Shown in pieces: positions 1 through 64,000 of a DNA stretch of 64,000 nt; position 1 is the stretch's first letter; every line of letters begins with the position of its first letter. The notes below the pieces were generated by a model. That model was not told the DNA's origin, searched no databases, and was given only the letters and a program-made list of their open reading frames with translations. Origin of the DNA: Chryseobacterium vaccae. Lineage in GTDB: Bacteria; Bacteroidota; Bacteroidia; Flavobacteriales; Weeksellaceae. The stretch covers positions 4,017,001-4,081,000 of the forward strand of contig NZ_VSWH01000001.1 in assembly GCF_009602705.1 (NCBI RefSeq), in the 5' to 3' direction. Position numbers and translations under genes: made by a program.

Positions 1-687
1 CCATGGACGGAAATTATCAGAGGACATATTGAAGAAAGATTAGGTCTTCATGCAACGAATATCTACGGATTAAGCGAAATTATCGGTCCCGGGGTTTCCA
101 TGGAAGACTTTGAGGAAAAAGGAGGTTCTTACATCTGGGAAGATCATTTCTATCCGGAAATTTTAGATCCGGTTACCAAACAGCCGGTTCCTTTCGGGGA
201 AGAAGGGGTTTTAGTGATTACCACATTAACGAAAAAGGCAATGCCGCTTTTAAGATATTGGACCAACGATATCACCAGCCTGTATTATGATGAAAACAGC
301 AAGAGAACCATGGTGAAAATGAGACCTATTAAAGGCCGGGCAGACGATATGCTGATCGTAAGAGGGGTGAATGTTTATCCAAGCCAGATTGAAGAAGCCT
401 TTTCCCATGTAAAAGGAGTCGTTCCGAATTATTACCTGACACCCGTTGAAAAAGAACAGATGTGTGTAGCACTTGATATTGATGTGGAAATCGCAGATGA
501 ATTGGTGAAAGATCAAAAAATACTGGCGGGTACCGATGATTATTTTAATTTTGTTGGAAACTTTGGAAAAAGCATAGAAAACGAAATAAAAAAACGGGTA
601 GGAATCACCACAAAAGTAAAAATTCACGCTCAGGACAGCTTACCGAAGTGTGAAGGCGGAAAAATTAATAGAATACTTAAAAAATAA
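1..687 (+). CDS. paaK: Phenylacetate-CoA ligase PaaK, C-terminal part (cut by window edge)
   Basis: The open frame runs from base 1, so the N-terminal half lies outside the window. The first codons encode the family's adenylate-forming signature NIYGLSEIIGPGVS, followed by the C-terminal AMP-binding lid with the DDMLIVRGVNVYPSQIE motif and a terminal lysine-containing segment (LPKCEGGKINRI). PaaK activates phenylacetate to phenylacetyl-CoA in the cytoplasm, using ATP and CoA, as the first step of the pathway. The stop overlaps the paaE start by one base (TAATG), so translation is probably coupled. The identity is secure from the motifs and from the six paa genes that follow. Confidence 0.96.
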   Translation, partial: PWTEIIRGHIEERLGLHATNIYGLSEIIGPGVSMEDFEEKGGSYIWEDHFYPEILDPVTKQPVPFGEEGVLVITTLTKKAMPLLRYWTNDITSLYYDENSKRTMVKMRPIKGRADDMLIVRGVNVYPSQIEEAFSHVKGVVPNYYLTPVEKEQMCVALDIDVEIADELVKDQKILAGTDDYFNFVGNFGKSIENEIKKRVGITTKVKIHAQDSLPKCEGGKINRILKK

Positions 688-1772
688 TGAATTCATTTTA
701 TAAACTTAAGACTGTAAAAGTTCAGAAAGATACTTCCGAAGCAGTAAATGTAGCGGTAGAAATCCCTGAAGAGCTGAAGGATAAATTCAGGTTCAAGCAG
801 GGACAGTATCTTAATTTCCGGATGATTATCAACGGAAACGAAGAGAGACGTTCTTATTCTATCTGCAATGCCCCAAGTGAGAAAAGCAACACGTTGGAAG
901 TATTGGTAAAGCTCCTTGAAGGAGGAAAAGTTTCAGGATATTTCAATGAACATCTTCATATGGATGAACTGCTGGAAGTAATGCCTCCAATGGGTGGTTT
1001 CAATACCTCTTACCATCCTACGAACGTAAAAACCTATGTTGGTTTGGCGGCGGGAAGCGGAATCAGTCCTGTTTTATCAAATATTAAAGAAAGCCTTTAC
1101 CAGGAGCCTAACAGCAACGCTTATCTTTTCTACAGCAACAGAAGCATGAATCATGTGATGAAGAGAGCAGAGATTGATAAGTTGGTAGAGCACTTCAACG
1201 GAAGACTGAAAGTAATCTATCTGGTAAGCCGTGAGAAACACGAAGATCCTGTATTTGAAGGGCGTATTTCAGCCGAAAAACTGGAACAGCTGTTTGAAAG
1301 ATATACAGACATCGATGTGAAAGAAGCGACCTATTTTATCTGCGGACCTGCAGAAATGATCAAAGGAATCGCTGATTATTTAAAGAAAGATAAAAAAGTA
1401 CCTGCCATTCAGGTATTATTTGAATATTTCACCGCTCCTGACGAAGAAAATTCCGAAGAAATGAGTGATGAATTCAAGGCTATTGCCAACATTGAAAGTA
1501 TGGTAACGGTAATCATTGATGATGATGAATATTCGTTCCACTTAAATTCCAAAAAAGAGAGTATCTTAGATAAAGCATTGAAAGACCAGCTTCCTGTTCC
1601 TTTCGCATGTAAAGGAGGCGTGTGCTGTACGTGTAAAGCGCAGGTTTTAGAAGGAGAAGTATTCATGGAGAAAAACTACGCACTTACCGAAGACGAAGTA
1701 GCCAGAGGTTACGTTCTTACTTGTCAATGTCACCCGACAACGAATGTGGTGATGCTTAATTATGACGTGTAA
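687..1772 (+). CDS. paaE: Phenylacetyl-CoA epoxidase reductase subunit PaaE
   Basis: The 361-residue protein has the usual order: an FAD-binding barrel (RRSYSICNAP near residue 50), an NAD(P)-binding fold (GLAAGSGISPV, then YFICGPAEMI) and a C-terminal plant-type 2Fe-2S domain. The cluster ligands are C308, C313, C316 and C346 (C-x4-C-x2-C-x29-C). It passes electrons from NADPH to the di-iron centre of PaaA. The ATG overlaps the paaK stop by one base. Gene order K-E-A-B-C-D differs from the E. coli A-B-C-D-E order. Confidence 0.96.
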   Translation: MNSFYKLKTVKVQKDTSEAVNVAVEIPEELKDKFRFKQGQYLNFRMIINGNEERRSYSICNAPSEKSNTLEVLVKLLEGGKVSGYFNEHLHMDELLEVMPPMGGFNTSYHPTNVKTYVGLAAGSGISPVLSNIKESLYQEPNSNAYLFYSNRSMNHVMKRAEIDKLVEHFNGRLKVIYLVSREKHEDPVFEGRISAEKLEQLFERYTDIDVKEATYFICGPAEMIKGIADYLKKDKKVPAIQVLFEYFTAPDEENSEEMSDEFKAIANIESMVTVIIDDDEYSFHLNSKKESILDKALKDQLPVPFACKGGVCCTCKAQVLEGEVFMEKNYALTEDEVARGYVLTCQCHPTTNVVMLNYDV

Positions 1773-1868
1773 TTAATGTAACAATGTAACAGTTTACCCA
1801 TGTAACAATTATTGTTAGACTGTTATATTGATTCATTGTTACATTTTAAAATTTTAAAAATTTTAGTT
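1773..1868. repeat. Palindromic spacer between paaE and paaA (TGTAACA family)
   Basis: The 96-base AT-rich gap carries a perfect 12-base inverted repeat: AATGTAACAATG at 1775-1786 and CATTGTTACATT at 1834-1845. Further TGTAAC copies lie at 1785-1790 and 1801-1806. It could fold into a hairpin in the mRNA between two co-transcribed genes. No T-run follows it, so it does not look like a terminator. A related TGTTACA/TGTAACA hairpin occurs before paaG. Confidence 0.7.
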
Positions 1869-2807
1869 ATGGACTTAGAAAAATTTGTTCAATACGTTCA
1901 CGAAGAAAATAAAGTAGAACCCAAAGATGTAATGCCGGATGATTACAGAAAATTATTGGTTCGTCAGATTTCACAGCACGCCCATTCTGAGATTGTCGGG
2001 ATGCTGCCGGAAGCTAACTGGATTTCAAGAGCCCCTTCATTGAGAAGAAAAATGGCGCTTTTGGCTAAAGTTCAGGATGAAGCAGGACATGGTTTATACC
2101 TTTATTCTGCAACAGAAACATTAGGAGACGGAAGCATCAGAGCAGACAGAGATGCTACCTATGATGATATGTTGGAAGGAAAAGCAAAATACTCAAGTAT
2201 TTTCAATTACCCTACTTTGAGCTGGGCAGATATAGGTGCTATCGGCTGGCTGGTAGATGGTGCGGCAATTATGAATCAGGTAATGCTGATGGGGAACTCT
2301 TATGGACCCTATTCAAGAGCAATGGTGAAGATTTGTAAAGAAGAATCATTTCACCAAAGACAGGGATATGAAATTCTGATGGCGCTTTGCCGTGGTACCA
2401 AACAACAGAAAGAAATGGCTCAGGCTTCATTGAACCGTTTCTGGTGGCCGGCTCTGATGATGTTTGGCCCGAATGATGACAGTTCACCAAACTCTAAAAT
2501 CTCTATGAATTACAGAGTTAAAAGAGAAAGTAATGACAGTCTTCGCCAGAGATTTATTGACGTTACCGTTTCTCAGGCTGAATTCTTAGGATTGACGATT
2601 CCGGATAAAGACCTGAAATGGAATGAAGAAAGACAGCATTATGATTTCGGAGAGCTTCCATGGGATGAATTCATGACCATCTTAAAAGGAAACGGTCCTT
2701 GTAATAAAAAGCGTATTGAAACGAAGAGAAAAGCTCAAAGAGAAAACTCTTGGGTAAAAGAAGCGGCGATAGCTTTTGCAGAAAAACAACAAAAAGAAGT
2801 TATATGA
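1869..2807 (+). CDS. paaA: Phenylacetyl-CoA epoxidase catalytic subunit PaaA
   Basis: This 312-residue protein is the di-iron monooxygenase subunit that forms the 1,2-epoxide of phenylacetyl-CoA. It carries the ferritin-like motifs of the family: [15 protein letters not shown] and [17 protein letters not shown], whose Glu and His residues bind the two irons. I place the start at 1869 ([10 protein letters not shown]). The frame stays open upstream to 1812, but that extension reads through the spacer repeat and does not resemble PaaA. It works with PaaB, PaaC and PaaE, all encoded here. Confidence 0.97.
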
Positions 2808-2921
2808 TTTGAAAATGTGCCAATTTGAAAATAAATTAAAAACGTTAATAATTCTCAAATTTTCAATGAAGGCAATCAATCAATTTTCAAATTAACCAAT
2901 TTTCAAATTTTCAAATTAATT
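2808..2921. repeat. Palindromic spacer between paaA and paaB (TTTGAAAAT family)
   Basis: The left half has TTTGAAAAT units (about 2806-2832) and the right half has the reverse complement, ATTTTCAAA, three times (2881-2918). The halves can pair into a long AT-rich hairpin around a core of about 45 bases. The same family flanks the broken four-helix-bundle gene at 5562-5884 and fills the gap at 9346-9510. No promoter or terminator is evident. Confidence 0.7.
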
Positions 2922-3203
2922 ATGGCAAATTTAGATATGTGGGAAGTGTTTATTCAGACTAAACCGGGATTATCCCACAAACATGTTGGAATTGTACAGG
3001 CGCCAACAGCAGAAATGGCTTTGCAGAATGCAAGAGACGTTTATACAAGAAGAAAAGAAGGAACTTCTGTTTGGGTAGTTCCAAGTAAATATATTGTGAC
3101 TTCAGAAGGGGTGGATAAAGAGGCATTCTTCGATCCTGCTGATGATAAGCTATACCGTCACCCAACTTTCTACGAAATCCCTAACGACGTAAAAAATATG
3201 TAA
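2922..3203 (+). CDS. paaB: Phenylacetyl-CoA epoxidase subunit PaaB
   Basis: The 93-residue protein matches the small PaaB subunit in length and content: a MWEVFIQTKPGLSHKHVG start, a central ALQNARDVYTRR segment and WVVPS. PaaB is a non-catalytic subunit that bridges PaaA-PaaC assemblies in the epoxidase complex. It lies between paaA and paaC, as expected. Spacers of 114 and 91 bases on either side hold palindromic repeats instead of genes. Confidence 0.96.
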   Translation: MANLDMWEVFIQTKPGLSHKHVGIVQAPTAEMALQNARDVYTRRKEGTSVWVVPSKYIVTSEGVDKEAFFDPADDKLYRHPTFYEIPNDVKNM

Positions 3204-3294
3204 TTAATCAAGATTTTAAGATATGAGATCTCAGATACCAGACTTTTTTTGTCGATCTGAAATCTGATGTCTGAAATCTGAAATCTACTAAACA
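3204..3294. repeat. Palindromic spacer between paaB and paaC (TCTGAAATCT family)
   Basis: Units of the type AGATCTCAGATACCAGA on the left face repeated TCTGAAATCTGATGTCTGAAATCTGAAATCT-like units on the right, separated by a T-rich loop near 3244-3252. The halves are imperfect reverse complements and could form a hairpin. The gap before paaJ (8063-8139) has the same family. It is a different sequence family from the spacers on either side of paaA. Confidence 0.65.
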
Positions 3295-4044
3295 ATGAAC
3301 CCATTATATAATTATTTATTAAAACTAGCAGACGACAGCTTCATTATGGGGCAGCGTTTGTCTGCGTGGTGCGGTGAAGGTCCTTATCTGGAAGAAGATA
3401 TTGCATTGACAAATATTGCGTTGGATGAGCTGGGGCAGGCTAATAATTTTTACGTGTATGCTTCAAGAGTAATTGACAACGGTAAAAGTGAAGATGACAT
3501 TGCTTTTTTAAGATATGAACACGAATATGTAAACGCTCACTGGACAGAACTTCCCAATGAAGATTATGCACAGACAATTCTTAAAGTATATGTGTTCTCC
3601 ATCTATCAGAAGCTGATGTATGAAGCCCTTTCCAACTCTGCCGATGAAGAACTTTCTGCCATCGCTCAGAAATCATTGAAAGAAGTAAAGTATCACTATA
3701 CCCACACTTCTTCCTGGATGAAAATTTTTGCCCAGGGAACAGAGGAAAGCCGTGAACGTTTGGTAAAAGCCATTGAGAATATCTGGGAATACACCAAAGG
3801 ATTGTTTGCAAAAGTAGAAGGAGAGGATGACCTTATCGCTTTGAATATTGCTCCCAATGCTGACGAACTATACAATGAGTTTGTAGCCATTACACAAAAA
3901 GATTTTCAGGAGTTTGGGTTAGAATATCCTGCTAATCCTTTCATGCAGCCAAAATCAAGAACAGGATACCATACAGAATATTTTGGATATATCCTTTGCG
4001 AGTTGCAGTATATGCAGAGAGCATATCCGGGATGTACCTGGTAG
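3295..4044 (+). CDS. paaC: Phenylacetyl-CoA epoxidase structural subunit PaaC
   Basis: The 249-residue ferritin-like protein pairs with PaaA in the epoxidase. It contains DDSFIMGQRLSAWCGEGPYLEEDIALTNIALDELGQA-type text near the N-terminus, a family hallmark, and LKEVKYHYTH in the second helical pair. Known PaaC has a degenerate iron site and serves to stabilise PaaA. Length and order fit. The C-terminal LCELQYMQRAYPGCTW is typical of bacterial PaaC. Confidence 0.96.
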   Translation: MNPLYNYLLKLADDSFIMGQRLSAWCGEGPYLEEDIALTNIALDELGQANNFYVYASRVIDNGKSEDDIAFLRYEHEYVNAHWTELPNEDYAQTILKVYVFSIYQKLMYEALSNSADEELSAIAQKSLKEVKYHYTHTSSWMKIFAQGTEESRERLVKAIENIWEYTKGLFAKVEGEDDLIALNIAPNADELYNEFVAITQKDFQEFGLEYPANPFMQPKSRTGYHTEYFGYILCELQYMQRAYPGCTW

Positions 4045-4121
4045 ACAATGGACCAATATATCAGTACAACAATGCAGTAAAGATTGTCTTGTTCTACTGC
4101 TAAATTGTTAAATTAAAGAAA
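4045..4121. repeat. AT-rich spacer between paaC and paaD with partial inverted repeat
   Basis: The gap contains CAATGCAGTA near 4070 and TACTGCTAAATTG near 4096, which are partly complementary, together with CAACAATG / TTGTTCTACTG segments. This is a weaker palindrome than the other paa spacers and looks like a fourth family. The spacer also supplies the AAAGAAA sequence directly before the TTG start of paaD. Confidence 0.45.
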
Positions 4122-4586
4122 TTGAACAACCTATTAGATTTATTAAAAACAATCCCTGATCCGGAAATTCCCGTGATTGATATTGTGGAATTGGGAATTG
4201 TAAGAGGAGCTCATGTTACTGGTGAAAATACCTGTGAAGTGATCATTACACCTACCTATTCCGCCTGTCCTGCAATGTTTACCATTGAAGAGGATATCAT
4301 CAAAATGATGAAGGAAAACGGCTGGGATGCAAAGGTGGTAACCAAAATGTTTCCAATCTGGACAACAGACTGGTTAACCGATGAAGCCAGAGAAAAACTC
4401 CGTGTTTACGGAATTACCCCTCCGGAAAAAGGAGCAGACGAACATCATATCGGAAAACCGAAAAAATGTCCGAGATGTGGTTCCGAACATACCAAACAGA
4501 TCAGCAGATTCGGATCCACGTTATGTAAGGCCTCTTATCAGTGTTTAGACTGTCTGGAGCCGTTTGATTATTTTAAATGCCACTAA
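4122..4586 (+). CDS. paaD: Phenylacetate pathway iron-sulfur assembly protein PaaD
   Basis: The 154-residue protein has an N-terminal MIP18/DUF59 domain (IPDPEIPVIDIVELGIVR, then TPTYSACPAM with the conserved Cys) and a C-terminal zinc-ribbon-like tail with CPRCGSEHT and CLDC motifs plus a final KCH. PaaD is needed to mature the epoxidase, probably the PaaE cluster. The start is a TTG at 4122. No in-frame ATG lies between the upstream stop (4101-4103) and the conserved domain, and MNNLLDLLKTIPDPEIP fits known N-termini. Confidence 0.94.
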   Translation: MNNLLDLLKTIPDPEIPVIDIVELGIVRGAHVTGENTCEVIITPTYSACPAMFTIEEDIIKMMKENGWDAKVVTKMFPIWTTDWLTDEAREKLRVYGITPPEKGADEHHIGKPKKCPRCGSEHTKQISRFGSTLCKASYQCLDCLEPFDYFKCH

Positions 4587-4725
4587 TCAATAAACAAAGC
4601 GTAGCCGATATTGTTACATTTTATTTGTAACATTGTTAATCTGTTCAATTGTTATAGTATGGCAGGCCGTTACATTGATTTATATTGTTAAATTAGTGCA
4701 TTGTTAAATAATAAAATTAAAAACT
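4587..4725. repeat. Spacer between paaD and paaG with TGTTACA hairpin
   Basis: The 139-base gap has a short hairpin, TGTTACA (4612-4618) with TGTAACA (4626-4632), then several TTGTTA units (about 4634-4705). It belongs to the same family as the spacer at 1773-1868 but is more degraded. I see no open frame, promoter or T-run terminator in it. Confidence 0.55.
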
Positions 4726-5526
4726 ATGTATACACAACTTGATATTGAAATGCATTTTGACGGGAAACTGAAAATTGCTTATCTCAACCAGCCGGAAACC
4801 ATGAATGCTCTTACAAAGCCGTCTTTATCAGATCTGAAAGATTTTATTAAAGAATGCAGCGAAGATGAAACAGTAAGATGTGTTGCCATTTCAGGAAGAG
4901 GAAGAGCTTTCTGCTCGGGACAGAACCTGGATGATGCTTTTGTACAGGGGAACGAGCATCGCGATAATGATATTATCAGAAAAATTGTGGTAGATTATTA
5001 TAACCCTTTGGTGCTGGAAGTTACCCGTTGTAAAAAACCGGTTATCGCTTTGGTAAACGGTCCTGCAGTAGGAGCAGGAGCCATGCTGGCACTGATCTGT
5101 GATTTTGTACTGGCTAACAACAAAGCGTATTTCTCACAGGCATTCTCTAATATCGGATTAATTCCTGATACAGGAGGAACCTATTTCTTACCGAAACTTT
5201 TAGGTAGGCAATTAGCCAATTATCTGGCCTTTACAGGTAAAAAACTATCAGCAGAAGAATCTAAAATGCATGGTCTTGTGGCAGAAGTGTTCAGAGAAGA
5301 AGAATTTGCTCCTAAATCAATGGAGATCCTTGAAAAAATGGCCAATATGCCAACTGCAGCGATCAAATTGACGAAAAAAGCGTTTGCAAACTCTTACAAC
5401 AATACCCTGAAAGAGCAGCTTGAATTAGAAGGAGATCTTCAGCAGGAAGCTGCAGAAACAGAAGACTTCATAGAAGGAGTAAATGCCTTTTTACAGAAAA
5501 GAAAACCTAATTATAAAGGAAAATAA
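4726..5526 (+). CDS. paaG: Crotonase-fold isomerase, probably PaaG
   Basis: The 266-residue enoyl-CoA hydratase/isomerase has the oxyanion-hole segment AFCSGQNLDD (about 61-70), a second one at NGPAVGAGAM, and IGLIPDTGGTYFLPKLLG with Asp148. FC(S/A)GQ(N/D)L and an Asp in IGLxPDxGG are typical of PaaG, the 2-(1,2-epoxy-1,2-dihydrophenyl)acetyl-CoA isomerase that makes oxepin-CoA. PaaF would normally have catalytic glutamates, so PaaG is the better call. It sits between paaD and paaH. Confidence 0.85.
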   Translation: MYTQLDIEMHFDGKLKIAYLNQPETMNALTKPSLSDLKDFIKECSEDETVRCVAISGRGRAFCSGQNLDDAFVQGNEHRDNDIIRKIVVDYYNPLVLEVTRCKKPVIALVNGPAVGAGAMLALICDFVLANNKAYFSQAFSNIGLIPDTGGTYFLPKLLGRQLANYLAFTGKKLSAEESKMHGLVAEVFREEEFAPKSMEILEKMANMPTAAIKLTKKAFANSYNNTLKEQLELEGDLQQEAAETEDFIEGVNAFLQKRKPNYKGK

Positions 5527-5924
5527 TCAATTTGAAAATGAGCTCATTTGAAAATTTTAAAATGAGAAACGATAGGGAAAATATAATTGTTAATAAAACT
5601 TTCGAATTTACATTGGATATTATTGAATTTTCAGAAGAACTCTATAAGGTAAGCAGATTTTCGATCGCGAATCAAATTTTTTAAATCGGGAACATCTATT
5701 GGGGCTAATGTAAGAGAAGCTCAAAATGCTAAAAGTAAGACTGATTTTATTCATAACAGAATATTGGTTTTTATTATGTTTGCAATCACCGTTTTTGAGT
5801 TCTCCGGACGAGAAATTATTTAAAGATTTAAAAGAGATTATATTAATTCTCTCTAAAATTGTTTCTACTTCAAAATTTAAATAATTTTCAAATGAGCTCA
5901 TTTTCAAATTTTCAAATTAAAAAT
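5527..5924. mobile_element. Inverted-repeat-flanked element relic between paaG and paaH
   Basis: The whole gap is bounded by TTTGAAAATGAGCTCATTTG (from 5531) on the left and CAAATGAGCTCATTTTCAAA (from 5889) on the right, reverse complements over most of their length. The interior is a broken S23-type four-helix-bundle gene. No transposase is present, so if it moved it did so non-autonomously. The same TTTGAAAAT ends fill two other paa spacers without cargo. Calling it mobile is an inference from symmetry and from cargo between repeats. Confidence 0.5.
5562..5884 (+). pseudogene. Broken four-helix-bundle (S23 / 23S rRNA intervening-sequence) protein gene
   Basis: Three frames joined in order rebuild most of an S23-family protein. 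Frame from ATG 5562 gives MRNDRENIIVNKTFEF to ANQIF, then stops at 5682-5684. The next frame from about 5683 gives KSGTSIGANVREAQNAKS to DFIHN, the family core. The third, from 5759, gives EYWFLLC to SKIVSTSKFK and a stop at 5882-5884. The first shift lies in a six-T run. The second coincides with loss of the segment that normally links DFIH to EYW. Family members are about 115-125 residues with unclear cellular roles. Confidence 0.8.
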
Positions 5925-7055
5925 ATGAATATCGGAATTATCGGTGCAGGAACTATGGGGGTAGGAATTGCCCAGGTAGCTGCAACAGCGGGATGCAAAG
6001 TTGTTTTATTCGATGCGAATACACCGCAGATTGATAAAGCGCTTACCGGCCTGGAAAAGACCCTTCAGAAACTGTCTGAAAAAGGTAAAATCTCTCAGGA
6101 AAAAGCCGCAGAAATCAGAACCAATATCGTTAAAGGTGAAGCTCTTCAGGATTTAAAAGATTCAGATCTTGTCATTGAAGCCATCATCGAAAACAAAGAA
6201 ATTAAAACCAAAGTATTCACAGAGCTTGAAACCTATGTTTCTGACAGCTGTGTGATCAGTTCCAACACCTCTTCCATTTCTATTACCTCTCTGGGTGCAG
6301 AACTTAAGAAACCGGAACGTTTCATTGGTATCCACTTTTTCAACCCGGCACCTCTAATGCCTTTAGTGGAAATTATCCCATCTTTAGTAACAGAAAAAAC
6401 TTTAGCGGAAAAAATGTATACCCTTATGAAAGACTGGGGGAAAATACCAGTTATTGCTAAAGATATTCCTGGTTTCATCGTTAACAGAATTGCCCGTCCA
6501 TATTATGGCGAAGCATTAAGAATTGTTGAAGAAAATATAGCCTCTCCTGAACAGGTAGACGAAGCCATGAAAACCCTCGGGAACTTCAAAATGGGACCTT
6601 TTGAACTGATGGACCTTATCGGAGTTGATGTCAACTTTGCGGTAACCACTACCGTTTACAAAGATTATTTCTATGATCCGAAGTATAAGCCATCTTTGCT
6701 TCAACAGAGAATGTCTGAAGCCAAACTTCACGGCAGAAAAACCGGAAAAGGCTTCTATGACTACAGTGAAGGTGCAGAAAAACCTGCAGCTTCAAAAGAT
6801 GACGCATTATACCAGCAGATCTTTTTAAGAATTATCTCAATGCTGATCAATGAGGCCGTTGAAGCCAAAAGATTAGGTATTGCCAATGATGAGGACATTG
6901 AGTTGGCTATGCAGAAAGGAGTCAACTATCCAAAAGGATTATTAGACTGGGGAAAAGAGATCGGATATGCAAAAATTTCAGAAACCCTGCAGAATCTTTA
7001 CGGGGAATACCAGGAAGAAAGGTATAGACAAAGCCCTTTGCTAAGAAAATTATAA
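5925..7055 (+). CDS. paaH: 3-hydroxyacyl-CoA dehydrogenase PaaH
   Basis: The 376-residue protein has an N-terminal Rossmann fold with GIIGAGTMGVGIAQ, and the catalytic pair His137 and Glu149 in IHFFNPAPLMPLVE. A dimerisation domain follows (FELMDLIGVDVN), with a shorter second C-terminal domain, so it is nearer to 3-hydroxybutyryl-CoA dehydrogenases in size than to the ~475-residue E. coli PaaH. It oxidises 3-hydroxyadipyl-CoA to 3-oxoadipyl-CoA. The start at 5925 (MNIGIIG) is chosen because the upstream in-frame extension is repeat sequence. Confidence 0.9.
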   Translation: MNIGIIGAGTMGVGIAQVAATAGCKVVLFDANTPQIDKALTGLEKTLQKLSEKGKISQEKAAEIRTNIVKGEALQDLKDSDLVIEAIIENKEIKTKVFTELETYVSDSCVISSNTSSISITSLGAELKKPERFIGIHFFNPAPLMPLVEIIPSLVTEKTLAEKMYTLMKDWGKIPVIAKDIPGFIVNRIARPYYGEALRIVEENIASPEQVDEAMKTLGNFKMGPFELMDLIGVDVNFAVTTTVYKDYFYDPKYKPSLLQQRMSEAKLHGRKTGKGFYDYSEGAEKPAASKDDALYQQIFLRIISMLINEAVEAKRLGIANDEDIELAMQKGVNYPKGLLDWGKEIGYAKISETLQNLYGEYQEERYRQSPLLRKL

Positions 7056-7076
7056 ATCTGTTAGCTAGTTTATTTT

Positions 7077-7307
7077 ATGATGAGTAGGTCAAGAAGGAAA
7101 ACATCCATAACGGGAATTACTACTGCTGTGACAGAAAAAGAGAATAAAAGAAAAGCTAACCGAAAATTAAGAAGATTGAATAAAATCAAAATTCATAAAA
7201 AAGATTATGATTTGTTTCAATTAAGAGAAATATCAGATGTTTGGGGATTTGACAAAGATGGTAAACAATATTTGATAGCTCCGGATAAAAAATGGTTAAG
7301 GAAATAA
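7077..7307 (+). CDS. Small basic conserved-looking protein of unknown function
   Basis: This 76-residue, Arg/Lys-rich protein (start MMSRSRRKTSITGITTAV) has two adjacent ATGs at 7077 and 7080. It has no signal peptide or membrane segment. A basic N-terminal half of about 45 residues is followed by LREISDVWGFDKDGKQYL, which looks like a small folded part. It lies 21 bases after paaH and 24 before the next gene, so it is co-transcribed. I do not recognise a phenylacetate role. Confidence 0.7.
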   Translation: MMSRSRRKTSITGITTAVTEKENKRKANRKLRRLNKIKIHKKDYDLFQLREISDVWGFDKDGKQYLIAPDKKWLRK

Positions 7308-7331
7308 AAGGAAAATAGATAAAATATTTTC

Positions 7332-7643
7332 ATGAATATAGATGAATTCAGGGCAGAACTTGAAGTAAGACTTTTAATTGAGAAAGAATATTTAATCAGA
7401 GAAGCGTCCTCCATTGAAGATGTTCAGGAAAGGCTTGAGCTGTTGGGGAAGTTTAATGAGAAATACAAAATGTTGATTAAAAGACTGGCAAATGAAGAAG
7501 GTATTGATTTGAATGCACCTTATCCGCCTGAAGTTCCTTCCGACTCAGAAAACCTTACCTACGAACAGATCATTCTTGGCAAAACCATGAGTGTTTATGA
7601 TAGATTATCTGATGAATTATATGAAGAAATAACGAACGTATGA
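7332..7643 (+). CDS. Small acidic helical protein of unknown function
   Basis: The 103-residue protein is acidic and strongly helical (EFRAELEVRLLIEKEYLI, VQERLELLGKFNEKYKMLIKRL), with a Pro-rich middle (PYPPEVP). No catalytic motif is visible. Its stop overlaps the start of paaI by four bases (ATGA at 7640-7643), so it is coupled to paaI. With the preceding basic protein it makes an opposite-charge pair between paaH and paaI. Function unknown. Confidence 0.72.
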   Translation: MNIDEFRAELEVRLLIEKEYLIREASSIEDVQERLELLGKFNEKYKMLIKRLANEEGIDLNAPYPPEVPSDSENLTYEQIILGKTMSVYDRLSDELYEEITNV

Positions 7644-8062
7644 CAGAAATGAATCCAAGACAGGTTGCAGATTATATGCTTAATCAGGATTATTTTTCCC
7701 AATGGATGAATATCAGAATGATTGAGGTAAAAGAAAATTACTGTTTAATAGAAATGCCCATCAAAAAAGAAATGATTAACGGGCTGAAAACAGTGCACGG
7801 AGGAGTAACATTTGCTTTTGCGGACTCCGCTCTGGCATTTTCCTCCAACAACACCGGAGATGCTGCGGTAGCACTGAACTGTATCATCAATTTTACCAAA
7901 GCAGGAAAAGAAGGGGATACTTTCAGGGCAGAAAGCATTCTGGTGAATAATACCCGGAAAACAGCTGTTTACGATATTAAGATCACCAATCAAAATAATG
8001 ATCTGATTGCAAAATTCGTAGGAACGGTATATAAAATAGGAAAAAAAATAACAGAGCTATAA
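7640..8062 (+). CDS. paaI: Hotdog-fold acyl-CoA thioesterase PaaI
   Basis: The 140-residue protein carries the PaaI-type hotdog signature TVHGGVTFAFADSALAFSSNN, with the catalytic Asp in FADSAL. PaaI hydrolyses stalled ring-hydroxylated phenylacetyl-CoA products and so frees CoA. The N-terminal DYFSQWMNIRMIEV text fits the family. It is translationally coupled to the small gene upstream and followed by a palindromic spacer before paaJ. Confidence 0.93.
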   Translation: MTEMNPRQVADYMLNQDYFSQWMNIRMIEVKENYCLIEMPIKKEMINGLKTVHGGVTFAFADSALAFSSNNTGDAAVALNCIINFTKAGKEGDTFRAESILVNNTRKTAVYDIKITNQNNDLIAKFVGTVYKIGKKITEL

Positions 8063-8139
8063 ATAAGATAAAAGACATCAGATATTAGATTTTGAAAATG
8101 TCTGCTATCTGAAATCTATCATCTAAAATCTAATAAGAA
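8063..8139. repeat. Palindromic spacer between paaI and paaJ (TCTGAAATCT family)
   Basis: The 77-base gap has AGACATCAGATATTAGATTTT on its left and TCTGAAATCTATCATCTAAAATCT-like sequence on its right, imperfect reverse complements that could pair around GAAAATGTC. It is the same family as the paaB-paaC spacer. It lacks a terminal T-run, so read-through into paaJ is expected. Confidence 0.6.
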
Positions 8140-9345
8140 ATGAATAACGTATACATTATAGACTATGTCAGAACTCCTGTTTCAAAACTACAGGGAGGAT
8201 TATCAGAAGTAAGAGCCGATGATCTGGCAGCCATTGTGCTTAAAGAAATCGTAGCCAGAAATCCGGAAGTTCCTGTTGATGAAATTGAGGATGTTATTTT
8301 CGGATGTGCCAACCAGGCAGGAGAAGATAACAGAAATGTGGCAAGAATGGGACTTTTACTGGCAGGTCTTCCATATAAGATAGGAGGTGAAACGGTCAAC
8401 AGGCTTTGTGCTTCAGGAATGTCGGCCGTTGCCAATGCTTTCCGTTCTATTGCAGCCGGAGAAGGAGAAATTTATATTGCAGGCGGAGTAGAACATATGA
8501 CCCGTTCGCCGTATGTGATGTCAAAACCAAGTGCCGCTTTCGGAAGAGACAGCCAGATGTTTGATACTACGTTCGGATGGCGTTTTATCAACCCGAAAAT
8601 GAAGGAAATGTATGGAGTTGACGGAATGGGAGAAACCGCAGAAAATCTTGCAGATATTCACCAGATCAGCAGAGAGGACCAGGATCAGTTTGCCCTTTGG
8701 TCTCAGCAGAAAGCATCAAGAGCTCAGGAAAGCGGAAGACTGGCCGAAGAAATTGTAAAAGTGGAAATTCCACAGAGAAAAGGAGATCCTGTAGTTTTTG
8801 AAAAAGACGAATTCATCAAACCTTCATCATCCATGGAAGGACTTGCCAAACTTCGTCCTGCATTCAGAAAAGAAGGAACCGTAACCGCAGGAAATGCTTC
8901 AGGAATGAATGACGGAGCAGCAGCTCTTATTCTGGCGAGCGAAGAAGCTGTGGAAAAATACGGACTGAAACCAAAAGCTAAAATTCTTGGATCATCTGTA
9001 GCAGGGGTAGAACCGAGAATCATGGGGATCGGACCTGTAGAAGCTACACAGAAACTGTTGAAAAGACTTAACCTGTCTTTAGAAGATATGGACATCATTG
9101 AGCTGAACGAAGCATTTGCAGCACAGGCACTAGCCGTAACAAGAAGCTTAGGTTTACAGGATAATGATCCAAGAATAAATCCAAACGGAGGAGCGATCGC
9201 CATTGGTCACCCTCTTGGAGTTTCAGGAGCAAGAATTGTTGGTTCGGCTGCTATAGAACTTCAGAAACAGGATAAAAAATATGCATTGTGTACCCTTTGT
9301 ATCGGTGTTGGACAGGGGTATGCAATGGTGATTGAAAAAGTATAA
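8140..9345 (+). CDS. paaJ: 3-oxoadipyl-CoA thiolase PaaJ
   Basis: The 401-residue thiolase has the nucleophilic Cys90 in NRLCASGM, His357 in GGAIAIGHPLG and Cys387 in LCIGVGQG. The GGVEHMTRSPYVMSK segment is characteristic of PcaF/PaaJ thiolases, which cleave 3-oxoadipyl-CoA to succinyl-CoA and acetyl-CoA. It may also act on dehydroadipyl-level intermediates, as PaaJ does in E. coli. Position in the paa cluster supports the specific call over a general acetyl-CoA acetyltransferase. Confidence 0.94.
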   Translation: MNNVYIIDYVRTPVSKLQGGLSEVRADDLAAIVLKEIVARNPEVPVDEIEDVIFGCANQAGEDNRNVARMGLLLAGLPYKIGGETVNRLCASGMSAVANAFRSIAAGEGEIYIAGGVEHMTRSPYVMSKPSAAFGRDSQMFDTTFGWRFINPKMKEMYGVDGMGETAENLADIHQISREDQDQFALWSQQKASRAQESGRLAEEIVKVEIPQRKGDPVVFEKDEFIKPSSSMEGLAKLRPAFRKEGTVTAGNASGMNDGAAALILASEEAVEKYGLKPKAKILGSSVAGVEPRIMGIGPVEATQKLLKRLNLSLEDMDIIELNEAFAAQALAVTRSLGLQDNDPRINPNGGAIAIGHPLGVSGARIVGSAAIELQKQDKKYALCTLCIGVGQGYAMVIEKV

Positions 9346-9510
9346 CTTATTTGAAAATGAAATAATCTGAGAATTTAAAATGCGCTACCGGAAATTTCTT
9401 CTGGAATGTAACCTTCTATATAGTTTCTAAACAATGAAAACGTTAGGAAATAAACAGCGTACTATTCATTTTCAAATTATCTCATTTTCAAATCTTCAAA
9501 TTAAAGAAAT
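9346..9510. repeat. Spacer between paaJ and paaY with TTTGAAAAT inverted ends
   Basis: The 165-base gap begins with TTTGAAAATGAAATAATCTGAG-like sequence and ends with CATTTTCAAATTATCTCATTTTCAAA-type sequence, inverted copies of the TTTGAAAAT family. About 85 bases of unrelated core lie between (near 9377-9460) and contain no open frame that I recognise. It has the same architecture as the S23 element at 5527-5924, with a short unknown core instead of the gene. Confidence 0.6.
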
Positions 9511-10104
9511 ATGAACATCTACTCATACCATGGAATACGCCCCGTTATAAAACCTTCAGCCTACATTCATCCGCAGGCCGTAATTATCGGAAACGTAGAG
9601 ATTGGTGAAGAGGTCTATATCGGACCGAATGCAGTGATCCGCGGCGACTGGGGGAAAATTATCATTAAAGACGGTGCCAATGTTCAGGAAAACTGTACCC
9701 TTCATGTTTTCCCGAATATCGAAACTATTCTTGAAGAATCTGCCCATATCGGCCACGGAGCCATTATTCATTCTGGACATATCGGAAAAAACTGTCTGGT
9801 GGGAATGAATTCTGTAGTAATGGATAAAGCAGTTATCGGAGACGAATGTATCATTGGAGCTCTGGCTTTTGTTCCTGCTAATTTTAAATGTGAACCGAGA
9901 AAACTCATCGTAGGAAGCCCGGCAAAGATCATTCGTGATGTTTCTGATGAAATGATCCGCTGGAAAACAGAAGGAACAAAACTATATCAGGAATTGGCAA
10001 GAGAAGGCAAAGAAGCTATTCTTCCATGTGAACCGTTTACAGAATATGTGCAGCAGATCCCTACAAAAATTGTTGATTACAGCATTTGGGATGATGTGAA
10101 ATAA
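9511..10104 (+). CDS. paaY: Left-handed beta-helix protein PaaY
   Basis: The 197-residue protein is built from hexapeptide repeats (AVIIGNVEIGEEVYIGPNAVI, then GHGAIIHSGHIGKNCLVGM) with histidines at positions that bind zinc in the gamma-carbonic anhydrase-like family. PaaY acts as a thioesterase on 2-hydroxycyclohepta-1,4,6-triene-1-formyl-CoA, a dead-end product of the pathway. Its place directly after paaJ supports this over a general carbonic anhydrase. A hairpin resembling a terminator follows it. Confidence 0.88.
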   Translation: MNIYSYHGIRPVIKPSAYIHPQAVIIGNVEIGEEVYIGPNAVIRGDWGKIIIKDGANVQENCTLHVFPNIETILEESAHIGHGAIIHSGHIGKNCLVGMNSVVMDKAVIGDECIIGALAFVPANFKCEPRKLIVGSPAKIIRDVSDEMIRWKTEGTKLYQELAREGKEAILPCEPFTEYVQQIPTKIVDYSIWDDVK

Positions 10105-10124
10105 AGATATATACAAACTTAAAT

Positions 10125-10154
10125 CTAACAGGTTTCCAAAGCCTGTTAGGTTTT
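10125..10154 (+). terminator. Probable terminator after paaY
   Basis: CTAACAGG (10125-10132) pairs with CCTGTTAG (10142-10149) around a nine-base loop, followed by GTTTT. The T-run is short, so termination may be partial. Confidence 0.55.
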
Positions 10155-10185
10155 AAATTAAGCATCAGATTTATAAATTTTATAT

Positions 10186-11013
10186 ATGATAAAAAAAGCT
10201 TTTATTTTTTGCAGTATTCTTTGGGCTGTGAATTTTATGATGTTGGGGCAAACTGCAACAGTAAAACCGCTTACAATAGGAGAAGTAAGAACATTAAAAT
10301 CTAAAGTCTTAAACGAAGACAGAATTTTAAACATCTATCTTCCACAGAATTTTGATAAAACAAAATCATATCCGGTGGTCTATCTTTTGGACGGATCAAT
10401 GAATGAAGATTTTATCCATGTTTCAGGATTGGTTCAGTTTTTCAACCTGATGTATGCGATGCCTGAAACCATTGTTGTTGGGATTGCAAATATTGACAGA
10501 AAAAGGGACTTTACTTTTCATACAGATTTAAAAGATCTGCAGAAAGACTATCCTACAACAGGACATTCAGATAAATTCATCAGTTTTCTGGAAAAAGAAC
10601 TGAAACCTTACATCGAAAGTCAATATAAAACAACAGACAAATATCTGTTTGGACAATCATTAGGAGGACTTCTGGCAACTGAGATTCTTGTAAAGAAACC
10701 GGAAATGTTTGATAATTATTTTATCATCAGTCCGAGTTTATGGTGGGATGACCAGAGCCTTCTGAAGCAGGCTCCTCAAATGTTTTCAAAATCAGGAGAT
10801 AAAAAGAAATTTGTGTATGTTTCCGTAGGAAAAGATGAACATCCTGTAATGGTAAAAGATGCAGGATCGCTGTATGATGTCCTGAAAAAAACAGGAAAGA
10901 AAAACTGGACTGTTGAATACCAATTAATGGAAACAGATAACCACGCTACGATTTTACACAGAAGTCTGTACGAAGGATTAGTAAAAATGTTCCCGTATAA
11001 AGAGCCTAAATAA
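10186..11013 (+). CDS. Secreted alpha/beta-hydrolase esterase (enterochelin-esterase-like)
   Basis: The 275-residue protein starts with a hydrophobic signal-like stretch (AFIFCSILWAVNFMMLGQ). It has the fold's VVYLLDG strand, the nucleophile elbow FGQSLGGLLA and a late His in DNHATILHRS. It matches the Fes/YbbA-like esterase group. It could be exported to the periplasm. It sits in the paa cluster after the probable terminator, and nothing in the sequence shows a phenylacetate ester substrate. Confidence 0.8.
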   Translation: MIKKAFIFCSILWAVNFMMLGQTATVKPLTIGEVRTLKSKVLNEDRILNIYLPQNFDKTKSYPVVYLLDGSMNEDFIHVSGLVQFFNLMYAMPETIVVGIANIDRKRDFTFHTDLKDLQKDYPTTGHSDKFISFLEKELKPYIESQYKTTDKYLFGQSLGGLLATEILVKKPEMFDNYFIISPSLWWDDQSLLKQAPQMFSKSGDKKKFVYVSVGKDEHPVMVKDAGSLYDVLKKTGKKNWTVEYQLMETDNHATILHRSLYEGLVKMFPYKEPK

Positions 11014-11024
11014 TAGACTTAACC

Positions 11025-11711
11025 ATGAGATACCTATTCGTTGCAGTTTTCTTTTCAATAGTAATGAGCGGTCAGAAGACCGAAGTAAAACCTGTTAATA
11101 CAGAACTTAAAAAAGAGCTGGCACAAATCTATAAAGATGACCAGATCTACCGTGAGCTGATGTCTCCAATTACACCTGAGAGGCGAAAAGAAATTATGAC
11201 GGAGAAAAATCTCACTCAGGCAGATATGGGGGCAGAACTGCCTAAACGGGCGGATGCTCAGGATCGTGAGAATCTTATCAAAGTAGAAAAAATTATCAAA
11301 AAATATGGTTATCCGGGAAAATCTTTGGTGGGAGAGCCTGAGAACAAAGCCGTATGGTATGTGATACAACACTCGCCAGAGATCGAAAAGTATTTTCCGA
11401 TGATCAAAAAAGCAGCTGAAGAAAAAGAACTGCCGTTCAGACTGTATGCCATGATGCTGGATCGGAAGCTAATGCAGGAAAATAAAGAACAGATCTACGG
11501 AACACAGGCCCGTTCCTATACCGTGACAAAAGATGGAAAACAGCAGTTAGTGTGGCTGATCTGGCCCATAAAAGATCCTGAAAATGTTAATAAACTCAGA
11601 CAGGAAGCAGGAATTGGAGGAACAGTAGAAGAATATGCAAAAGACCTTACAGGAGCAGAATATAAAAAATATACATTGAAAGAAGCTCTGGAGCTCATGA
11701 AAGCAAAATGA
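11025..11711 (+). CDS. DUF6624 family protein, probably secreted
   Basis: The 228-residue protein starts with a short signal-like segment (MRYLFVAVFFSIVMSGQ). The core AVWYVIQHSPEIEKYFPMI, the segment LYAMMLDRKLM and YGTQAR match the DUF6624 pattern (W-x-x-x-Q-H, DR, YGTQ). The function of the family is unknown to me. It follows the esterase by 11 bases, and its stop overlaps the next gene by four bases (ATGA), so the three are one transcript. Confidence 0.78.
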   Translation: MRYLFVAVFFSIVMSGQKTEVKPVNTELKKELAQIYKDDQIYRELMSPITPERRKEIMTEKNLTQADMGAELPKRADAQDRENLIKVEKIIKKYGYPGKSLVGEPENKAVWYVIQHSPEIEKYFPMIKKAAEEKELPFRLYAMMLDRKLMQENKEQIYGTQARSYTVTKDGKQQLVWLIWPIKDPENVNKLRQEAGIGGTVEEYAKDLTGAEYKKYTLKEALELMKAK

Positions 11712-11986
11712 GAAATTTCCTGAGAAAATATTGGGTCTTGATATTGATTGCAGTGATTGCAGTCAATTTTTTGGGGTTTTATCTGATCAAAGAATCAATT
11801 GGCATTTCAGATGCGTTGGAACATATAGATTCAGAGAGGGTCATAAAAAAGCTGGAACAGAAAAGTTTTTTCTATACCCTGTTGATAGATGCCGTTCTGA
11901 TTCTGGATTTCTCGCTGATCCTTTTTGTTCCTTATCTGCTCATCAGGAATTTGATTAAAAATAAAAACAGAAAATATAATAAGTAA
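11708..11986 (+). CDS. Small membrane protein, unknown function
   Basis: The 92-residue protein has two membrane helices: YWVLILIAVIAVNFLGFYLI (about 9-28) and LLIDAVLILDFSLILFVPYLL (about 58-78), joined by a charged loop and ending in a basic tail. It starts inside the stop of the DUF6624 gene and ends eight bases before paaZ. No family is recognised. It may work with DUF6624. Confidence 0.72.
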   Translation: MRNFLRKYWVLILIAVIAVNFLGFYLIKESIGISDALEHIDSERVIKKLEQKSFFYTLLIDAVLILDFSLILFVPYLLIRNLIKNKNRKYNK

Positions 11987-11994
11987 AAATTAAT

Positions 11995-14490
11995 ATGGAA
12001 AAACTGAAAAACTATATCTACGGAGAATGGATAGAAGGTACCGGAAACGGAGTCCCTTTATACAATGCTGTTACCGGTGAGCAGGTTGCTGTCTCAGATA
12101 CGGAAGGGCTTAATTTTGAACAGGCTCTTGATTATGGTAGAACAGTAGGGTACAAAAATCTTTCTTCAATGACTTTCTATGACAGAGGGGAAATGCTGAA
12201 AAAAGTAGCCCTTTATCTGTTGGAAAGAAAGAAAAAATATTATGACTTATCTTACAAGACAGGAGCTACTCATGTAGATTCATGGGTAGATATCGAAGGA
12301 GGTTTCGGAACTTTCTTCACCTATTCAGGACTAGCGAAGAGAATGCTTCCTAATACTCCGTTTTGGGTAGATGGTGATACTCAGAAAATTTCTGCCAACG
12401 GAACTTTCCTTGGAACCCATATTTTAACACCAAGTGAAGGAGTATCCATACAGATTAATGCTTATAACTTTCCGGTTTGGGGAATGCTGGAAAAACTGTC
12501 TACTTCATTATTGGCGGGGGTTCCTTCTATCGTTAAACCTTCACCATTTGGTTCATACCTTACCAATGCGGTATTCCAGGATATGATTGAAAGCGGAATT
12601 CTTCCTGAAGGAGCAATCCAATTGGTATGCGGAGAACCTGGAAATATTCTTGATTATGTTCAGGACGGAGATTCCGTTTTGTTTACAGGTTCAGCCTCTA
12701 CAGGTAGAAAATTAAAATCCTTACCATCAGTTGCCGGAAATGCTGTACGTTTTAATATGGAAGCAGACTCTCTGAACTGCTCCATCCTTGGATTGGATGC
12801 AAAACCGGGAACTCCTGAATTCGATCTTTTCATTAAGGAAGTACGAAATGAAATGACCACAAAGGCCGGGCAAAAATGTACGGCAATCAGAAGAATTATT
12901 GTTCCAGAACATTTGATCGGAGACGTTCAGAATGCTTTATCTAAGGCTTTAGACCAGACTAAAATCGGAAGCCCGCTGAGCAGAGAAACCAGAATGGGTT
13001 CATTAGTAGGAAAACAGCAGTATGATGAGGTATTGAGAAAAGTTAATCTACTGAAAGCAGAAACCGAATTGGTATACGACGGGAAACATGAGCTGGTAGA
13101 TGCTGATTATGAAAAAGGAGCGTTCATGAGCCCGAAATTATTCCTGAATGATAAACCGTTTGAAAAGAATATCTCTCATGATGTAGAAGCCTTCGGACCG
13201 GTTTCTACACTGATGCCTTACAAAGATGCAGAAGAAGCAGCTGCGCTGGCAAAAAGAGGAAAAGGAAGCTTAGTAGGATCTATTATATCCCACGATGAAA
13301 ACTTCATCGCAGAAACGTCATGGAAAATGGCTTCCCAACACGGAAGAATTTTTGTATTGAACAGAGACAGTGCTAAAGAAAGTACAGGTCATGGTTCTCC
13401 ACTTCCTACATTAATGCATGGAGGTCCTGGCAGAGCAGGAGGAGGCGAGGAAATGGGTGGACTGAACGGTCTCCATTTCTTCTTACAGAAAACAGCAATT
13501 CAGGGATCACCGGATGTATTGAAAGCCATTACCAAGATCTATCAGCAGGGTGCCGAGAAAAAATTCTCAGATAAGCATCCGTTCCAGAAATACTTTGAAG
13601 AAGTTGAAGTAGGAGATTCTTTAGAAACAGCAGGAAGAACTGTTACCGATGCAGATATCGTAAACTTCTCCAATGTTTCCTGGGATCACTTCTACGCTCA
13701 TACAGATGCAACAAGCTTATCAGGGACAATTTTCGATAAAACCGTTGCTCATGGATACTTTATCCTTTCTGCAGCAGCAGGATTGTTTGTTTCCGGGAAA
13801 AAAGGTCCGGTTATCGCCAATTACGGCCTGGAAGACTGTAGTTTCTTCAAACCCGTATATGCAGGAGATACCATCACAGTATACCTTACAGCAAAAGAGA
13901 AGATCAACAGGGGCGTAAAAGGAAGAAATATTCCTTCAGGAGTTGTTAAATGGCTGGTTGAGGTAGTTAACCAGAGAGACGAGATCGTTTGCGTAGCAAC
14001 CATTCTGACACTGGTCGCAAAACAGTCTCCTTTTATCGATCTGAATGTGAAAAATATTCAGAAAATTCTGAACGGATTAACAGAAAATACTCCGGCACAA
14101 TGGGGTAAAATGTCTCCACAGCAGATGATTGAACACCTTGAACAGGGAGTGTTGGTAAGTTTGGGAGAACCGGAAGCTGAAAAATGTTTCACTCCGGAAG
14201 AACATCTTGAAAAATGGCAGGATTCACTATACACCCATAGAAAAATGCCGAAAGATTTTACCGCTCCTTTCCTTCCGCAGGATGGCAGCCTTCCGGAACC
14301 GGTTTATAAGAACCTGGAGAAAGCAAAAGAATCTTTCATTGAAACCATGAAGAAATATGCCATCTATTACAGAGAAAATCCTCAGGCAGAGCATATGAAT
14401 TTTGTCTTCGGAAAATTGAACAAAGAAATGTGGGAACTAATGCACAAAAAACATTTTACCCATCATTTTGAACAGTTTGGATTAATTTAA
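11995..14490 (+). CDS. paaZ: Oxepin-CoA hydrolase/aldehyde dehydrogenase PaaZ with extra C-terminal domain
   Basis: This 831-residue protein has three parts. The aldehyde dehydrogenase domain (1 to about 515) carries Glu256 (NMEADSLNC) and the catalytic Cys295 (AGQKCTAIRR). A MaoC-type hydratase domain (about 530-680) carries the YAHTD and VAHGYFILSAAAGLFVSG motifs. PaaZ opens the oxepin ring, then oxidises the aldehyde with NADP. About 150 more residues follow (QWGKMSPQQMIEHLEQG to FGKLNKEMWELMHKKHFTHHFEQFG) that resemble DUF1569/DinB four-helix proteins. E. coli PaaZ is about 681 residues and ends before this part. Confidence 0.93.
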   Translation: MEKLKNYIYGEWIEGTGNGVPLYNAVTGEQVAVSDTEGLNFEQALDYGRTVGYKNLSSMTFYDRGEMLKKVALYLLERKKKYYDLSYKTGATHVDSWVDIEGGFGTFFTYSGLAKRMLPNTPFWVDGDTQKISANGTFLGTHILTPSEGVSIQINAYNFPVWGMLEKLSTSLLAGVPSIVKPSPFGSYLTNAVFQDMIESGILPEGAIQLVCGEPGNILDYVQDGDSVLFTGSASTGRKLKSLPSVAGNAVRFNMEADSLNCSILGLDAKPGTPEFDLFIKEVRNEMTTKAGQKCTAIRRIIVPEHLIGDVQNALSKALDQTKIGSPLSRETRMGSLVGKQQYDEVLRKVNLLKAETELVYDGKHELVDADYEKGAFMSPKLFLNDKPFEKNISHDVEAFGPVSTLMPYKDAEEAAALAKRGKGSLVGSIISHDENFIAETSWKMASQHGRIFVLNRDSAKESTGHGSPLPTLMHGGPGRAGGGEEMGGLNGLHFFLQKTAIQGSPDVLKAITKIYQQGAEKKFSDKHPFQKYFEEVEVGDSLETAGRTVTDADIVNFSNVSWDHFYAHTDATSLSGTIFDKTVAHGYFILSAAAGLFVSGKKGPVIANYGLEDCSFFKPVYAGDTITVYLTAKEKINRGVKGRNIPSGVVKWLVEVVNQRDEIVCVATILTLVAKQSPFIDLNVKNIQKILNGLTENTPAQWGKMSPQQMIEHLEQGVLVSLGEPEAEKCFTPEEHLEKWQDSLYTHRKMPKDFTAPFLPQDGSLPEPVYKNLEKAKESFIETMKKYAIYYRENPQAEHMNFVFGKLNKEMWELMHKKHFTHHFEQFGLI

Positions 14491-14510
14491 TTCCAACAGA
14501 ATATCTAATA

Positions 14511-14545
14511 AAAACAGCAGTTCGTTTCTAGCGGGCTGCTGTTTT
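14511..14545 (+). terminator. Terminator after paaZ
   Basis: AAAACAGCAG (14511-14520) and CTGCTGTTTT (14536-14545) form a ten-base stem with a 15-base loop. It lies 20 bases past the paaZ stop and ends the cluster. Confidence 0.75.
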
Positions 14546-14869
14546 GCTTTGGTACTTAGCAGAGGGTTTTAATAGATTAAACTTGCTGAATGAAATGCCC
14601 TTGCAAACGAAAGTATACATAATGTTTTATGCATCCCTTTGCGTATTTTATGCGTTGAAGGAAATTTTACAGGTGTATTTTATTTTGCCCGCTGATCTGG
14701 CAGGTTCAGCAGATTTTTATATTTCTTTAAACCACAAATTTATGCCACTTCGTTGCTAATTATACGTCCGCTTCATCGAATCAACGGAGTTGATTCTGCT
14801 CTTTGCATCCTAAAATCAACATTGCCTGTACATTGAACTTTGCGTTTAAAAAATGTAAAATATTTAAGT
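14546..14869. other. Non-coding stretch with intergenic-repeat-like debris
   Basis: No convincing gene is visible in these 324 bases. Fragments such as GCTGATCTGGCAGGTTCAGCAGATTTTTATATTTC and CTTTGCGTTTAAAAA look like the dispersed intergenic sequences seen in many flavobacterial genomes, but I could not compare them. A 71-codon open frame at 14544-14759 begins inside the terminator and has no family features. Confidence 0.35.
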
Positions 14870-15577
14870 TTATTCTTCTTGCTTTTTATGCTCCATTTCA
14901 TCTTTTGATTTTAAATATCTCAGATACCAGAAAGCCAAAAGAGGAAGACCAAAAATCTGGAACAGAAAAATAACCAAAGATAAAATCCCCTCAGGTTTAT
15001 TTTCATTCGCTTTTAACAGAATCTGATTTCCCAACGGGCCATTGGAAAACACAATAATATTGAAAAGGTTCCATCCAAGATGAAGCCCAAAGGGTAGATA
15101 AAGAGACTTTGTTATGGCAAAAGCATAAGCAAGCATATATCCGAAAACAGCGGTCATTACAAAAATAATAGCCATCTGGAAAGGACTGCCGAAAGCATTG
15201 TATGAAAACCAGTGATAGATTCCAAAGCAGGCTGCAGACAATAAACAAGCCTTCTTTATTCCTAATTTATCTATGGCAATATACAGTAAAGCACCCCTGA
15301 AAATAAGTTCTTCAAACAATACCGACTTTAAAACCCACCATACTCCCGGTAAAAGGGTCCGAAATGAAATCTGTTTATTCAGCTCCCAGTTATTATTTGC
15401 TGAAATTTTGGAGGTTACGTGATAAAAAATACAGCAGACTGCTGCAAGTAATATTCCGGAAAATAGCTGGATGAGCCTTTTTCTGGAGGGTTTAAATCCC
15501 AAAATACTGAGATTTTTTTTCACAATAAACCAAAGTAAGAGCCAGGAAATAATTAATTCAGTAATGATTCCAATCAT
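14870..15577 (-). CDS. CPBP-family intramembrane metalloprotease
   Basis: The 235-residue, mostly membrane protein has the CPBP/Abi motifs in order: EE-x3-R in LFEELIFRGALLYIA, a His in FGIYHWFSYNAFG and a further HLGWN motif near the C-terminal part. About seven membrane helices are visible. The family includes Rce1-like CAAX proteases and bacteriocin self-protection proteins. No prenylation or bacteriocin gene is adjacent, so its substrate is unknown. It is on the opposite strand to its neighbours. Confidence 0.87.
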   Translation of the reverse strand: MIGIITELIISWLLLWFIVKKNLSILGFKPSRKRLIQLFSGILLAAVCCIFYHVTSKISANNNWELNKQISFRTLLPGVWWVLKSVLFEELIFRGALLYIAIDKLGIKKACLLSAACFGIYHWFSYNAFGSPFQMAIIFVMTAVFGYMLAYAFAITKSLYLPFGLHLGWNLFNIIVFSNGPLGNQILLKANENKPEGILSLVIFLFQIFGLPLLAFWYLRYLKSKDEMEHKKQEE

Positions 15578-15800
15578 AGGTTATTTGTTTAAATATCAAA
15601 GTATTACAGTTTTATAAAAACGAAATTAAGAAAAAATAGAACTTAAAGGCCTTTTTTATGAAATTATATGCTTTAGTAACAGGTTAAAAATTCAGCAAGA
15701 ATTGGTATTCGTCAAATAAATTGTATTTTTAGAATTCAAATCCAAGCAGGACAAAATAATGAGCGATAGCTGTAGGGAACAATGGCACGAATAAGATTTT

Positions 15801-16487
15801 ATGAATGAAACTTTTGCAGATAAGGTTATTGAGTTTAATGAAAATCTAAATTTTACAGGTGAACTTCCTGAAGGTTTTCAGGTGTTAAATCCGTATCTGG
15901 ATAATCCGGAAACGATGATTGTGATGAAAGAATTTTATCACAAATATTATAACGATTCAGCACAAAGAAAATTGATGATCGGAATCAATCCTAGCCGTCA
16001 TGGAGCAGGCGTTACTGGAGTCCCGTTTACTGACACCAAACGACTTGAATCTGTCTGCGGTATATCCATGAAGGCGGCGCATACCCATGAAGTTTCCTCT
16101 GTTTTCATGTACGATATGATAGCTGATTATGGTGGTCCGGCAGAGTTTTACAGAGATATTTATATCAATTCACCATTTCCGCTGGCTATTGTCAGAAAAA
16201 CGAAAAACGGCTGGCTGAACGCCAATTATTATGATGATAAAAGTCTGGTTGAGGCGGTAAAAGATTTTATGATTGATTCATTAAAAAAACATATCAGTCT
16301 CGGATTGGATACCTCAGAAGTCTTCATCCTTGGAAAAAAGAATGCCGATTTCATTTCAAAATTAAACAAAGAAACTAAGCTGTTCGGGAAAATGACCGTT
16401 TTGGAGCATCCCCGCTATATTCAGCAATATAAATCCAAAGAAAAACAATTGTATATTGACAAGTATGTTCTGGCATTGAAAAAGTAA
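15801..16487 (+). CDS. SMUG2-like uracil-DNA glycosylase family protein
   Basis: The 228-residue protein has the SMUG-type first motif LMIGINPSRHGAGVTGVPFTDT and the second motif LEHPRYIQQY, with the catalytic-loop HPR. This fits the SMUG2/DUF4918 branch found in Bacteroidota. It probably removes uracil or oxidised pyrimidines from DNA. It lies 39 bases upstream of the helicase gene, on the same strand, which suggests a shared transcript. Confidence 0.82.
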   Translation: MNETFADKVIEFNENLNFTGELPEGFQVLNPYLDNPETMIVMKEFYHKYYNDSAQRKLMIGINPSRHGAGVTGVPFTDTKRLESVCGISMKAAHTHEVSSVFMYDMIADYGGPAEFYRDIYINSPFPLAIVRKTKNGWLNANYYDDKSLVEAVKDFMIDSLKKHISLGLDTSEVFILGKKNADFISKLNKETKLFGKMTVLEHPRYIQQYKSKEKQLYIDKYVLALKK

Positions 16488-16526
16488 AATGTCAGCTTTA
16501 CGATTCTTAGCTAAACCTAATAACCT

Positions 16527-19211
16527 ATGACCATTTTTCCTGCAGAAGCAAAATTTAAATACAGTTGGCGTGCCTACCAGAAGAATTTTCTGGATAATAT
16601 GGAAGAATATCTTCAAAACGGGCACCTTCATGTAACTGCGCCGCCCGGATCAGGAAAAACCGTTCTGGGACTGGAGGTCATGCTGAGACTTAATAAACCC
16701 TCCCTTATTGTTGCCCCTACTTTAGCTGTAAAAAATCAATGGATACAAAGATTCTGTGAACTTTTCCTGGATACAGAAGTTGTTCCGGACTGGATATCAG
16801 GAGATATTAAAAACCCGGGGCTTATTACTGTAACTACATATCAGGGAATTCATGCCGCATCGGGTTATGTGGATGAAGAAGAAGATACCAATAAAAAATC
16901 GTCAAGGGTTTCATTAGCTGATATCATCAGAAAACTGAAAAAACAGAATGTGGAAACCTTTATTTTTGACGAAGCTCACCATCTGAAAAGTGCATGGTGG
17001 CGAAGTTTAATGGAGCTAAAATCTAAGATTGAGCCTACCATAGTTTCCCTTACCGCAACACCTCCTTTTGATGTCTCAGGTTCCGAATGGCAGAAATATA
17101 TCCAACTGAATGGTCCCATTGATGCAGAAATCTCTGTTCCTGAACTGATGATAGAAGGAGACCTTTGCCCACATCAGGATCTGGTCTATTTTACATTGCC
17201 GTCTTATGAAGAACAACAGAAAATAGAATATTATCATGCCCAGGCCGCCGCTTTTCTTAATGAGATCAGTACTGATGATATTCTTTTGAATGCTTTGGAA
17301 CAGCATCCTGTTTATTTAAATCCATTAGAACATTTGGACTGGATCTATGAAAATGTATCATCTTATACTTCGGGGCTTGTATATATGCATTTCAGACAGA
17401 AAGAAATCCCTGAAATTCATTTTGAGGTTATAGGAGATCATCAGAAATATATCCCGGAATTTGACTTTTTCTGGCTAGAAGAACTGCTTGATTTTTACCT
17501 GATTGTAGATGAGATTCATTTTAAAAAAGAAGAAGAGCATCGTACAGCACTCGGAAACAGGCTTAAACGGCAAGGGTTTTTTGAGAAAAAGACCATAAGT
17601 TTTTTTAATAACAAACATTTAGGTCAGATCCTGAATTCCAGTATCGGAAAACTTCAAGGTATTAAAGATATAGCGGATTTTGAATTCTCAATTCTGAAAG
17701 AAGACCTGAGAATGGTTATCCTTACCGATTTTATAAAAAAAGAGTATCTGAGCAGCGGACAGCAAAACAATCTCACGCTGGACAAAATAGGAGCAGTGCC
17801 CATTTTTGAAAAACTGAGAAGAGAAAATGCTCAGAATAAAAAAATAGGAATTCTTACGGGCAGTCTGGTCATCATTCCGGCTTCAGTAAAAGATCAGTTA
17901 AATGCTCTTTGCTTTAAAAAAGGAATATCCGGAATTTCGTTTTCACAGCTTACGTATGACTCTGGATATGTTCAGATCAGCCTTAGCGAACAGATCAAAC
18001 ATGATATTGTACACATTGTAACCGAAATTTTTCAGTCAGGTGGAATACAGATTCTTATCGGAACCAAATCTCTGTTGGGAGAGGGCTGGGATGCCCCTAA
18101 AATGAATACTTTAATTCTTGCAAGCTTTGTAAGTTCTTTTGTCCTTTCCAATCAGATGAGAGGTCGGGTAATAAGAGTTGATAAAGATAACCCTTGTAAA
18201 AGTGGAAATATATGGCATCTTATATGTTTTGATCCACAAAGCGAAGATGGTGGGCAGGACCTGAATATTGTGAAAAAAAGATTCAAAACCTTTGTAGGAA
18301 TTTCCAATAAAGAAGAAGCTACCATTGAAAATAATTTTGAAAGACTTCACCTGGGAATTATCGAAAAGCCGGAAAACATTTCAGCAGTTAATAAAGAAAT
18401 ATTTTCGAGGGCCGGAAACAGAAAAGGGCAGTCGTCACGTTGGAAAGAAGCTTTAGAAAAAGGAAATGTTCTCATTGAAGAAATCAAAGTTCCGTCAACG
18501 GATATGACGGAAATGCACGACATGAAAATGAACTATGTTAAAACCATGATAGGTGATCTTTCAGGGGTTCTTATTTCATCTGTTTTGCTTTTTGGAAAAG
18601 ATCTTCTGATGGGAATTCTTGAAAATGCAGATTCAATAGATTCCAGGAAAGGTTTGTTACTGATTACTTTTATATTAGGAGTTGGAGGAATAATACGATA
18701 TGGCAGGAAATTTTACCGTGCTTTACGGCAGTATCAAAAATATAAAAATGTAGGCAGACAGATTGGCCTTATCGGAGAAACAGTTTTGGAATGTCTGGTA
18801 CATGAAAGAATTATTACTACAGATCCTGAAAAGATGAAAGTAGTAAGTTCCGGCAATAAAGATAAAGATGTATTCTGTTATCTGGAAGGTGGCAGTTATT
18901 ATGAAAAATCACAATTCATCCAGGTGCTTCAGGAAGTAATTTCAAAAGTGGATAACCCAAGATATCTGCTGAAGCAAAAGACCATATTTTTCTTTACAAA
19001 AAAAGAAATGTATTATCCCATCCCTGAGGCTTTCGCCAAAAATAAGAAAAGTGCTGATTTCTTTGCCAAAACATGGAGTGAGAAAATTGAAAAATCAGAA
19101 GTGCTTTTTACCAGAACTATTGAAGGCCGCCGGATTCTGTTAAAGTTAAGATTTCAGGCTCTCCTGAAAACAGATGCAAGAATAGAGCATCTTCATAAAT
19201 GGACCCGATAA
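16527..19211 (+). CDS. SF2 DEAD/DEAH helicase with C-terminal membrane hairpin
   Basis: The 894-residue protein has helicase motif I (APPGSGKTVLG, 38-48), motif II DEAHH (147-151), motif III SLTATPP (173-179) and motif VI (NQMRGRVIRVD, about 538-548). After the helicase core come two membrane-like segments (LSGVLISSVLLFGKDLLMGIL and GLLLITFILGVGGIIRY, about residues 678-730), then a soluble C-terminal domain of about 160 residues. That layout is unusual for a DNA or RNA helicase. The C-terminal part is not recognised. A terminator follows the gene. Confidence 0.85.
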   Translation: MTIFPAEAKFKYSWRAYQKNFLDNMEEYLQNGHLHVTAPPGSGKTVLGLEVMLRLNKPSLIVAPTLAVKNQWIQRFCELFLDTEVVPDWISGDIKNPGLITVTTYQGIHAASGYVDEEEDTNKKSSRVSLADIIRKLKKQNVETFIFDEAHHLKSAWWRSLMELKSKIEPTIVSLTATPPFDVSGSEWQKYIQLNGPIDAEISVPELMIEGDLCPHQDLVYFTLPSYEEQQKIEYYHAQAAAFLNEISTDDILLNALEQHPVYLNPLEHLDWIYENVSSYTSGLVYMHFRQKEIPEIHFEVIGDHQKYIPEFDFFWLEELLDFYLIVDEIHFKKEEEHRTALGNRLKRQGFFEKKTISFFNNKHLGQILNSSIGKLQGIKDIADFEFSILKEDLRMVILTDFIKKEYLSSGQQNNLTLDKIGAVPIFEKLRRENAQNKKIGILTGSLVIIPASVKDQLNALCFKKGISGISFSQLTYDSGYVQISLSEQIKHDIVHIVTEIFQSGGIQILIGTKSLLGEGWDAPKMNTLILASFVSSFVLSNQMRGRVIRVDKDNPCKSGNIWHLICFDPQSEDGGQDLNIVKKRFKTFVGISNKEEATIENNFERLHLGIIEKPENISAVNKEIFSRAGNRKGQSSRWKEALEKGNVLIEEIKVPSTDMTEMHDMKMNYVKTMIGDLSGVLISSVLLFGKDLLMGILENADSIDSRKGLLLITFILGVGGIIRYGRKFYRALRQYQKYKNVGRQIGLIGETVLECLVHERIITTDPEKMKVVSSGNKDKDVFCYLEGGSYYEKSQFIQVLQEVISKVDNPRYLLKQKTIFFFTKKEMYYPIPEAFAKNKKSADFFAKTWSEKIEKSEVLFTRTIEGRRILLKLRFQALLKTDARIEHLHKWTR

Positions 19212-19217
19212 ACTAAA

Positions 19218-19244
19218 AAATCCCCCGAACATTTCAGGGGATTT
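19218..19244 (+). terminator. Terminator after the helicase gene
   Basis: AAATCCCC (19218-19225) pairs with GGGGATTT (19237-19244) around an 11-base loop, seven bases past the helicase stop. It may serve both strands, as the next gene runs convergently. Confidence 0.75.
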
Positions 19245-19299
19245 GATCATTTATGCATTAGAATCTTTATCGCACAAAGACTTATGAAAAAATTGGATT

Positions 19300-20121
19300 T
19301 TATTTTTTGATGACCTTAGAAGATCCTGACGGAGTTTTAACGATATACGTTCCGCTTGGAAACTCTGAAAGATCAGCCTTTTGATTACCTTTCTTAAGAT
19401 CCATAGTCTTCATTAGCTTTCCTTCCATACTGTAAACCTCAGCTTTTATATCCTTTTCCGTTTCAATGGAAACAGGTCCGTCAGTTGGGTTAGGATAAAT
19501 ACTGATCCCTTTTTGCGCAGCTTTGGTTTCGTTGGTTGCCAATACAATATTGCTGTCCTTTACCCAGGTGAAAGCATCAAAGCCAAGATAGTAGAAATTA
19601 CCACCAAGCGTCAGCACCAGCTCATCAATAATAATATTTGAATAGTTCTGGCCGTTCAGATTAGTCATATCAATTAGCGTGTATCCATTTGTAGAGCCAA
19701 GTGATGTAGCAAAGTTTCCGGTTTTTATGGTGGAAAATTTAGTAACACCACTTAATTTTCCGGTTACAGTAAGTGACCCTGTGGCATTCTGATTGCTGAA
19801 TTTATCAGCCGTGTATACCCAAAACTTGTTTACCTTAAACAGATTGGACGTGGTTTTAACACTGAATGATGGATTGGCCGGACCTACATTGGATGTATTG
19901 TCTATATACCTGTTATCATTAGCTGTACCAGACCAGCCTGTATTTGGGAAATTTACGACGTTAAAAGTGGATACATGCGAGTTAATTTTAAAAATTACCC
20001 CGTTATCTGTAAAGGTAGTGCTTCCAGGAGATTCAGTTTCAAAAAGTTCGCTGCTGGTCTGCCCAAATGAAAAAATTGAAATGAGCAGGCTACATATTGT
20101 TAAAAAGGTAGTGCTTTTCAT
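19300..20121 (-). CDS. Secreted protein with T9SS type A sorting domain
   Basis: The 273-residue protein has a signal peptide (FLTICSLLISIFSFGQ) and a beta-rich middle with no catalytic motif that I recognise. The C-terminal T9SS sorting tail includes ISIYPNPTDGPVSIE, EVYSMEGKLMKTM and GTYIVKT followed by a Lys-rich end. It should be moved across the outer membrane by the type IX system. It follows the collar-type gene by 36 bases on the same strand, so the two are probably one transcript. Confidence 0.85.
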   Translation of the reverse strand: MKSTTFLTICSLLISIFSFGQTSSELFETESPGSTTFTDNGVIFKINSHVSTFNVVNFPNTGWSGTANDNRYIDNTSNVGPANPSFSVKTTSNLFKVNKFWVYTADKFSNQNATGSLTVTGKLSGVTKFSTIKTGNFATSLGSTNGYTLIDMTNLNGQNYSNIIIDELVLTLGGNFYYLGFDAFTWVKDSNIVLATNETKAAQKGISIYPNPTDGPVSIETEKDIKAEVYSMEGKLMKTMDLKKGNQKADLSEFPSGTYIVKTPSGSSKVIKK

Positions 20122-20157
20122 GATTTTTGTATTAAATATTAGATTTTTGTTTGGATA

Positions 20158-20706
20158 TTAACTGCGGGAAGGATATATTCCTTCAACACAGATAATATAG
20201 TTCAGTCCGATATACGGAGGCATATTATTCACAGGAAGATTCTGCCCGGTGAACATAATAGACTTTGTACTAATAGCCGTATCCGGATCAGCATCTATAA
20301 AACTTGGCACTGGGTCAAAGTTCCTCCCGTTTGGAATTCCCGAAATAGCAAGTGCTGAAGCAGCCGTAGGGGTTGCACTGTTGGCATTCTGGTTTTTTAC
20401 TCTCAGCTGAAACCCACCTCCTATACTTGGAAGATTGGCTGATAATAGTGTATTCTGAGTGGTCCCTGCCTGAACTCCTAAAGGATAATTTTCGTTAGAG
20501 TTTACGGTTCCGGCTCCGATAGCCATACGCCCTTTCATGTTAGGGAGTGCGAAAGTATCAATCCCGTTTCCTCCGTAAGTTGTTCCCAGAATTGAAAATA
20601 AAGCGCTGTTTTGGGAAATTCTTAATAAGCTTCCGTCGCAGAACATCCAGCCTCTAGGTGCAAAATTTCCGGCAAATAATTTTACGATTCCAATGTACTC
20701 ATCCAT
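20158..20706 (-). CDS. Phage tail-collar domain protein (MdpB-like)
   Basis: The 182-residue protein starts with YIGIVKLFAGNFAPRGWMFCDG, the hallmark of the phage tail-collar / microcystin-dependent-protein family, and continues with LFSILGTTYGGNG, FALPNMKGR and the NNMPPYIGLNYIICVEGIYPSR end. No phage genes are nearby. Such proteins are usually found as tandem chromosomal genes in Bacteroidota, but here there is one. Their role is unclear. A palindrome 138 bases upstream is shared with the tyrosinase promoter. Confidence 0.88.
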   Translation of the reverse strand: MDEYIGIVKLFAGNFAPRGWMFCDGSLLRISQNSALFSILGTTYGGNGIDTFALPNMKGRMAIGAGTVNSNENYPLGVQAGTTQNTLLSANLPSIGGGFQLRVKNQNANSATPTAASALAISGIPNGRNFDPVPSFIDADPDTAISTKSIMFTGQNLPVNNMPPYIGLNYIICVEGIYPSRS

Positions 20707-20843
20707 AATAAATAGTTTTCAGTGATTAAATTTCCTACTCGTATAGGGCTTTTCGGATTCCGCCTCAATAGATCAGTTGTTTTGATAGGTCAAAGGAACG
20801 ATTTCCCATAAGGCAGTACTAGCGTAGAAAATACCAAATTTCG

Positions 20844-20866
20844 CACTACGTATTTATACGTAATTT
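20844..20866 (-). promoter_or_regulatory. Palindromic operator candidate, 7-2-7 type, upstream of the collar gene
   Basis: Read on the - strand the site is AAATTACGTATAAATACGTA followed by GTG. The core TACGTAT-AA-ATACGTA is a perfect 7-2-7 inverted repeat. A copy with only two differences over 23 bases lies at 40451-40473, in the same orientation relative to the tyrosinase gene. The 7-2-7 spacing is the layout known for NarL/FixJ-type response regulators. The regulator is not identified here. Confidence 0.6.
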
Positions 20867-20959
20867 CATTAAAAAAGGGATGAGTGATCTGATATTCCGA
20901 AGCGGTGATGAAAGAAATAATTTGTAGAGGATAATTTTCTCTGAAAGATCAGTATTTAG

Positions 20960-20967
20960 TATTTTTG
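20960..20967 (+). promoter_or_regulatory. Flavobacterial -7 promoter element (TATTTTTG)
   Basis: TATTTTTG fits the TAnnTTTG consensus and lies 23 bases before the ATG of the crotonase gene. No well-placed TTG is seen at the expected -33 distance. Confidence 0.45.
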
Positions 20968-20990
20968 TAAGAATCCAATTTAAAATAAAA

Positions 20991-21755
20991 ATGAACGAAT
21001 TTGTAGTATCAGAAATTAAAAATAATATTGCCGAAATTACTTTCGGAACCCCTAAAAGCAACTCTCTTCCGGGAGCAATTCTGGAAAAGCTTGCTCAAAC
21101 CATTCTGGATGAAGGCGCAAAAGATGAGGTAAAAGCCATTCTGGTAAAGAGTGAAGGAGAAAAAGCATTCTGTGCAGGAGCCAGCTTTGATGAGCTTCTG
21201 GCTATTGAAGAACTGGAGGCTTCTACAAAATTTTTCGGAGGATTTGCCAAAGTGCTTAATGCGATGAGAAACTGCGGAAAGATTGTCGTAGTAAGAGTTC
21301 AGGGAAAAACAACCGGTGGAGGAGTAGGAATTGCGTGTGGAGCAGATTATTGTTTTGCTACTAAAGATTCTGCGTTAGCGTTAACAGAGATCAATCTGGG
21401 AATCGGTCCTTTCGTTATCGGTCCTTATGTAGAAAGAAAAATCGGAAAATCACAGTTCTCTGCAATGGCTATTGATGCTGATTTCAGATCGGCAGCGTGG
21501 GCAGAACAACACAATGTTTACCACTCCGTTTCAGACAGCATCGCAGAAATGGATGAACAGCTTGAGAAATTTTTACAGACTTTGGCGTCCAGAAGCAGTG
21601 ATGCTTTGGCACTGATCAAAAAAGTATCATGGGAAGGTACAGATCATTTCAATGAGCTGATGCCTGCCAGAATCCATATGAGTGCAAGCCTTATCCTTGA
21701 AGATTCTGCCAAGAAAAATATCGAAGCCATCAAAGAAAGACTGAGAGCTAAGTAA
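20991..21755 (+). CDS. Enoyl-CoA hydratase/isomerase family protein
   Basis: The 254-residue crotonase has the oxyanion-hole segment AFCAGASFDEL (about 59-69) and a glycine-rich second loop, TTGGGVGIACGADY. Glu133 is present in LTEINLGIGP, at the position of the second catalytic glutamate of enoyl-CoA hydratase. The first, normally after GGG, is absent. This suits an isomerase or atypical hydratase. It is monocistronic, between a -7 element and a terminator. It might supply the PaaF step missing from the paa cluster, but that is only an inference. Confidence 0.85.
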   Translation: MNEFVVSEIKNNIAEITFGTPKSNSLPGAILEKLAQTILDEGAKDEVKAILVKSEGEKAFCAGASFDELLAIEELEASTKFFGGFAKVLNAMRNCGKIVVVRVQGKTTGGGVGIACGADYCFATKDSALALTEINLGIGPFVIGPYVERKIGKSQFSAMAIDADFRSAAWAEQHNVYHSVSDSIAEMDEQLEKFLQTLASRSSDALALIKKVSWEGTDHFNELMPARIHMSASLILEDSAKKNIEAIKERLRAK

Positions 21756-21776
21756 AAACCAGCTTTCCTATAATAC

Positions 21777-21805
21777 AGCCGTTGATTTGTTCAGCGGCTT
21801 TTTTG
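21777..21805 (+). terminator. Terminator after the crotonase gene
   Basis: AGCCGTTGA (21777-21785) pairs with TCAGCGGCT (21791-21799), with one G-T pair, followed by TTTTTT. It is a clear Rho-independent terminator. Confidence 0.85.
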
Positions 21806-21902
21806 TTGACCATTAACTGCAAAATCAATTCGCTATTCATAATCTCTTATTTTCCATTTCAATTTTTTCGAAAAATATTTTGCAGGATAAAAATAAATTA
21901 TA

Positions 21903-21919
21903 ACTTTGTAATTCAAAGT
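21903..21919 (+). promoter_or_regulatory. Palindromic operator overlapping the promoter of the membrane operon
   Basis: ACTTTGTAATTCAAAGT has six-base arms (ACTTTG/CAAAGT). It overlaps a -7 element, TAACTTTG (21901-21908), which has a TTG about 18 bases upstream. It ends eight bases before the ATG at 21927. The same palindrome, with one base different, is at 24034-24050. It is a likely site for the winged-helix protein encoded at 23720, by autoregulation. Confidence 0.7.
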
Positions 21920-21926
21920 TCTTTTT

Positions 21927-22544
21927 ATGGATTCAAAAAATTATCATGAAGACCTGTCCCATATCCGTTCCATGATGGAGCGGTCTTCCCGGTTTATTTC
22001 ACTGAGCGGGTTGTCCGGTGTATTTGCAGGACTTGCAGCCTTAATTGGGGCTGGATATGTATATTTTATACTTCAACGTGAAGGAATCGATTATTTTGAA
22101 GGTGAGAGGAATTTTTTTAGCCCGGAACTGGTGAAGGAACTGGTGATAACCGGATTTGTAATCCTGATAGTAGCTGTGGTTAACGGATCTGTGTTTACAG
22201 CCAATAAAAGTAAAAAGAAAGGACTGAAAATCTGGGATGCAACAACAAAACGCCTTTTGGTAACCTTTGCTGTTCCTTTGGTGACAGGAGGTATTTTTTG
22301 CCTGGCGCTCATCTTCCATCATCTGTATGTGTGGATTGCTCCGGCTACCCTGATCTTTTACGGGCTTGCATTGGTAAGTGCAGAACGATATACCCTCACA
22401 GACGTAAAATATTTAGGATATCTTGAAATTATTTTAGGAATGCTTTCATTATTCTTCTTAGGCTGGGGATTGGTATTCTGGGCATTTGGCTTTGGAGTAT
22501 TGCACATTGTGTATGGATTAATCATGCATAAGAAATATAAATAA
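21927..22544 (+). CDS. Multi-pass membrane protein, first gene of the regulator operon
   Basis: The 205-residue protein has a short soluble start (SKNYHEDLSHIRSMMERSSRFISLSGLSGVFAGLAAL) and five or six membrane helices. This N-terminal text is a recurring Bacteroidota family usually placed directly before a small winged-helix regulator. Here two further genes lie between them. Its stop overlaps the next start by one base (TAATG). Function unknown. It could be a sensor or partner of the regulator. Confidence 0.8.
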   Translation: MDSKNYHEDLSHIRSMMERSSRFISLSGLSGVFAGLAALIGAGYVYFILQREGIDYFEGERNFFSPELVKELVITGFVILIVAVVNGSVFTANKSKKKGLKIWDATTKRLLVTFAVPLVTGGIFCLALIFHHLYVWIAPATLIFYGLALVSAERYTLTDVKYLGYLEIILGMLSLFFLGWGLVFWAFGFGVLHIVYGLIMHKKYK

Positions 22545-23176
22545 TGGGAATAGGCTTTGTCATACTTATATATCTTTTCATACTCTTTATTTTAAGCTTG
22601 ACTTGTGCAGTAATAGGAGGTATCATTACTTATTTTGTAAGTAGGGAAGGAAAAAGCAGAAATACGATATTGGTGATAATAGCCCCTTTTGTAGGTTTTT
22701 ATACTTTTTTTATCTGTGGCTTTATGGGAATGTCTATTGTGGCAGATAAAAAGAAGGTAGATGTTGGAATTGGAGATGCATGGTATGTACCATTAAAACA
22801 TGAACATCAGCTGTTATTCATTGATATTCCGGAGCAGGCATCTATTGCAAAAGAAAACGGAGAACTATTGGTTTCGGAAATATCAGAAATTGAGGAAAAC
22901 GGAAATCAGATCTTGGGAAAGATGTTTGATGGCCAGTATTTTTCTTACAATACAAAGACCAGTGAAGTTAAAGAATTCAGTACTGAAAAAGAACTGAGCT
23001 CTTCAATTGGAAATAAGAAGCTTCAGCTGACAGATGCTTATGATTTTTATTCAGCCAGGAAAAGTAAAATAATGAGTTTATGGCCAATCTGGATAGGGAT
23101 TTTATCTTTCATGGGAAGTGTAGGAGCAGTGTCGCTTTTGAAGCAAGTAGTTTTTAAAATTGTTAGAAAAAGATAA
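22544..23176 (+). CDS. Membrane protein with central extracytoplasmic domain, unknown
   Basis: The 210-residue protein has two N-terminal membrane helices (VILIYLFILFILSLTCAVIGGIITYFV, then TILVIIAPFVGFYTFFICGF), a soluble domain of about 105 residues, and one C-terminal helix (LWPIWIGILSFMGSVGAVSLL). I recognise no family. It overlaps both neighbours by a few bases, so translation is coupled. It seems to be inserted, with the next gene, into an otherwise standard membrane-protein/regulator pair. Confidence 0.72.
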   Translation: MGIGFVILIYLFILFILSLTCAVIGGIITYFVSREGKSRNTILVIIAPFVGFYTFFICGFMGMSIVADKKKVDVGIGDAWYVPLKHEHQLLFIDIPEQASIAKENGELLVSEISEIEENGNQILGKMFDGQYFSYNTKTSEVKEFSTEKELSSSIGNKKLQLTDAYDFYSARKSKIMSLWPIWIGILSFMGSVGAVSLLKQVVFKIVRKR

Positions 23177-23723
23177 CTGGAAAATAGAATTTATAATTGT
23201 GAAGAAATGGATCCTGTTTTTAATCATTATTTTTGCAGCTGTTTTCAGCAGGAATTTTCTGTTCAGCAGTTTATTCAGATATGAAATCATCAAAGAGAGA
23301 CAGATTTATCCATTTGAAAATGAAAATTTAAAAGACGATAAACCTGCCAGGGAAATAGAAGAGATTATTCAGAACAACTTAGAACAGACCTCATCCGTAC
23401 TGGCATTTAGTTTTGAGCGCTGTGAAAATGATCCCAATCTGCTTTTGAAAACAAAAAAGGCCAATTGTATAGGATATTCCGCACTTTTAGCAGCATTGAT
23501 ACAAACTGAGCTCAGGAAGAATAAATTAGATAAAAAATGGGAGGTGAGCCATGAAGTAGGAGAGATCTATTTTTTGAATAAAAATATCAATCAGTACTTC
23601 ACCTCAAAATTTTTTAAAGACCATGATTTTGTGGTCGTGGAGAATAAAGAAACTAAAGAAAGAATAGCCATTGATGCAGCACTCTATGACTATTTCAGAA
23701 TAAATAAGATAACGTTAAAATGA
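23160..23723 (+). CDS. Membrane-anchored transglutaminase-like protein
   Basis: The 187-residue frame has an N-terminal membrane helix (WILFLIIIFAAVFSRNFLF) and a small soluble domain with a plausible transglutaminase-fold triad: Cys in KKANCIGYSALLAALI, His in KDHDFVVVEN and Asp in IAIDAALYD. The start is uncertain. TTG at 23160 overlaps the previous gene by 17 bases, and GTG at 23199 (VKKWILFL) is equally plausible. It ends in an ATGA overlap with the regulator gene. The family call is from motif order only. Confidence 0.62.
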   Translation: MLEKDNWKIEFIIVKKWILFLIIIFAAVFSRNFLFSSLFRYEIIKERQIYPFENENLKDDKPAREIEEIIQNNLEQTSSVLAFSFERCENDPNLLLKTKKANCIGYSALLAALIQTELRKNKLDKKWEVSHEVGEIYFLNKNINQYFTSKFFKDHDFVVVENKETKERIAIDAALYDYFRINKITLK

Positions 23724-24010
23724 TAAAGATAAATCAGCTCAATAAAGAATTCGAAAGCCGCGTAAGACTGGGCATCATGTCCGTTCTTATGGTGAACGAC
23801 TGGGTTGATTTTTCTGAAATGAAGGCTCTGCTTGAAATCACAGACGGTAATATGGCAAGCCACAGCAATGCCCTGGAAAAAGCAGGATATATTGAAGTGA
23901 AGAAAGAATTTGTAGGAAAAAAACCTAAAACTTCTTACCGCGTAACCCAGAGTGGGAGACTGGCCTTCACGGAACACCTTAATGCTCTTGAAAAATTATT
24001 GGGACGATAA
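23720..24010 (+). CDS. Winged-helix transcriptional regulator
   Basis: The 96-residue protein is a MarR-like winged helix of the HTH_27 type: LNKEFESRVRLGIMSVL, then LLEITDGNMASHSNALEKAGYIEVKKEF, and the wing KTSYRVTQSGRLAF. It overlaps the preceding stop by four bases. The palindrome ACTTTGnAATTCAAAGT occurs in front of this operon (21903) and 24 bases past this gene (24034), so it probably represses both. No ligand-binding domain is present. Confidence 0.9.
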   Translation: MIKINQLNKEFESRVRLGIMSVLMVNDWVDFSEMKALLEITDGNMASHSNALEKAGYIEVKKEFVGKKPKTSYRVTQSGRLAFTEHLNALEKLLGR

Positions 24011-24033
24011 TTCTTATATTTTTTTGAAAATTT

Positions 24034-24050
24034 ACTTTGCAATTCAAAGT
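24034..24050 (+). promoter_or_regulatory. Second copy of the ACTTTGnAATTCAAAGT palindrome
   Basis: ACTTTGCAATTCAAAGT differs by one central base from the copy at 21903-21919. It overlaps TTACTTTG, a near match to the -7 element, and lies 27 bases before the ATG at 24078. It implies a second promoter, under the same regulator, for the genes 24078-27765. Confidence 0.7.
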
Positions 24051-24077
24051 ACTTTATAAAAAATAAAATTAAATAAT

Positions 24078-24368
24078 ATGATGACACAAAAACAAAAAAC
24101 ACTTACGATTTACGCCCTTCCATTGGTTTTACTATGTATTCCGCTATTTGGAACTATAATTACTGATGAGGTGAACTGGTCTCCTTCAGATTTTATGATC
24201 GCAGGAGTTTTACTTTTTGCTACTGCTTTTCTAGTCAACCTCGTAAGGAGCAGAATTAAAAAACAAAGTTGGAAAATCCTGATCTGTACTTTCATTCTGC
24301 TGGTTCTCGCATTAATTTGGATTGAATTGGCCGTAGGGATTTTCGGAAGCCCGTTTGCCGGAAATTAA
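24078..24368 (+). CDS. Small three-helix membrane protein, unknown
   Basis: The 96-residue protein has three membrane helices (TIYALPLVLLCIPLFGTII, FMIAGVLLFATAFLVNLV, ILICTFILLVLALIWIELAVG) and little else. ATGs at 24078 and 24081 are equally usable. It is the first gene after the second palindromic operator. I recognise the style as common in flavobacterial regulator operons but know no function. Confidence 0.75.
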   Translation: MMTQKQKTLTIYALPLVLLCIPLFGTIITDEVNWSPSDFMIAGVLLFATAFLVNLVRSRIKKQSWKILICTFILLVLALIWIELAVGIFGSPFAGN

Positions 24369-24412
24369 TGCCGGATTTACTTTCCCGGAATTAGAAAATA
24401 CCACAGACCTTA

Positions 24413-25255
24413 ATGATGACCAGAAGAAAATTTATTAAAAGATTGATGCAGATTTCAGTAATCGGAGCATTTCCTGCGCTGTATTCATGGCAGGTAGAAC
24501 CTTTCTGGATAGAGTTTGTCCAAAAAAAACTTCCGGTTAAAAATTTGCCGGAAACTTTAAATGGTAAAACACTGATGCAGATCTCTGATCTTCATGTGGG
24601 AAACCGTTTCGACTGGAATTTTTTGATCGAATCTTTTCAGGAAGCCCAACAATTCAATCCAGATTTTGTAGTCTACACCGGGGATTTTGTGAACCACGGA
24701 AATGCAGAAGAGCAGGAAGCTCTGAAAAAAGTGATGAACCACGCTGTTCACGGAAATCTGGCTACTTTCGGGATACTGGGGAACCATGATTACGGAGCAG
24801 ACTGGAAAGATATACCATGCTCAGAAAAGATCTGTGGAATTCTCGAAAACGCAGGTATCACGATGCTAAAAAACAGAAGTGAAGAAAGCCACGGGCTGAA
24901 CTTTATTGGGTTTGATGATCTGTGGTCACCCAATTTCGGATTTTCTGAAGTCATGAAGAATTATAATCCTTCAAAAGCTTCCATTGTGCTTTGCCATAAC
25001 CCTGATGCCTGTGATATAGACATCTGGAACGGCTACCAGGGATGGATTTTGAGCGGACATACCCATGGTGGACAATGCCGAATTCCGGGAATAATTACTC
25101 CGGTTCTCCCGGTGAAAAATAAACAATATATCTCCGGCGAGATTGATCTTCAGGATGGAAGAATGCTGTACATCAACCGGGCAATCGGGCATTCTTTCCA
25201 GATCCGTTTTATGGTACGTCCGGAAATAACGGTTTTTACTTTAGCTCAAGCTTAA
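24413..25255 (+). CDS. Calcineurin-like metallophosphoesterase
   Basis: The 280-residue protein has the full metal-binding motif set: SDLHVG, YTGDFVNHG, GILGNHDYG, LCHNPD and SGHTHGGQ. It resembles the YaeI/YkuE group, membrane-associated phosphodiesterases. An N-terminal RRKFIKRLMQISVIGAFPALYSW stretch looks like a membrane anchor or a Tat-like signal. Substrate unknown. The start may be 24413 or 24416 (two ATGs). Confidence 0.88.
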   Translation: MMTRRKFIKRLMQISVIGAFPALYSWQVEPFWIEFVQKKLPVKNLPETLNGKTLMQISDLHVGNRFDWNFLIESFQEAQQFNPDFVVYTGDFVNHGNAEEQEALKKVMNHAVHGNLATFGILGNHDYGADWKDIPCSEKICGILENAGITMLKNRSEESHGLNFIGFDDLWSPNFGFSEVMKNYNPSKASIVLCHNPDACDIDIWNGYQGWILSGHTHGGQCRIPGIITPVLPVKNKQYISGEIDLQDGRMLYINRAIGHSFQIRFMVRPEITVFTLAQA

Positions 25256-25270
25256 TATAAAAATATAACA

Positions 25271-25564
25271 ATGAAAGACCATGAAATTATAAATATAGGA
25301 AGAGGGCTGTTTGGGTTATGCCTGCTGCTGGGAAATATATGTCTCTTTGGTTTTATATTCACCAGAGATGACGGTTTTATGGCTGGCGGTTATATGCTGC
25401 TTGTATTCGGATCTATACTGAATATGATAGCAATAGCAGGACTGCTGCTGTACGGGCTTATCTGTCATTCAAAACTCAATGCCTGCCTTAAAGCTATAGG
25501 AATAATCCTTATCAATATTCCTCTCGCTATTGTGTACACTTTAATAGGACTTACTATCATTTAA
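25271..25564 (+). CDS. Small three-helix membrane protein, paralogue of 26078
   Basis: The 97-residue protein has three membrane segments and ends with ILINIPLAIVYTLIG. The protein at 26078 ends with LLLNIPIAVVYLLI, and the two share spacing and a TRDD/TRSD turn after the first helix, so they look like diverged duplicates flanking the Coq4-like gene. Function unknown. Confidence 0.74.
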   Translation: MKDHEIINIGRGLFGLCLLLGNICLFGFIFTRDDGFMAGGYMLLVFGSILNMIAIAGLLLYGLICHSKLNACLKAIGIILINIPLAIVYTLIGLTII

Positions 25565-25575
25565 AATAATAAACT

Positions 25576-26061
25576 ATGAAAAAAATGCGTGTTGCCTTTT
25601 TGCTTTTTGTTTATGATAAAACTCAGAAACTTTACAGAAAATACTTTAAGAAGAAAAAAAGACAGTGGCAGTTCAATGAAAAGCAGCTGCTGGAATTCAA
25701 AGAAGATTCTTTAGGCAGAAAGTTGGGGGAGTTTTATAAAAAACATGGATTCTCTATGATCCCTAAAATGGAGAACCACGATGTACACCATCTGATCACA
25801 GGCTGTGGAACTCATTTTGAAGATGAAATCGCTATGCAGTATCTGCTTCTCGGAAACGGAAAATTGAATGCCCACCTTCTTGCGGCAGTGGTATTGGGAA
25901 CACTTATCCTTCCTGAATACATGAAAATGTACCTCAGAGCCTACAGAAAAGGACAGCGTATGAAACCATTTTATAACTGGGATTTTGAAAGCCTCCTGTG
26001 GCAGAATTTTGACCACCTGAGAGACTATATCCAACAGAAAGATCCAGTTGTACTTTATTAA
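25576..26061 (+). CDS. Coq4-like protein
   Basis: The 161-residue protein carries HDVHH followed by eleven residues and Glu (NHDVHHLITGCGTHFEDEIAMQ region), the exact HDxxH-x11-E metal-binding motif of the Coq4 family. It also has the family's DSLGRKLGEFYKKHGF text upstream. Coq4 acts in ubiquinone synthesis, but flavobacteria use menaquinone, so another substrate is likely. It lies between two paralogous small membrane proteins in the regulator operon. Confidence 0.8.
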   Translation: MKKMRVAFLLFVYDKTQKLYRKYFKKKKRQWQFNEKQLLEFKEDSLGRKLGEFYKKHGFSMIPKMENHDVHHLITGCGTHFEDEIAMQYLLLGNGKLNAHLLAAVVLGTLILPEYMKMYLRAYRKGQRMKPFYNWDFESLLWQNFDHLRDYIQQKDPVVLY

Positions 26062-26077
26062 TTAAACTGATCAAACC

Positions 26078-26368
26078 ATGAAGAGTATCAAATGCAGCCC
26101 GCTGGGTAGAAATGTTTTCCTTACCTCATTTTTAACAGGAACGTTTATTTTTATCAGCTTCCTGGTAACCCGATCAGATTTTCTGGTCATACTGGGCTTT
26201 TATTATGTCGTTGCTGCTGCAGTCATCAACCTGATTGTACTATTGTACGAACTCATAGAATTTCTAACGAATGTTTCAGATCATAAGGCTTCAGGAAATT
26301 CCATATTGCTGCTTCTCCTTAACATCCCGATAGCAGTTGTATACCTTCTTATTGTCTTTAATATATAA
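26078..26368 (+). CDS. Small three-helix membrane protein, paralogue of 25271
   Basis: The 96-residue protein has helices at FLTSFLTGTFIFISFLVT, LVILGFYYVVAAAVINLIVLLYEL and ILLLLLNIPIAVVYLLIVF. The last helix matches that of the protein at 25271. The gap from the Coq4-like gene is 16 bases. Function unknown, but the flanking arrangement suggests that both paralogues act with the Coq4-like protein. Confidence 0.74.
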   Translation: MKSIKCSPLGRNVFLTSFLTGTFIFISFLVTRSDFLVILGFYYVVAAAVINLIVLLYELIEFLTNVSDHKASGNSILLLLLNIPIAVVYLLIVFNI

Positions 26369-26394
26369 ACCTTTAATCTCTAAATTTTTCAATT

Positions 26395-27765
26395 ATGAAA
26401 ACACATCACTATATATTTCTTACAGCCGCTTTATTTGTTGTTCTGTTTTATGATCAGGATATCGGATTGAATTTTGGAATCCTGGGAATTATCTATGCCT
26501 TATTAACTTTATTCAGAACGCCGGAGCAAAACAGGACCAGAATTTTTCTGATACTTTTTGTTACCAGTATTTTGTCGAGTATTGCTTTTATATGGTACGG
26601 GGACTTTCCTTCATTTCTGGCGGTTGTAAGTTCATTCCTTATGCTTTCTTACCGTTCCCGAAACAGGAAGCTGAAAATGTTATTCCTGATTCCGGTTTTT
26701 ATAATCAACTGCATTACCTCATTTTTCCGGTTTTTCAGTTTTGATGCATGGCTGCCGAAAAGAAACGTCTCAGGGGTCTGGCAGAAAACATTGGCTTTTG
26801 TGTTAATTCCACTCATATTCCTGTCCATTTTTTTTGCGATCTATTCAGCAGGAAGTGATCACTTTGCTGCACTTTTCAGAGATTATGAACTGGATCTGAA
26901 CGTTTGGCAGGTCATTTGTCTGTCAGCCATCGGGTTTTTTATTGCCTTCAATTACTGGAATTATGCAGTAGAAAGACCAATCTATAAAATGAATCACCTG
27001 TTGGATAATGACTTTAGTGAAAACAGGAAACCTCAGAAATCCACCTATTCATTTCTGGATCTTGATGCCGAAAGAATAAGCGGGGTCGTTTCTTTCTTCT
27101 CCCTCAACATTTTGCTGGTCTTTTTTATTCTGACCTACAATTATGAACAATTTTATGAAGCTGTAAAGACTCCTTACCAGCTTTCAGAAGAAACCCATCA
27201 GAGAGTGAATGCGGTGATTGTATCTATTATAATGGCTATTCTGGTCATCATGTTCTACTTTAAATCTGGCTTTAATTTTGATCCCAAAGCCCGGCTGATG
27301 AAAATTTTAGCCAAAATCTGGATATTTCTGAATGCTGTGTTGGTGCTGTCTGCAGCCGTAAAAAACTACGAATATATCGTGAATTACGGGTTTACCTATA
27401 AAAGACTTGGTGTGTTTGCATTTCTGATTCTGTCTCTGGCGGGGCTGGCAATGACTTTTATTAAAATTCAGAAGCAAAAAAGAAATGTATTCCTGTTCAA
27501 TACAATGGCCTGGTATTTTTATGGAACGATCCTGATTTGCAGCTACATCAACTGGGGAGGGTTTATTACCTCACAGAATATGAAACGTAAAGATTTTGTC
27601 GTGGATTATCACTTCAGGTCTATTAATTTTAGTGAAAGACCTCTGCTGAAATATGCAGATGAAAAGAATAATCCGGAACTTAGAAAGAAAGTGCAGGATA
27701 AAATTAAAGAACAGAAATTAAAACCTTTCCTTTCAAAGATTGTATATTATCAAACCCTGAAATAG
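26395..27765 (+). CDS. DUF4173 polytopic membrane protein
   Basis: The 456-residue protein has about eleven membrane helices and the DUF4173 signature text VNYGFTYKRLGVFAFL, with LPKRNVSGVWQKTLAF earlier. The C-terminal soluble tail is basic (KKVQDKIKEQKLKPFL). The family often appears with small winged-helix regulators in Bacteroidota, as here. Function unknown. It ends the operon. Confidence 0.82.
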   Translation: MKTHHYIFLTAALFVVLFYDQDIGLNFGILGIIYALLTLFRTPEQNRTRIFLILFVTSILSSIAFIWYGDFPSFLAVVSSFLMLSYRSRNRKLKMLFLIPVFIINCITSFFRFFSFDAWLPKRNVSGVWQKTLAFVLIPLIFLSIFFAIYSAGSDHFAALFRDYELDLNVWQVICLSAIGFFIAFNYWNYAVERPIYKMNHLLDNDFSENRKPQKSTYSFLDLDAERISGVVSFFSLNILLVFFILTYNYEQFYEAVKTPYQLSEETHQRVNAVIVSIIMAILVIMFYFKSGFNFDPKARLMKILAKIWIFLNAVLVLSAAVKNYEYIVNYGFTYKRLGVFAFLILSLAGLAMTFIKIQKQKRNVFLFNTMAWYFYGTILICSYINWGGFITSQNMKRKDFVVDYHFRSINFSERPLLKYADEKNNPELRKKVQDKIKEQKLKPFLSKIVYYQTLK

Positions 27766-27802
27766 AAATAAAAGATTGTCTGAAAAACACTTGGAATAAT
27801 TT

Positions 27803-27810
27803 TAGCTTTG
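27803..27810 (+). promoter_or_regulatory. Flavobacterial -7 element (TAGCTTTG)
   Basis: TAGCTTTG matches TAnnTTTG. It lies 91 bases before the ATG of the lipoprotein gene at 27902. A TTG is present upstream, but its spacing (24) is longer than usual. Confidence 0.4.
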
Positions 27811-27901
27811 AAAAGATCATATGAACCGGAGATACAGATGATTGAAAATATGTTTTCCCGGTTTAAACTACAGTTAACACATCATTCTAAAATAAAGTCC
27901 T

Positions 27902-28429
27902 ATGAAAAAGAGCTTATTCTTCATTCCATTGTTGATTCTTTCCTGTAAAAAAGAAGCACCCCCGGTTACAGTACCCGACAAAGATTCTGCAGTGGTAACA
28001 GAAATACCGGATTCTGCAGTAAAATCAGATTCGGCAGTGCTTACTAGAGATTCTGTCACCAGGAATGTTTCGGCTGGCGGACGGAAGGGAGTCATGAGAG
28101 AAGAAAAAGGCAGACAGATCATAAGAACAGCAGATGCTTCCCAATTGCCTTTCGCATTGGGGGAAGAGTTTACAAAAGAAGGGCAGGAGCTTGTTCTTAA
28201 ACTCAGGAATTATGGGAAATCAGATTTGAAAGCTACAATCACTACCAACCAGAAAGACTTTAATATCCGTTTCAACCAGATCAGGCTGCCGAACGGAAGC
28301 TATGATGGCCCTTTCGGAAGAGATATCACCTATAAAATTCCGGAAAAAGGCGAAGTATGGCTGATAATCGGGAAAAGTAATATGGCTTCAGGAAATACAA
28401 AAGGTAGTTTTATGGTTAATGTAGAATAA
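27902..28429 (+). CDS. Lipoprotein of unknown function
   Basis: The 175-residue protein has a short signal with a lipobox (IPLLILSC), then a Ser/Asp-rich linker with repeated DSAV units (DKDSAVV, PDSAVKSDSAV). A beta-rich domain of about 110 residues ends it (GQELVLKLRNYGKSDLKATITTNQ). I see no catalytic motif. The linker and anchor suggest a periplasmic or surface location. Confidence 0.75.
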   Translation: MKKSLFFIPLLILSCKKEAPPVTVPDKDSAVVTEIPDSAVKSDSAVLTRDSVTRNVSAGGRKGVMREEKGRQIIRTADASQLPFALGEEFTKEGQELVLKLRNYGKSDLKATITTNQKDFNIRFNQIRLPNGSYDGPFGRDITYKIPEKGEVWLIIGKSNMASGNTKGSFMVNVE

Positions 28430-28481
28430 TTGTAATCGGTTTGGTATAGTTTCTGCAAACTGAACACTAAAGTTTAAAATT

Positions 28482-28994
28482 ATGAAAAATATATTTTTAA
28501 TGACAGCAGCTGTTTCTGTGGTAGCAGTAAGTTGTGGAACGGTACAGTCGCTGGTTCAGAATACATTCCCCTATACAGCCAATGTTTTAGTTTCTACGGG
28601 AGTGCCTGCCGATAAAGAAGTTTCATCAACTTCTACTGCAACCAATGTACAGACATGGTTTGGAGGAAATAATAACGCTAAAATTAAAGACGTAAGAATT
28701 TCTGATGCGAAAATCTCTATAGTTTCTCCTTCAGGCGGAAATCTGAGTGCCTTTAAAACAGTTAAAGTATACATTTCATCAGGCGGTACCGGAGAAAGAC
28801 TGGTTGCTTCCCGCTCCAATATATCAACCAATTCTTCCAGCCTGAATCTTGATCTTAATGATACCGGATTTCTGGATGAGGTCGTAAAAAGTTCCGGACT
28901 TACCGTAAGAACCGTTTATGAATTGAAAAACCAGACCAGTTCAGATATGAATATCAAAGTTGCGCTTAATTTCAGCAGCGTTCCTGCGAAATAG
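28482..28994 (+). CDS. Lipoprotein of unknown function
   Basis: The 170-residue protein has a signal with lipobox VAVSC at its cleavage site and a beta-rich, Ser/Thr-rich mature part (YTANVLVSTGVPADKEVSS, FKTVKVYISSGGTGERLVAS). It is probably an exported beta-sandwich protein. No family is recognised. It is 52 bases from the previous lipoprotein gene and followed by a strong terminator. Confidence 0.75.
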   Translation: MKNIFLMTAAVSVVAVSCGTVQSLVQNTFPYTANVLVSTGVPADKEVSSTSTATNVQTWFGGNNNAKIKDVRISDAKISIVSPSGGNLSAFKTVKVYISSGGTGERLVASRSNISTNSSSLNLDLNDTGFLDEVVKSSGLTVRTVYELKNQTSSDMNIKVALNFSSVPAK

Positions 28995-29014
28995 TTTAAT
29001 ATATATTGATTAAA

Positions 29015-29047
29015 AAAACACCTTTCAGTACTGCTGAAAGGTGTTTT
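29015..29047. terminator. Strong bidirectional terminator between convergent genes
   Basis: AAAACACCTTTCAG (29015-29028) and CTGAAAGGTGTTTT (29034-29047) form a perfect 14-base stem with a five-base loop. A T-run follows on both strands. It serves the lipoprotein on + and the subtilase on -. Confidence 0.93.
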
Positions 29048-29055
29048 TGTTGAGT

Positions 29056-30708
29056 TTATAATTTTGTGAATTTCTCAACAACTCTTCTTTGTCCTTCATT
29101 AATATTGATCATATATTGTCCCGGAGGAAGAGAAGATATGTCCATTCTTTCATCTGTAGAAACCGAATTTTTGATCACAGATCGTCCCTGCATATTGATA
29201 ATTTCTATATCAAGCTTTTTATTTTCACCGCCTTTTAATGCAATATAGTTGCCTGCCGGATTAGGATAAATTTTGATTTCTAACGGAAGCATATTTTTTA
29301 CAGGAGCTGCAAAGCTGCCCTCTAATTGTAATATGGCATTTTTTACATTGGGAAGTGGTCCTATTTTCTTATTGGTGTCTGTTCCTCCCTGAGGAATTCC
29401 CGTAGAAACCAAAAGGTTTTTCATGGCAGCCGGAGTTAAATACTGGCCTGTATTCTGACGGTAGAAAGACTGGATCAATACAGCTGCTGAGGCTACGGTA
29501 GGAGTGGCAGAACTTGTTCCGCTGAAATAGTTATAAGTCCTGTTGTTATCATTATCATATTTCTGGTAAGAACCATATCCTGCCGCCAGAACACTGCTTC
29601 CCCAGCCCTGAACATCCACCCTGTTTCCGTAGGTGCTGAAGCTTAGTTTAGAATGGGTAGTATTAGGAGAACCGGCTCCTACAATAATGGCTCCGCTGTT
29701 TCCTCTTGCCCGGTACGCTGCGTAAAAAGGCTCATCTAAATCCTGATTTCCGTTTCCTGCAGCAGCAATAATGATAATTCCGGAATCTGTAGCGGCTTTT
29801 GTCATATCCCAGATAACACTGTCATATTCTGCAGGGCAGTAACCATCTTTCCCGCCGGTCTGCATTTCGTATAAAATAATGTCGCCTGCCTGAGAAGCAC
29901 TGATAGATCTGCTTACCGCCGAAGCCCTGTTATAACCAACAGTCGTCCATTCTAAATAACCTTTTATTTCAGAAGCACCATAGGCTGCCCCGGAAAGCCC
30001 TACATTATCTTTTGCTGAACCCATAATACTTACCACAGCGGTTCCATGATCCATATAATTGTTGCCCGATAATCCGGAGTTAGGAGTGTATCCTGATTCC
30101 AGCTGTATAAAGTTCTGTGCGGACAGCATTTCATGGGTTTTATGAAAGCCATATTCTACATCACGAATACGGATGTTTTGTCCGGTAATCCCTCTGGACC
30201 AGGCATATTTTGCATTGATGCCGGGATTATCGTTGAGGTAGGTCTGCAGGCTTTCCAGATTAGGTGTTACGGTATACATTTTAACTAACGGTGGCTCAAT
30301 TGGAGTTCCGCTCATGACTGATACATACTCAATCTCAGGAAATTTTTCAAGAACCCGAATCATCTTTTTTGTACCTTCTTCATTTTGTAGAGGAAGCTCT
30401 GCCTTGAATATCCGTTTCAGTTTTTCTACAGATTCACCCGAATGACCATTGGCCTTACTGTCTCTCATCATTTCATCAAGTTTCTGATCACTGAAACCGA
30501 GATCATAAGTAAATGAAATCTGATTGGCTCTGGCAAAGCTTTCCAGCTCCGGATTTTTACTGAATGCCATTTTTTCAGAGTTGATCCCTTTTGAAAAGCA
30601 TACATAAATGTGATCTTTCAAATGGCTTGCTTTATTAAATGTATTTTGCCCAAAAGAAAGGGTAAAGCATAAAATAAGTAACGTGAGAAGTGAAATTTTT
30701 GCTCTCAT
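29056..30708 (-). CDS. Secreted subtilisin-like (S8) protease with T9SS sorting domain
   Basis: The 550-residue protein has a signal peptide (SLLTLLILCFTLSFGQ) and a propeptide-like N-terminal region. The S8 catalytic residues are Asp in IRIRDVEYGF, His in YMDHGTAVVSIMG and Ser in SGTSSATPTVASAAV, with the oxyanion Asn in IIAAAGNGNQD. The T9SS tail has EIKIYPNPAGNYIAL and PPGQYMININ. It is likely an extracellular or cell-surface protease. Asp lies in RDVEYG and not the usual DTG/DSG, which is a known variant among Bacteroidota S8 proteases. Confidence 0.92.
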   Translation of the reverse strand: MRAKISLLTLLILCFTLSFGQNTFNKASHLKDHIYVCFSKGINSEKMAFSKNPELESFARANQISFTYDLGFSDQKLDEMMRDSKANGHSGESVEKLKRIFKAELPLQNEEGTKKMIRVLEKFPEIEYVSVMSGTPIEPPLVKMYTVTPNLESLQTYLNDNPGINAKYAWSRGITGQNIRIRDVEYGFHKTHEMLSAQNFIQLESGYTPNSGLSGNNYMDHGTAVVSIMGSAKDNVGLSGAAYGASEIKGYLEWTTVGYNRASAVSRSISASQAGDIILYEMQTGGKDGYCPAEYDSVIWDMTKAATDSGIIIIAAAGNGNQDLDEPFYAAYRARGNSGAIIVGAGSPNTTHSKLSFSTYGNRVDVQGWGSSVLAAGYGSYQKYDNDNNRTYNYFSGTSSATPTVASAAVLIQSFYRQNTGQYLTPAAMKNLLVSTGIPQGGTDTNKKIGPLPNVKNAILQLEGSFAAPVKNMLPLEIKIYPNPAGNYIALKGGENKKLDIEIINMQGRSVIKNSVSTDERMDISSLPPGQYMININEGQRRVVEKFTKL

Positions 30709-31019
30709 AATATTGTATTAAATGGTTGTGAATCATATATAATTGGTGTTTTTTTAGGTAATGAGATAAAAAATAAATGAACGAACGAAATCTTCATCTG
30801 CTATAATCAGATTACATCAAAAATAAGAATAAAATAAATGCAAATCACTTTTTTGTGAATTTTTCAAATAAATAATTCTTTTAATACTGATGAAAACTAT
30901 ATTTACAGGATTAAAATGAAAAACGTCTTTCAGAAATTTTGAAAGACGCTGTTTTATAGAGGATTAAAGTAATGCTGGTGAGGTATTCAATTCTTAATGA
31001 ATACTGATGAATTCCTGGA
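30709..31019. other. Non-coding gap with one terminator
   Basis: AT-rich, 311 bases. Apart from the hairpin at 30924-30948 I see no gene, repeat or clear promoter. The first part contains the subtilase's upstream region. Confidence 0.5.
30924..30948 (-). terminator. Terminator downstream of dtd
   Basis: CGTCTTTCA (30924-30932) pairs with TGAAAGACG (30940-30948). Read on the - strand a TTTTT tract follows. It lies 72 bases past the dtd stop. Confidence 0.75.
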
Positions 31020-31469
31020 TTAGTTTTTTGTTATTGAATCCATCACAATGGTTACAGGTCCGTCATTAATTAGGGAAACCTTCATGTCCGCCCCAAAGAT
31101 ACCACTTTCAGTTTTTAATCCGGATCTGGCGATCTCTTCTTTAAAATAATCAAAGAGAGGGACAGCTTTGTCAGGTTTTGCTGCCTTTATAAATGAAGGA
31201 CGGTTTCCTTTTTTATAGTCAGCAATCAATGTAAATTGACTGATACAAAGGATTTCTCCTGAAATATCCTTTACAGAAAGATTCAGTTTCCCATCTTCAT
31301 CGCCAAAGATCCGGAGATTCAGTACTTTCTGAACCAGCCAGTCTGCATCTGCTTTTTCATCGTTTTCATCTATTCCGGTTAGCAGCATTAAGCCTTTACC
31401 GATCTCACCCACTGTTTTTCCATCTACTTTTACACTGGCTTCCGATACTCTTTGTATGACAATCTTCAT
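31020..31469 (-). CDS. dtd: D-aminoacyl-tRNA deacylase
   Basis: The 149-residue protein matches DTD: start MKIVIQRVSEASVKVDGK, the LCISQFTLIADYKKGNRPSF motif with its SQ, and the NDGPVTIVMDS motif with the Gly-Pro pair that confers chiral proofreading. It removes D-amino acids from tRNA. I place the start at 31469. The 19 upstream in-frame residues to 31526 do not match the family, and the usual length is about 150. Confidence 0.95.
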   Translation of the reverse strand: MKIVIQRVSEASVKVDGKTVGEIGKGLMLLTGIDENDEKADADWLVQKVLNLRIFGDEDGKLNLSVKDISGEILCISQFTLIADYKKGNRPSFIKAAKPDKAVPLFDYFKEEIARSGLKTESGIFGADMKVSLINDGPVTIVMDSITKN

Positions 31470-31623
31470 TTTATTGATCTTTACTTTTAAACTTCCAATA
31501 TAAGAAAACTCAAAGGATAGCAGCAAGAATTCAGGAAAGTTTTGTTCAATGGTAAGCTATAATTTTATATATTGTCAGCCTTTTATGTTCAGTATTCTGA
31601 AAAGCTTTAAAAACATGATAACA

Positions 31624-32463
31624 ATGAAAAAGATAGCCGCGATACTATTGGCGCTCATGAGCTGTTTACTATATTCTCAAAATGACCGCTTTATTTATGA
31701 GATCAGTTTCAAAAAAGATTCTGCTTCCAGCGAAATCACAAAAGAAAATTACCATTTAGACATTACAAAAGAAGAAATAGCCTATTACAACAGAATTTTT
31801 TATATCAATGATTCCGTATTTGCGGCAACAGGAAAAGAGGGTTTTAAAGGATATCGTTTAACTTCCTTTTTAACCAGAAATAAAGGGAATTCCATTTATG
31901 AAAATTACGAATATATAGGAGATGTGAATTTTTATAAACTGGAAACACCTGCCCATCTTGTATGGAAGATATCAGACAGTACAAAGATGATAGGCGAGCT
32001 GAAAGTACAGAAAGCAGAAACCGGTTTTGGGGGAAGAAAATGGGTTGCGTGGTTTACCCAGGAAATCCCTTTGTCATATGGCCCGTATAAATTTAATGGT
32101 CTTCCCGGAATGATCATTGAAATCCATGATACCCGGAATGATTATATTTTCAAGCTGATTAAAAGTGAGAAAATTCCCGGAAATTACGAAAGCTACAGCC
32201 TTAAAGAGCGGAGAAGCAAAGCAATAAAAGTCAGTCAGAAAAAACTGAATGATCTGAAACTAGAACTGTATCAGAGCCCTTTTAAATACGTTTTTAATGG
32301 AAAATTGAGTATTCCTGAAGGCAAAAAGCTTCAGTTGGATGATGGCACCATCCTGACCAAAGAAGAATTAAAGCCGGCAGAAAAAAATGAACGGAAAAAG
32401 CTCAGATCTTTTAATAACCCGATAGAATTGGATAAGGCTATTCAATATCCCGATAATGAATAA
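31624..32463 (+). CDS. GLPGLI family protein
   Basis: The 279-residue secreted protein has a signal peptide (MKKIAAILLALMSCLLYSQ) and the family-defining segment GPYKFNGLPGMIIEI, here GLPGM instead of GLPGL. GLPGLI proteins are confined to Bacteroidota and are thought to act in the periplasm. Their function is unknown. I choose ATG 31624, because the frame's upstream part to 31549 has no signal character. A C-terminal acidic tail ends it. Confidence 0.88.
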   Translation: MKKIAAILLALMSCLLYSQNDRFIYEISFKKDSASSEITKENYHLDITKEEIAYYNRIFYINDSVFAATGKEGFKGYRLTSFLTRNKGNSIYENYEYIGDVNFYKLETPAHLVWKISDSTKMIGELKVQKAETGFGGRKWVAWFTQEIPLSYGPYKFNGLPGMIIEIHDTRNDYIFKLIKSEKIPGNYESYSLKERRSKAIKVSQKKLNDLKLELYQSPFKYVFNGKLSIPEGKKLQLDDGTILTKEELKPAEKNERKKLRSFNNPIELDKAIQYPDNE

Positions 32464-32465
32464 AG

Positions 32466-32493
32466 AAACCGCAATTTAAGATCATTGCGGTTT
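32466..32493. terminator. Convergent terminator
   Basis: AAACCGCAAT (32466-32475) pairs with ATTGCGGTTT (32484-32493), followed by TTT. It lies between convergent genes and can serve both. Confidence 0.85.
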
Positions 32494-32503
32494 TTATTTT
32501 GGA

Positions 32504-32959
32504 CTAATAATAAATGTTCAGGGTTTTGGATGCCGGGTCATAATTGTAAGGGTACGTTTTCGGAGGAAGGGAGGTTTGAGCTCCATCCAGCGGCTGGCCT
32601 GTATTCAGTATCCATTTTGTATTATCTTTTGGACACAGAATATTGATGTTGTTTTGTACCTCAAGGGTAGTATTGGAATCAGGGCAGAGATGAGGAGCAT
32701 TACGGTCATAAACCTTAAAGGCGTCACCAACACGGACAACAATCAGCCCTCTGGTTCCGGACTGCTGTTCGTCCACATAAATCCAGCCTCCGCTGTACGT
32801 AAGATTATAATAAGCCGGAAGGTTGAGGTTTAAGGTAACATTAATAGGATTGTTGGGAAAGCAGCTTACAGTATCTTCTCTGCTTCCACATGAGTTTATA
32901 GTTAAATTGCTGAAAATCAGAAGTATGAAAATAGATAGTATCGAAAAAGTTTTTTTCAT
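32504..32959 (-). CDS. Lipoprotein with degenerate Rieske-like domain
   Basis: The 151-residue protein has a signal and lipobox (LTINSC). Its second half follows the Rieske ferredoxin pattern (DAFKVYDRNAPHLCPDSN, then INILCPKDNTKWILNTGQPLDGA, PPKTYPYNYD). However the first cluster ligand position reads Ala-Pro-His, not Cys-Pro-His, and the second motif has Cys-Pro-Lys-Asp instead of Cys-x-x-His. A normal 2Fe-2S cluster is therefore unlikely. Related lipoproteins in Bacteroidota often show such decay. Confidence 0.72.
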   Translation of the reverse strand: MKKTFSILSIFILLIFSNLTINSCGSREDTVSCFPNNPINVTLNLNLPAYYNLTYSGGWIYVDEQQSGTRGLIVVRVGDAFKVYDRNAPHLCPDSNTTLEVQNNINILCPKDNTKWILNTGQPLDGAQTSLPPKTYPYNYDPASKTLNIYY

Positions 32960-32976
32960 TTCAATTTAAATTTTTA

Positions 32977-32984
32977 TATATTTG
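32977..32984 (+). promoter_or_regulatory. Flavobacterial -7 element (TATATTTG) before greA
   Basis: TATATTTG fits TAnnTTTG. The leader of about 80 bases to the greA ATG contains a small hairpin (TCCG at 33018-33021 with CGGA at 33030-33033) followed by a T-run at 33036-33042, which may attenuate transcription. Confidence 0.5.
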
Positions 32985-33068
32985 TAAAAATAAAACGATT
33001 ATAATACGAAAACATTGTCCGGCAAATGTCGGATTATTTTTTTATACTAAAACTAAATTTTGAAAATT

Positions 33069-33539
33069 ATGGCAAGCTATGTAACAAAGGAGGGGCTAGA
33101 GAAAATGAAAGCTGAGCTGGAACAGTTAGAAACTGTGGAAAGACCAAAAATTACCCAGCAGATCGCAGAAGCAAGAGACAAAGGAGATTTGTCTGAAAAT
33201 GCGGAATACGATGCGGCCAAAGAGGCTCAAGGGATGCTTGAAATGAGAATTTCCAAGCTGAAAGATACTATCGCAACCTCTAAAATCATAGATGAAAGTC
33301 AATTAGATACTTCAAAGGTTTCCATTCTTACAACGGTAAAACTTAAAAATAACGCTACCAAACAGGAGCAGGTGTTTACACTGGTACCGGATAATGAAAG
33401 TGACCTTAAAGCAGGGAAAATTTCTGTGAATACCCCTATCGCAAAAGGACTGCTTGGAAAAGTAGTAGGCGAAACTGCAGATATCGTTCTGCCTAACGGA
33501 AACAAACTGTCTTTCGAAGTATTAGACATTTCTCTATAG
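33069..33539 (+). CDS. greA: Transcription elongation factor GreA
   Basis: The 156-residue protein has the GreA N-terminal coiled coil with its acidic tip (TQQIAEARDKGDLSENAEYDAAK) and the C-terminal FKBP-like domain (KGLLGKVVGETADIVLPNG). It rescues backtracked RNA polymerase. The start is ATG 33069. An in-frame TTG at 33060 would add three residues but is unnecessary. Confidence 0.97.
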   Translation: MASYVTKEGLEKMKAELEQLETVERPKITQQIAEARDKGDLSENAEYDAAKEAQGMLEMRISKLKDTIATSKIIDESQLDTSKVSILTTVKLKNNATKQEQVFTLVPDNESDLKAGKISVNTPIAKGLLGKVVGETADIVLPNGNKLSFEVLDISL

Positions 33540-33606
33540 TCTGATACATCTTCTTATCTGAATTTCTGATTATTAACTCTATTATTTAATTTCTAACTTC
33601 TACAAC

Positions 33607-33996
33607 ATGAGCAGTATATTCACAAAGATCATCAACGGCGAAATTCCCTCCTATAAAATTGCAGAGGATGAGAACTTTATCGCATTCCTGGACGCAATGC
33701 CATTGGTGAAAGGACATACATTGGTTGTTCCCAAAAAAGAAGTAGACCTGATCTTTGATCTGGAGAGTGAAGAATACAAAAACCTTTGGGGATTTGCACA
33801 GAACGTAGCGAAGAAGATTAAAAATGCTGTTCCCTGCGTGAGAGTAGGGGTGGCAGTAGTGGGACTTGAAGTTCCGCATGCACATATTCATCTCATCCCT
33901 TTGAATAAGGTGGAAGATATGAATTTCAGAAATGAAAGATTAAAATTAACGGACGAAGAATACACAGAGATTAAAAACTCTATTATTAATTCTTAA
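33607..33996 (+). CDS. HIT (HINT) family nucleotide-binding protein
   Basis: The 129-residue protein has the histidine triad HAHIHLIPL near residue 92 and the N-terminal FTKIINGEIPSYKIAED text typical of bacterial HINT proteins. They hydrolyse adenosine phosphoramidates and similar nucleotides. It follows greA by 67 bases and ends before a terminator. Confidence 0.93.
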   Translation: MSSIFTKIINGEIPSYKIAEDENFIAFLDAMPLVKGHTLVVPKKEVDLIFDLESEEYKNLWGFAQNVAKKIKNAVPCVRVGVAVVGLEVPHAHIHLIPLNKVEDMNFRNERLKLTDEEYTEIKNSIINS

Positions 33997-34002
33997 AAAC
34001 AT

Positions 34003-34032
34003 AAATCGTAAAAAAGTAATTTTTTACGATTT
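34003..34032 (+). terminator. Terminator between the HIT gene and clpX
   Basis: AAATCGTAAAAAA (34003-34015) pairs with TTTTTTACGATTT (34020-34032), a 13-base stem with a four-base loop. Confidence 0.8.
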
Positions 34033-34062
34033 TCTTTAACATATACAATATATTATTATAGT

Positions 34063-35250
34063 ATGAACTCAAACCAATGTTCTTTCTGCGGCAGAAAAAG
34101 AAATGAAGTACAGATGCTGATTTCCGGGCAGAATGGTTTTATCTGCGAAAACTGTATAGAGCAGGCGCATGTGATTGTAAAAGACAGCGTTTCAAAAACA
34201 GGATATTCCCCGGCAGAAAATATAGACGAATTAAAAAAACCTAAGGAGATCAAGGTATTTCTTGATCAATATGTTATTGGGCAGGATCAGGCAAAAAAAC
34301 AGCTTTCGATCGCGGTGTACAATCACTATAAAAGACTTCTTCATGCCAAGGATGAAAACAGAGAAGTAGAGCTGGAAAAATCCAATATCATCATGATTGG
34401 TGAAACAGGTACCGGAAAAACCTTACTGGCAAAAACCATTGCAAGAGAACTTAATGTACCTTTCTGTATCGTTGATGCAACTATCCTGACAGAAGCCGGT
34501 TATGTAGGGGAGGATGTCGAAAGTATCCTTTCAAGACTTTTAATGGTGGCAGATTATGACGTGGAAAAAGCAGAAAGAGGAATTGTATTTATTGATGAAA
34601 TTGATAAGATTGCAAGGAAATCAGATAACCCGAGTATTACAAGAGACGTTTCCGGAGAAGGAGTACAGCAGGGACTGCTGAAACTGTTGGAAGGAAGCAT
34701 TGTTAATGTTCCGCCTCAGGGAGGAAGAAAACATCCGGATCAGAAGTATATCCAGGTAAATACCCAGAATATCCTGTTTATAGCCGGAGGTGCTTTTGAT
34801 GGAATCAAAGAGATCATTGAAAGAAGAATGAACAAGCAGGCTATCGGGTTTAGTTCTGAAAAGATTAATAAAGTAGATGAAGATGAATATGTATTAACAA
34901 ATATTAATGCAATTGATCTTCGTTCTTTCGGATTAATTCCTGAACTTTTGGGAAGATTTCCGATCATTACTTATCTTGATAAACTAACAAAAGAAACCAT
35001 GGTAAGGATTATGAAAGAACCTAAAAATTCTATCATTAATCAATTTGTGGAGCTTTTCAAAATGGATGGTACCCAATTGTCTTTCACAGACGGTGCTATC
35101 GAGAAAATTGTAGAAGAAACCATTGAGAAAGGATTGGGCGCCAGAGGCTTAAGAGGAACAACCGAGAAGGTTTTGGAGGATTATATGTTTTCAATAGGAG
35201 AAGAGAAAGAAATCATATTGACGGAAGATAATATTTTTGTTAATAAATAA
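34063..35250 (+). CDS. clpX: ATP-dependent Clp protease ATP-binding subunit ClpX
   Basis: The 395-residue protein has the N-terminal zinc-binding domain ([11 protein letters not shown] to ENCIEQA, a four-Cys set), Walker [16 protein letters not shown], pore loop GYVGEDVES, Walker [12 protein letters not shown] and sensor [12 protein letters not shown]. It unfolds substrates for ClpP. ClpP is not in this window, unlike the clpP-clpX order of many bacteria. Confidence 0.97.
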
Positions 35251-35280
35251 AATATATTTTTTTCTAAGAAATAAAAATCA

Positions 35281-35288
35281 TACCTTTG
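35281..35288 (+). promoter_or_regulatory. Flavobacterial -7 element (TACCTTTG)
   Basis: A perfect TAnnTTTG match, 38 bases before the ATG of the T9SS protein at 35326, and 30 bases after the clpX stop. Confidence 0.6.
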
Positions 35289-35325
35289 CGGGTGAGATTG
35301 TATTAACACACAAATAATTTATACA

Positions 35326-37305
35326 ATGAGAAAAAGTTTATTTGCTATAGGTCTTTTAGCCGTTAGCTATTCTGTTCAGGCGCAGAATGTTTTATGTCAC
35401 GTAGACACTAACGCTAATATGTATGTAAGCGAAGGTACCCTGGTTTATAGCGGTGGAGGTGTTCAGACAAAAGGAAATGGTCTTTTGGATGTTCACGGTA
35501 ACGTTATGATTGTAGGTGCCGCAGGAGATGCCCTAAAAACAATTACCGGCACCGGTTCAGATAAAACCGATGGTGGTAATATCGTATTAAGGCTGAATAA
35601 TTCAGGCAGCTATGACACTTCTACTTACGGACAGTTGTATATCAATGGGTTAAACCAAGGCGATATTACAGGTATTGTAAGTAAAGAATTCAGAAGCAAG
35701 AAACATGGTAACGGTAGCTATTATCAACAGCTGGCAATGCCATTTTTTGGTAAAACATTGAGTTCTCTGTCCTCAGAATTCGGTAAAGTATTCAATACTG
35801 CACGATACAGTAAAAATGAAATTCTGAAGCTGAACAACATTAACAATGTTGCAGAAACACTCACCAATCTTGCAGCAACAACCAGCGATGCAACCGGTTA
35901 TTATATGTTGGGATCAAACAATAATAACTTAGATACCAGTACGCCGCCAGCATCAATGGCAACCATTGCTCCAACCCCTACAGGTTCTGTTTATACCCTT
36001 AACGGACGTCCTAATGCAACACTGGCTAACGCTACCTTGCAGAATGGAGGAAGTATAGATTTCGGAGCAGGAGGTAACAACCTGAATCCATATGGTGAAA
36101 AGTATAACACCCATATTCAGGATCAGTTTGAATTTTCAACAGGAGCCTGGGTATCATCAACATATGGTAAAAATATTTATCAGTTCGGAAATCCTTTCCT
36201 AACCAATCTTGACTTATCAAGAATCGGATATGTAGAGAACGGAGGAGTTACTGACGGAAATAATATTTCCAATATCTGGGGAGTAAGATATGACCCTGGA
36301 ACTGTTGTCGCTACTCCTGCGGGTAATGCATACAGTATGGGAGCTCAGATTCAGACATATAATGCTTCCGGAATTCCGGCAGGGGATGTAGGACTTATTA
36401 TTAAGCCTATGCAGGCATTTGTTTTGAAACTGAGAAACAATAATCCTCAGACTTTAAATTTTAATACCCTTAGAAGATTTAGCTCCACAACCAGAGCTGC
36501 AGGTACAGACTATAACGTAACTGCTGCTAAAAACGTAACTTCAGGAACTCTGAAGCAACTTGGAGTAATTGGTCTGGATGCTAACGGATATGAAGTTTCA
36601 AGAGCGTATTATGTAGTTTCCAATACTGCCACTACAGGGTTTCAGTCTTCAATTGCTACTACCGTTCAGGCAACCAATACAAGTGCCAATCTGATCGGAA
36701 CATTTGAAGAATTACCAACTGGAGGTTATGATCCGAACTACAACGCTAAATATTGGTTATACATCAATGAAGCCAATGAAAACAACTTCCTTGGAAAAGA
36801 TGTTTTACTTTGGAACTATGATTACGATAAGCCAAACAGAAAAATTGTATCTTATAAATTTGAGATCAGAGAAAACGCTGAACTTGTTCCGGCTGGAACA
36901 CACCAGCTTTCTTCTGGGGAAGGTTTCTATTACAAAGCTTCTAATGGTACAGTACAGCAGGCAAAACAAGGAGATATAGTTTCTTTAAGTTCTAAATCTT
37001 ATAATTTATACTACGGAGAGCCAAACAAAGGTTCGCTAGGAGCGAGAGATACTGAGGCTACACAATCAAGAACAATGGTAGTTTATAATCCAGATATTAC
37101 CAACTACATTGTGAGATTCGATCCGGATTGGAAAAAAGCAGATATTGAAGTTTATGATATGAGTGGTAAACTGGTTATTTCTAAAAAAGCAGTTGACACA
37201 TCTAGAGATTTTGTAATTGAGCTTAACAGCGCTCTTAAAAACTCTTATGTTGTAAAAATTGTTTCAGATAAAGGAATAACCGTTAGCACTAAAATCTTAA
37301 AATAA
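35326..37305 (+). CDS. Large secreted surface protein with T9SS sorting domain
   Basis: The 659-residue protein has a signal peptide (SLFAIGLLAVSYSVQAQ) and a long Asn/Thr/Gly-rich beta region of the autotransported-adhesin style (SGGGVQTKGNGLLDVHGNVMI). It ends in a sorting tail (DIEVYDMSGKLVISKKAV, then SYVVKIVSDKGITVSTKILK). No enzyme motif is visible. It is probably exposed on the cell surface. It is followed by a small PID-type protein, which suggests a matched pair. Confidence 0.82.
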   Translation: MRKSLFAIGLLAVSYSVQAQNVLCHVDTNANMYVSEGTLVYSGGGVQTKGNGLLDVHGNVMIVGAAGDALKTITGTGSDKTDGGNIVLRLNNSGSYDTSTYGQLYINGLNQGDITGIVSKEFRSKKHGNGSYYQQLAMPFFGKTLSSLSSEFGKVFNTARYSKNEILKLNNINNVAETLTNLAATTSDATGYYMLGSNNNNLDTSTPPASMATIAPTPTGSVYTLNGRPNATLANATLQNGGSIDFGAGGNNLNPYGEKYNTHIQDQFEFSTGAWVSSTYGKNIYQFGNPFLTNLDLSRIGYVENGGVTDGNNISNIWGVRYDPGTVVATPAGNAYSMGAQIQTYNASGIPAGDVGLIIKPMQAFVLKLRNNNPQTLNFNTLRRFSSTTRAAGTDYNVTAAKNVTSGTLKQLGVIGLDANGYEVSRAYYVVSNTATTGFQSSIATTVQATNTSANLIGTFEELPTGGYDPNYNAKYWLYINEANENNFLGKDVLLWNYDYDKPNRKIVSYKFEIRENAELVPAGTHQLSSGEGFYYKASNGTVQQAKQGDIVSLSSKSYNLYYGEPNKGSLGARDTEATQSRTMVVYNPDITNYIVRFDPDWKKADIEVYDMSGKLVISKKAVDTSRDFVIELNSALKNSYVVKIVSDKGITVSTKILK

Positions 37306-37310
37306 ATATT

Positions 37311-37535
37311 ATGAAAACTATAAATAAACTAGTATCAGCTCTTTTTATATTCGCAGTATTACTGGTCAGGGCAGCAGATCCTAATGATATGCCAGTGCCG
37401 GGTGGAGACGGAACAGGAACGGTAGGTCCTGGAAAACCGGCATCTCCTATCGATATGTACATTTATGTACTGTCAATAGTAGCTATCCTCTTCATTGTTT
37501 ATTACACTAAAAAATATAAAAGCGTAAAAGCCTAA
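37311..37535 (+). CDS. Small signal-peptide plus membrane-tail protein (PID-CTERM-like)
   Basis: The 74-residue protein has a signal-like N-terminus (INKLVSALFIFAVLLVRAA), a Gly/Pro-rich middle (PVPGGDGTGTVGPGKP) and ASPIDMYIYVLSIVAILFIVYYTKK, a membrane helix with a basic end. The Pro-Ile-Asp before the helix matches what I recall as the PID-CTERM sorting tail of flavobacteria. It starts five bases after the T9SS gene and is likely to act with it. A strong terminator follows. Confidence 0.72.
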   Translation: MKTINKLVSALFIFAVLLVRAADPNDMPVPGGDGTGTVGPGKPASPIDMYIYVLSIVAILFIVYYTKKYKSVKA

Positions 37536-37552
37536 AATTTTATTAAAATAAA

Positions 37553-37580
37553 AAAACTCTCTGATTAATCAGAGAGTTTT
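37553..37580 (+). terminator. Terminator after the PID-type gene
   Basis: AAAACTCTCTGA (37553-37564) pairs with TCAGAGAGTTTT (37569-37580) around TTAA, with a run of T at 37577-37583. Confidence 0.9.
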
Positions 37581-37594
37581 TTTATTTTTACCCT

Positions 37595-38887
37595 ATGAAA
37601 AAGATTTATATAGTATCTGCAGTATTAGCTGCATTTTCTTTACAGGCTCAGTTTACTGTAACCATTCAGGCGCCTGCAGATTTTAAAGATCAGGATGCCA
37701 TTCTATATACACTCAACGGCTCAAAGGACGTTATTGTTACCAAAGAGCAAAATAAGAACAATACATGGACTTTCAAGAATCCTAATCATTACATGGGAAT
37801 GATGAAGGTGTATTTTCCGGGCTCCAATAATACGGTGAGTTTTATTTCCGAAAATAAGAATGTCAATATTAAGCTGGATGTTCAGAACAATAAAATTAAA
37901 GATGTAGCTTATCTGGATGAAGTTAATGATCTGATGAGCAAACAGCAGGAAGGTTCTCAGAAAAAGGAAATGATTCTTCCGGCTTTGGCACAGATCAAAG
38001 AATATTATAAAGATAACACAGATTTCGGAAAAGCTCTCAAAACAGAAATTAGCAGACTTTCAGGTAATGCCGCCCCTATAGATGCAGCGAAACACCCGTT
38101 TATTTCTTTCTATAATACCAACTACAGTAAGTTTCTGTCTAATTCCTCAGATCCTTCTAAAAAGGTTTCTCAGGACGATATTATCAACTTCCTGGACAAG
38201 TCCAATGATATGCTTGAATCTTCATCCTTATTAAGACCAGTTTTAGTAGCTTATCTTAATGCTGGTGGCAATACTAATGTACCAGCTTCTGTAGATAAGG
38301 TGTTAGACCGCTTAAAAGTAGAAACTCCAAGAGGGCAGGCTGTTCTGTCTGAGCTTATTGATATTTTCGATGCTTACGAAATGGATGAGTTTAAAAACAA
38401 GTACCTTAGCCTGGCTAAAAATCTTAAATGTACAATCACCGATAGATTAGCTTCTACGTTAAAATCTAATGCTAATGTAGAAATAGGGGCTGTATTTCCT
38501 AATTATAAATTCCAGTCACCTGTGAATACCACAGCAAAGTCACTTCAGGATGTAAAAGCAGATAAGAAAATTGTAATTTTCTGGTCGTCTACGTGTTCTC
38601 ACTGTGAAACTGAGCTGCCTAAGCTTCTGGAGAAATACAATGATCTGAAAGCGAAAAATATCCAGATTGTAGGTCTGTCTTTAGATACAGATAAAAATTC
38701 CTACACCAACAGAATTGCTGCATTTCCATGGATCAATGATTCTGAACTGAGAGGTTGGAACAGCAGTTATACCGAAACCTATAATGTTCACGCAACACCT
38801 ACGTATTTTATTTTAGATGCTAACAATAAGATAATCAGCAAACCAGACCATGTAGGCGATGTTTTGGAATATTTTAAGGTAAAATAA
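37595..38887 (+). CDS. TlpA-family thioredoxin-like disulfide reductase
   Basis: The 430-residue protein has a signal peptide (MKKIYIVSAVLAAFSLQAQ), an N-terminal domain of about 280 residues of the DUF4369/tip type, and a C-terminal thioredoxin domain with TCSHCETELP (the CxxC near residue 335) and the cis-Pro in HATPTYFILD. It should act in the periplasm in cytochrome maturation or thiol reduction. Confidence 0.85.
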   Translation: MKKIYIVSAVLAAFSLQAQFTVTIQAPADFKDQDAILYTLNGSKDVIVTKEQNKNNTWTFKNPNHYMGMMKVYFPGSNNTVSFISENKNVNIKLDVQNNKIKDVAYLDEVNDLMSKQQEGSQKKEMILPALAQIKEYYKDNTDFGKALKTEISRLSGNAAPIDAAKHPFISFYNTNYSKFLSNSSDPSKKVSQDDIINFLDKSNDMLESSSLLRPVLVAYLNAGGNTNVPASVDKVLDRLKVETPRGQAVLSELIDIFDAYEMDEFKNKYLSLAKNLKCTITDRLASTLKSNANVEIGAVFPNYKFQSPVNTTAKSLQDVKADKKIVIFWSSTCSHCETELPKLLEKYNDLKAKNIQIVGLSLDTDKNSYTNRIAAFPWINDSELRGWNSSYTETYNVHATPTYFILDANNKIISKPDHVGDVLEYFKVK

Positions 38888-38889
38888 TT

Positions 38890-38919
38890 TTGGTAGTAAA
38901 TAAATATTTTCTATATTTG
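38890..38919 (+). promoter_or_regulatory. Canonical flavobacterial promoter of the tRNA gene
   Basis: TTG (38890-38892), a 19-base spacer and TATATTTG (38912-38919) match the TTG/TAnnTTTG consensus. The tRNA starts 13 bases downstream. Confidence 0.8.
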
Positions 38920-38931
38920 CACCACCAAAAC

Positions 38932-39005
38932 GGCGAGGTAGCTCAGTTGGTTAGAGCGCAGGATTCATAACCCTGAGGTCACGGGTTCAATTCCCGTCTT
39001 CGCTA
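38932..39005 (+). tRNA. tRNA-Met (anticodon CAT)
   Basis: The 74-base sequence folds as a cloverleaf: acceptor GGCGAGG with CTTCGCT (G-T pairs at two positions), anticodon loop TTCATAA, T arm ACGGG-TTCAATT-CCCGT, and discriminator A at 39005. The 3' CCA is not encoded. CAT could also be a tRNA-Ile with lysidine, but the acceptor and arm text fit elongator Met better. Confidence 0.9.
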
Positions 39006-39006
39006 C

Positions 39007-39030
39007 AAAGTCCCTAATTTTAGGGACTTT
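39007..39030 (+). terminator. Terminator right after the tRNA
   Basis: AAAGTCCCTA (39007-39016) pairs with TAGGGACTTT (39021-39030), then TTTT. It starts one base after the discriminator position. Confidence 0.9.
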
Positions 39031-39109
39031 TTTATTTGTATTCATTTGAATATTTTTTTAAACCTATTCTAGAATATCTTTCTTACTTTTGAGCGAAAAT
39101 TGATAATTG

Positions 39110-40300
39110 ATGAAAATCAGTAAAGAAGGGGTAATCCCCTATATAAATGGAGCTCTAATATTATTTATTATTTCTTATATTGCTTTTGGATTTATTACCC
39201 AGAAGCAGATTGGTAAAGAAAATGGTTTAGGATGGGACGGAGTGTATTATAATGCAGCTTATCAGGTATTTTCAGATAAAGGAAATGAACTGTATAAAAG
39301 TAAAGATCACAACAATACGTATTATAATTTATATCATGATGCCGATCCGTTTAATAAAAGGGTAGGGGTCCCCGAATTGGCAACAGCTCTTCCTTTTGAT
39401 GCGGCTACCAGTTTTAAATTAATTAATCTTATAGCTTTCTTCTCCGGGCTTATCCTGTTGATGTATAAATGGGGAAAGAAGAATATTACTATTGCTTTAA
39501 TTTTTATTCTTTCTATTCTGATAACGCCGCAGATGCCGTTCAGGCTTACTCTTTTTTATCCTTTTACCGTAGATGGGGTGCAGTTTTTATTTATTGCTTT
39601 AATGCTATGGTTTTTCGATAAACCTTTATATGTGATACTGGCAAGTATACTTTTTATGCCCTTTAAAGAAAGTACGATTCCTATTTGTTGTATCTATTTA
39701 GGAACAAGATTTTTAATCTATAGAAAGTTTAAATACCTGTTGTATATTGTACCGGTTGTTCTGCTCTTCTGGGGCTATTTGCAGTTGGGTGCCGAAATCT
39801 TTGGATTTAACAGTGAAAGTGTAGGGCTTGGTGCCCTTGAGTTTTTCTTCCACCGCTTTTATGGTGAGATTGAAAATACAGTCCGGCTTCTTGCGTGTTT
39901 CTTTATTGTATTTTCTTCCTTCTTGTTTATCAGAAGAAAATTTTCTGAGCAGACCTTGTTTTTTACATTTCTGATTGCACTTCTGTCCGTTTCAGGATCT
40001 GATCTTACAAGAATATTCTGTGTTGCACTTCCTTTCCTTTTTGATGAACTGATCAATAATGACAAAATAAAGAATGTTTTTCTCTATTTAATTATATTTA
40101 TCATTTTTCTTCCTTATAAGTTTGCGTTTACTATTTTAGAATTTCAGGATAGTAATGAGATTGGGGAAGGGTTTTTCATTACGAATTTTGAATACCTGGA
40201 TGTTAAAAAGAGTATCTTCTTTTTAATTTATTTTGTAGTTTGTAATCTGCTTTTATTTTTTTATTTAAAATATGCAAGACGCAAACAATTGATACAATAA
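39110..40300 (+). CDS. Polytopic membrane protein, unknown (GT-C-like layout)
   Basis: The 396-residue protein has about ten membrane helices. The first loop contains GWDGVYYNAAYQVF, with an acidic residue where GT-C glycosyltransferases keep theirs, but no diagnostic motif is certain. I chose the ATG at 39110. An in-frame TTG sits immediately upstream. It has its own TACTTTTG (39084-39091) -7 element. It may act in envelope glycan assembly, an inference from layout only. Confidence 0.7.
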   Translation: MKISKEGVIPYINGALILFIISYIAFGFITQKQIGKENGLGWDGVYYNAAYQVFSDKGNELYKSKDHNNTYYNLYHDADPFNKRVGVPELATALPFDAATSFKLINLIAFFSGLILLMYKWGKKNITIALIFILSILITPQMPFRLTLFYPFTVDGVQFLFIALMLWFFDKPLYVILASILFMPFKESTIPICCIYLGTRFLIYRKFKYLLYIVPVVLLFWGYLQLGAEIFGFNSESVGLGALEFFFHRFYGEIENTVRLLACFFIVFSSFLFIRRKFSEQTLFFTFLIALLSVSGSDLTRIFCVALPFLFDELINNDKIKNVFLYLIIFIIFLPYKFAFTILEFQDSNEIGEGFFITNFEYLDVKKSIFFLIYFVVCNLLLFFYLKYARRKQLIQ

Positions 40301-40450
40301 AGTGAAATGATCATACCGGAAATTACTGCAGATTTCAATATAATTCTGGTTTATCATTATAACATTTAAAGCTGTAAGAGTTCTCTTGCAGCTTTTTCAT
40401 TTATTCTTAGAATATGTTTTTTCAATATTAAATTATCACAACAAAGGGAT

Positions 40451-40473
40451 AAATTAGGTATAAATACGTACTG
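40451..40473 (+). promoter_or_regulatory. Palindromic operator candidate, 7-2-7 type, upstream of the tyrosinase gene
   Basis: AAATTAGGTATAAATACGTA (40451-40470) then CTG. It matches the site at 20844-20866 at 21 of 23 positions, in the same orientation to its gene. Its 3' end is 20 bases from the -7 element TAGATTTG at 40493-40500, so it covers the -33 region. A bound regulator could activate or block polymerase. Confidence 0.6.
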
Positions 40474-40492
40474 TTTTTTTTAGAAGGGTGCT

Positions 40493-40500
40493 TAGATTTG
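40493..40500 (+). promoter_or_regulatory. Flavobacterial -7 element (TAGATTTG) of the tyrosinase gene
   Basis: A TAnnTTTG match 43 bases before the ATG at 40543. No TTG lies at the -33 position, where the palindrome sits, which suits a promoter that depends on an activator. Confidence 0.55.
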
Positions 40501-40542
40501 TATTTAACATAAAAGTATAAATCTAAAAAAAAAACTAATTCT

Positions 40543-42054
40543 ATGGCTAAATTCTTAAGAAAAAATGCATGGGAGAAAGGAGGCACTTTTGATAACCCTG
40601 ATCTTTTTTGGTATGCAAAGGGAGTAGGAGCTTTGCAATCAAGACTTCTGAGTGATGAAAACAGCTGGTGGTTCTTTGCCGCTATTCATGGTGAACAGAT
40701 TGGAGGAAAGAAATTTCCTAACTGGAATGTACTTACCGGTGTTCCGAAAGTTCCTACAAGCCCGCTTCCTTCCCCGGATGTTATTAAGAAATTCTGGAAT
40801 CAATGTCAGCATCAAAGCTGGTATTTTACACCATGGCATCGTGGTTACCTTATCGCTTTGGAAGAACAGGTTCGTCAGGCGGTCATCAGTTTAGGAGGAC
40901 CGGCAGACTGGGCACTTCCTTATTGGAATTATTTAGGTCCCGGAGATCAATATAAAATTCCACCTGCCTTTATGCAGGAGACAATGCCTGATGGTAGTGC
41001 CAATCCTTTGTATGTAACCGCGAGATATGGACCTAAAAGTGACGGAAATGTATATGTACCCATCCCACCCATCTCAGAGGTATGCCAGGGAAATACTATT
41101 TATACAGGAAGCAATACTTCAACGCCACATCCTGGATATGGAGGGCCAAAAACGAAATTTTCACATGACGGTAATGTGAGCGGAAATTTAGAAAGCAATC
41201 CGCACAATCTGGTGCACGTAAAGGTTGGAGGCCAGGATGGCTGGATGTCAGATCCTGATTCTGCCGGGCTGGATCCTATTTTTTATCTGCACCATTGCAA
41301 TATAGACAGAATGTGGGCGGCATGGAATACAAGCAATGATAATCCTACGGATCCGGATTGGTTAAACGGGCCTGCAGCATCGGGGGAAAGAGAGTTTATC
41401 ATGCCTGTACCGGGTAATGATAAAGGCTGGGTATACACTCCTGCAGAAATGAGTAACTTAGAGACACTGGATTACAGCTATGATGACCTTTCACTGACCA
41501 CGGCTCCGCTGCCTCAGAAGACACTTGCTCAGAGATTAAATAAATTAGGTGCACAGCCTGTTGAAAATCTGGAAGAAAAAAATATGGATTTAGGACGTAA
41601 CTCAGAGCTTGTTGGTGCCAATGCAGGACAAGTTCAATTAGACGGATCAGGAACAAAAACCAGTGTAAAGCTGGAAGGAAGCTCCTGGAAAAACGTATCC
41701 GGAAGTCTGATGAAAGCTTCGGTAAACAATTTGCCGGATCAGGTTTATCTTCAGCTGGAGAATGTGAAAGGAACCGCTGATTCCAATGTTTTAAGTGTTT
41801 CGGTAAATCATCAGCTGGCAGGCTACGTTTCTCTTTTCGGGTTACGTAACGCTTCTGACAAAGACGGGCATAATGGAGGTAATGGACTTACTTTTATCCT
41901 GAATATTACAGAGATCATTGACAACCTGTTTGTGAGTAATAATCTTGATGTAAATTCTCTGGAAGTAGCTATTCTGCCTGATAACGCAATTCCAAATGAC
42001 GAAACCATTACGGTAGGACGGGTGAGCATCTACCGTGAACAACAGAAATTATGA
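40543..42054 (+). CDS. Tyrosinase-family type-3 copper protein
   Basis: The 503-residue protein carries the CuA histidines H49, H90 and H99 (QCQHQSWYFTPWHRGYL, with Cys88 two residues before H90) and the CuB histidines H221 and H225 (NPHNLVHVKVGG) and H250/H251 (FYLHHCNIDRMW). The C-terminal part (about 345-503) is a beta-sandwich-like extension seen in plant-type polyphenol oxidases. No signal peptide is visible. It should oxidise phenols to quinones. Its stop overlaps the DUF2182 start. Confidence 0.93.
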   Translation: MAKFLRKNAWEKGGTFDNPDLFWYAKGVGALQSRLLSDENSWWFFAAIHGEQIGGKKFPNWNVLTGVPKVPTSPLPSPDVIKKFWNQCQHQSWYFTPWHRGYLIALEEQVRQAVISLGGPADWALPYWNYLGPGDQYKIPPAFMQETMPDGSANPLYVTARYGPKSDGNVYVPIPPISEVCQGNTIYTGSNTSTPHPGYGGPKTKFSHDGNVSGNLESNPHNLVHVKVGGQDGWMSDPDSAGLDPIFYLHHCNIDRMWAAWNTSNDNPTDPDWLNGPAASGEREFIMPVPGNDKGWVYTPAEMSNLETLDYSYDDLSLTTAPLPQKTLAQRLNKLGAQPVENLEEKNMDLGRNSELVGANAGQVQLDGSGTKTSVKLEGSSWKNVSGSLMKASVNNLPDQVYLQLENVKGTADSNVLSVSVNHQLAGYVSLFGLRNASDKDGHNGGNGLTFILNITEIIDNLFVSNNLDVNSLEVAILPDNAIPNDETITVGRVSIYREQQKL

Positions 42055-42857
42055 AAATCTCAGTAAGAGATGGCAACTATATCACGGCTGTCATTCTCAT
42101 CACAAGTATCATATTCTGGATTATATTGCTGGTGAATCCGGGTGGAATTATGGGGATAAAACATTGCCACATGACGGCAGACGGCGCATCAAATGTTTCT
42201 CTGCAGATGATGCTTCAGATGAATCCTTTTTCAGAGATGATGACAGGCTGGATTCTTATGGTATTGGCGATGATGCTTCCAAAGCTGATCTCACCGGTTC
42301 AGTATATTTATGCAAGAAGCCTTAAAAGACGTCGCTTCTGGCTAAGCTTACTCTTTGTATTAAGTTATACAATGGTCTGGACGGTTATGGGAGTAGTAAT
42401 GAATGCTGTTATCCTCGGATTTAATCTGTTATTGCCCGGAGGCTCATATATTCCGGCTCTTATCGTAGGAATTGTAGCTTTGATCTGGCAATTTTCACCA
42501 GTGAAGCAAATGTGCTTGAACCGCGGACATGATCACATCTCGATTGCTGCTTTGGGATGGGCTGCAGATCGGGATGTCTTGAAATTTGGAATAATGCACG
42601 GAATATGGTGTATCGGTTCTGGATGGGCCTTAATGCTGTTCCCGATGATCCTGCCGGAAGGACATAATCTGGCGATGATTCTGGTAACGGTTATTATGAT
42701 CAGTGAACATATGGAGCATCCAAGATATCCGCGCTGGAATTTTGATTTCCGTCTGAAGCTCATCCGGATCATGGTGGCCAGAATAAAAATCAATTGTAAA
42801 AGAAAAGAAGAAATTCAACATCAGGTTCACTTTGATATGACTGAAAAATTTCTTTAA
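42051..42857 (+). CDS. DUF2182 membrane protein, possible copper handling
   Basis: The 268-residue membrane protein has about six helices and the DUF2182 motif WQFSPVKQMCLNRGHDH. It is rich in Met and His near the membrane (IKHCHMT, MMLQMNPFSEMMTGW, IMISEHMEHPRY). It starts inside the tyrosinase stop (ATGA at 42051-42054). That coupling suggests that it supplies copper to the tyrosinase, or moves copper for it. Nothing in the sequence proves metal transport. Confidence 0.83.
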   Translation: MKISVRDGNYITAVILITSIIFWIILLVNPGGIMGIKHCHMTADGASNVSLQMMLQMNPFSEMMTGWILMVLAMMLPKLISPVQYIYARSLKRRRFWLSLLFVLSYTMVWTVMGVVMNAVILGFNLLLPGGSYIPALIVGIVALIWQFSPVKQMCLNRGHDHISIAALGWAADRDVLKFGIMHGIWCIGSGWALMLFPMILPEGHNLAMILVTVIMISEHMEHPRYPRWNFDFRLKLIRIMVARIKINCKRKEEIQHQVHFDMTEKFL

Positions 42858-42877
42858 ATTCTGAAGAAACATAAAAT

Positions 42878-42910
42878 AAAAACCGCAGCCTGAATCAGAT
42901 TGCGGTTTTT
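42878..42910. terminator. Bidirectional terminator between DUF2182 and HlyD genes
   Basis: AAAAACCGCA (42878-42887) pairs with TGCGGTTTTT (42901-42910), with T-runs on both strands. It ends the two convergent transcripts. Confidence 0.88.
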
Positions 42911-42930
42911 ATATATTTTTTTTAAAAGTA

Positions 42931-44229
42931 TCAACTCTGATACCCCAGTAATTTTCTGATCTGGTAGAAGAATCTTTCAATCAGTCTTAGGTCCTGGGTG
43001 ACAATTTCAGCATTCCCTCTGAGCTCTTTATCAAATACGAGGGTTTTGTTATAGCTGGTTTTTAATCCTTTTGGAAGAATTACATCTACGTAATAATTTC
43101 CTTTGTCATCCGGAATAAGAGAGATATTCTGTACTTTTCCTTCCACAATACCATATTCCTGAAAACGGTAATTATCCAGTTTAATCAGTACTTTTTCGCC
43201 TGGAATGATTTTTCCGGAGTTAATGGTAGGTACAGACATCCGTCCTACAAGATTCTCTTTATTGGCAGGAAGAATAGAAAGAATAGGTTCACCGGTTTTT
43301 ACAAACTGATTTTCACCAAAAAACTGTTGAAAACTGGCCATACCGTCAGTCGAAGAAATTACAAGATAGGTTTGTTCCCATTGTTTTAAAGACTTACGAA
43401 GCTGTTCGAAAAGCTGTAAAGTCTGTGATGAATAAGTAATCTTGTCCTTTTCTGTATTAATGGCAGTACCGCTTTTGGTTTTATGTAGGTTGGAGATTCC
43501 TTCTTCCATCTGTGATAGAGAAATCGTAATATTTTCAAGATTCTGCTGGGCCTGAATATATTTTATTTTCTCGTTTTCCAGTTCCATGGAAGAAATAACG
43601 CCCTGGTTAAATAGTTCCTGCGATCGTTGATAATTCTTTTTTGTGAGTTCATATTTGGCCTGTTCTAAATTCTTTTGCTGCTTCGTTGTTGCCATTCTTA
43701 CACGGTATTCCGAAAGACTCTGATTGGCTGCAATATTTTCCGGTGCATAAGGCTGGAGTCTGGTGAAAAGTTCTTCATCCTGAAATGCTTTTGCAAAATT
43801 GTTGTAGTCGCCCTGAAGCTCTCCAAGCTTAAACCTTGATGCCTGCGCGATGGGAAAGGACAGAACCTGGTTGGGAGTAATGGAATCCACCAGTTTTTTC
43901 AATTCCAGAACATCTTTATAGTTGGCTGCAGACTGCATCACCATAAGAACATCATTCTTTTTAACTTCCTGATGGTTTTTGATAAATATTTTTTCAATTT
44001 TTGAACTGGTCCGGGCCTCTATCTTTTCAGGAGGATTTTGTGAAGTAACAATAATTGGAGCCGGAACAAATTCAGGGTACTTGATGATGTAGCTCATCAG
44101 AAGAATAAGCAGAAGTATAATAAATATAAGCGTATTTCCCCAGCGTATCATCCAATGGGGCGGCTGGGTAAGAATGTCCTGAACGCTTTCCGAACGAAGT
44201 TCAATAGTATCTAAAATTTCCTTTTCCAT
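42931..44229 (-). CDS. HlyD-family adaptor of the peptide exporter
   Basis: The 432-residue protein has one N-terminal membrane helix (TLIFIILLLILLMSYII), a biotinyl-lipoyl-like stretch (ARTSSKIEKIFIKNHQEVKKNDVLMVM), a long coiled coil (about 150-250) and a beta-barrel part. It is the membrane-fusion adaptor that should link the ABC exporter to an outer-membrane channel. No TolC-type gene is visible in the window. It follows the exporter gene by 189 bases on the same strand. Confidence 0.88.
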   Translation of the reverse strand: MEKEILDTIELRSESVQDILTQPPHWMIRWGNTLIFIILLLILLMSYIIKYPEFVPAPIIVTSQNPPEKIEARTSSKIEKIFIKNHQEVKKNDVLMVMQSAANYKDVLELKKLVDSITPNQVLSFPIAQASRFKLGELQGDYNNFAKAFQDEELFTRLQPYAPENIAANQSLSEYRVRMATTKQQKNLEQAKYELTKKNYQRSQELFNQGVISSMELENEKIKYIQAQQNLENITISLSQMEEGISNLHKTKSGTAINTEKDKITYSSQTLQLFEQLRKSLKQWEQTYLVISSTDGMASFQQFFGENQFVKTGEPILSILPANKENLVGRMSVPTINSGKIIPGEKVLIKLDNYRFQEYGIVEGKVQNISLIPDDKGNYYVDVILPKGLKTSYNKTLVFDKELRGNAEIVTQDLRLIERFFYQIRKLLGYQS

Positions 44230-44418
44230 ATAAGCAGTCTGTTGAAACCAAAATCTTCACAGGAAGATCCTGATTCATTTTTTCATTTTAAAATAAATTA
44301 TAACAAAGACAGTTGGCAATCATATCTCTAATCATTGTAATGCTGTCTTCAATTTTTTTCTTTGTAATATTGTAATTGATACGTATTAAGTTGAGTACGT
44401 GAATTTAGTAAAAACAGA
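44230..44418. other. Gap between exporter and adaptor genes
   Basis: The 189-base spacer has no clear promoter. A 38-codon stretch open on the - strand (ending near 44293) encodes IRINYNITKKKIEDSITMIRD and ends in CLCYNLF, but it has no usable ATG/GTG/TTG at its beginning. It may be a remnant of a small gene or simply chance. Confidence 0.3.
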
Positions 44419-46611
44419 TTAATTCCCCAATTCCAGCTGATTCTTCACCAGTCTGTAATATTCACCTTTTAAAGCAACAAGTTCACTGTGGCTGCCTTCT
44501 TCCACTACCTTTCCTTTATCCAGAACAATGATCTTGTCGGCATGTTTTACGGTAGATAACCTGTGAGCTATGACAATGGCTGTTTTTCCTTTAAAGAATT
44601 GTTCCAGATTTTCCATAATGATCTTTTCATTATTGGCATCTAAGGCAGAAGTAGCCTCATCGAAAAAGATATATTCCGGAGATTTATAAACTGCTCTGGC
44701 AATGAAAAGCCTTTGTTTTTGTCCACCGCTTACTCCCACGCCTTCATTTCCGATTTTTGTATTGTAGCTTAAAGGTAGTCCTTCAATAAACTCTTTAATA
44801 TTAGCAATTTCTACGGCACGTCTTAATTTTTGCTTGTCGATATGATCTTCGCCAACAGCAATATTGTTGGCAATCGTATCATTGAAAACATACCCTTCCT
44901 GCATTACAACCCCACAATGATCTCTCCAGAATCTTGGAGATACGTTTTTCAATTTTGTATTCCCTATTTTAATATCTCCTTCAGAAGGCTCATAAAACTT
45001 CATGAGCAGCTTTAAGAGCGTCGTTTTTCCGCTTCCGCTTGCTCCTACAATAGCGGTGGTTTTCTGATAAGGAATGCTAAGATCCAGATTTTCAAATACC
45101 GGAACATCAGACCCGATGTATCTGAATGACATATTGCTGATCTCAATGTCTTTTTGCGGTACTTCTGTAGCATATTGCTCATCCTTGTCTTCTTCATCTT
45201 CTTTATCATGAATTTCACCAAGCCTTTCAAGAGAAATTTTAGCATCCTGAGTTTGTTTGATAAAGTCAATAAGCTGAAGCAGTGGGCTGTTAAGCTGCCC
45301 AATAATATACTGTACAGAAAGCATCATCCCCAAAGTAAGATTACCGCTCAGAACAAGTTTTGCAGAAAGAAAACTTACCAGGATATCTTTCATCTGGTTA
45401 ATGAAATTTCCTCCTACAGACTGCCATTGCTCTAATGAAAGTGACTGAATTCTTATTTTAAATAGTTTTACCTGAAGGAATTCCCAGTCCCAGCGTTTCT
45501 GTTTTTCAGCATTATGCATTTTAATTTCCTGCATCCCGTTGATCAGTTCAATGACTTTACTCTGTTCCTGAGAAACCTGAGAGAATCTTTTATAGTCTAA
45601 TTCTTTTCTCTTTTTAAGGAAAAAGCTGATCCATCCAACATACAATACGGCTCCTACCAGATAAACGATAAATAGTCTATAGTCATAAAACAATAGAACA
45701 ATACTGAAAATAATAAGGTTGACCAATGAGAACAATGTATTTAAAGACGAACTGGTCAGAAGCTGTTCAATTCTGTGATGGTCATTAATTCTCTGCATGA
45801 TATCTCCTGTCATTCTCGTATCGAAAAAGCTGATAGGAAGTCTCATCAGTTTAATAAAGAAATCTGAAATGATAGAGATATTGATTCTGGCGGATAAGTG
45901 AAGCAAGATCCAGCTTCGGATAACTTCAATTCCCATTCTTCCCAGAAACAGCATGATCTGTGCAAGAAGTACAACATAAATGAAGTTAAGATCCTGATTT
46001 TGTATCCCCACATCTACAATACTCTGGGTAAGGAATGGGAAAATAAGGGAAAGTAAACTTCCTGCTAAAAGTCCTACTGCAAGCTGGATAACAAGTGATT
46101 TGTACTTTAAAAGATATTTGGACAGAAAAGAGAAGCTTGCCTTGCTTTCTTCTGAATCGAATTCGGTCTGGAAAAAAGCCGGTGTTGTTTCCAGAATCAG
46201 GACAATACCCTCTTCTGTATTTTCATTGGCATTTTCTCCTATCCATAGTTTGATGAATTCTTCTCTGGTATAGGTAATCAGTCCATAACTGGGATCTGAA
46301 ATATAGACTTTATTGTTTTTGTCAATCTTATAAACAACAACGAAGTGATTTTTGTTCCAGTGTACAATGCATGGGAATGGAACTTCTTCTGTAAGGGTAT
46401 TGAAATCAATCTGAACCCCAAGTGACCGGAATCCCAGATTTTCTGCTGCATCACTGAGCCCTAAGAGGCTGCTCCCTTCACGGGTAGTTTCAGAAAGTGT
46501 ACGGATCTGCTGAAGCGAGATGCTTTTGCCATAATATTTACTTATTATTCTAAGGCAGGTGGGCCCGCAGTCTTTAGCGTCAGGCTGTTTATAAAAAGGA
46601 AATTTCTTCAA
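44419..46611 (-). CDS. Peptidase-containing ABC exporter (C39 PCAT)
   Basis: The 730-residue protein has an N-terminal C39 peptidase with the triad Cys15 (KDCGPTCL), His89 (NHFVVVY) and Asp106 (ISDPSYG), six membrane helices, and a nucleotide-binding domain with Walker A GASGSGKTTLL, signature VSGGQKQRLFIARA and Walker B IFFDEATSALD. It should cut double-glycine leaders and export the peptides. The start is TTG at 46611. An ATG at 46624 is one frame away over a seven-A run. Confidence 0.93.
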   Translation of the reverse strand: MKKFPFYKQPDAKDCGPTCLRIISKYYGKSISLQQIRTLSETTREGSSLLGLSDAAENLGFRSLGVQIDFNTLTEEVPFPCIVHWNKNHFVVVYKIDKNNKVYISDPSYGLITYTREEFIKLWIGENANENTEEGIVLILETTPAFFQTEFDSEESKASFSFLSKYLLKYKSLVIQLAVGLLAGSLLSLIFPFLTQSIVDVGIQNQDLNFIYVVLLAQIMLFLGRMGIEVIRSWILLHLSARINISIISDFFIKLMRLPISFFDTRMTGDIMQRINDHHRIEQLLTSSSLNTLFSLVNLIIFSIVLLFYDYRLFIVYLVGAVLYVGWISFFLKKRKELDYKRFSQVSQEQSKVIELINGMQEIKMHNAEKQKRWDWEFLQVKLFKIRIQSLSLEQWQSVGGNFINQMKDILVSFLSAKLVLSGNLTLGMMLSVQYIIGQLNSPLLQLIDFIKQTQDAKISLERLGEIHDKEDEEDKDEQYATEVPQKDIEISNMSFRYIGSDVPVFENLDLSIPYQKTTAIVGASGSGKTTLLKLLMKFYEPSEGDIKIGNTKLKNVSPRFWRDHCGVVMQEGYVFNDTIANNIAVGEDHIDKQKLRRAVEIANIKEFIEGLPLSYNTKIGNEGVGVSGGQKQRLFIARAVYKSPEYIFFDEATSALDANNEKIIMENLEQFFKGKTAIVIAHRLSTVKHADKIIVLDKGKVVEEGSHSELVALKGEYYRLVKNQLELGN

Positions 46612-46630
46612 AACTTTTTTTCATTGTAAA

Positions 46631-46653
46631 ATGCCGCCAAAAGATGGCGACAT
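46631..46653 (-). terminator. Hairpin between peptide and exporter genes (possible attenuator)
   Basis: Read on the - strand, ATGTCGCCA (46653-46645) pairs with TGGCGGCAT (46639-46631), with one T-G pair, followed by only TTT. It lies between the second peptide gene and the exporter. A weak terminator here would give more peptide mRNA than exporter mRNA. Confidence 0.5.
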
Positions 46654-46697
46654 TTTTAATTTATCTACTATTATTAATATTCAAGCTTAGCGCTTAT

Positions 46698-46862
46698 TTA
46701 CAGAATGCATACCTTATTGCATACCCGTACACAAATTTCATCTAAAGGGCATCCGCCGATAGGATAGCATACTGATACAGCCTGGATACGGGCACATTCT
46801 TCAGTAATTCCCCCCTTAAGAGTCTTTAGGTTTTCCCTTGAAAGTTTTTTTAAATTTTTCAC
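46698..46862 (-). CDS. Double-glycine-leader, six-cysteine secreted peptide 2
   Basis: From GTG 46862 the peptide is 54 residues: leader MKNLKKLSRENLKTLKGG (GTG read as Met) and a 36-residue core with six Cys (core positions 5, 14, 20, 26, 30, 34), ending KVCIL. An ATG at 46922 in frame would add 20 residues and overlap peptide 1. The GTG is favoured because it makes the leader match that of peptide 1 residue for residue. The GG matches the cut site of the C39 exporter next to it. Confidence 0.82.
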   Translation of the reverse strand: MKNLKKLSRENLKTLKGGITEECARIQAVSVCYPIGGCPLDEICVRVCNKVCIL

Positions 46863-46908
46863 AATAGTCTTTTTTGTATTGGTTGTTGTTTTTAATTCAG
46901 TAAATTGA

Positions 46909-47100
46909 TTAGATCGGATCATGGCAGAATGAAATCATACATTTAGTAAAACTCATGCACATTGGCGTACAGCCTTTATAGCATACTATTTCAAAACTGC
47001 TTGAACAACGCCATCCACCCAGACCATCACTTATAGGGGTACTGTCTCCACCAATGATCATTTTCAGGTTTTCGCGGGATACTTTCTTTAAATTTTTCAT
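46909..47100 (-). CDS. Double-glycine-leader, six-cysteine secreted peptide 1
   Basis: The 63-residue peptide has an 18-residue leader MKNLKKVSRENLKMIIGG and a 45-residue core, DSTPISDGLGGWRCSSS to FCHDPI. The core has six Cys at positions 14, 22, 26, 30, 36 and 41. The leader differs from that of peptide 2 at only a few positions, but the cores are unrelated. It is most likely cleaved at GG by the exporter's C39 domain and oxidised on the outer side of the membrane. Confidence 0.87.
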   Translation of the reverse strand: MKNLKKVSRENLKMIIGGDSTPISDGLGGWRCSSSFEIVCYKGCTPMCMSFTKCMISFCHDPI

Positions 47101-47217
47101 AATAATTAGTTTTGGTTGGCTTCCTACTCTTTTAAAGCTCTTCGGATTACGCTTTTATTTTTTCCTAAGATAGTGAATTTTCAAATTCAATAAAGGTTTT
47201 TCTTTTGGAAAATCTTA

Positions 47218-48723
47218 CTAAAAGTCTTCATCTTCTATTAATTCATCAACGAAATACCAGATATCGTCACGATCATATTTATCCGGGAACTGATATCCGT
47301 TCAGAACGAATATAGGAGTGAAGTTAAGTCCTGCATTACTGTTGTCAGTAGACATTGCAGTGAATGGTGTAAGATCCTCAGTCGTAGCCAAGCCTGCTCT
47401 TGCCACAGCTTTGCTCTCATCTTTTGTTTCAAACCATTCTTCTATAGTGTGCATGAATTCTTTCTGAGGTTTGTTATGGTACATATAGTTGAATGCAGAA
47501 AGAAGCTGAGTGTATTTTTCAGGAGCCCTGTCCGGGAAATAATTGAAACGGATTTGTCCGGAAATATCTTCCGGGTATTTTTCCAAAAGTCCCTCCATAA
47601 TCTTATGAGCATCTTTACAGAAACCGCAATAGGGATTAGATACAATGGCAATACGAAGTTTAGCATCTTTATTTCCCAGAGAAAAGGTCTGGTTATCCTG
47701 AAATGTTATTTTTTCATTTTCTAAAAGCTGACTTTTGAAAAGATCATAATTTCTTTTAAATCTTAGATTTTTTGCATTAGATTTCTGAAGGTTTTCTTTT
47801 TGAGTAAGCAGATTGCTGGAATATAGGACGGCTGAAAAGATAAGCAGCCACAAAATAAGAGTTAATAATAACATTCCTATACTAAAAACCGTGTTCTGAA
47901 ACAACAGAGTACTGATTACGATTTGTCCTGCAAGAATTGAAATAATCAAAAGGCAGACTCTGCAGAATGTTTTCTCTACAAAAGCCTGAATATATAAAGA
48001 ATAAGCAATGGCAATTACCGAAACAAACGTGAATCCCTTAATAATATAAGCTGAAGCTGGAAGGAATAATCCCATTACTGCAAGTCCGGTAAAATAGATC
48101 AGAGAAAAATCTGAAAACTTTAAACCGAAAATACTTGTTTTATCCTGTTTGATGATCTTATCACATGAATTAGCCGCCTGGCTGGCAGTTGTATCACCGC
48201 ATATACTTCCGATAACTGTGGAAGTATTCCCGAATTTCTGGTTGAAGATTTCCAGCGAGATGTAAACGCCGGCTAACGAAAGAACATTGAAAATAGCTTC
48301 ATATACACTCAGAGTTAGAAAAGAGTAGATAAGAATGACCGCAAAAACAAGATATAAAACAGGCTTAAAATCAAAAGCTGATTTATTTTCTGCGTTTTCT
48401 GTTTTTTCAAATAATAATACGAAATCTGTAGATTTTTGATGAAGTTCTTCTTTGTTAAGAGTTTTAGCTTTTTCTGAGTAAACTGAATAAGAGTTTCCTG
48501 ATTTTTTTACAAGAGAGAAAGAGTTGTCCACAATAGCAATAAATTCTTCCGGCAATTCATCCCAGTATTCTTTATCCAGTTCATAGGCATCATTTTTTAC
48601 CCCCATAAAGTTTAAGGTATCGCTGAATGCAAGTGCAGAAGGAAAATTAGGATGCGAATTGAACTGAAATGTGAATTCCTGTTTGTCTAATTTCAGGTAG
48701 TTTATTAGCTTGTCAAAAATCAT
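47218..48723 (-). CDS. VKOR-DsbA fusion with degenerate C39-like N-terminus
   Basis: The 501-residue protein (from ATG 48723; an upstream ATG at 48783 would add 20) has three parts. Residues 1 to about 110 follow the C39 outline (HPNFPSALAFSDTLNFMGVKN, LPEEFIAIVDNSFSLV) but lack the catalytic Cys and His. Next comes a VKOR membrane domain with a luminal Cys pair (SICGDTTASQAANSCDK) and the membrane FCRVC. A DsbA-like domain with NPYCGFCKDAHKIME and TPIFVLNGYQFP ends it. It should form disulfide bonds, very plausibly in the Cys-rich peptides encoded just downstream. Confidence 0.88.
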   Translation of the reverse strand: MIFDKLINYLKLDKQEFTFQFNSHPNFPSALAFSDTLNFMGVKNDAYELDKEYWDELPEEFIAIVDNSFSLVKKSGNSYSVYSEKAKTLNKEELHQKSTDFVLLFEKTENAENKSAFDFKPVLYLVFAVILIYSFLTLSVYEAIFNVLSLAGVYISLEIFNQKFGNTSTVIGSICGDTTASQAANSCDKIIKQDKTSIFGLKFSDFSLIYFTGLAVMGLFLPASAYIIKGFTFVSVIAIAYSLYIQAFVEKTFCRVCLLIISILAGQIVISTLLFQNTVFSIGMLLLTLILWLLIFSAVLYSSNLLTQKENLQKSNAKNLRFKRNYDLFKSQLLENEKITFQDNQTFSLGNKDAKLRIAIVSNPYCGFCKDAHKIMEGLLEKYPEDISGQIRFNYFPDRAPEKYTQLLSAFNYMYHNKPQKEFMHTIEEWFETKDESKAVARAGLATTEDLTPFTAMSTDNSNAGLNFTPIFVLNGYQFPDKYDRDDIWYFVDELIEDEDF

Positions 48724-48783
48724 ATTAATATTTTTATCTAAAATACGCAGAGATTTCAAATAAACAAATTTTTTTTCTTTCAA

Positions 48784-49740
48784 GGGTGATATACGACGTT
48801 TAAGTGACTATATAAGGTTGTAAATCTGTACTTTTAGAAATAGTCTGGTATTTTATGCTATAGATTTTTATGAGCAGCAGGTAACCGATTGTAGCGGCTG
48901 ATAACGTCAGAAAATCTTTTAGATTTTCGTTTTCTATTAAAAATTCCCCAATCCTGTCAACAAGAGTTCTGTTCAATGGGACCGTTTCCAGATTTTATTT
49001 TACACAGAATTGTATTTGATATCCGTTTTTTCCTGGTTTAACTATGAGCATGATCAGTTTGAGATATTATTAAAAATTGAAAGCCGTTTTATACCTTATA
49101 TTCGATAATAACTCTAATTTTTTACTTCTGAAAAATAAAGAAAAACTGTTTATTATATCTTTATATAAGTGTTGAATTTTGTAACCTTTTTATATTTAAA
49201 ACCGATCTTTAAAATCAATTTTATTGCAGAATTGTTGATTTTAACATAATGTTGATTTTCAATAGCAAACTCAAAAAAACTTAAAAAATCATAAAATTTT
49301 CATAAAGTTTAAAAAAAGGAGGGAAATCTTTTTGTATTTATGAAATATGTTGTACTTTTACATCGCCTTGAATGAGGGAACAAGTCAAGGTAATAAATTT
49401 TTTTTCATCATTTGTGTTTTTAGAATCGTATCGCCTGATACGATTCTTTTTTTATGCCTGTTAAAAAGGATAAAGCATAAAAGCTGAAGCTGCTTAAGAT
49501 CTGACTAAATACCCCCATCATACATTATATCAAACATAAATCAAGGCAAAGAGATGGATAAATTTAGGGATAAACAAAGGTGTAAGTTTAGTAAAGTAAT
49601 ACAAAGACCTTATATTTCAAATATGAGCAAAGAGCCTTCAAAACAAGCCACTATTATTTTTTGTTTGCCTTCGCGGTCAATAAAAATTATTTCAAAATTT
49701 TGTGTCTTGCTTTCACAGAATTTTCATTTTAAGTCCTACA
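48784..49740. other. Long AT-rich intergenic region
   Basis: This stretch of about 960 bases has no convincing gene. It holds the upstream region of the VKOR gene, a candidate small RNA (49366-49453) and an open frame at 49554-49772 that I reject. The base composition is very AT-rich around 49140-49320, and no tandem repeat is visible. Confidence 0.5.
49366..49453 (+). ncRNA. Candidate small RNA with its own promoter and terminator
   Basis: A promoter-like TTG (49332-49334), 18 bases, TACTTTTA (49353-49360) precedes a hairpin CCTTGA...TCAAGG (49366-49390), an AT-rich middle, and a strong terminator AGAATCGTATC/GATACGATTCT (49422-49447) with a T-run to 49453. The product would be about 88 bases. 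No reading frame fits. I do not match it to a named RNA family. Confidence 0.5.
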
Positions 49741-50799
49741 CTATTTCTCATAGTTTAAAAGAAGGTCAATAAAGTAGGAGTACGTTACAGAACCTTCCTG
49801 CTGGTTACTTTTCAGAAACAGATTGTTCGTAAATCCGAAAAAATCATCAAGCCAGCCCTGATGCCTTAAAATAAAAGCTCTTTCATAAGCTCTGTCTCTT
49901 TTCATGGCAGGAGAATAGTGGTTCAAAACCATTTTTACAAATTCAGGATCTTCCTCCACAATGAATCTTAAAAGGCTTTTAAGAGTGAAATATTCGGTGC
50001 TGTATCTCAAATCAATATTGTCTGAATGAATGCCAATCAGATAGCCTATAAAATTAGCTTCCTGTTCCCGTGCAAAGCCAAGCTGATGAGAACTTTCATG
50101 CGCCGACGTAAACGGAATAAAAGTGTGCGGAAGCTCTCCATTATATTGAGCTTCTGCCGTAAAAGGATTATAATATCCCAATATTCCGGTAAAGTTCATT
50201 ACTTTTTTAAACAGGCTGGGTTTGAAAGCATTAACCTGCGGGGCTCTTTTGTCTGAAATAAACTTTGGAAGCTGCTGCTGTTGTTTAAGAATTTCAGTTT
50301 GTACCGATTTCAGATCAGTAATAATGAAAATACCGTTTTTATCTTCCCGAACGGAGGTGCGGGTAGCTTTACATTTTTCAAGATAGCGGAGAGCAAGAGT
50401 TTTCGCTTTATTAATGTCAGGCTCCTGTTGAGATGCAAGCTTTTTGATGATTGGAGTCTGAAAATACAGCATTCCCCAGAAGATCTGGTAGGTAAAATAG
50501 AAAATATTGATGCCTGCGAGTATTTTAAGAAAAGCATCGTTTCTGCCTGTCTTTTTAAAACATTTAATGAGAAAATATAAAAGAAAGATTCCCAGAATAA
50601 TATAGATCAGATCTCCGAAAGAAAAAGGAATCCAGCTGAAAAGTACCTGATGTATTCCTTTTTGATATTCAAAGAACTGTTCAAAAAAAGAAACCATCAT
50701 GCTGGATTTCGAAAATCCATAGAACAAAAGAAATTGGGCAAGTAATACACCTGCCCAAAATCGTTTTTTATGAATAATTTTTTTACTGTTAATGACCAC
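49741..50799 (-). CDS. DUF3810 membrane protein with HExxH motif
   Basis: The 352-residue protein has three N-terminal membrane segments and a soluble domain with FTSAHESSHQLGFAREQEANFIGY. The HExxH and downstream EANF match a zincin-type site typical of DUF3810. Substrate unknown. The start is a GTG at 50799, since no ATG lies in frame before residue 34, and it overlaps the transporter stop by 11 bases, so the two are coupled. Confidence 0.82.
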   Translation of the reverse strand: MVINSKKIIHKKRFWAGVLLAQFLLFYGFSKSSMMVSFFEQFFEYQKGIHQVLFSWIPFSFGDLIYIILGIFLLYFLIKCFKKTGRNDAFLKILAGINIFYFTYQIFWGMLYFQTPIIKKLASQQEPDINKAKTLALRYLEKCKATRTSVREDKNGIFIITDLKSVQTEILKQQQQLPKFISDKRAPQVNAFKPSLFKKVMNFTGILGYYNPFTAEAQYNGELPHTFIPFTSAHESSHQLGFAREQEANFIGYLIGIHSDNIDLRYSTEYFTLKSLLRFIVEEDPEFVKMVLNHYSPAMKRDRAYERAFILRHQGWLDDFFGFTNNLFLKSNQQEGSVTYSYFIDLLLNYEK

Positions 50800-52234
50800 T
50801 GCCTTTAGAAATTTTGTCTAGATCAATACCTTGTGCCTTCAGGATTCCTGTGACACGGATTGCATAGAACGCAAGATAAGCAAAACAGATAACACCTACG
50901 ATATAGCTGAAGTGAATATTTGTTAAATCAGCAATGTAACCCTGTATCATACTGACAATACCACCTCCCATGATCATCATAATCAGGTAACCGGATCCTT
51001 GGTTAGTATGCTTTCCAAGACCATTGATCGCAAGAGCAAAAATACACGGCCATAGGGTAGAACAGAATAAACCTACACTGGTAAATGCATATACAGAAGT
51101 CATTCCAGAGGTAGACATTCCTATCAATAATGCTGCAATACCAGCTACGGAAAAGATCAGAAGCATTCTTGCAGGATTTCCTTTACTCATAATATCGCAG
51201 ATAATCATTACGATAATAACCGCTGCATACACATAAAACGGAGAAAGATCATGTTTTGCAATGGCATTCACCAGAAGGAAGACTCCAAATGCAAGATAAG
51301 GAGCAATGAATCTTAATATCTTTTTAAATCCGCCGCTCACATCAAAAGCTTCTACAGCTCCGGTCCAACGGCCGATCATTAATGAAGCCCAGTATAATGA
51401 AATATAAGGAGCAACTTCTTTAGTTTCGAAACCTAAACTTTTTTCCATATATGCAGGAAGATTACTTGCTGTAGAAACCTCCACCCCTACATAAACAAAG
51501 ATGGCAATCATCCCCATAACTAATTGAGGGTATTGGAAAGCTGATGTTTTATGATCGCCAGGAACAATATCATCAGTATCTTTAGTATTGGTAGGAGTTA
51601 TTGCAGGAAGAGATGAAAACTTAAGCATTACAGCTACCAAAGCAAATGCAGCCCCTAAGATCAGATAAGGAATTTTTACACTTTCAATACTCGCTTCCGT
51701 ATTAGCAGCAGAAGCAGATCCGAAAATGGCAAATGAAACAATAAGAGGGCCGATCGTTGTTCCCAAATTATTGATTCCCCCGGCCATTGTCAGTCTTTGA
51801 GATCCTGTTTCCACCGGTCCGACTTCAATGGCTAATGGATTGGCTACAATCTGTTGCAGTGAAAACCCGAGACCTACGATAAAAAGTCCTGAGATCATTA
51901 ATGGGAAAGAACCCATATTGGCTGCAGGATAGAAAAGTAAAGTTCCCGCTGCAGAAATAAGAAGACCTAAAATTAAGCCGTTTTTATATCCTATTTTGTT
52001 GATCAGGTCTTGTTTCAAACTCTTTGAAACAGCCATATAAATTAAAGAACCCACAGTGTAAGCCACATAAAAGCAGATCTGTACGAGCATACTTTCAGTT
52101 TGGGTCAGTTTAAAGGCTTTTTGAAAGACCGGGATCAGAATGTCATTACTTGCCGCTACAAATCCCCAGAAAAAAAACACAGTAACCAAAGGAATGAATT
52201 GTCCCCAATTGGTTTGTTTAGAATAATTTGACAT
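50789..52234 (-). CDS. FucP/GluP-type sugar MFS transporter
   Basis: The 481-residue protein has twelve membrane helices and the family text FIPLVTVFFFWGFVAASNDILIP, with LGFSLQQIVANPLAIEVGP in the first half. That fits the L-fucose/glucose/galactose:proton symporter group of the MFS. I place the start at 52234 (MSNYSKQTNWGQFIPL). The in-frame upstream ATG at 52258 adds only eight residues. Its exact sugar is unknown. It starts about 40 bases after plsC ends. Confidence 0.88.
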   Translation of the reverse strand: MSNYSKQTNWGQFIPLVTVFFFWGFVAASNDILIPVFQKAFKLTQTESMLVQICFYVAYTVGSLIYMAVSKSLKQDLINKIGYKNGLILGLLISAAGTLLFYPAANMGSFPLMISGLFIVGLGFSLQQIVANPLAIEVGPVETGSQRLTMAGGINNLGTTIGPLIVSFAIFGSASAANTEASIESVKIPYLILGAAFALVAVMLKFSSLPAITPTNTKDTDDIVPGDHKTSAFQYPQLVMGMIAIFVYVGVEVSTASNLPAYMEKSLGFETKEVAPYISLYWASLMIGRWTGAVEAFDVSGGFKKILRFIAPYLAFGVFLLVNAIAKHDLSPFYVYAAVIIVMIICDIMSKGNPARMLLIFSVAGIAALLIGMSTSGMTSVYAFTSVGLFCSTLWPCIFALAINGLGKHTNQGSGYLIMMIMGGGIVSMIQGYIADLTNIHFSYIVGVICFAYLAFYAIRVTGILKAQGIDLDKISKGSGH

Positions 52235-52273
52235 ATTTGTTAAAAATTTCGCAAACAAATATAACTATTTCTT

Positions 52274-53002
52274 TTAAATAGAATGTTCCAGCAGCGTTTT
52301 TTTTATCTGATTATAAGCTTCTGTTTTTAAGTCTTTTGGAGAATCTGAAGGCTCCATAATTCCGTTGAAATATACTTTTACTCTTCCAGGGTAGCCTTTC
52401 GAGCTGTCAAAGGGGAAAATTTCTTTTAACCCGATAAAAGTATACACAGCAATAGGAGAATTATGTTTCGAAGATAAGGTGAAGGCTCCGTCTTTAAAAT
52501 CATCCAGAATAACAGACGTGTCATCCGGAACGCCGCCTTCAGGAAATATGGCGATGCTGTTACCTTCCTCCATCTTTTCAGCACATCTTCTGTAAACATC
52601 GGCTCGGCTTCTGGCGCTTCCCCGGTCTACCATTACACATATTCTTTTATAGATGGTTCCGAAGATCGGAATTTTTACCAGTTCTTTTTTACCCACAAAA
52701 CAAATCGGGTTGTGTGGAAATAAAATGCAGGTAAGCATAATATCCATGATGGAAGTATGATTCGAAATGAAAACATACTGGGTGTTTTTATCTTTCTTCT
52801 GGTCTGAAAGCTTGATCAGGTCATATCTCAGTCCCATACCGTAAAACATACCAAAGCACCACAATCGTATGAATTTATACGCATATTTATAATGCTTTTT
52901 GTTGAAGGATAAAATATAAACAGGAATTCCCAGAGTAACTGTCAGTACAAAAGCTAACAGAAGAAGCCAGAATCTCCATAGGTAATTTAAAATCTTTGCC
53001 AC
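52274..53002 (-). CDS. plsC: 1-acyl-sn-glycerol-3-phosphate acyltransferase
   Basis: The 242-residue protein has the acyltransferase motifs NHTSIMD (HxxxxD, about residue 80), a VMVDRGSARSRAD segment and IAIFPEGGVPDDT, and an N-terminal membrane helix. It adds the second acyl chain in phospholipid synthesis. The start is a GTG at 53002, with no in-frame ATG before MDIML. It is three bases after the GtrA gene. Confidence 0.9.
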   Translation of the reverse strand: MAKILNYLWRFWLLLLAFVLTVTLGIPVYILSFNKKHYKYAYKFIRLWCFGMFYGMGLRYDLIKLSDQKKDKNTQYVFISNHTSIMDIMLTCILFPHNPICFVGKKELVKIPIFGTIYKRICVMVDRGSARSRADVYRRCAEKMEEGNSIAIFPEGGVPDDTSVILDDFKDGAFTLSSKHNSPIAVYTFIGLKEIFPFDSSKGYPGRVKVYFNGIMEPSDSPKDLKTEAYNQIKKTLLEHSI

Positions 53003-53005
53003 TGC

Positions 53006-53464
53006 TTAACCGTTAAAAATTACTTTCTTTTTTACTGAATAATTAAGAATGGAAACCAGCAGGATTGCCGCTACTTTGCTGATCATTTCCGGGCTTAAGG
53101 TATAAAAAATTAAATTGATATTATCCTTAAATATAAAACTGTAAAATACCTGGAAAAATCCAAGACTCAATAAGGTTGAAACAAAAGAAACTCCCATAAA
53201 ATAGGCAAATTCCCGTTTCTTGGAATGTTTTCCTCTTTCAAAAACAAACCAGATGCTCAGAAAATAATTGCTGATGATGCCACAGCTCGTAGAGAAAATA
53301 TTGCTTAAAGGATAATGTATACCATGAAAATTAACTTCCCTGGCAAAGACATGAGGAAGGTAGGTGCTGAATGCCTTAAAACTTCCGATCTCTACTACAG
53401 CACTCAGTCCTCCGGCAATGATGAAGAACAGAACCTGCTTCTGGCGTATGAGTAACTCTTTCAT
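53006..53464 (-). CDS. GtrA family membrane protein
   Basis: The 152-residue protein has four membrane helices (FFIIAGGLSAVVEIGSFKAFS and three more) and a C-terminal SKVAAILLVSILNYSVKKKVIF, typical of GtrA. GtrA proteins are proposed to move lipid-linked sugars across the inner membrane. It is co-transcribed with plsC (three-base gap). Confidence 0.86.
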   Translation of the reverse strand: MKELLIRQKQVLFFIIAGGLSAVVEIGSFKAFSTYLPHVFAREVNFHGIHYPLSNIFSTSCGIISNYFLSIWFVFERGKHSKKREFAYFMGVSFVSTLLSLGFFQVFYSFIFKDNINLIFYTLSPEMISKVAAILLVSILNYSVKKKVIFNG

Positions 53465-53909
53465 TCAAAATATATGATCTGCAAATTTATAACTATATAT
53501 TAATATACCGGAAATAAAAGTTTTCACACAAAAGATTTTGTATCTCCTCAACCTGTTAATCGTGAATTTCGTCTTGCTGGTGAATGATAAATTAATAAGA
53601 AAGAGAGTCAAAATTTAAAATAAAGAAAAAAGATTAAGAAAGATGAGATGATAACCTGTGTCTTAGAACATATAAACATAAGCTCAGAAAAGGATCAACT
53701 AATAATGATATGTTAAACACTGAAAAAAGTTGTTAAAAAATTTTTTTGAATCAAAATTATGTCTAAATTTAATCTTCTGAATGATGTAATTATAACCTGA
53801 TAATAAATTCATTTTCAACTTCTTGTGTTGATGGTTTTTTCTATCTTGTAATGCACGATTGAAAGCATACACCCCATTTTTACGCCCCTCAATTAATAAC
53901 AATATTTGT
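53465..53909. other. AT-rich intergenic region between divergent genes
   Basis: 445 bases without a gene that I can support. It separates gtrA (-) from the small coiled-coil gene (+). A short hydrophobic-poor frame on the - strand (53699-53902) shows no family features. Confidence 0.45.
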
Positions 53910-54176
53910 ATGAAACGTCAAAACAAATACAGAAAATTCCAGCTTCAGCAAAAAAATATTGAAGCTCTTGAAAAAGAAAATTCCCGCTTCAAAAGAGTAT
54001 ATTCTGAATATGAAAATATGGCAGATGAACTCTGGAATCTTGAAAATTCTACAGGAGAACCCGTACCCGATGATTTTATCAATGCGATGGTTCTTCAGAC
54101 CTCCTATCTGGAAGATGAAATTGAAGACTGGCTGATCCAGTTCAATAACGAAAAAACTGATATAAAACATTCGTGA
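53910..54176 (+). CDS. Small coiled-coil protein, unknown
   Basis: The 88-residue protein is charged and largely helical (KYRKFQLQQKNIEALEKENSRFKRVYSEYENMADELWNLE), with a coiled-coil-like heptad pattern, then an acidic end. The ATG at 53910 is preferred to one at 53859, as that extension has none of this character. No family is recognised. No RNA-binding motif is evident. Confidence 0.62.
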   Translation: MKRQNKYRKFQLQQKNIEALEKENSRFKRVYSEYENMADELWNLENSTGEPVPDDFINAMVLQTSYLEDEIEDWLIQFNNEKTDIKHS

Positions 54177-54258
54177 TTTTAAACAGCTTCCAGGTTGTTT
54201 TTAAACGCTAATTGAAGATAAATTCATATTTTAGCACCCTTAAACTAAAATGTAAAAT

Positions 54259-55110
54259 ATGGTTGCTATTGTTGACAGTGGTTCTACTAAGTCGGACTGG
54301 GTGATTCTTGATGATTTCAAAAAGGTTTTTCTAAAAACAGAAACTATCGGCTTCAACCCGAACTTTATCAACAGAGAACTTATTGTCCCTGAAATAGAGA
54401 AAAACAGCAACCTGACATTGATCAAAAACTCCATCACAAAGATTTTCTTTTATGGTTCCGGATGCGGTGTGAAAAAAAACTGCGAAACAATAGAAGAAGA
54501 GCTTAAAAGGATATTTACCAGAGCTGAAATTGTGGTAAAAGAAGATCTTATGGCCGCAGCTTATGCCGCATACAGCGGAAAACCGGCTGTCGTATGCATT
54601 TTAGGAACAGGGTCAAACTCTTGTTATTTTGACGGGAAAAACCTGAAAATAGAACTACCGTCCCTTGGTTTCCTTATAGGAGATGAAGGAAGCGGAAGTG
54701 CGATCGGAAAACAGCTCGTGCGCAGATATTTTATGAAAAAACTTCCTGCAGACCTTCATTCCGAATTTGAGCAGGCTTATCAGCTTACGGTAGAAGAAGC
54801 ATTGAAAAAGATGTATCACAGCCCGAGACCGAATGCCTTTCTGGCAGACTTCAACAAATTTGTGATCGAAAGAAAAGATCATCCTTACCTTAAGGAGATG
54901 GTTTTCGAAGAAATGAAGAACTTTTTCGAATACCAGGTGATTCCTTATGCCGAATCAAAAGATGCCGAAATTAACTTTATCGGCTCTATCGCTTATTACT
55001 ATGAAAATATTCTCCGTTCTGTTGCGGCAGAACTTCATTTAAATGTGGGTCATGTCGTACAAAAACCTATCGAAAGTTTAGTAGACTACCATATTAAATA
55101 TATACTTTAA
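54259..55110 (+). CDS. N-acetylglucosamine kinase-like BadF/BadG ATPase
   Basis: The 283-residue protein has the ASKHA-fold phosphate-binding loops VAIVDSGSTKSDWVI and CILGTGSNSCYFDG, and the adenosine-binding GSGSAIGKQLVRRY. It resembles the BadF/BcrA/GlcNAc kinase group. In Bacteroidota such genes near maeB are usually GlcNAc kinases that recycle amino sugars, but a substrate is not certain. It precedes maeB by 16 bases. Confidence 0.82.
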   Translation: MVAIVDSGSTKSDWVILDDFKKVFLKTETIGFNPNFINRELIVPEIEKNSNLTLIKNSITKIFFYGSGCGVKKNCETIEEELKRIFTRAEIVVKEDLMAAAYAAYSGKPAVVCILGTGSNSCYFDGKNLKIELPSLGFLIGDEGSGSAIGKQLVRRYFMKKLPADLHSEFEQAYQLTVEEALKKMYHSPRPNAFLADFNKFVIERKDHPYLKEMVFEEMKNFFEYQVIPYAESKDAEINFIGSIAYYYENILRSVAAELHLNVGHVVQKPIESLVDYHIKYIL

Positions 55111-55126
55111 TAAAAAACGAAATTCT

Positions 55127-57415
55127 ATGTCAAGTAAAACCCACCGCGACGAAAAGAACTTTAATCAGGCCGCGTTAGACTATCATAAAGCAGAACCTAA
55201 AGGAAAGATCGAAGTGATTCCTTCAAAGCCGCACTCTTCTCAAAGAGATTTGTCCCTGGCCTATTCGCCGGGAGTGGCTGTTCCTTGTATGGAAATCCAC
55301 GATAAACCGGAAACAGTTTACGATTACACAGGAAAAGGAAACCTGGTAGCTGTAATTTCAAACGGAACTGCCGTGCTTGGGCTTGGTGATATTGGGGCAG
55401 AAGCCTCAAAACCAGTAATGGAAGGGAAAGGACTTCTGTTTAAGATCTTTGCAGATATCAATGTGTTTGATATCGAAATCAATGAAAAAGATCCGGATAA
55501 ATTCATTCAGATTGTAAAAGGAATTGCTCCAACGTTCGGAGGAATTAACCTTGAAGATATTAAGGCTCCCGAAGCATTTTATATTGAGCAGAGACTTAAA
55601 GAAGAGCTGGATATTCCATTAATGCATGATGATCAGCACGGAACAGCAATTATTTCTGCAGCAGCACTAATCAATTCACTTCAGATTGCCAATAAAGATA
55701 TTGCTGAAGTAAAGATGGTAGTGAACGGGGCAGGAGCAGCTGCCATTGCGTGTACTAAACTGTACATTGCACTGGGGCTGAAAAAGGAAAACGTTCTGAT
55801 GTGCGACAGTAAGGGAGTAATCAATCATAAAAGAGAAAATCTTACCCCTGAAAAATTGGATTTCATCGCTCAAACTGATATTGAAACATTAGAAGACGCT
55901 GTAAAAGGTTCAGATGTTTTTATTGGATTATCAAAAGGTAATGTGATGACTCCGGAAATGCTGATGAGCATGACCGAAAACCCTATTGTTTTTGCCCTAG
56001 CAAATCCAGATCCGGAGATTGCGTATGACCTGGCTGTTGAAACCCGTAAAGACGTGATTATGGCAACAGGAAGAAGCGACTATCCTAACCAGGTAAACAA
56101 TGTATTGGGATTCCCGTATATTTTCCGTGGTGCTTTAGATGTTCAGGCAAAAGGAATTAACGAAGAAATGAAGCTGGCTGCCGTACACGCTATCGCAGAT
56201 CTGGCTAAAGAACCGGTGCCTGAAGCTGTAATATTAGCATATAATGTACAGAATTTACAATTCGGAAGAGAGTATTTCATTCCGAAACCTTTTGATAACA
56301 GACTGATCACCAAAGTATCAAGTGCTGTAGCAAAAGCAGCTATTGAAAGCGGAGTTGCAGGGAAAACAATCACAGATTTCGAAGAATACGAAAACCAGCT
56401 GCTGGACAGAATGGGACGTGACGAAAAGCTGGTAAGAATGATGCAGAGCCGTGCAAGATCCAACCCGAAAAGAATTACCCTTGGAAATGCCGAAGAATAC
56501 AATGTTCTGAAAGCTGCACAGATTCTTTATGAAGAAGGAATTGCTTTCCCAAGTCTTTTAGGAGATAAAAAATACATTCAGGAACAGATGGTACGTTTCG
56601 GAATCAATCTGGATGTACCGATTATCGATCCTAGTGATGACGATCAGAAGGAAAACAGGAAAAAATACAGAGAAACACTCTGGAAACTTCGTCAGAGAAA
56701 AGGAATGAACGAGTACAAGGCGAAAAGATATGTACGCCAGAGAGATTATTTCGGACCTCTGATGTTGAGACATGGAGATACAGACGGGCTTATCGTAGGG
56801 TTCTCTAAAAACTATACCTCAGTACTCCGTCCTGTTTTAGAAGTAATCGAAAAAGATAAAGGCGTAGACAAAGTAGCTGCAATGATGATGATCCTGTCTG
56901 AAAAGAAACCTATTTTCTTTGCAGATACTTCCATCAATCAGAATCCAACAGCAGAAGACCTGGTGAATATCGCTAAAATGGCAGAAATTACCGTAAAATC
57001 TTTTGCTATTGAGCCTAGAATTGCAATGCTTGGTTTTGAAAACTTCGCTGCCATCTCTGATACCTCTAAAAAAGTAGCCAAAGCAGTAAGTATTCTGCAT
57101 GAAAAATACCCTAAAATGGTTGTAGATGGAGAAATTCAGCCGGATTTTGCCATGAACGCAGATCATTTAAGTGATTATCCATTCTCAAAACTTGGAACAA
57201 CCCCGGCCAATACATTCATTTTCCCGAATCTTGAAAGTGCAAATTTATCTTACAAGATTATCAGAGGAATGAAAGTGGCACAGGTTATCGGACCAATCTT
57301 AATGGGATTAAAGCAGCCTGTACATGTATTGCAGATGCGTTCCAGTGTAGATGAAATCGTAAATCTTGCAACAATTGCAGTATTGGATGCTCAAAGAAGA
57401 GAAAGCAAAAAATAA
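55127..57415 (+). CDS. maeB: NADP-dependent malic enzyme MaeB
   Basis: The 762-residue protein has an N-terminal malic enzyme domain ([45 protein letters not shown], the NADP site [16 protein letters not shown]) and a C-terminal phosphotransacetylase-like domain (from about residue 430, with [20 protein letters not shown]). It converts malate to pyruvate and NADPH. The PTA-like domain is thought to be regulatory. A terminator follows. Confidence 0.95.
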
Positions 57416-57450
57416 TAAAAAACCTGTTTTTTAAGAATAAAAATAGTATA

Positions 57451-57474
57451 AAACCTATCCGCTTGGATAGGTTT
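57451..57474 (+). terminator. Terminator after maeB
   Basis: AAACCTATCC (57451-57460) pairs with GGATAGGTTT (57465-57474), loop GCTT, then TTTT. It separates maeB from ruvA. Confidence 0.9.
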
Positions 57475-57567
57475 TTTGTATTTATATGAATTCATTGAAT
57501 ATACAGTCAAAATTTAAGTTAAAATTCATTCGTACTGGAAATAAAAACATTAATTAGTTTAAATTGC

Positions 57568-57575
57568 TATATTTG
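57568..57575 (+). promoter_or_regulatory. Flavobacterial -7 element (TATATTTG) of ruvA
   Basis: A TAnnTTTG match 20 bases before the ruvA ATG. No exact TTG is seen at the -33 distance. It probably drives ruvA and sprA together. Confidence 0.55.
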
Positions 57576-57594
57576 GGAGTTTTAAAAATTAATA

Positions 57595-58179
57595 ATGATA
57601 TTTTCTTTACAAGGCAGCGTTCAAGAACTTACGCCCACCTACGCAGTGATCAATGTACAAGGAGTTGGTTACTATGTAGGTATCAGTTTGATGACCTCCC
57701 AGGTACTGGCCCTGAATCAGCCGGCTTTCTTATTTACCCAGCAGATCATCCGGGAAGATGCCCACCTTCTCTTCGGTTTTAACACTCGTTCAGAAAAAGA
57801 GATGTTCAACCTGTTAATAAGCGTTAATGGGGTAGGCGCTGTTTCAGCACTTATCCTGCTTTCTACTTTAAGTCTCGGGGAGATTTCTTCAGCCATACTT
57901 TCAAAGAACAGTGCACTCATTCAAAAAGCAAAAGGAATCGGGGCAAAAACAGCAGAGAGGATCATTGTAGATCTTAAAGATAAAGTCCAGAAATTCAGTC
58001 TTCCGGAAGAAAACATTTCTGCCCTTGCAGATAATAAAATCAAGGAAGAATCGTTATCTGCATTAGAAGTTTTAGGGATTCCTAAACGGATGAGTGAAAA
58101 AATTGCAGACAGAATTCTGAAGCAGAATCCGGAGGTTTCTGTAGAAGAACTGGTAAAACAAATTTTAAAAAACATTTAA
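57595..58179 (+). CDS. ruvA: Holliday junction branch migration protein RuvA
   Basis: The 194-residue protein has the N-terminal OB fold (MIFSLQGSVQELTPTYAVINVQGVGYYVG), two helix-hairpin-helix motifs (LISVNGVGAVSALILLS and KAKGIGAKTAERIIVDLKDK) and the C-terminal RuvB-binding domain. It lacks unusual features. sprA starts six bases downstream, an arrangement common to Bacteroidota. Confidence 0.96.
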   Translation: MIFSLQGSVQELTPTYAVINVQGVGYYVGISLMTSQVLALNQPAFLFTQQIIREDAHLLFGFNTRSEKEMFNLLISVNGVGAVSALILLSTLSLGEISSAILSKNSALIQKAKGIGAKTAERIIVDLKDKVQKFSLPEENISALADNKIKEESLSALEVLGIPKRMSEKIADRILKQNPEVSVEELVKQILKNI

Positions 58180-58185
58180 CATTTG

Positions 58186-61100
58186 GTGGCGAAGAATAAG
58201 CATTTTAAGATATTTTTGTTCCTGTCGTTCCTGTGTATGTCAGTAAGTGGCTTTGCACAGCAGGTACGTGATACCGCGATTATAAAAAAGGAATATCAGC
58301 TGGCCGATCCTACAAGATACGAAGCCTACTATGACATAAAAACCGGAATGTATTTCATATATCCAAAAATTGGGAATATAATTACCGGTCCTCCTACAGC
58401 CATGTCTCCGGAAGAGTATAAAGAATTTATGATGGCAACCCAGACAAGGGCTTATTATAAGGAGAAATCGGATAAATACAACCTGCTTTTCAGGAAAGAC
58501 AGAAGTGATGCCCGCAGAAAAGGCCTTATTCCTTCTCTGATGATCAATAACAAGCTTTTTGAAACTATTTTCGGAAGCAACAAGATTGAGATCATTCCTT
58601 CGGGATATGCCTCTTTAGACTTTGCAGGTTTGTATCAGAAAATAGACAATCCACTGATTTTACCGCAGAACAGAACGAGTTTCACCTTTGACATCGATCA
58701 GAGAATACAGCTGGGATTATTGGGAAAAGTTGGAGAAAATCTTCAGCTAAAAGCCAATTATGACACCCAGAGTGGTTTTGCATTCGAGAACAGAATGAAT
58801 CTTGTCTGGCAGGCAAAAGGAAACTGGAAAGATTTACAGACTAAAGGTTTAGGTGATGTTGATAAACCAAGTGCCGGAGGAGAAGATAAAATCATCAAAA
58901 GAGTAGAATTCGGTAACGTAAACATGCCGCTTTCAACCAGTCTTATCCGGGGTTCGCAGTCTCTATTTGGTATGAAAACAGAGTTCCAGCTTGGGAAAAC
59001 CTATGGAACTGTTGTGCTTTCCCAACAACAGGGTGAAGCAAGAAATATTGTTGTACAGGGTGGTGGTGTGATGAATAACTTTAAGGTCAATGCGATTGAC
59101 TATGAAGATAACCAGCACTTTTTCCTTGGACATTATTTCCATGACCGTTATGATAATGCCTTAATGAACTATCCACAGATCAATTCCACAGTGAATATTA
59201 CCAGGCTTGAAGTCTGGGTACTTGATCAGGGGAACAGTAATCTGGCGTATCAGAAAAGTATTATCGGGATCAGAGATCTTGGAGAAGGAGCAGGGTTGCC
59301 GGATAACTCTCAAAACGGCTTATATACATCAATTAATACCGCTATCGGAACACCTAGAGAGGCCGGTAAAAATTATGCACCCAATTTCCAGGGACAGACC
59401 TTTCCGGGAAGTGCGCAGCCTTATGATAATGGGGAACAGTTTATCTTCAATACCAAAGCAAGAAGGCTGAATTCCAACGAATATACATTACAACCTCAGT
59501 TAGGATATATTTCATTAAATCAGAAACTAAATGAGAATCAGCTTTTAGCTGTTTCCTATTCCTACACAGATGGGTCTAATAAAGTGTATAAAGTAGGGGA
59601 ATTTTCAGAAGAAAGCCCTGTTCTGGTAACCAAAGTCCTAAGAGTAAATAACAGAGTGAATGTAGATTCGCCGATGTGGGACCTGATGATGAAGAATATT
59701 TATTCTCTGGATGCAGGGCAGGTTGCACAGGATGGCTTTATCCTCAACGTTTTTTACAGAGATCCTAAAACCGGAGGTAAAGTAAATTATCTTCCCGGAA
59801 CACCGGTTGCAGACAAAAATTTATTGAAATTGTTGAATTGGGACCGCCTCAATATGAATGGTGACATTCAAAACAGTGGAGGAGTTCTGGGAGATGGTAT
59901 TTTTGACTTTGTTAATGGTGTTACCATCAAACCTGAAACCGGAAGAATAATCTTTACCAAAGTACAGCCTTTCGGAACCTTTATGCAGAGTCAGGTTGGA
60001 AATGATCCGCAGTTTGTTTTCACAGACCTGTATAAGCAGCAGAAACAGACCGCTACGGCAAGTAACCTGGCACAGCGTTATACCATAGAGGGTCGTTATA
60101 AAGGAACACAGGGACAAGGAATTTCCCTTGGTGCAGTAAACGTTCCTCAGGGATCCGTAAAAGTTTCTGCAAACGGAGTACAGCTGACAGAAGGGGTGGA
60201 TTACACCGTAGATTATATGCTGGGTACTGTAACAGTTATCAATGAAAATGTAAAACAGTCCGGACAGGCCATCAATATTTCATTAGAAAATCAACTGACT
60301 TTTAATACACAGAGAAAAAGATTCCTCGGCTTAAACCTCGAAAGACGATTCAGTGAGAACTTTATTCTGGGAGGAACGGTTGTTAATTATTCAGAATCTC
60401 CGCTTACCCAAAAGGTAAATTACGGACAGGAAGCTGTTAATAATACAATGGCGGGTATCAACATGATGTATAACAATCAGGTACCTTTCCTTACAAGATT
60501 AACGGATAAAATCCCATTGGTAAATACGGAAGCCCCATCCAATCTGAACTTCAAGATGGAAGCTGCCTATTTGCTTCCGGGACTTAATAAAGGAACAAAT
60601 GACCAGTCTTATATTGACGATTTTGAGCAGACTACTTCTAAAATATCATTAAAAGAACCTGCTGCATGGAGTCTTGCCTCTAAACCGGAGAAAAATGTGC
60701 TCCCTCCTTTTAACGGAGTTCCGGCTAATGATGATACAACAACCGGTTACGGTAGAGGACTTTTATCCTGGTATAATATTGACCCTAGGTTCTGGGGAGT
60801 TGGAGGAAGAGCTCCGGCAGGGATTACGGCACAGTCAATGTCCAATCATGCATCCAGAAGAGTACAATATTCCGAAATTTATAACAACAGGGATTTTGTA
60901 GCTGGAGAGCAGACTTTCACCAATACCCTGGATATTTCTTATTTCCCTCAGGAAAAAGGTCCGTATAATGTGAATCCGAATGCAGAAGCTCCGGCCAGCA
61001 GATGGGCGGGAATTATGAGACCGGTGAGTGTACCTAACTTCATCACTTCGAATATAGAATATGTAGAATTCTGGATGATGGATCCGTATGCCGATGGTAA

Positions 61101-64000
61101 TACCCTAGGATCGTCTCCTGGAAATCCGCCAAGACTTTTACTTCACTTAGGAAACGTTTCTGAAGACATCCTGAAAGACGGAAAAATGCAGTATGAGAAT
61201 GGTCTTCCTACAGCAGGAGCACCTTCTACAACATCTGCTTCCAATTGGGGAATTCAGCCAAAACAACCCCCTATCCTTTATGCATTCTCTAGTGAAGGGG
61301 ATGATAGAAGAGCACAGGATCTTGGGTATGACGGCTTAAGTTCAGAACAGGAATCATCGAGATTCGGAAATACATTTGTGAACCCGGTAACCAATCTGGT
61401 AGACCCTGCGGTAGATGACTTCGTATTCTATATGTCCGAGAAATTTACGGGCAGTCAGGCGTCTTCTGTGGTACAGAGATATAAATATTTCAGAAACCCG
61501 GAAGGAAACTCTCAGGCGAATTCATTGGAAGTTGCTTCACAGACACCGGATGCAGAAGATATCAACAAAGATTATAACCTTGACCAAACAGAAAGCTATA
61601 ATGAATATGTTGTAAAACTTGACCAACCAAACCTTGCATTAGGACAGAATAATATCGTAGATGTAAAAACGGTGAAGGCAACCTTCCAGAACGGACAGTC
61701 TTCAGATGTAAAATGGTACCTTTTCAGAATCCCGGTTTCCAAATTTGAGGAAACTGGAGCAGAAGGAGAGCGTAAATCAGCAGTACTTAATAACGTAAGA
61801 TTTGCGAGATTAATGTTAGCCGGATTCGAACAGACTTCTACATTAAGATTTGGAACATTGGATTTAGTGCGATCAGATTGGAGAAGATATCCAAATAAAA
61901 TTGCCAGTATATCAGTGCCTGAGCCTAATGAAGGAACAACAGGACCTGATACGATGAACAATAATTTTGAGGTTGGAAGTGTAAATATTGAAGAAAATGC
62001 TTTAAATCAGCCTCCTTACGTATTGCCTCCGGGAATTGACAGACAGGTATTGAGTGGAAATGCAGGAGCTCAGAGACAAAACGAAGCGTCTTTGTATATG
62101 AAAGTGGACAATCTTTTTGAAGAGGCCAGAGGAGTTTTCAAAAATACATCCCTGGATATGAGAAGATATAAAAAGCTGAAACTTTTTGTACACGCTCATG
62201 ATCCTACCCCTAGTGGAGGTAGTAATAACGGGCAAATAGATCCTAGAACCAGATTCTTTATTCGTTTCGGTAGTGATGCTACAGATAACTATTATGAATA
62301 TGAGTCAGCATTGAAATTGACGGATAAGACCGCAACTGCACCTATGGATATCTGGCCGTTTGAAAATGATGTAGATCTTGAAATCCAAAACTTTGTTGAT
62401 GCTAAAATCCGAAGAGACAAGAGTTCACCTACTGATATCATCAAAAGAATCATGGATCCTGTATTTGGTGATGATTTAAAGAGAATTTATATCAAAGGAC
62501 GTCCAAGTTTAGGAAATATTACAACCATAATGATTGGGGTAAGAAATGCAGGAGACAGAGTAGGAGGTCCAATTACCAGAGTTCTATGGGTGAACGAGAT
62601 TCGTCTTTCTGAAATTGAAAATGACGGAGGATATGCCGGAAATGCAAGTTTGAACTTTAATCTTGGAGATTTTGCAACGGTTAATACCAGCGCTTCCTAT
62701 ACCTCAGTAGGATTTGGAAACATAGACTCAAAACCGGCAGAAAGAACCCAGTCTACCCAATCAGCTTTCAGTATCAATACAGCGGTAAATGTAGATAAAT
62801 TCCTTCCTGAAAAAAGCGGAGTGAAAATTCCTCTGAACTATTCATACTCACAAACCATCGAAGATCCTAAGTACAATCCACTGGATACCGATGTAGAGTT
62901 CAATAAAGCTGCCAACAAAGAACAGCTGAAAAAAGTAGCGAGAACATATACCCAGCAGAGAAGTATCGGGGTAGTGAATATGCATAAAGAAAGAATGAAC
63001 CCTAATAAGAAACCTAAATTCTATGATATTGAGAACGTTTCTGTAACGGCGGTATATAACGATGATTACTTCAGAGATATTTATACTTCCAGAAATTACA
63101 GACAGTATCTGAGAGGATATGTTGATTATAATTATACCTTCAAACCGTGGGTGATCAAACCTTTCAATAGAATGATCAGCGATACGGCAAAATCAACGAA
63201 GTATCTGAGATGGGTTAAAGAGTTTAATTTCAATCCTATTCCTACAAGATTATCTTTCAGAACGGAAATCGACAGAAATTATAATGAACTTGAATTTAGA
63301 AATGTAGAAGCTATTTTAAGTGGAAACACAGGAAGCAGCTTCGATGCAATCAAAAACAGAAACTTCTATTTTGGATGGCAGTACGGGTTGGGCTTCAATT
63401 TCACAAAATCATTAAAGCTGGAAATCAATTCTGCTACAAGAACCCTTAATGATCAGGTGGATGTGAATACCATGAATGACAAATCCATTTTTGGAAATGT
63501 ATTCAGAGCGGGAAGGCCGGTATTGTACAATCACAGAGCACAGTTGAACTATAAACTTCCGTTCCAGTATCTTCCGTATCTTGATTTCATTAATGCAGAA
63601 GTAGGATATGGATTTACCTACAACTGGAATGCAAGGTCTACAGCACTCCTTTCGAGTCCTGAAGGAAGCCTTGGTTCTGTTGGTCAGAATACCAATATGA
63701 TCCTGGCAACAGCAACGGCGGATATTCCGAAGTTCTTCAGTCAGTTTAAGTACTTTAAGAATATCAATACAAAGCTTCAGAAACGTAAGCAGGAGATTGA
63801 CTCCCTGAATAATGTTTATACTCAGCAGTGGGAGAAAAAAAGATTCAAATACAAAAAATATAAGTTCAAGAATAAACTGACACCGCTTGAGAGTGCAGCA
63901 TTCTTCATGACCTCTTTCAAACAGCTGGATGTTAATTACTCTGAAAATAACGGAACAGTACTTCCTGGCTTACTGTCTGCTCCGAACTGGTATGGCTACG
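58186..64000 (+). CDS. sprA: T9SS outer-membrane translocon protein SprA/Sov, N-terminal part (cut by window edge)
   Basis: One open frame runs from GTG 58186 (TTG 58183 also in frame) to the window end, so the C-terminus is missing. A signal peptide (FLFLSFLCMSVSGFAQ) precedes SprA text such as NQPPYVLPPGIDRQV near 62010, KLFVHAH and LPGLLSAPNWYGY at the edge. SprA is about 2350-2500 residues and forms the beta-barrel pore of the type IX secretion system. 1938 codons are present. It follows ruvA, as elsewhere in Bacteroidota. Confidence 0.93.
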   Translation, partial: MAKNKHFKIFLFLSFLCMSVSGFAQQVRDTAIIKKEYQLADPTRYEAYYDIKTGMYFIYPKIGNIITGPPTAMSPEEYKEFMMATQTRAYYKEKSDKYNLLFRKDRSDARRKGLIPSLMINNKLFETIFGSNKIEIIPSGYASLDFAGLYQKIDNPLILPQNRTSFTFDIDQRIQLGLLGKVGENLQLKANYDTQSGFAFENRMNLVWQAKGNWKDLQTKGLGDVDKPSAGGEDKIIKRVEFGNVNMPLSTSLIRGSQSLFGMKTEFQLGKTYGTVVLSQQQGEARNIVVQGGGVMNNFKVNAIDYEDNQHFFLGHYFHDRYDNALMNYPQINSTVNITRLEVWVLDQGNSNLAYQKSIIGIRDLGEGAGLPDNSQNGLYTSINTAIGTPREAGKNYAPNFQGQTFPGSAQPYDNGEQFIFNTKARRLNSNEYTLQPQLGYISLNQKLNENQLLAVSYSYTDGSNKVYKVGEFSEESPVLVTKVLRVNNRVNVDSPMWDLMMKNIYSLDAGQVAQDGFILNVFYRDPKTGGKVNYLPGTPVADKNLLKLLNWDRLNMNGDIQNSGGVLGDGIFDFVNGVTIKPETGRIIFTKVQPFGTFMQSQVGNDPQFVFTDLYKQQKQTATASNLAQRYTIEGRYKGTQGQGISLGAVNVPQGSVKVSANGVQLTEGVDYTVDYMLGTVTVINENVKQSGQAINISLENQLTFNTQRKRFLGLNLERRFSENFILGGTVVNYSESPLTQKVNYGQEAVNNTMAGINMMYNNQVPFLTRLTDKIPLVNTEAPSNLNFKMEAAYLLPGLNKGTNDQSYIDDFEQTTSKISLKEPAAWSLASKPEKNVLPPFNGVPANDDTTTGYGRGLLSWYNIDPRFWGVGGRAPAGITAQSMSNHASRRVQYSEIYNNRDFVAGEQTFTNTLDISYFPQEKGPYNVNPNAEAPASRWAGIMRPVSVPNFITSNIEYVEFWMMDPYADGNTLGSSPGNPPRLLLHLGNVSEDILKDGKMQYENGLPTAGAPSTTSASNWGIQPKQPPILYAFSSEGDDRRAQDLGYDGLSSEQESSRFGNTFVNPVTNLVDPAVDDFVFYMSEKFTGSQASSVVQRYKYFRNPEGNSQANSLEVASQTPDAEDINKDYNLDQTESYNEYVVKLDQPNLALGQNNIVDVKTVKATFQNGQSSDVKWYLFRIPVSKFEETGAEGERKSAVLNNVRFARLMLAGFEQTSTLRFGTLDLVRSDWRRYPNKIASISVPEPNEGTTGPDTMNNNFEVGSVNIEENALNQPPYVLPPGIDRQVLSGNAGAQRQNEASLYMKVDNLFEEARGVFKNTSLDMRRYKKLKLFVHAHDPTPSGGSNNGQIDPRTRFFIRFGSDATDNYYEYESALKLTDKTATAPMDIWPFENDVDLEIQNFVDAKIRRDKSSPTDIIKRIMDPVFGDDLKRIYIKGRPSLGNITTIMIGVRNAGDRVGGPITRVLWVNEIRLSEIENDGGYAGNASLNFNLGDFATVNTSASYTSVGFGNIDSKPAERTQSTQSAFSINTAVNVDKFLPEKSGVKIPLNYSYSQTIEDPKYNPLDTDVEFNKAANKEQLKKVARTYTQQRSIGVVNMHKERMNPNKKPKFYDIENVSVTAVYNDDYFRDIYTSRNYRQYLRGYVDYNYTFKPWVIKPFNRMISDTAKSTKYLRWVKEFNFNPIPTRLSFRTEIDRNYNELEFRNVEAILSGNTGSSFDAIKNRNFYFGWQYGLGFNFTKSLKLEINSATRTLNDQVDVNTMNDKSIFGNVFRAGRPVLYNHRAQLNYKLPFQYLPYLDFINAEVGYGFTYNWNARSTALLSSPEGSLGSVGQNTNMILATATADIPKFFSQFKYFKNINTKLQKRKQEIDSLNNVYTQQWEKKRFKYKKYKFKNKLTPLESAAFFMTSFKQLDVNYSENNGTVLPGLLSAPNWYGY

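Follow-up and report, generated by a model that had tools for sequence, protein, structure and literature searches.

The five minus-strand genes lying between positions 42,931 and 48,723 of the window (the whole 64,000-nucleotide stretch of Chryseobacterium vaccae DNA that was analysed) probably form a genus-wide hub for the secretion and oxidation of scattered, Cys-rich, bacteriocin-like double-glycine (GG) peptides, under the control of a DUF805b RNA. In the mechanism proposed, precursors with one common 18-residue leader would be supplied by two genes in the locus and by some thirty others elsewhere on the chromosome. The active C39 domain of the exporter (PCAT) would recognise the leader and cleave after the GG motif, the cores would be pumped out via PCAT and HlyD, and a VKOR-DsbA fusion would turn their four or six Cys into two or three disulfides on arrival in the periplasm. 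A dead C39-like domain that forms part of the oxidase probably anchors it to either the leader or the exporter, while a DUF805b pseudoknot directly 5′ of the start codon would switch the peptide operon. The C39-like domain and the DUF805b RNA, both absent from the first-pass annotation of this DNA, are the more surprising parts. If the proposal is correct, a single machine sustains tens of disulfide-rich peptides in Gram-negative bacteria that have no evident biosynthetic cluster, so that genome mining should seek the leader and not the cluster; it would also define a substrate-recruiting disulfide oxidase, and the ligand or regulator of the DUF805b RNA could be sought among a definite group of target genes.

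Organisation of the locus

An ORF check of the window confirmed five genes in a row on the minus strand. The first (47218–48723) encodes a 501-aa CLD-VKOR-DsbA fusion, a putative membrane disulfide oxidase matching PF07884 and PF13462, CLD denoting its C39-like domain. A DUF805b RNA (RF02914; 47121–47155, minus strand) follows, and then come GG precursor peptides 1 (46909–47100) and 2 (46698–46862), a 730-aa PCAT (44419–46611) and a 432-aa HlyD-type periplasmic adaptor (42931–44229). The exporter has the domains of a PCAT, namely Peptidase_C39 (PF03412; E 2.7e-36), ABC_membrane (PF00664) and the ATPase ABC_tran (PF00005), and its Cys15/His89/Asp106 triad, previously read as intact, is invariant in 11 aligned exporters; judging from its sequence, it would cut the leader after GG and export the core. 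The adaptor matches HlyD_3 (PF13437; E 2.2e-9).

Two local precursors and a scattered leader repertoire

Peptide 1 consists of the 18-residue leader MKNLKKVSRENLKMIIGG and a 45-residue core with six Cys. Peptide 2, which starts with a GTG at 46862 and ends at 46698, has an 18-residue leader and a 36-residue core, also with six Cys; by eye, the context of this GTG is similar to that of the peptide 1 start. The GG leaders noticed in the first-pass annotation are real: both peptides exceed the curated cut-off (23.5) of the NCBIfam model NF047798 (leader_Chryseo, 'bacteriocin-like protein'), with 27.1 bits for peptide 1 and 29.8 for peptide 2. NF047792 (CCPGW_fam, 'putative bacteriocin') was matched only far under its cut-off. 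Cys-rich GG peptides exceed chance in the window: four of the 119 six-frame ORFs of 40–85 aa hold at least four Cys past residue 18, two of these four having six Cys, as do the reported peptides. A GG-peptide filter run over the whole 64 kb returned three ORFs with at least four Cys; when ORFs overlapping longer ones were removed, only the two reported peptides were left.

The leader is not confined to the locus. Across this genome, leader_Chryseo gave 36 matches at E ≤ 1, 21 of them above the cut-off and 34 outside the locus. The Cys count was even in 31 of 34 peptides read (four or six in 29), and of the 30 leader loci that scored best in other genomes, 28 could be resolved, all 28 with two, four or six Cys. 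Two of 14 control genomes yielded a leader match at E ≤ 1 and none of the 14 one above the cut-off; weak leader matches may thus be chance products. At least 10 matches were found in 121 of the 148 genus genomes, with a range of 0 to 55; no more than 56 candidates were scored per genome, which makes the high counts lower bounds. That the PCAT of this locus exports all the scattered peptides is suggested by their common leader, although a leader match is no proof of it.

Conservation of the proposed hub

VKOR, PCAT and HlyD are mostly kept together, and peptide cassettes swap in the gaps. In 74 of 80 named loci (those from near species being non-independent in this and all other counts), a PCAT of >80% identity and HlyD lie downstream on the same strand. 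PCAT was 88–97% identical at full length in 36 of 40 loci, the retrieved stretch of the remaining four (L123, L125, L129 and L130) holding no PCAT match or a partial one. Between zero and four peptides were recognised in one gap of the 80 loci and between zero and three in the other. The distinct cores from both gaps fell into 17 clusters, and all of them (101 of 101) have four or six Cys.

This variation bears on the idea, raised in the first-pass annotation, that the two six-Cys peptides are a self-contained pair, i.e. a two-component bacteriocin that the oxidase, PCAT and HlyD serve exclusively. Relatives of both peptides are indeed adjacent here and in the locus of C. indologenes CI_885 (L156), where a core near-identical to that of peptide 1 occupies the same slot, and they recur in L157 with a third peptide between them. 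However, 33 of 74 loci have no recognised peptide between VKOR and PCAT (the leader filter recovered 30 of 34 known peptides), the gaps hold 0–4 and 0–3 peptides of 17 clusters, and 34 of the 36 leader matches in this genome lie outside the locus. A two-component pair is therefore highly improbable, and was rejected because the numbers and families of the locus peptides vary and copies of the leader are scattered.

The components of the proposed hub also co-occur across genomes. A VKOR orthologue is present in 138 of the 148 genus genomes, and 137 of these have a leader match; it is absent from ten, each 99–100% complete, of which nine have no leader match and one has a single weak match (Fisher p 1.4e-12, kinship ignored). 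The PCAT orthologue is missing as well from eight of these ten, while G053 and G221 keep PCAT without a VKOR orthologue. Other departures from the pattern were a genome with VKOR and PCAT and no leader match (G090; contig of 5 kb) and one with both and a single weak leader match (G029). VKOR is partial in G088 and split by stops in G038 and G063, which yet have 50 and 35 leader matches (high counts being lower bounds). In G101 and G093, VKOR is separated from PCAT by ∼150 kb and ∼22 kb, respectively. The view first annotated, in which a dedicated membrane oxidase accompanies the export of disulfide-rich GG peptides, is upheld by this genus-wide co-occurrence of VKOR, PCAT, HlyD and Cys-rich GG peptides.

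The association is less complete in distant relatives. A sample of 128 genomes from the family but outside the genus contained 11 with VKOR and leader, 6 with VKOR only, 3 with leader only and 108 with neither. Among 38 distant or paralogous VKOR loci, a hand-picked subset of the homologue lists, a GG peptide with at least four Cys was found within 6 kb in 29; nine had no Cys-rich GG peptide nearby and ten had no PCAT. Such peptides numbered 58 in 494 kb near VKOR versus 1 in 176 kb far from it. These figures also speak to the alternative that the fusion is a general periplasmic disulfide oxidase lying next to an exporter by chance or convenience, as might be suspected of the sole VKOR-fusion match in this genome, with orthologues in 138 of 148 genomes. 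Against it stand the ten 99–100% complete genomes that do without the orthologue, nine of them also free of the leader, the 29 of 38 distant or paralogous fusions that adjoin Cys-rich GG peptides, and the C39-like domain borne by the protein itself; we regard a general oxidase as improbable.

This genome also encodes a lone C39 protein and a second PCAT (46% identity). The latter is unlikely to export the leader_Chryseo peptides because a similar PCAT, of 46–47% identity and equated with it by distance and not by orthology, is kept in five of the eight leader-free genomes in which VKOR and the close PCAT are both missing.

A predicted C39-like domain in the oxidase

The oxidase matches VKOR (PF07884, residues 165–291, 47911–48291; E 2.9e-10) and Thioredoxin_4 (PF13462, residues 365–513, 47245–47691; E 1.6e-8), the latter a DsbA-like thioredoxin domain with a CGFC motif. 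Its ORF stays open up to a TTG at 48783, but the ATG at 48723 is to be preferred as start codon, since conservation in 30 aligned relatives begins approximately there. Counted from the TTG, the four VKOR cysteines (Cys195, Cys207, Cys274 and Cys277) and the thioredoxin pair Cys386-x-x-Cys389 that characterise a VKOR-DsbA fusion are invariant in 30 of 30 aligned oxidases. The protein would accordingly be equipped to oxidise the Cys of the exported peptides.

Pfam annotates no domain at the N-terminus of the oxidase (48394–48723), where a C39 fold that has lost its catalytic Cys is predicted. An hhalign comparison of this region with exporter C39 domains gave 94% probability (E 9.1e-8), and PF03412 was matched by 16 of 19 members at E ≤ 1, the best of them at 5e-6 and the protein of the window at 0.0074; the oxidase sequence alone gave a weak C39 match against Pfam (E 0.13). 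When the domain was folded separately, the predicted model had a mean pLDDT of 87.9, and ranks 1–24 of a Foldseek search against the PDB were all C39 domains or transporters containing one (TM by query length 0.59–0.73). The domain in the window has no Cys at all; when the profiles were aligned, the position of the catalytic His fell in a gap and the catalytic Cys lay beyond the aligned range. A PDB sequence search with the N-domain profile gave no match, and precomputed Pfam domains showed no C39 among the 120 oxidase homologues listed of 397.

The AlphaFold model of the full-length oxidase had a mean pLDDT of 78.3 and a pTM of 0.53, and its best 50 Foldseek matches were all thioredoxin-fold proteins (ScsC, BdbD, DsbA, etc.); the C39 answer emerged from the separately folded domain.

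Most oxidase members inspected have two hydrophobic stretches ahead of the first VKOR Cys. By parity, the C39-like domain would then face the periplasm and be remote from the uncut leader, unless one of the stretches is not membrane-spanning.

A DUF805b RNA ahead of the peptide genes

The DUF805b element of the window belongs to RF02914, matching the covariance model at full length with 46.0 bits (gathering score 35.6), and the peptide 1 start codon lies 20 nt downstream of it. In 81 of 89 model matches from the 80 loci, the RNA directly precedes a GG peptide that starts 16–26 nt downstream. Pair counts revealed, in addition to the hairpin, a proposed 3-bp covarying pseudoknot that is missing from the Rfam structure line. 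The RNA does not accompany every peptide: none was recognised before the first peptide in 22 of 70 peptide-holding gaps, nor for 53 of 105 gap peptides. It is also found in genomes without the hub (in the genome comparison, VKOR-containing genomes were mostly larger than VKOR-less ones) and ahead of unrelated genes, including caspase, trypsin-like, PI-PLC/ricin-lectin, tail-collar and DUF6520-like genes. Its position points to control of the peptide genes. The DUF805b RNA was reportedly first described by Weinberg et al. in 2017. The name occurs in no paper of the openly licensed literature searched, and the shorter 'DUF805' in none of the 20 papers listed of 660, an absence that is weakly supported; as far as searched, both the pseudoknot and the association with GG peptides are new from this work.

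A further-reaching version of the proposal has the dead C39-like domain steer the oxidase, by reading the same leader as PCAT or by docking on PCAT, so that one hub folds an open, swappable library of unrelated four- or six-Cys peptides under a pseudoknotted candidate riboswitch that other conflict-type genes also carry. It is quite possible, although on balance we lean against it.

Likely role of the peptides

Most probably, the products act as bacteriocin-like peptides against other bacteria. They might instead be signals or host-interaction factors, since large, fast-changing repertoires of disulfide-rich peptides also suit communication or host contact; here the repertoire varies widely (0 to 55 matches, the high end being a lower bound), inspection of the ORFs by eye showed no evident immunity gene, and DUF805b also precedes the caspase and other genes named above. 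However, bacteroidetocin loci make toxins and likewise have no obvious immunity gene, according to the relevant part of their description (PMC6671954), and NCBI names the peptide family 'bacteriocin-like', which is a name and not a test. A signalling or host-directed role is thus unlikely, if still to be taken seriously, and a bacteriocin-like activity is preferred.

Comparison with known systems

NF047798 models the leader alone, and its entry shows no exporter, oxidase or RNA. The VKOR-thioredoxin structures 3kp9, 4nv2, 4nv5 and 4nv6, which we take to come from Synechococcus, combine a VKOR bundle with a thioredoxin domain, as does the oxidase here; the solved protein presumably has the same four VKOR Cys. 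The oxidase differs from it by the additional N-terminal C39-like domain and, we assume, by one more hydrophobic stretch. Among the papers listed from the openly licensed literature, titles and abstract openings contained no Chryseobacterium system of this kind and no C39-VKOR fusion, which is weak evidence of absence, and a term search of PMC10352776 found no mention of 'vitamin K', VKOR, disulfide, Chryseobacterium, thioredoxin or HlyD. Within that literature, the C39-like domain in an oxidase is new. The CLD of HlyB-type exporters (3zua) shares with it the C39 fold and the lost catalytic Cys, and recruits the substrate, as stated in an excerpt of PMC6363468; there it is fused to an ABC transporter, and here to a disulfide oxidase.

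Bacteroidetocins are the nearest known system. In the sections of Coyne et al. (2019; PMC6671954) that describe them, their loci couple a GG peptide with a thiol oxidoreductase and PCAT, and deletion of the oxidoreductase weakens activity. The pairing with an oxidase to which the first-pass annotation drew attention is therefore present but not novel in kind: in both systems a Cys-bearing GG peptide, a thiol oxidoreductase and PCAT are neighbours, the oxidoreductases being likened by description. The same sections report four-gene loci, a separate five-TM protein and leaders of 15–16 aa, and make no mention of a C39-like domain, HlyD or an RNA. No separate five-TM protein is evident among the five genes here, and both leaders have 18 residues. 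The present locus may work like a bacteroidetocin locus but is not filed as one; unlike those loci, it combines tens of scattered precursors bearing an 18-aa leader with a fused CLD-VKOR-DsbA protein, an HlyD adaptor and a DUF805b RNA.

Organisation of the locus and its conservation

Gene and domain searches of the window recovered, with the features and at the positions first assigned to them, five genes in a row on the - strand: the VKOR-DsbA fusion oxidase (47218-48723), two double-glycine leader (GG) peptides, the C39-peptidase ABC exporter (PCAT, 44419-46611) and the HlyD adaptor (42931-44229). The Cys15/His89/Asp106 triad of the exporter, reported as intact in the first-pass annotation, was invariant across 11 aligned exporters, and the ATG at 48723 as the start of the oxidase was consistent with an alignment of 30 relatives. 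For peptide 2 the GTG at 46862 is the most likely start, since the surrounding sequence resembles (by eye) the start of peptide 1. When the GG-peptide filter was run with ORFs overlapping longer ones left out, these two were the only peptides in the window with at least four Cys. Beyond HlyD, domain searches found two + strand genes, one for a tyrosinase-domain protein with a C-terminal DUF7868 domain (40543-42054) and, next after it, one for a PpoB2 (copper chaperone) family membrane protein (42051-42857).

From 98 oxidase relatives in named genomes, 80 loci were kept (78 Chryseobacterium and 2 'Weeksellaceae bacterium' records). PCAT (>80% identity) and HlyD lay downstream of the oxidase on the same strand in 74 of them; L197, L212, L219, L230, L231 and L232 showed no PCAT above 80% identity in the stretch examined, which ends early in the first four. 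Among the 74 loci, the VKOR-PCAT gap held 0, 1, 2, 3 or 4 recognised peptides in 33, 22, 13, 3 and 3 cases, and the PCAT-HlyD gap 0, 1, 2 or 3 in 45, 23, 5 and 1. All 101 distinct gap cores (67 VKOR-PCAT, 34 PCAT-HlyD; 17 clusters) had 4 or 6 Cys; the 37 distinct cores found outside the gaps of the same stretches had 2, 4, 5, 6 or 7, the count being even in 31.

The leader of both peptides is that of a known NCBIfam model, leader_Chryseo (NF047798, 'bacteriocin-like protein'). It matched 36 places in the genome of the window at E<=1, of which 21 were over the cut-off, while 2 of 14 control genomes matched at E<=1 and none over the cut-off. The two peptides had been suggested as a possible two-component pair; with 36 leader matches in the genome and 0-4 peptides per gap, the locus is instead most likely a hub (VKOR, PCAT and HlyD) common to the genus. 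At the 34 leader places read, core lengths were mostly 25-63 aa (one of 77 aa), and the Cys count was even in 31 peptides and 4 or 6 in 29; the leader filter, which sets no Cys condition, recovers 30 of these 34. In other genomes of the genus, 28 of the 30 best-scoring leader loci were resolved, all 28 with 2, 4 or 6 Cys; these loci were picked by leader score rather than Cys, and several are mutually related. One leader_Chryseo family keeps five Cys (G000:C1:3203746 in the genome of the window, and loci L123, L130, L133 and L135), which may reflect dimerisation or a free thiol.

Co-occurrence of the oxidase with leader peptides

A VKOR orthologue was present in 138 of 148 genomes of the genus, the window's included, counting two split by stops (G038, G063) and one partial (G088). 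The ten without it were G011, G053 (whose nearest match is a 25% relative), G057, G060, G079, G098, G104, G115, G219 and G221. Leader matches at E<=0.01 occurred in 137 of the 138 genomes with the orthologue versus 1 of the 10 without (Fisher p 1.4e-12, counted without correction for kinship), the exceptions being G090, an assembly of 320 contigs, and G221, with one weak match. In 20 chosen genomes, a close PCAT (89-93%) was found in 12 and was missing from 8, all VKOR-less; G053 and G221 have PCAT without the orthologue. VKOR and PCAT are separated by ~150 kb in G101 and by ~22 kb in G093, so adjacency of the genes is unnecessary.

A family sample of 148 genomes included 128 outside the genus, where VKOR and leader occurred together in 11, VKOR alone in 6, leader alone in 3 and neither in 108 (Fisher p 1.6e-9). 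The VKOR-only genomes were G247, G279, G320, G327, G329 and G349, four of which were examined: G247 carries only a fragment, the GG peptides of G320 and G329 bear different leaders, and G349 has a 2-Cys GG peptide.

In a class-wide sample, 18 of 295 genomes had a VKOR fusion at E<=1e-30, including that of the window and two of its genus. Thirty-eight loci of distant or paralogous fusions were hand-chosen from the genus, family and class match lists. In 29 of them a GG peptide carrying four or more Cys lay within 6 kb, 28 had a PCAT and 23 both; 9 had no such recognised peptide and 10 no PCAT nearby. The association therefore extends past the genus, yet it is not universal. Such peptides numbered 58 in 494 kb near VKOR (52 with an even Cys count) versus 1 in 176 kb farther away. 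Porph_ging (PF09697) domain proteins stand beside paralogous fusions at L138, L139 and L147, and L147-L149 have Cys-rich GG peptides with no PCAT in the stretch. Some distant fusions with no PCAT nearby have DUF6625 (L141, L143) or thioredoxin/DUF4369 (L140, L141) neighbours, and DUF6734 occurs together with PCAT at L139; fusions with such neighbours possibly serve another substrate class.

A predicted C39-like domain in the oxidase

Residues ~20-130 of the oxidase matched no Pfam domain among the 120 homologues listed of 397. In a profile-profile alignment, 19 oxidase N-termini matched exporter C39 domains (94% probability, E 9.1e-8), and 16 of the 19 individually matched PF03412 at E<=1. Folded alone, the domain (48394-48723) gave a predicted model of mean pLDDT 87.9, whose first 24 PDB matches were C39 domains or transporters containing one (ComA, PCAT1, LahT with leader, the HlyB C39-like domain, HlyB and one from Vibrio). 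Cys is absent from the window's domain; the catalytic His of C39 falls in a gap of the profile alignment, and the catalytic Cys outside the aligned range. Dead C39-like domains recruit substrate in type I exporters, according to PMC6363468, and we infer that here the domain would bring the oxidase to the precursor or exporter. Two hydrophobic stretches precede the first VKOR Cys in most members looked at, which by simple parity would place the domain in the periplasm; if so, docking on the exporter, the adaptor or the core becomes more probable than binding to the leader.

DUF805b RNAs upstream of many precursor genes

Peptide 1 is preceded by a - strand DUF805b RNA (RF02914; 47121-47155; 46.0 bits against a gathering score of 35.6). 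A second copy over the gathering score (20732-20766, - strand, 36.9 bits), with a start codon 25 nt downstream, precedes a gene for a phage tail-collar-domain protein (about 20158-20706), so within the window the same RNA also precedes an unrelated gene. At E<=1 the genome has 17 matches, of which 10 fall below 1e-4 and 6 exceed the gathering score; all 14 control genomes match at E<=1, none at E<=1e-4 and none over the gathering score. Five of the 10 copies below 1e-4 precede leader_Chryseo peptides and five precede tail-collar, caspase, trypsin-like, PI-PLC/ricin-lectin and DUF6520-like genes (the last assignment below Pfam's cut-off), the start codon always lying 17-25 nt downstream.

A covariance model built from these 10 copies gave 89 matches at E<=0.01 across the 80 loci, 81 of them directly upstream of a GG peptide (start codon at 16-26 nt) with 4 or 6 Cys in 79 cases, 1 in one and 10 in one. 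At least five of the other eight resemble, by eye, decayed or variant precursors. Also by eye, broken or shortened precursors follow the RNA at L169, L181, L194, L197, L202 and L212 (near 7550), which we read as signs of peptide-cassette birth and death. Of the 70 peptides that come first in a gap, 48 have the RNA upstream; of all 105 gap peptides, 52 do. Among genomes chosen from the genus, copies numbered 3-17 in 9 with the hub versus 0-5 in 10 without (Mann-Whitney p 3e-4), the hub genomes, the window's among them, being mostly larger. Elsewhere in the genome of the window, one DUF805b RNA belongs to a caspase-domain gene and another to a trypsin-like peptidase gene, the two RNAs ~0.9 kb apart (L292, G000:C1:4548310; L287, 4549218); coordinates show RNA pairs at this spacing in G002, G011, G017, G112, G219 and G221, with at most one member per pair read. 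The RNA is perhaps a marker of conflict-type operons.

When 39 copies were aligned, the hairpin loop and the 3' end matched as a 3-bp pseudoknot with pairing in 117 of 117 cells; at two of the three pairs both sides vary (UA, GC, CG, AU, UG; and CG, UA, UG). For the hairpin the paired share of cells was 91%, and 13 of 39 copies lacked its outermost pair. Covariation of the whole structure was 0.676, versus 0.185 shuffled and <=0.13 slid, the slid control being biased in its favour because the pseudoknot was drawn from the same 39 sequences. Rfam's consensus structure line has the 4-bp hairpin alone; the pseudoknot may already be part of the published DUF805b description.

Proposed mechanism and comparison with known systems

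From the anatomy, conservation, co-occurrence, Cys numbers, fold prediction and RNA observed, we infer as the most likely mechanism that scattered and local precursors would be translated, many under RNA control; that PCAT-HlyD would cut the leader and export the core; that VKOR-DsbA, steered by its own C39-like domain, would oxidise the peptides; and that the products would be released as bacteriocin-like peptides.

In its way of working the system would most resemble the bacteroidetocin locus, for which PMC6671954 describes an oxidoreductase on which full activity depends and the lack of an obvious immunity gene. The window peptides differ from bacteroidetocins in leader length, the peptide feature compared, and we file the system not as a bacteroidetocin but as a variant of the PCAT/GG-peptide kind.
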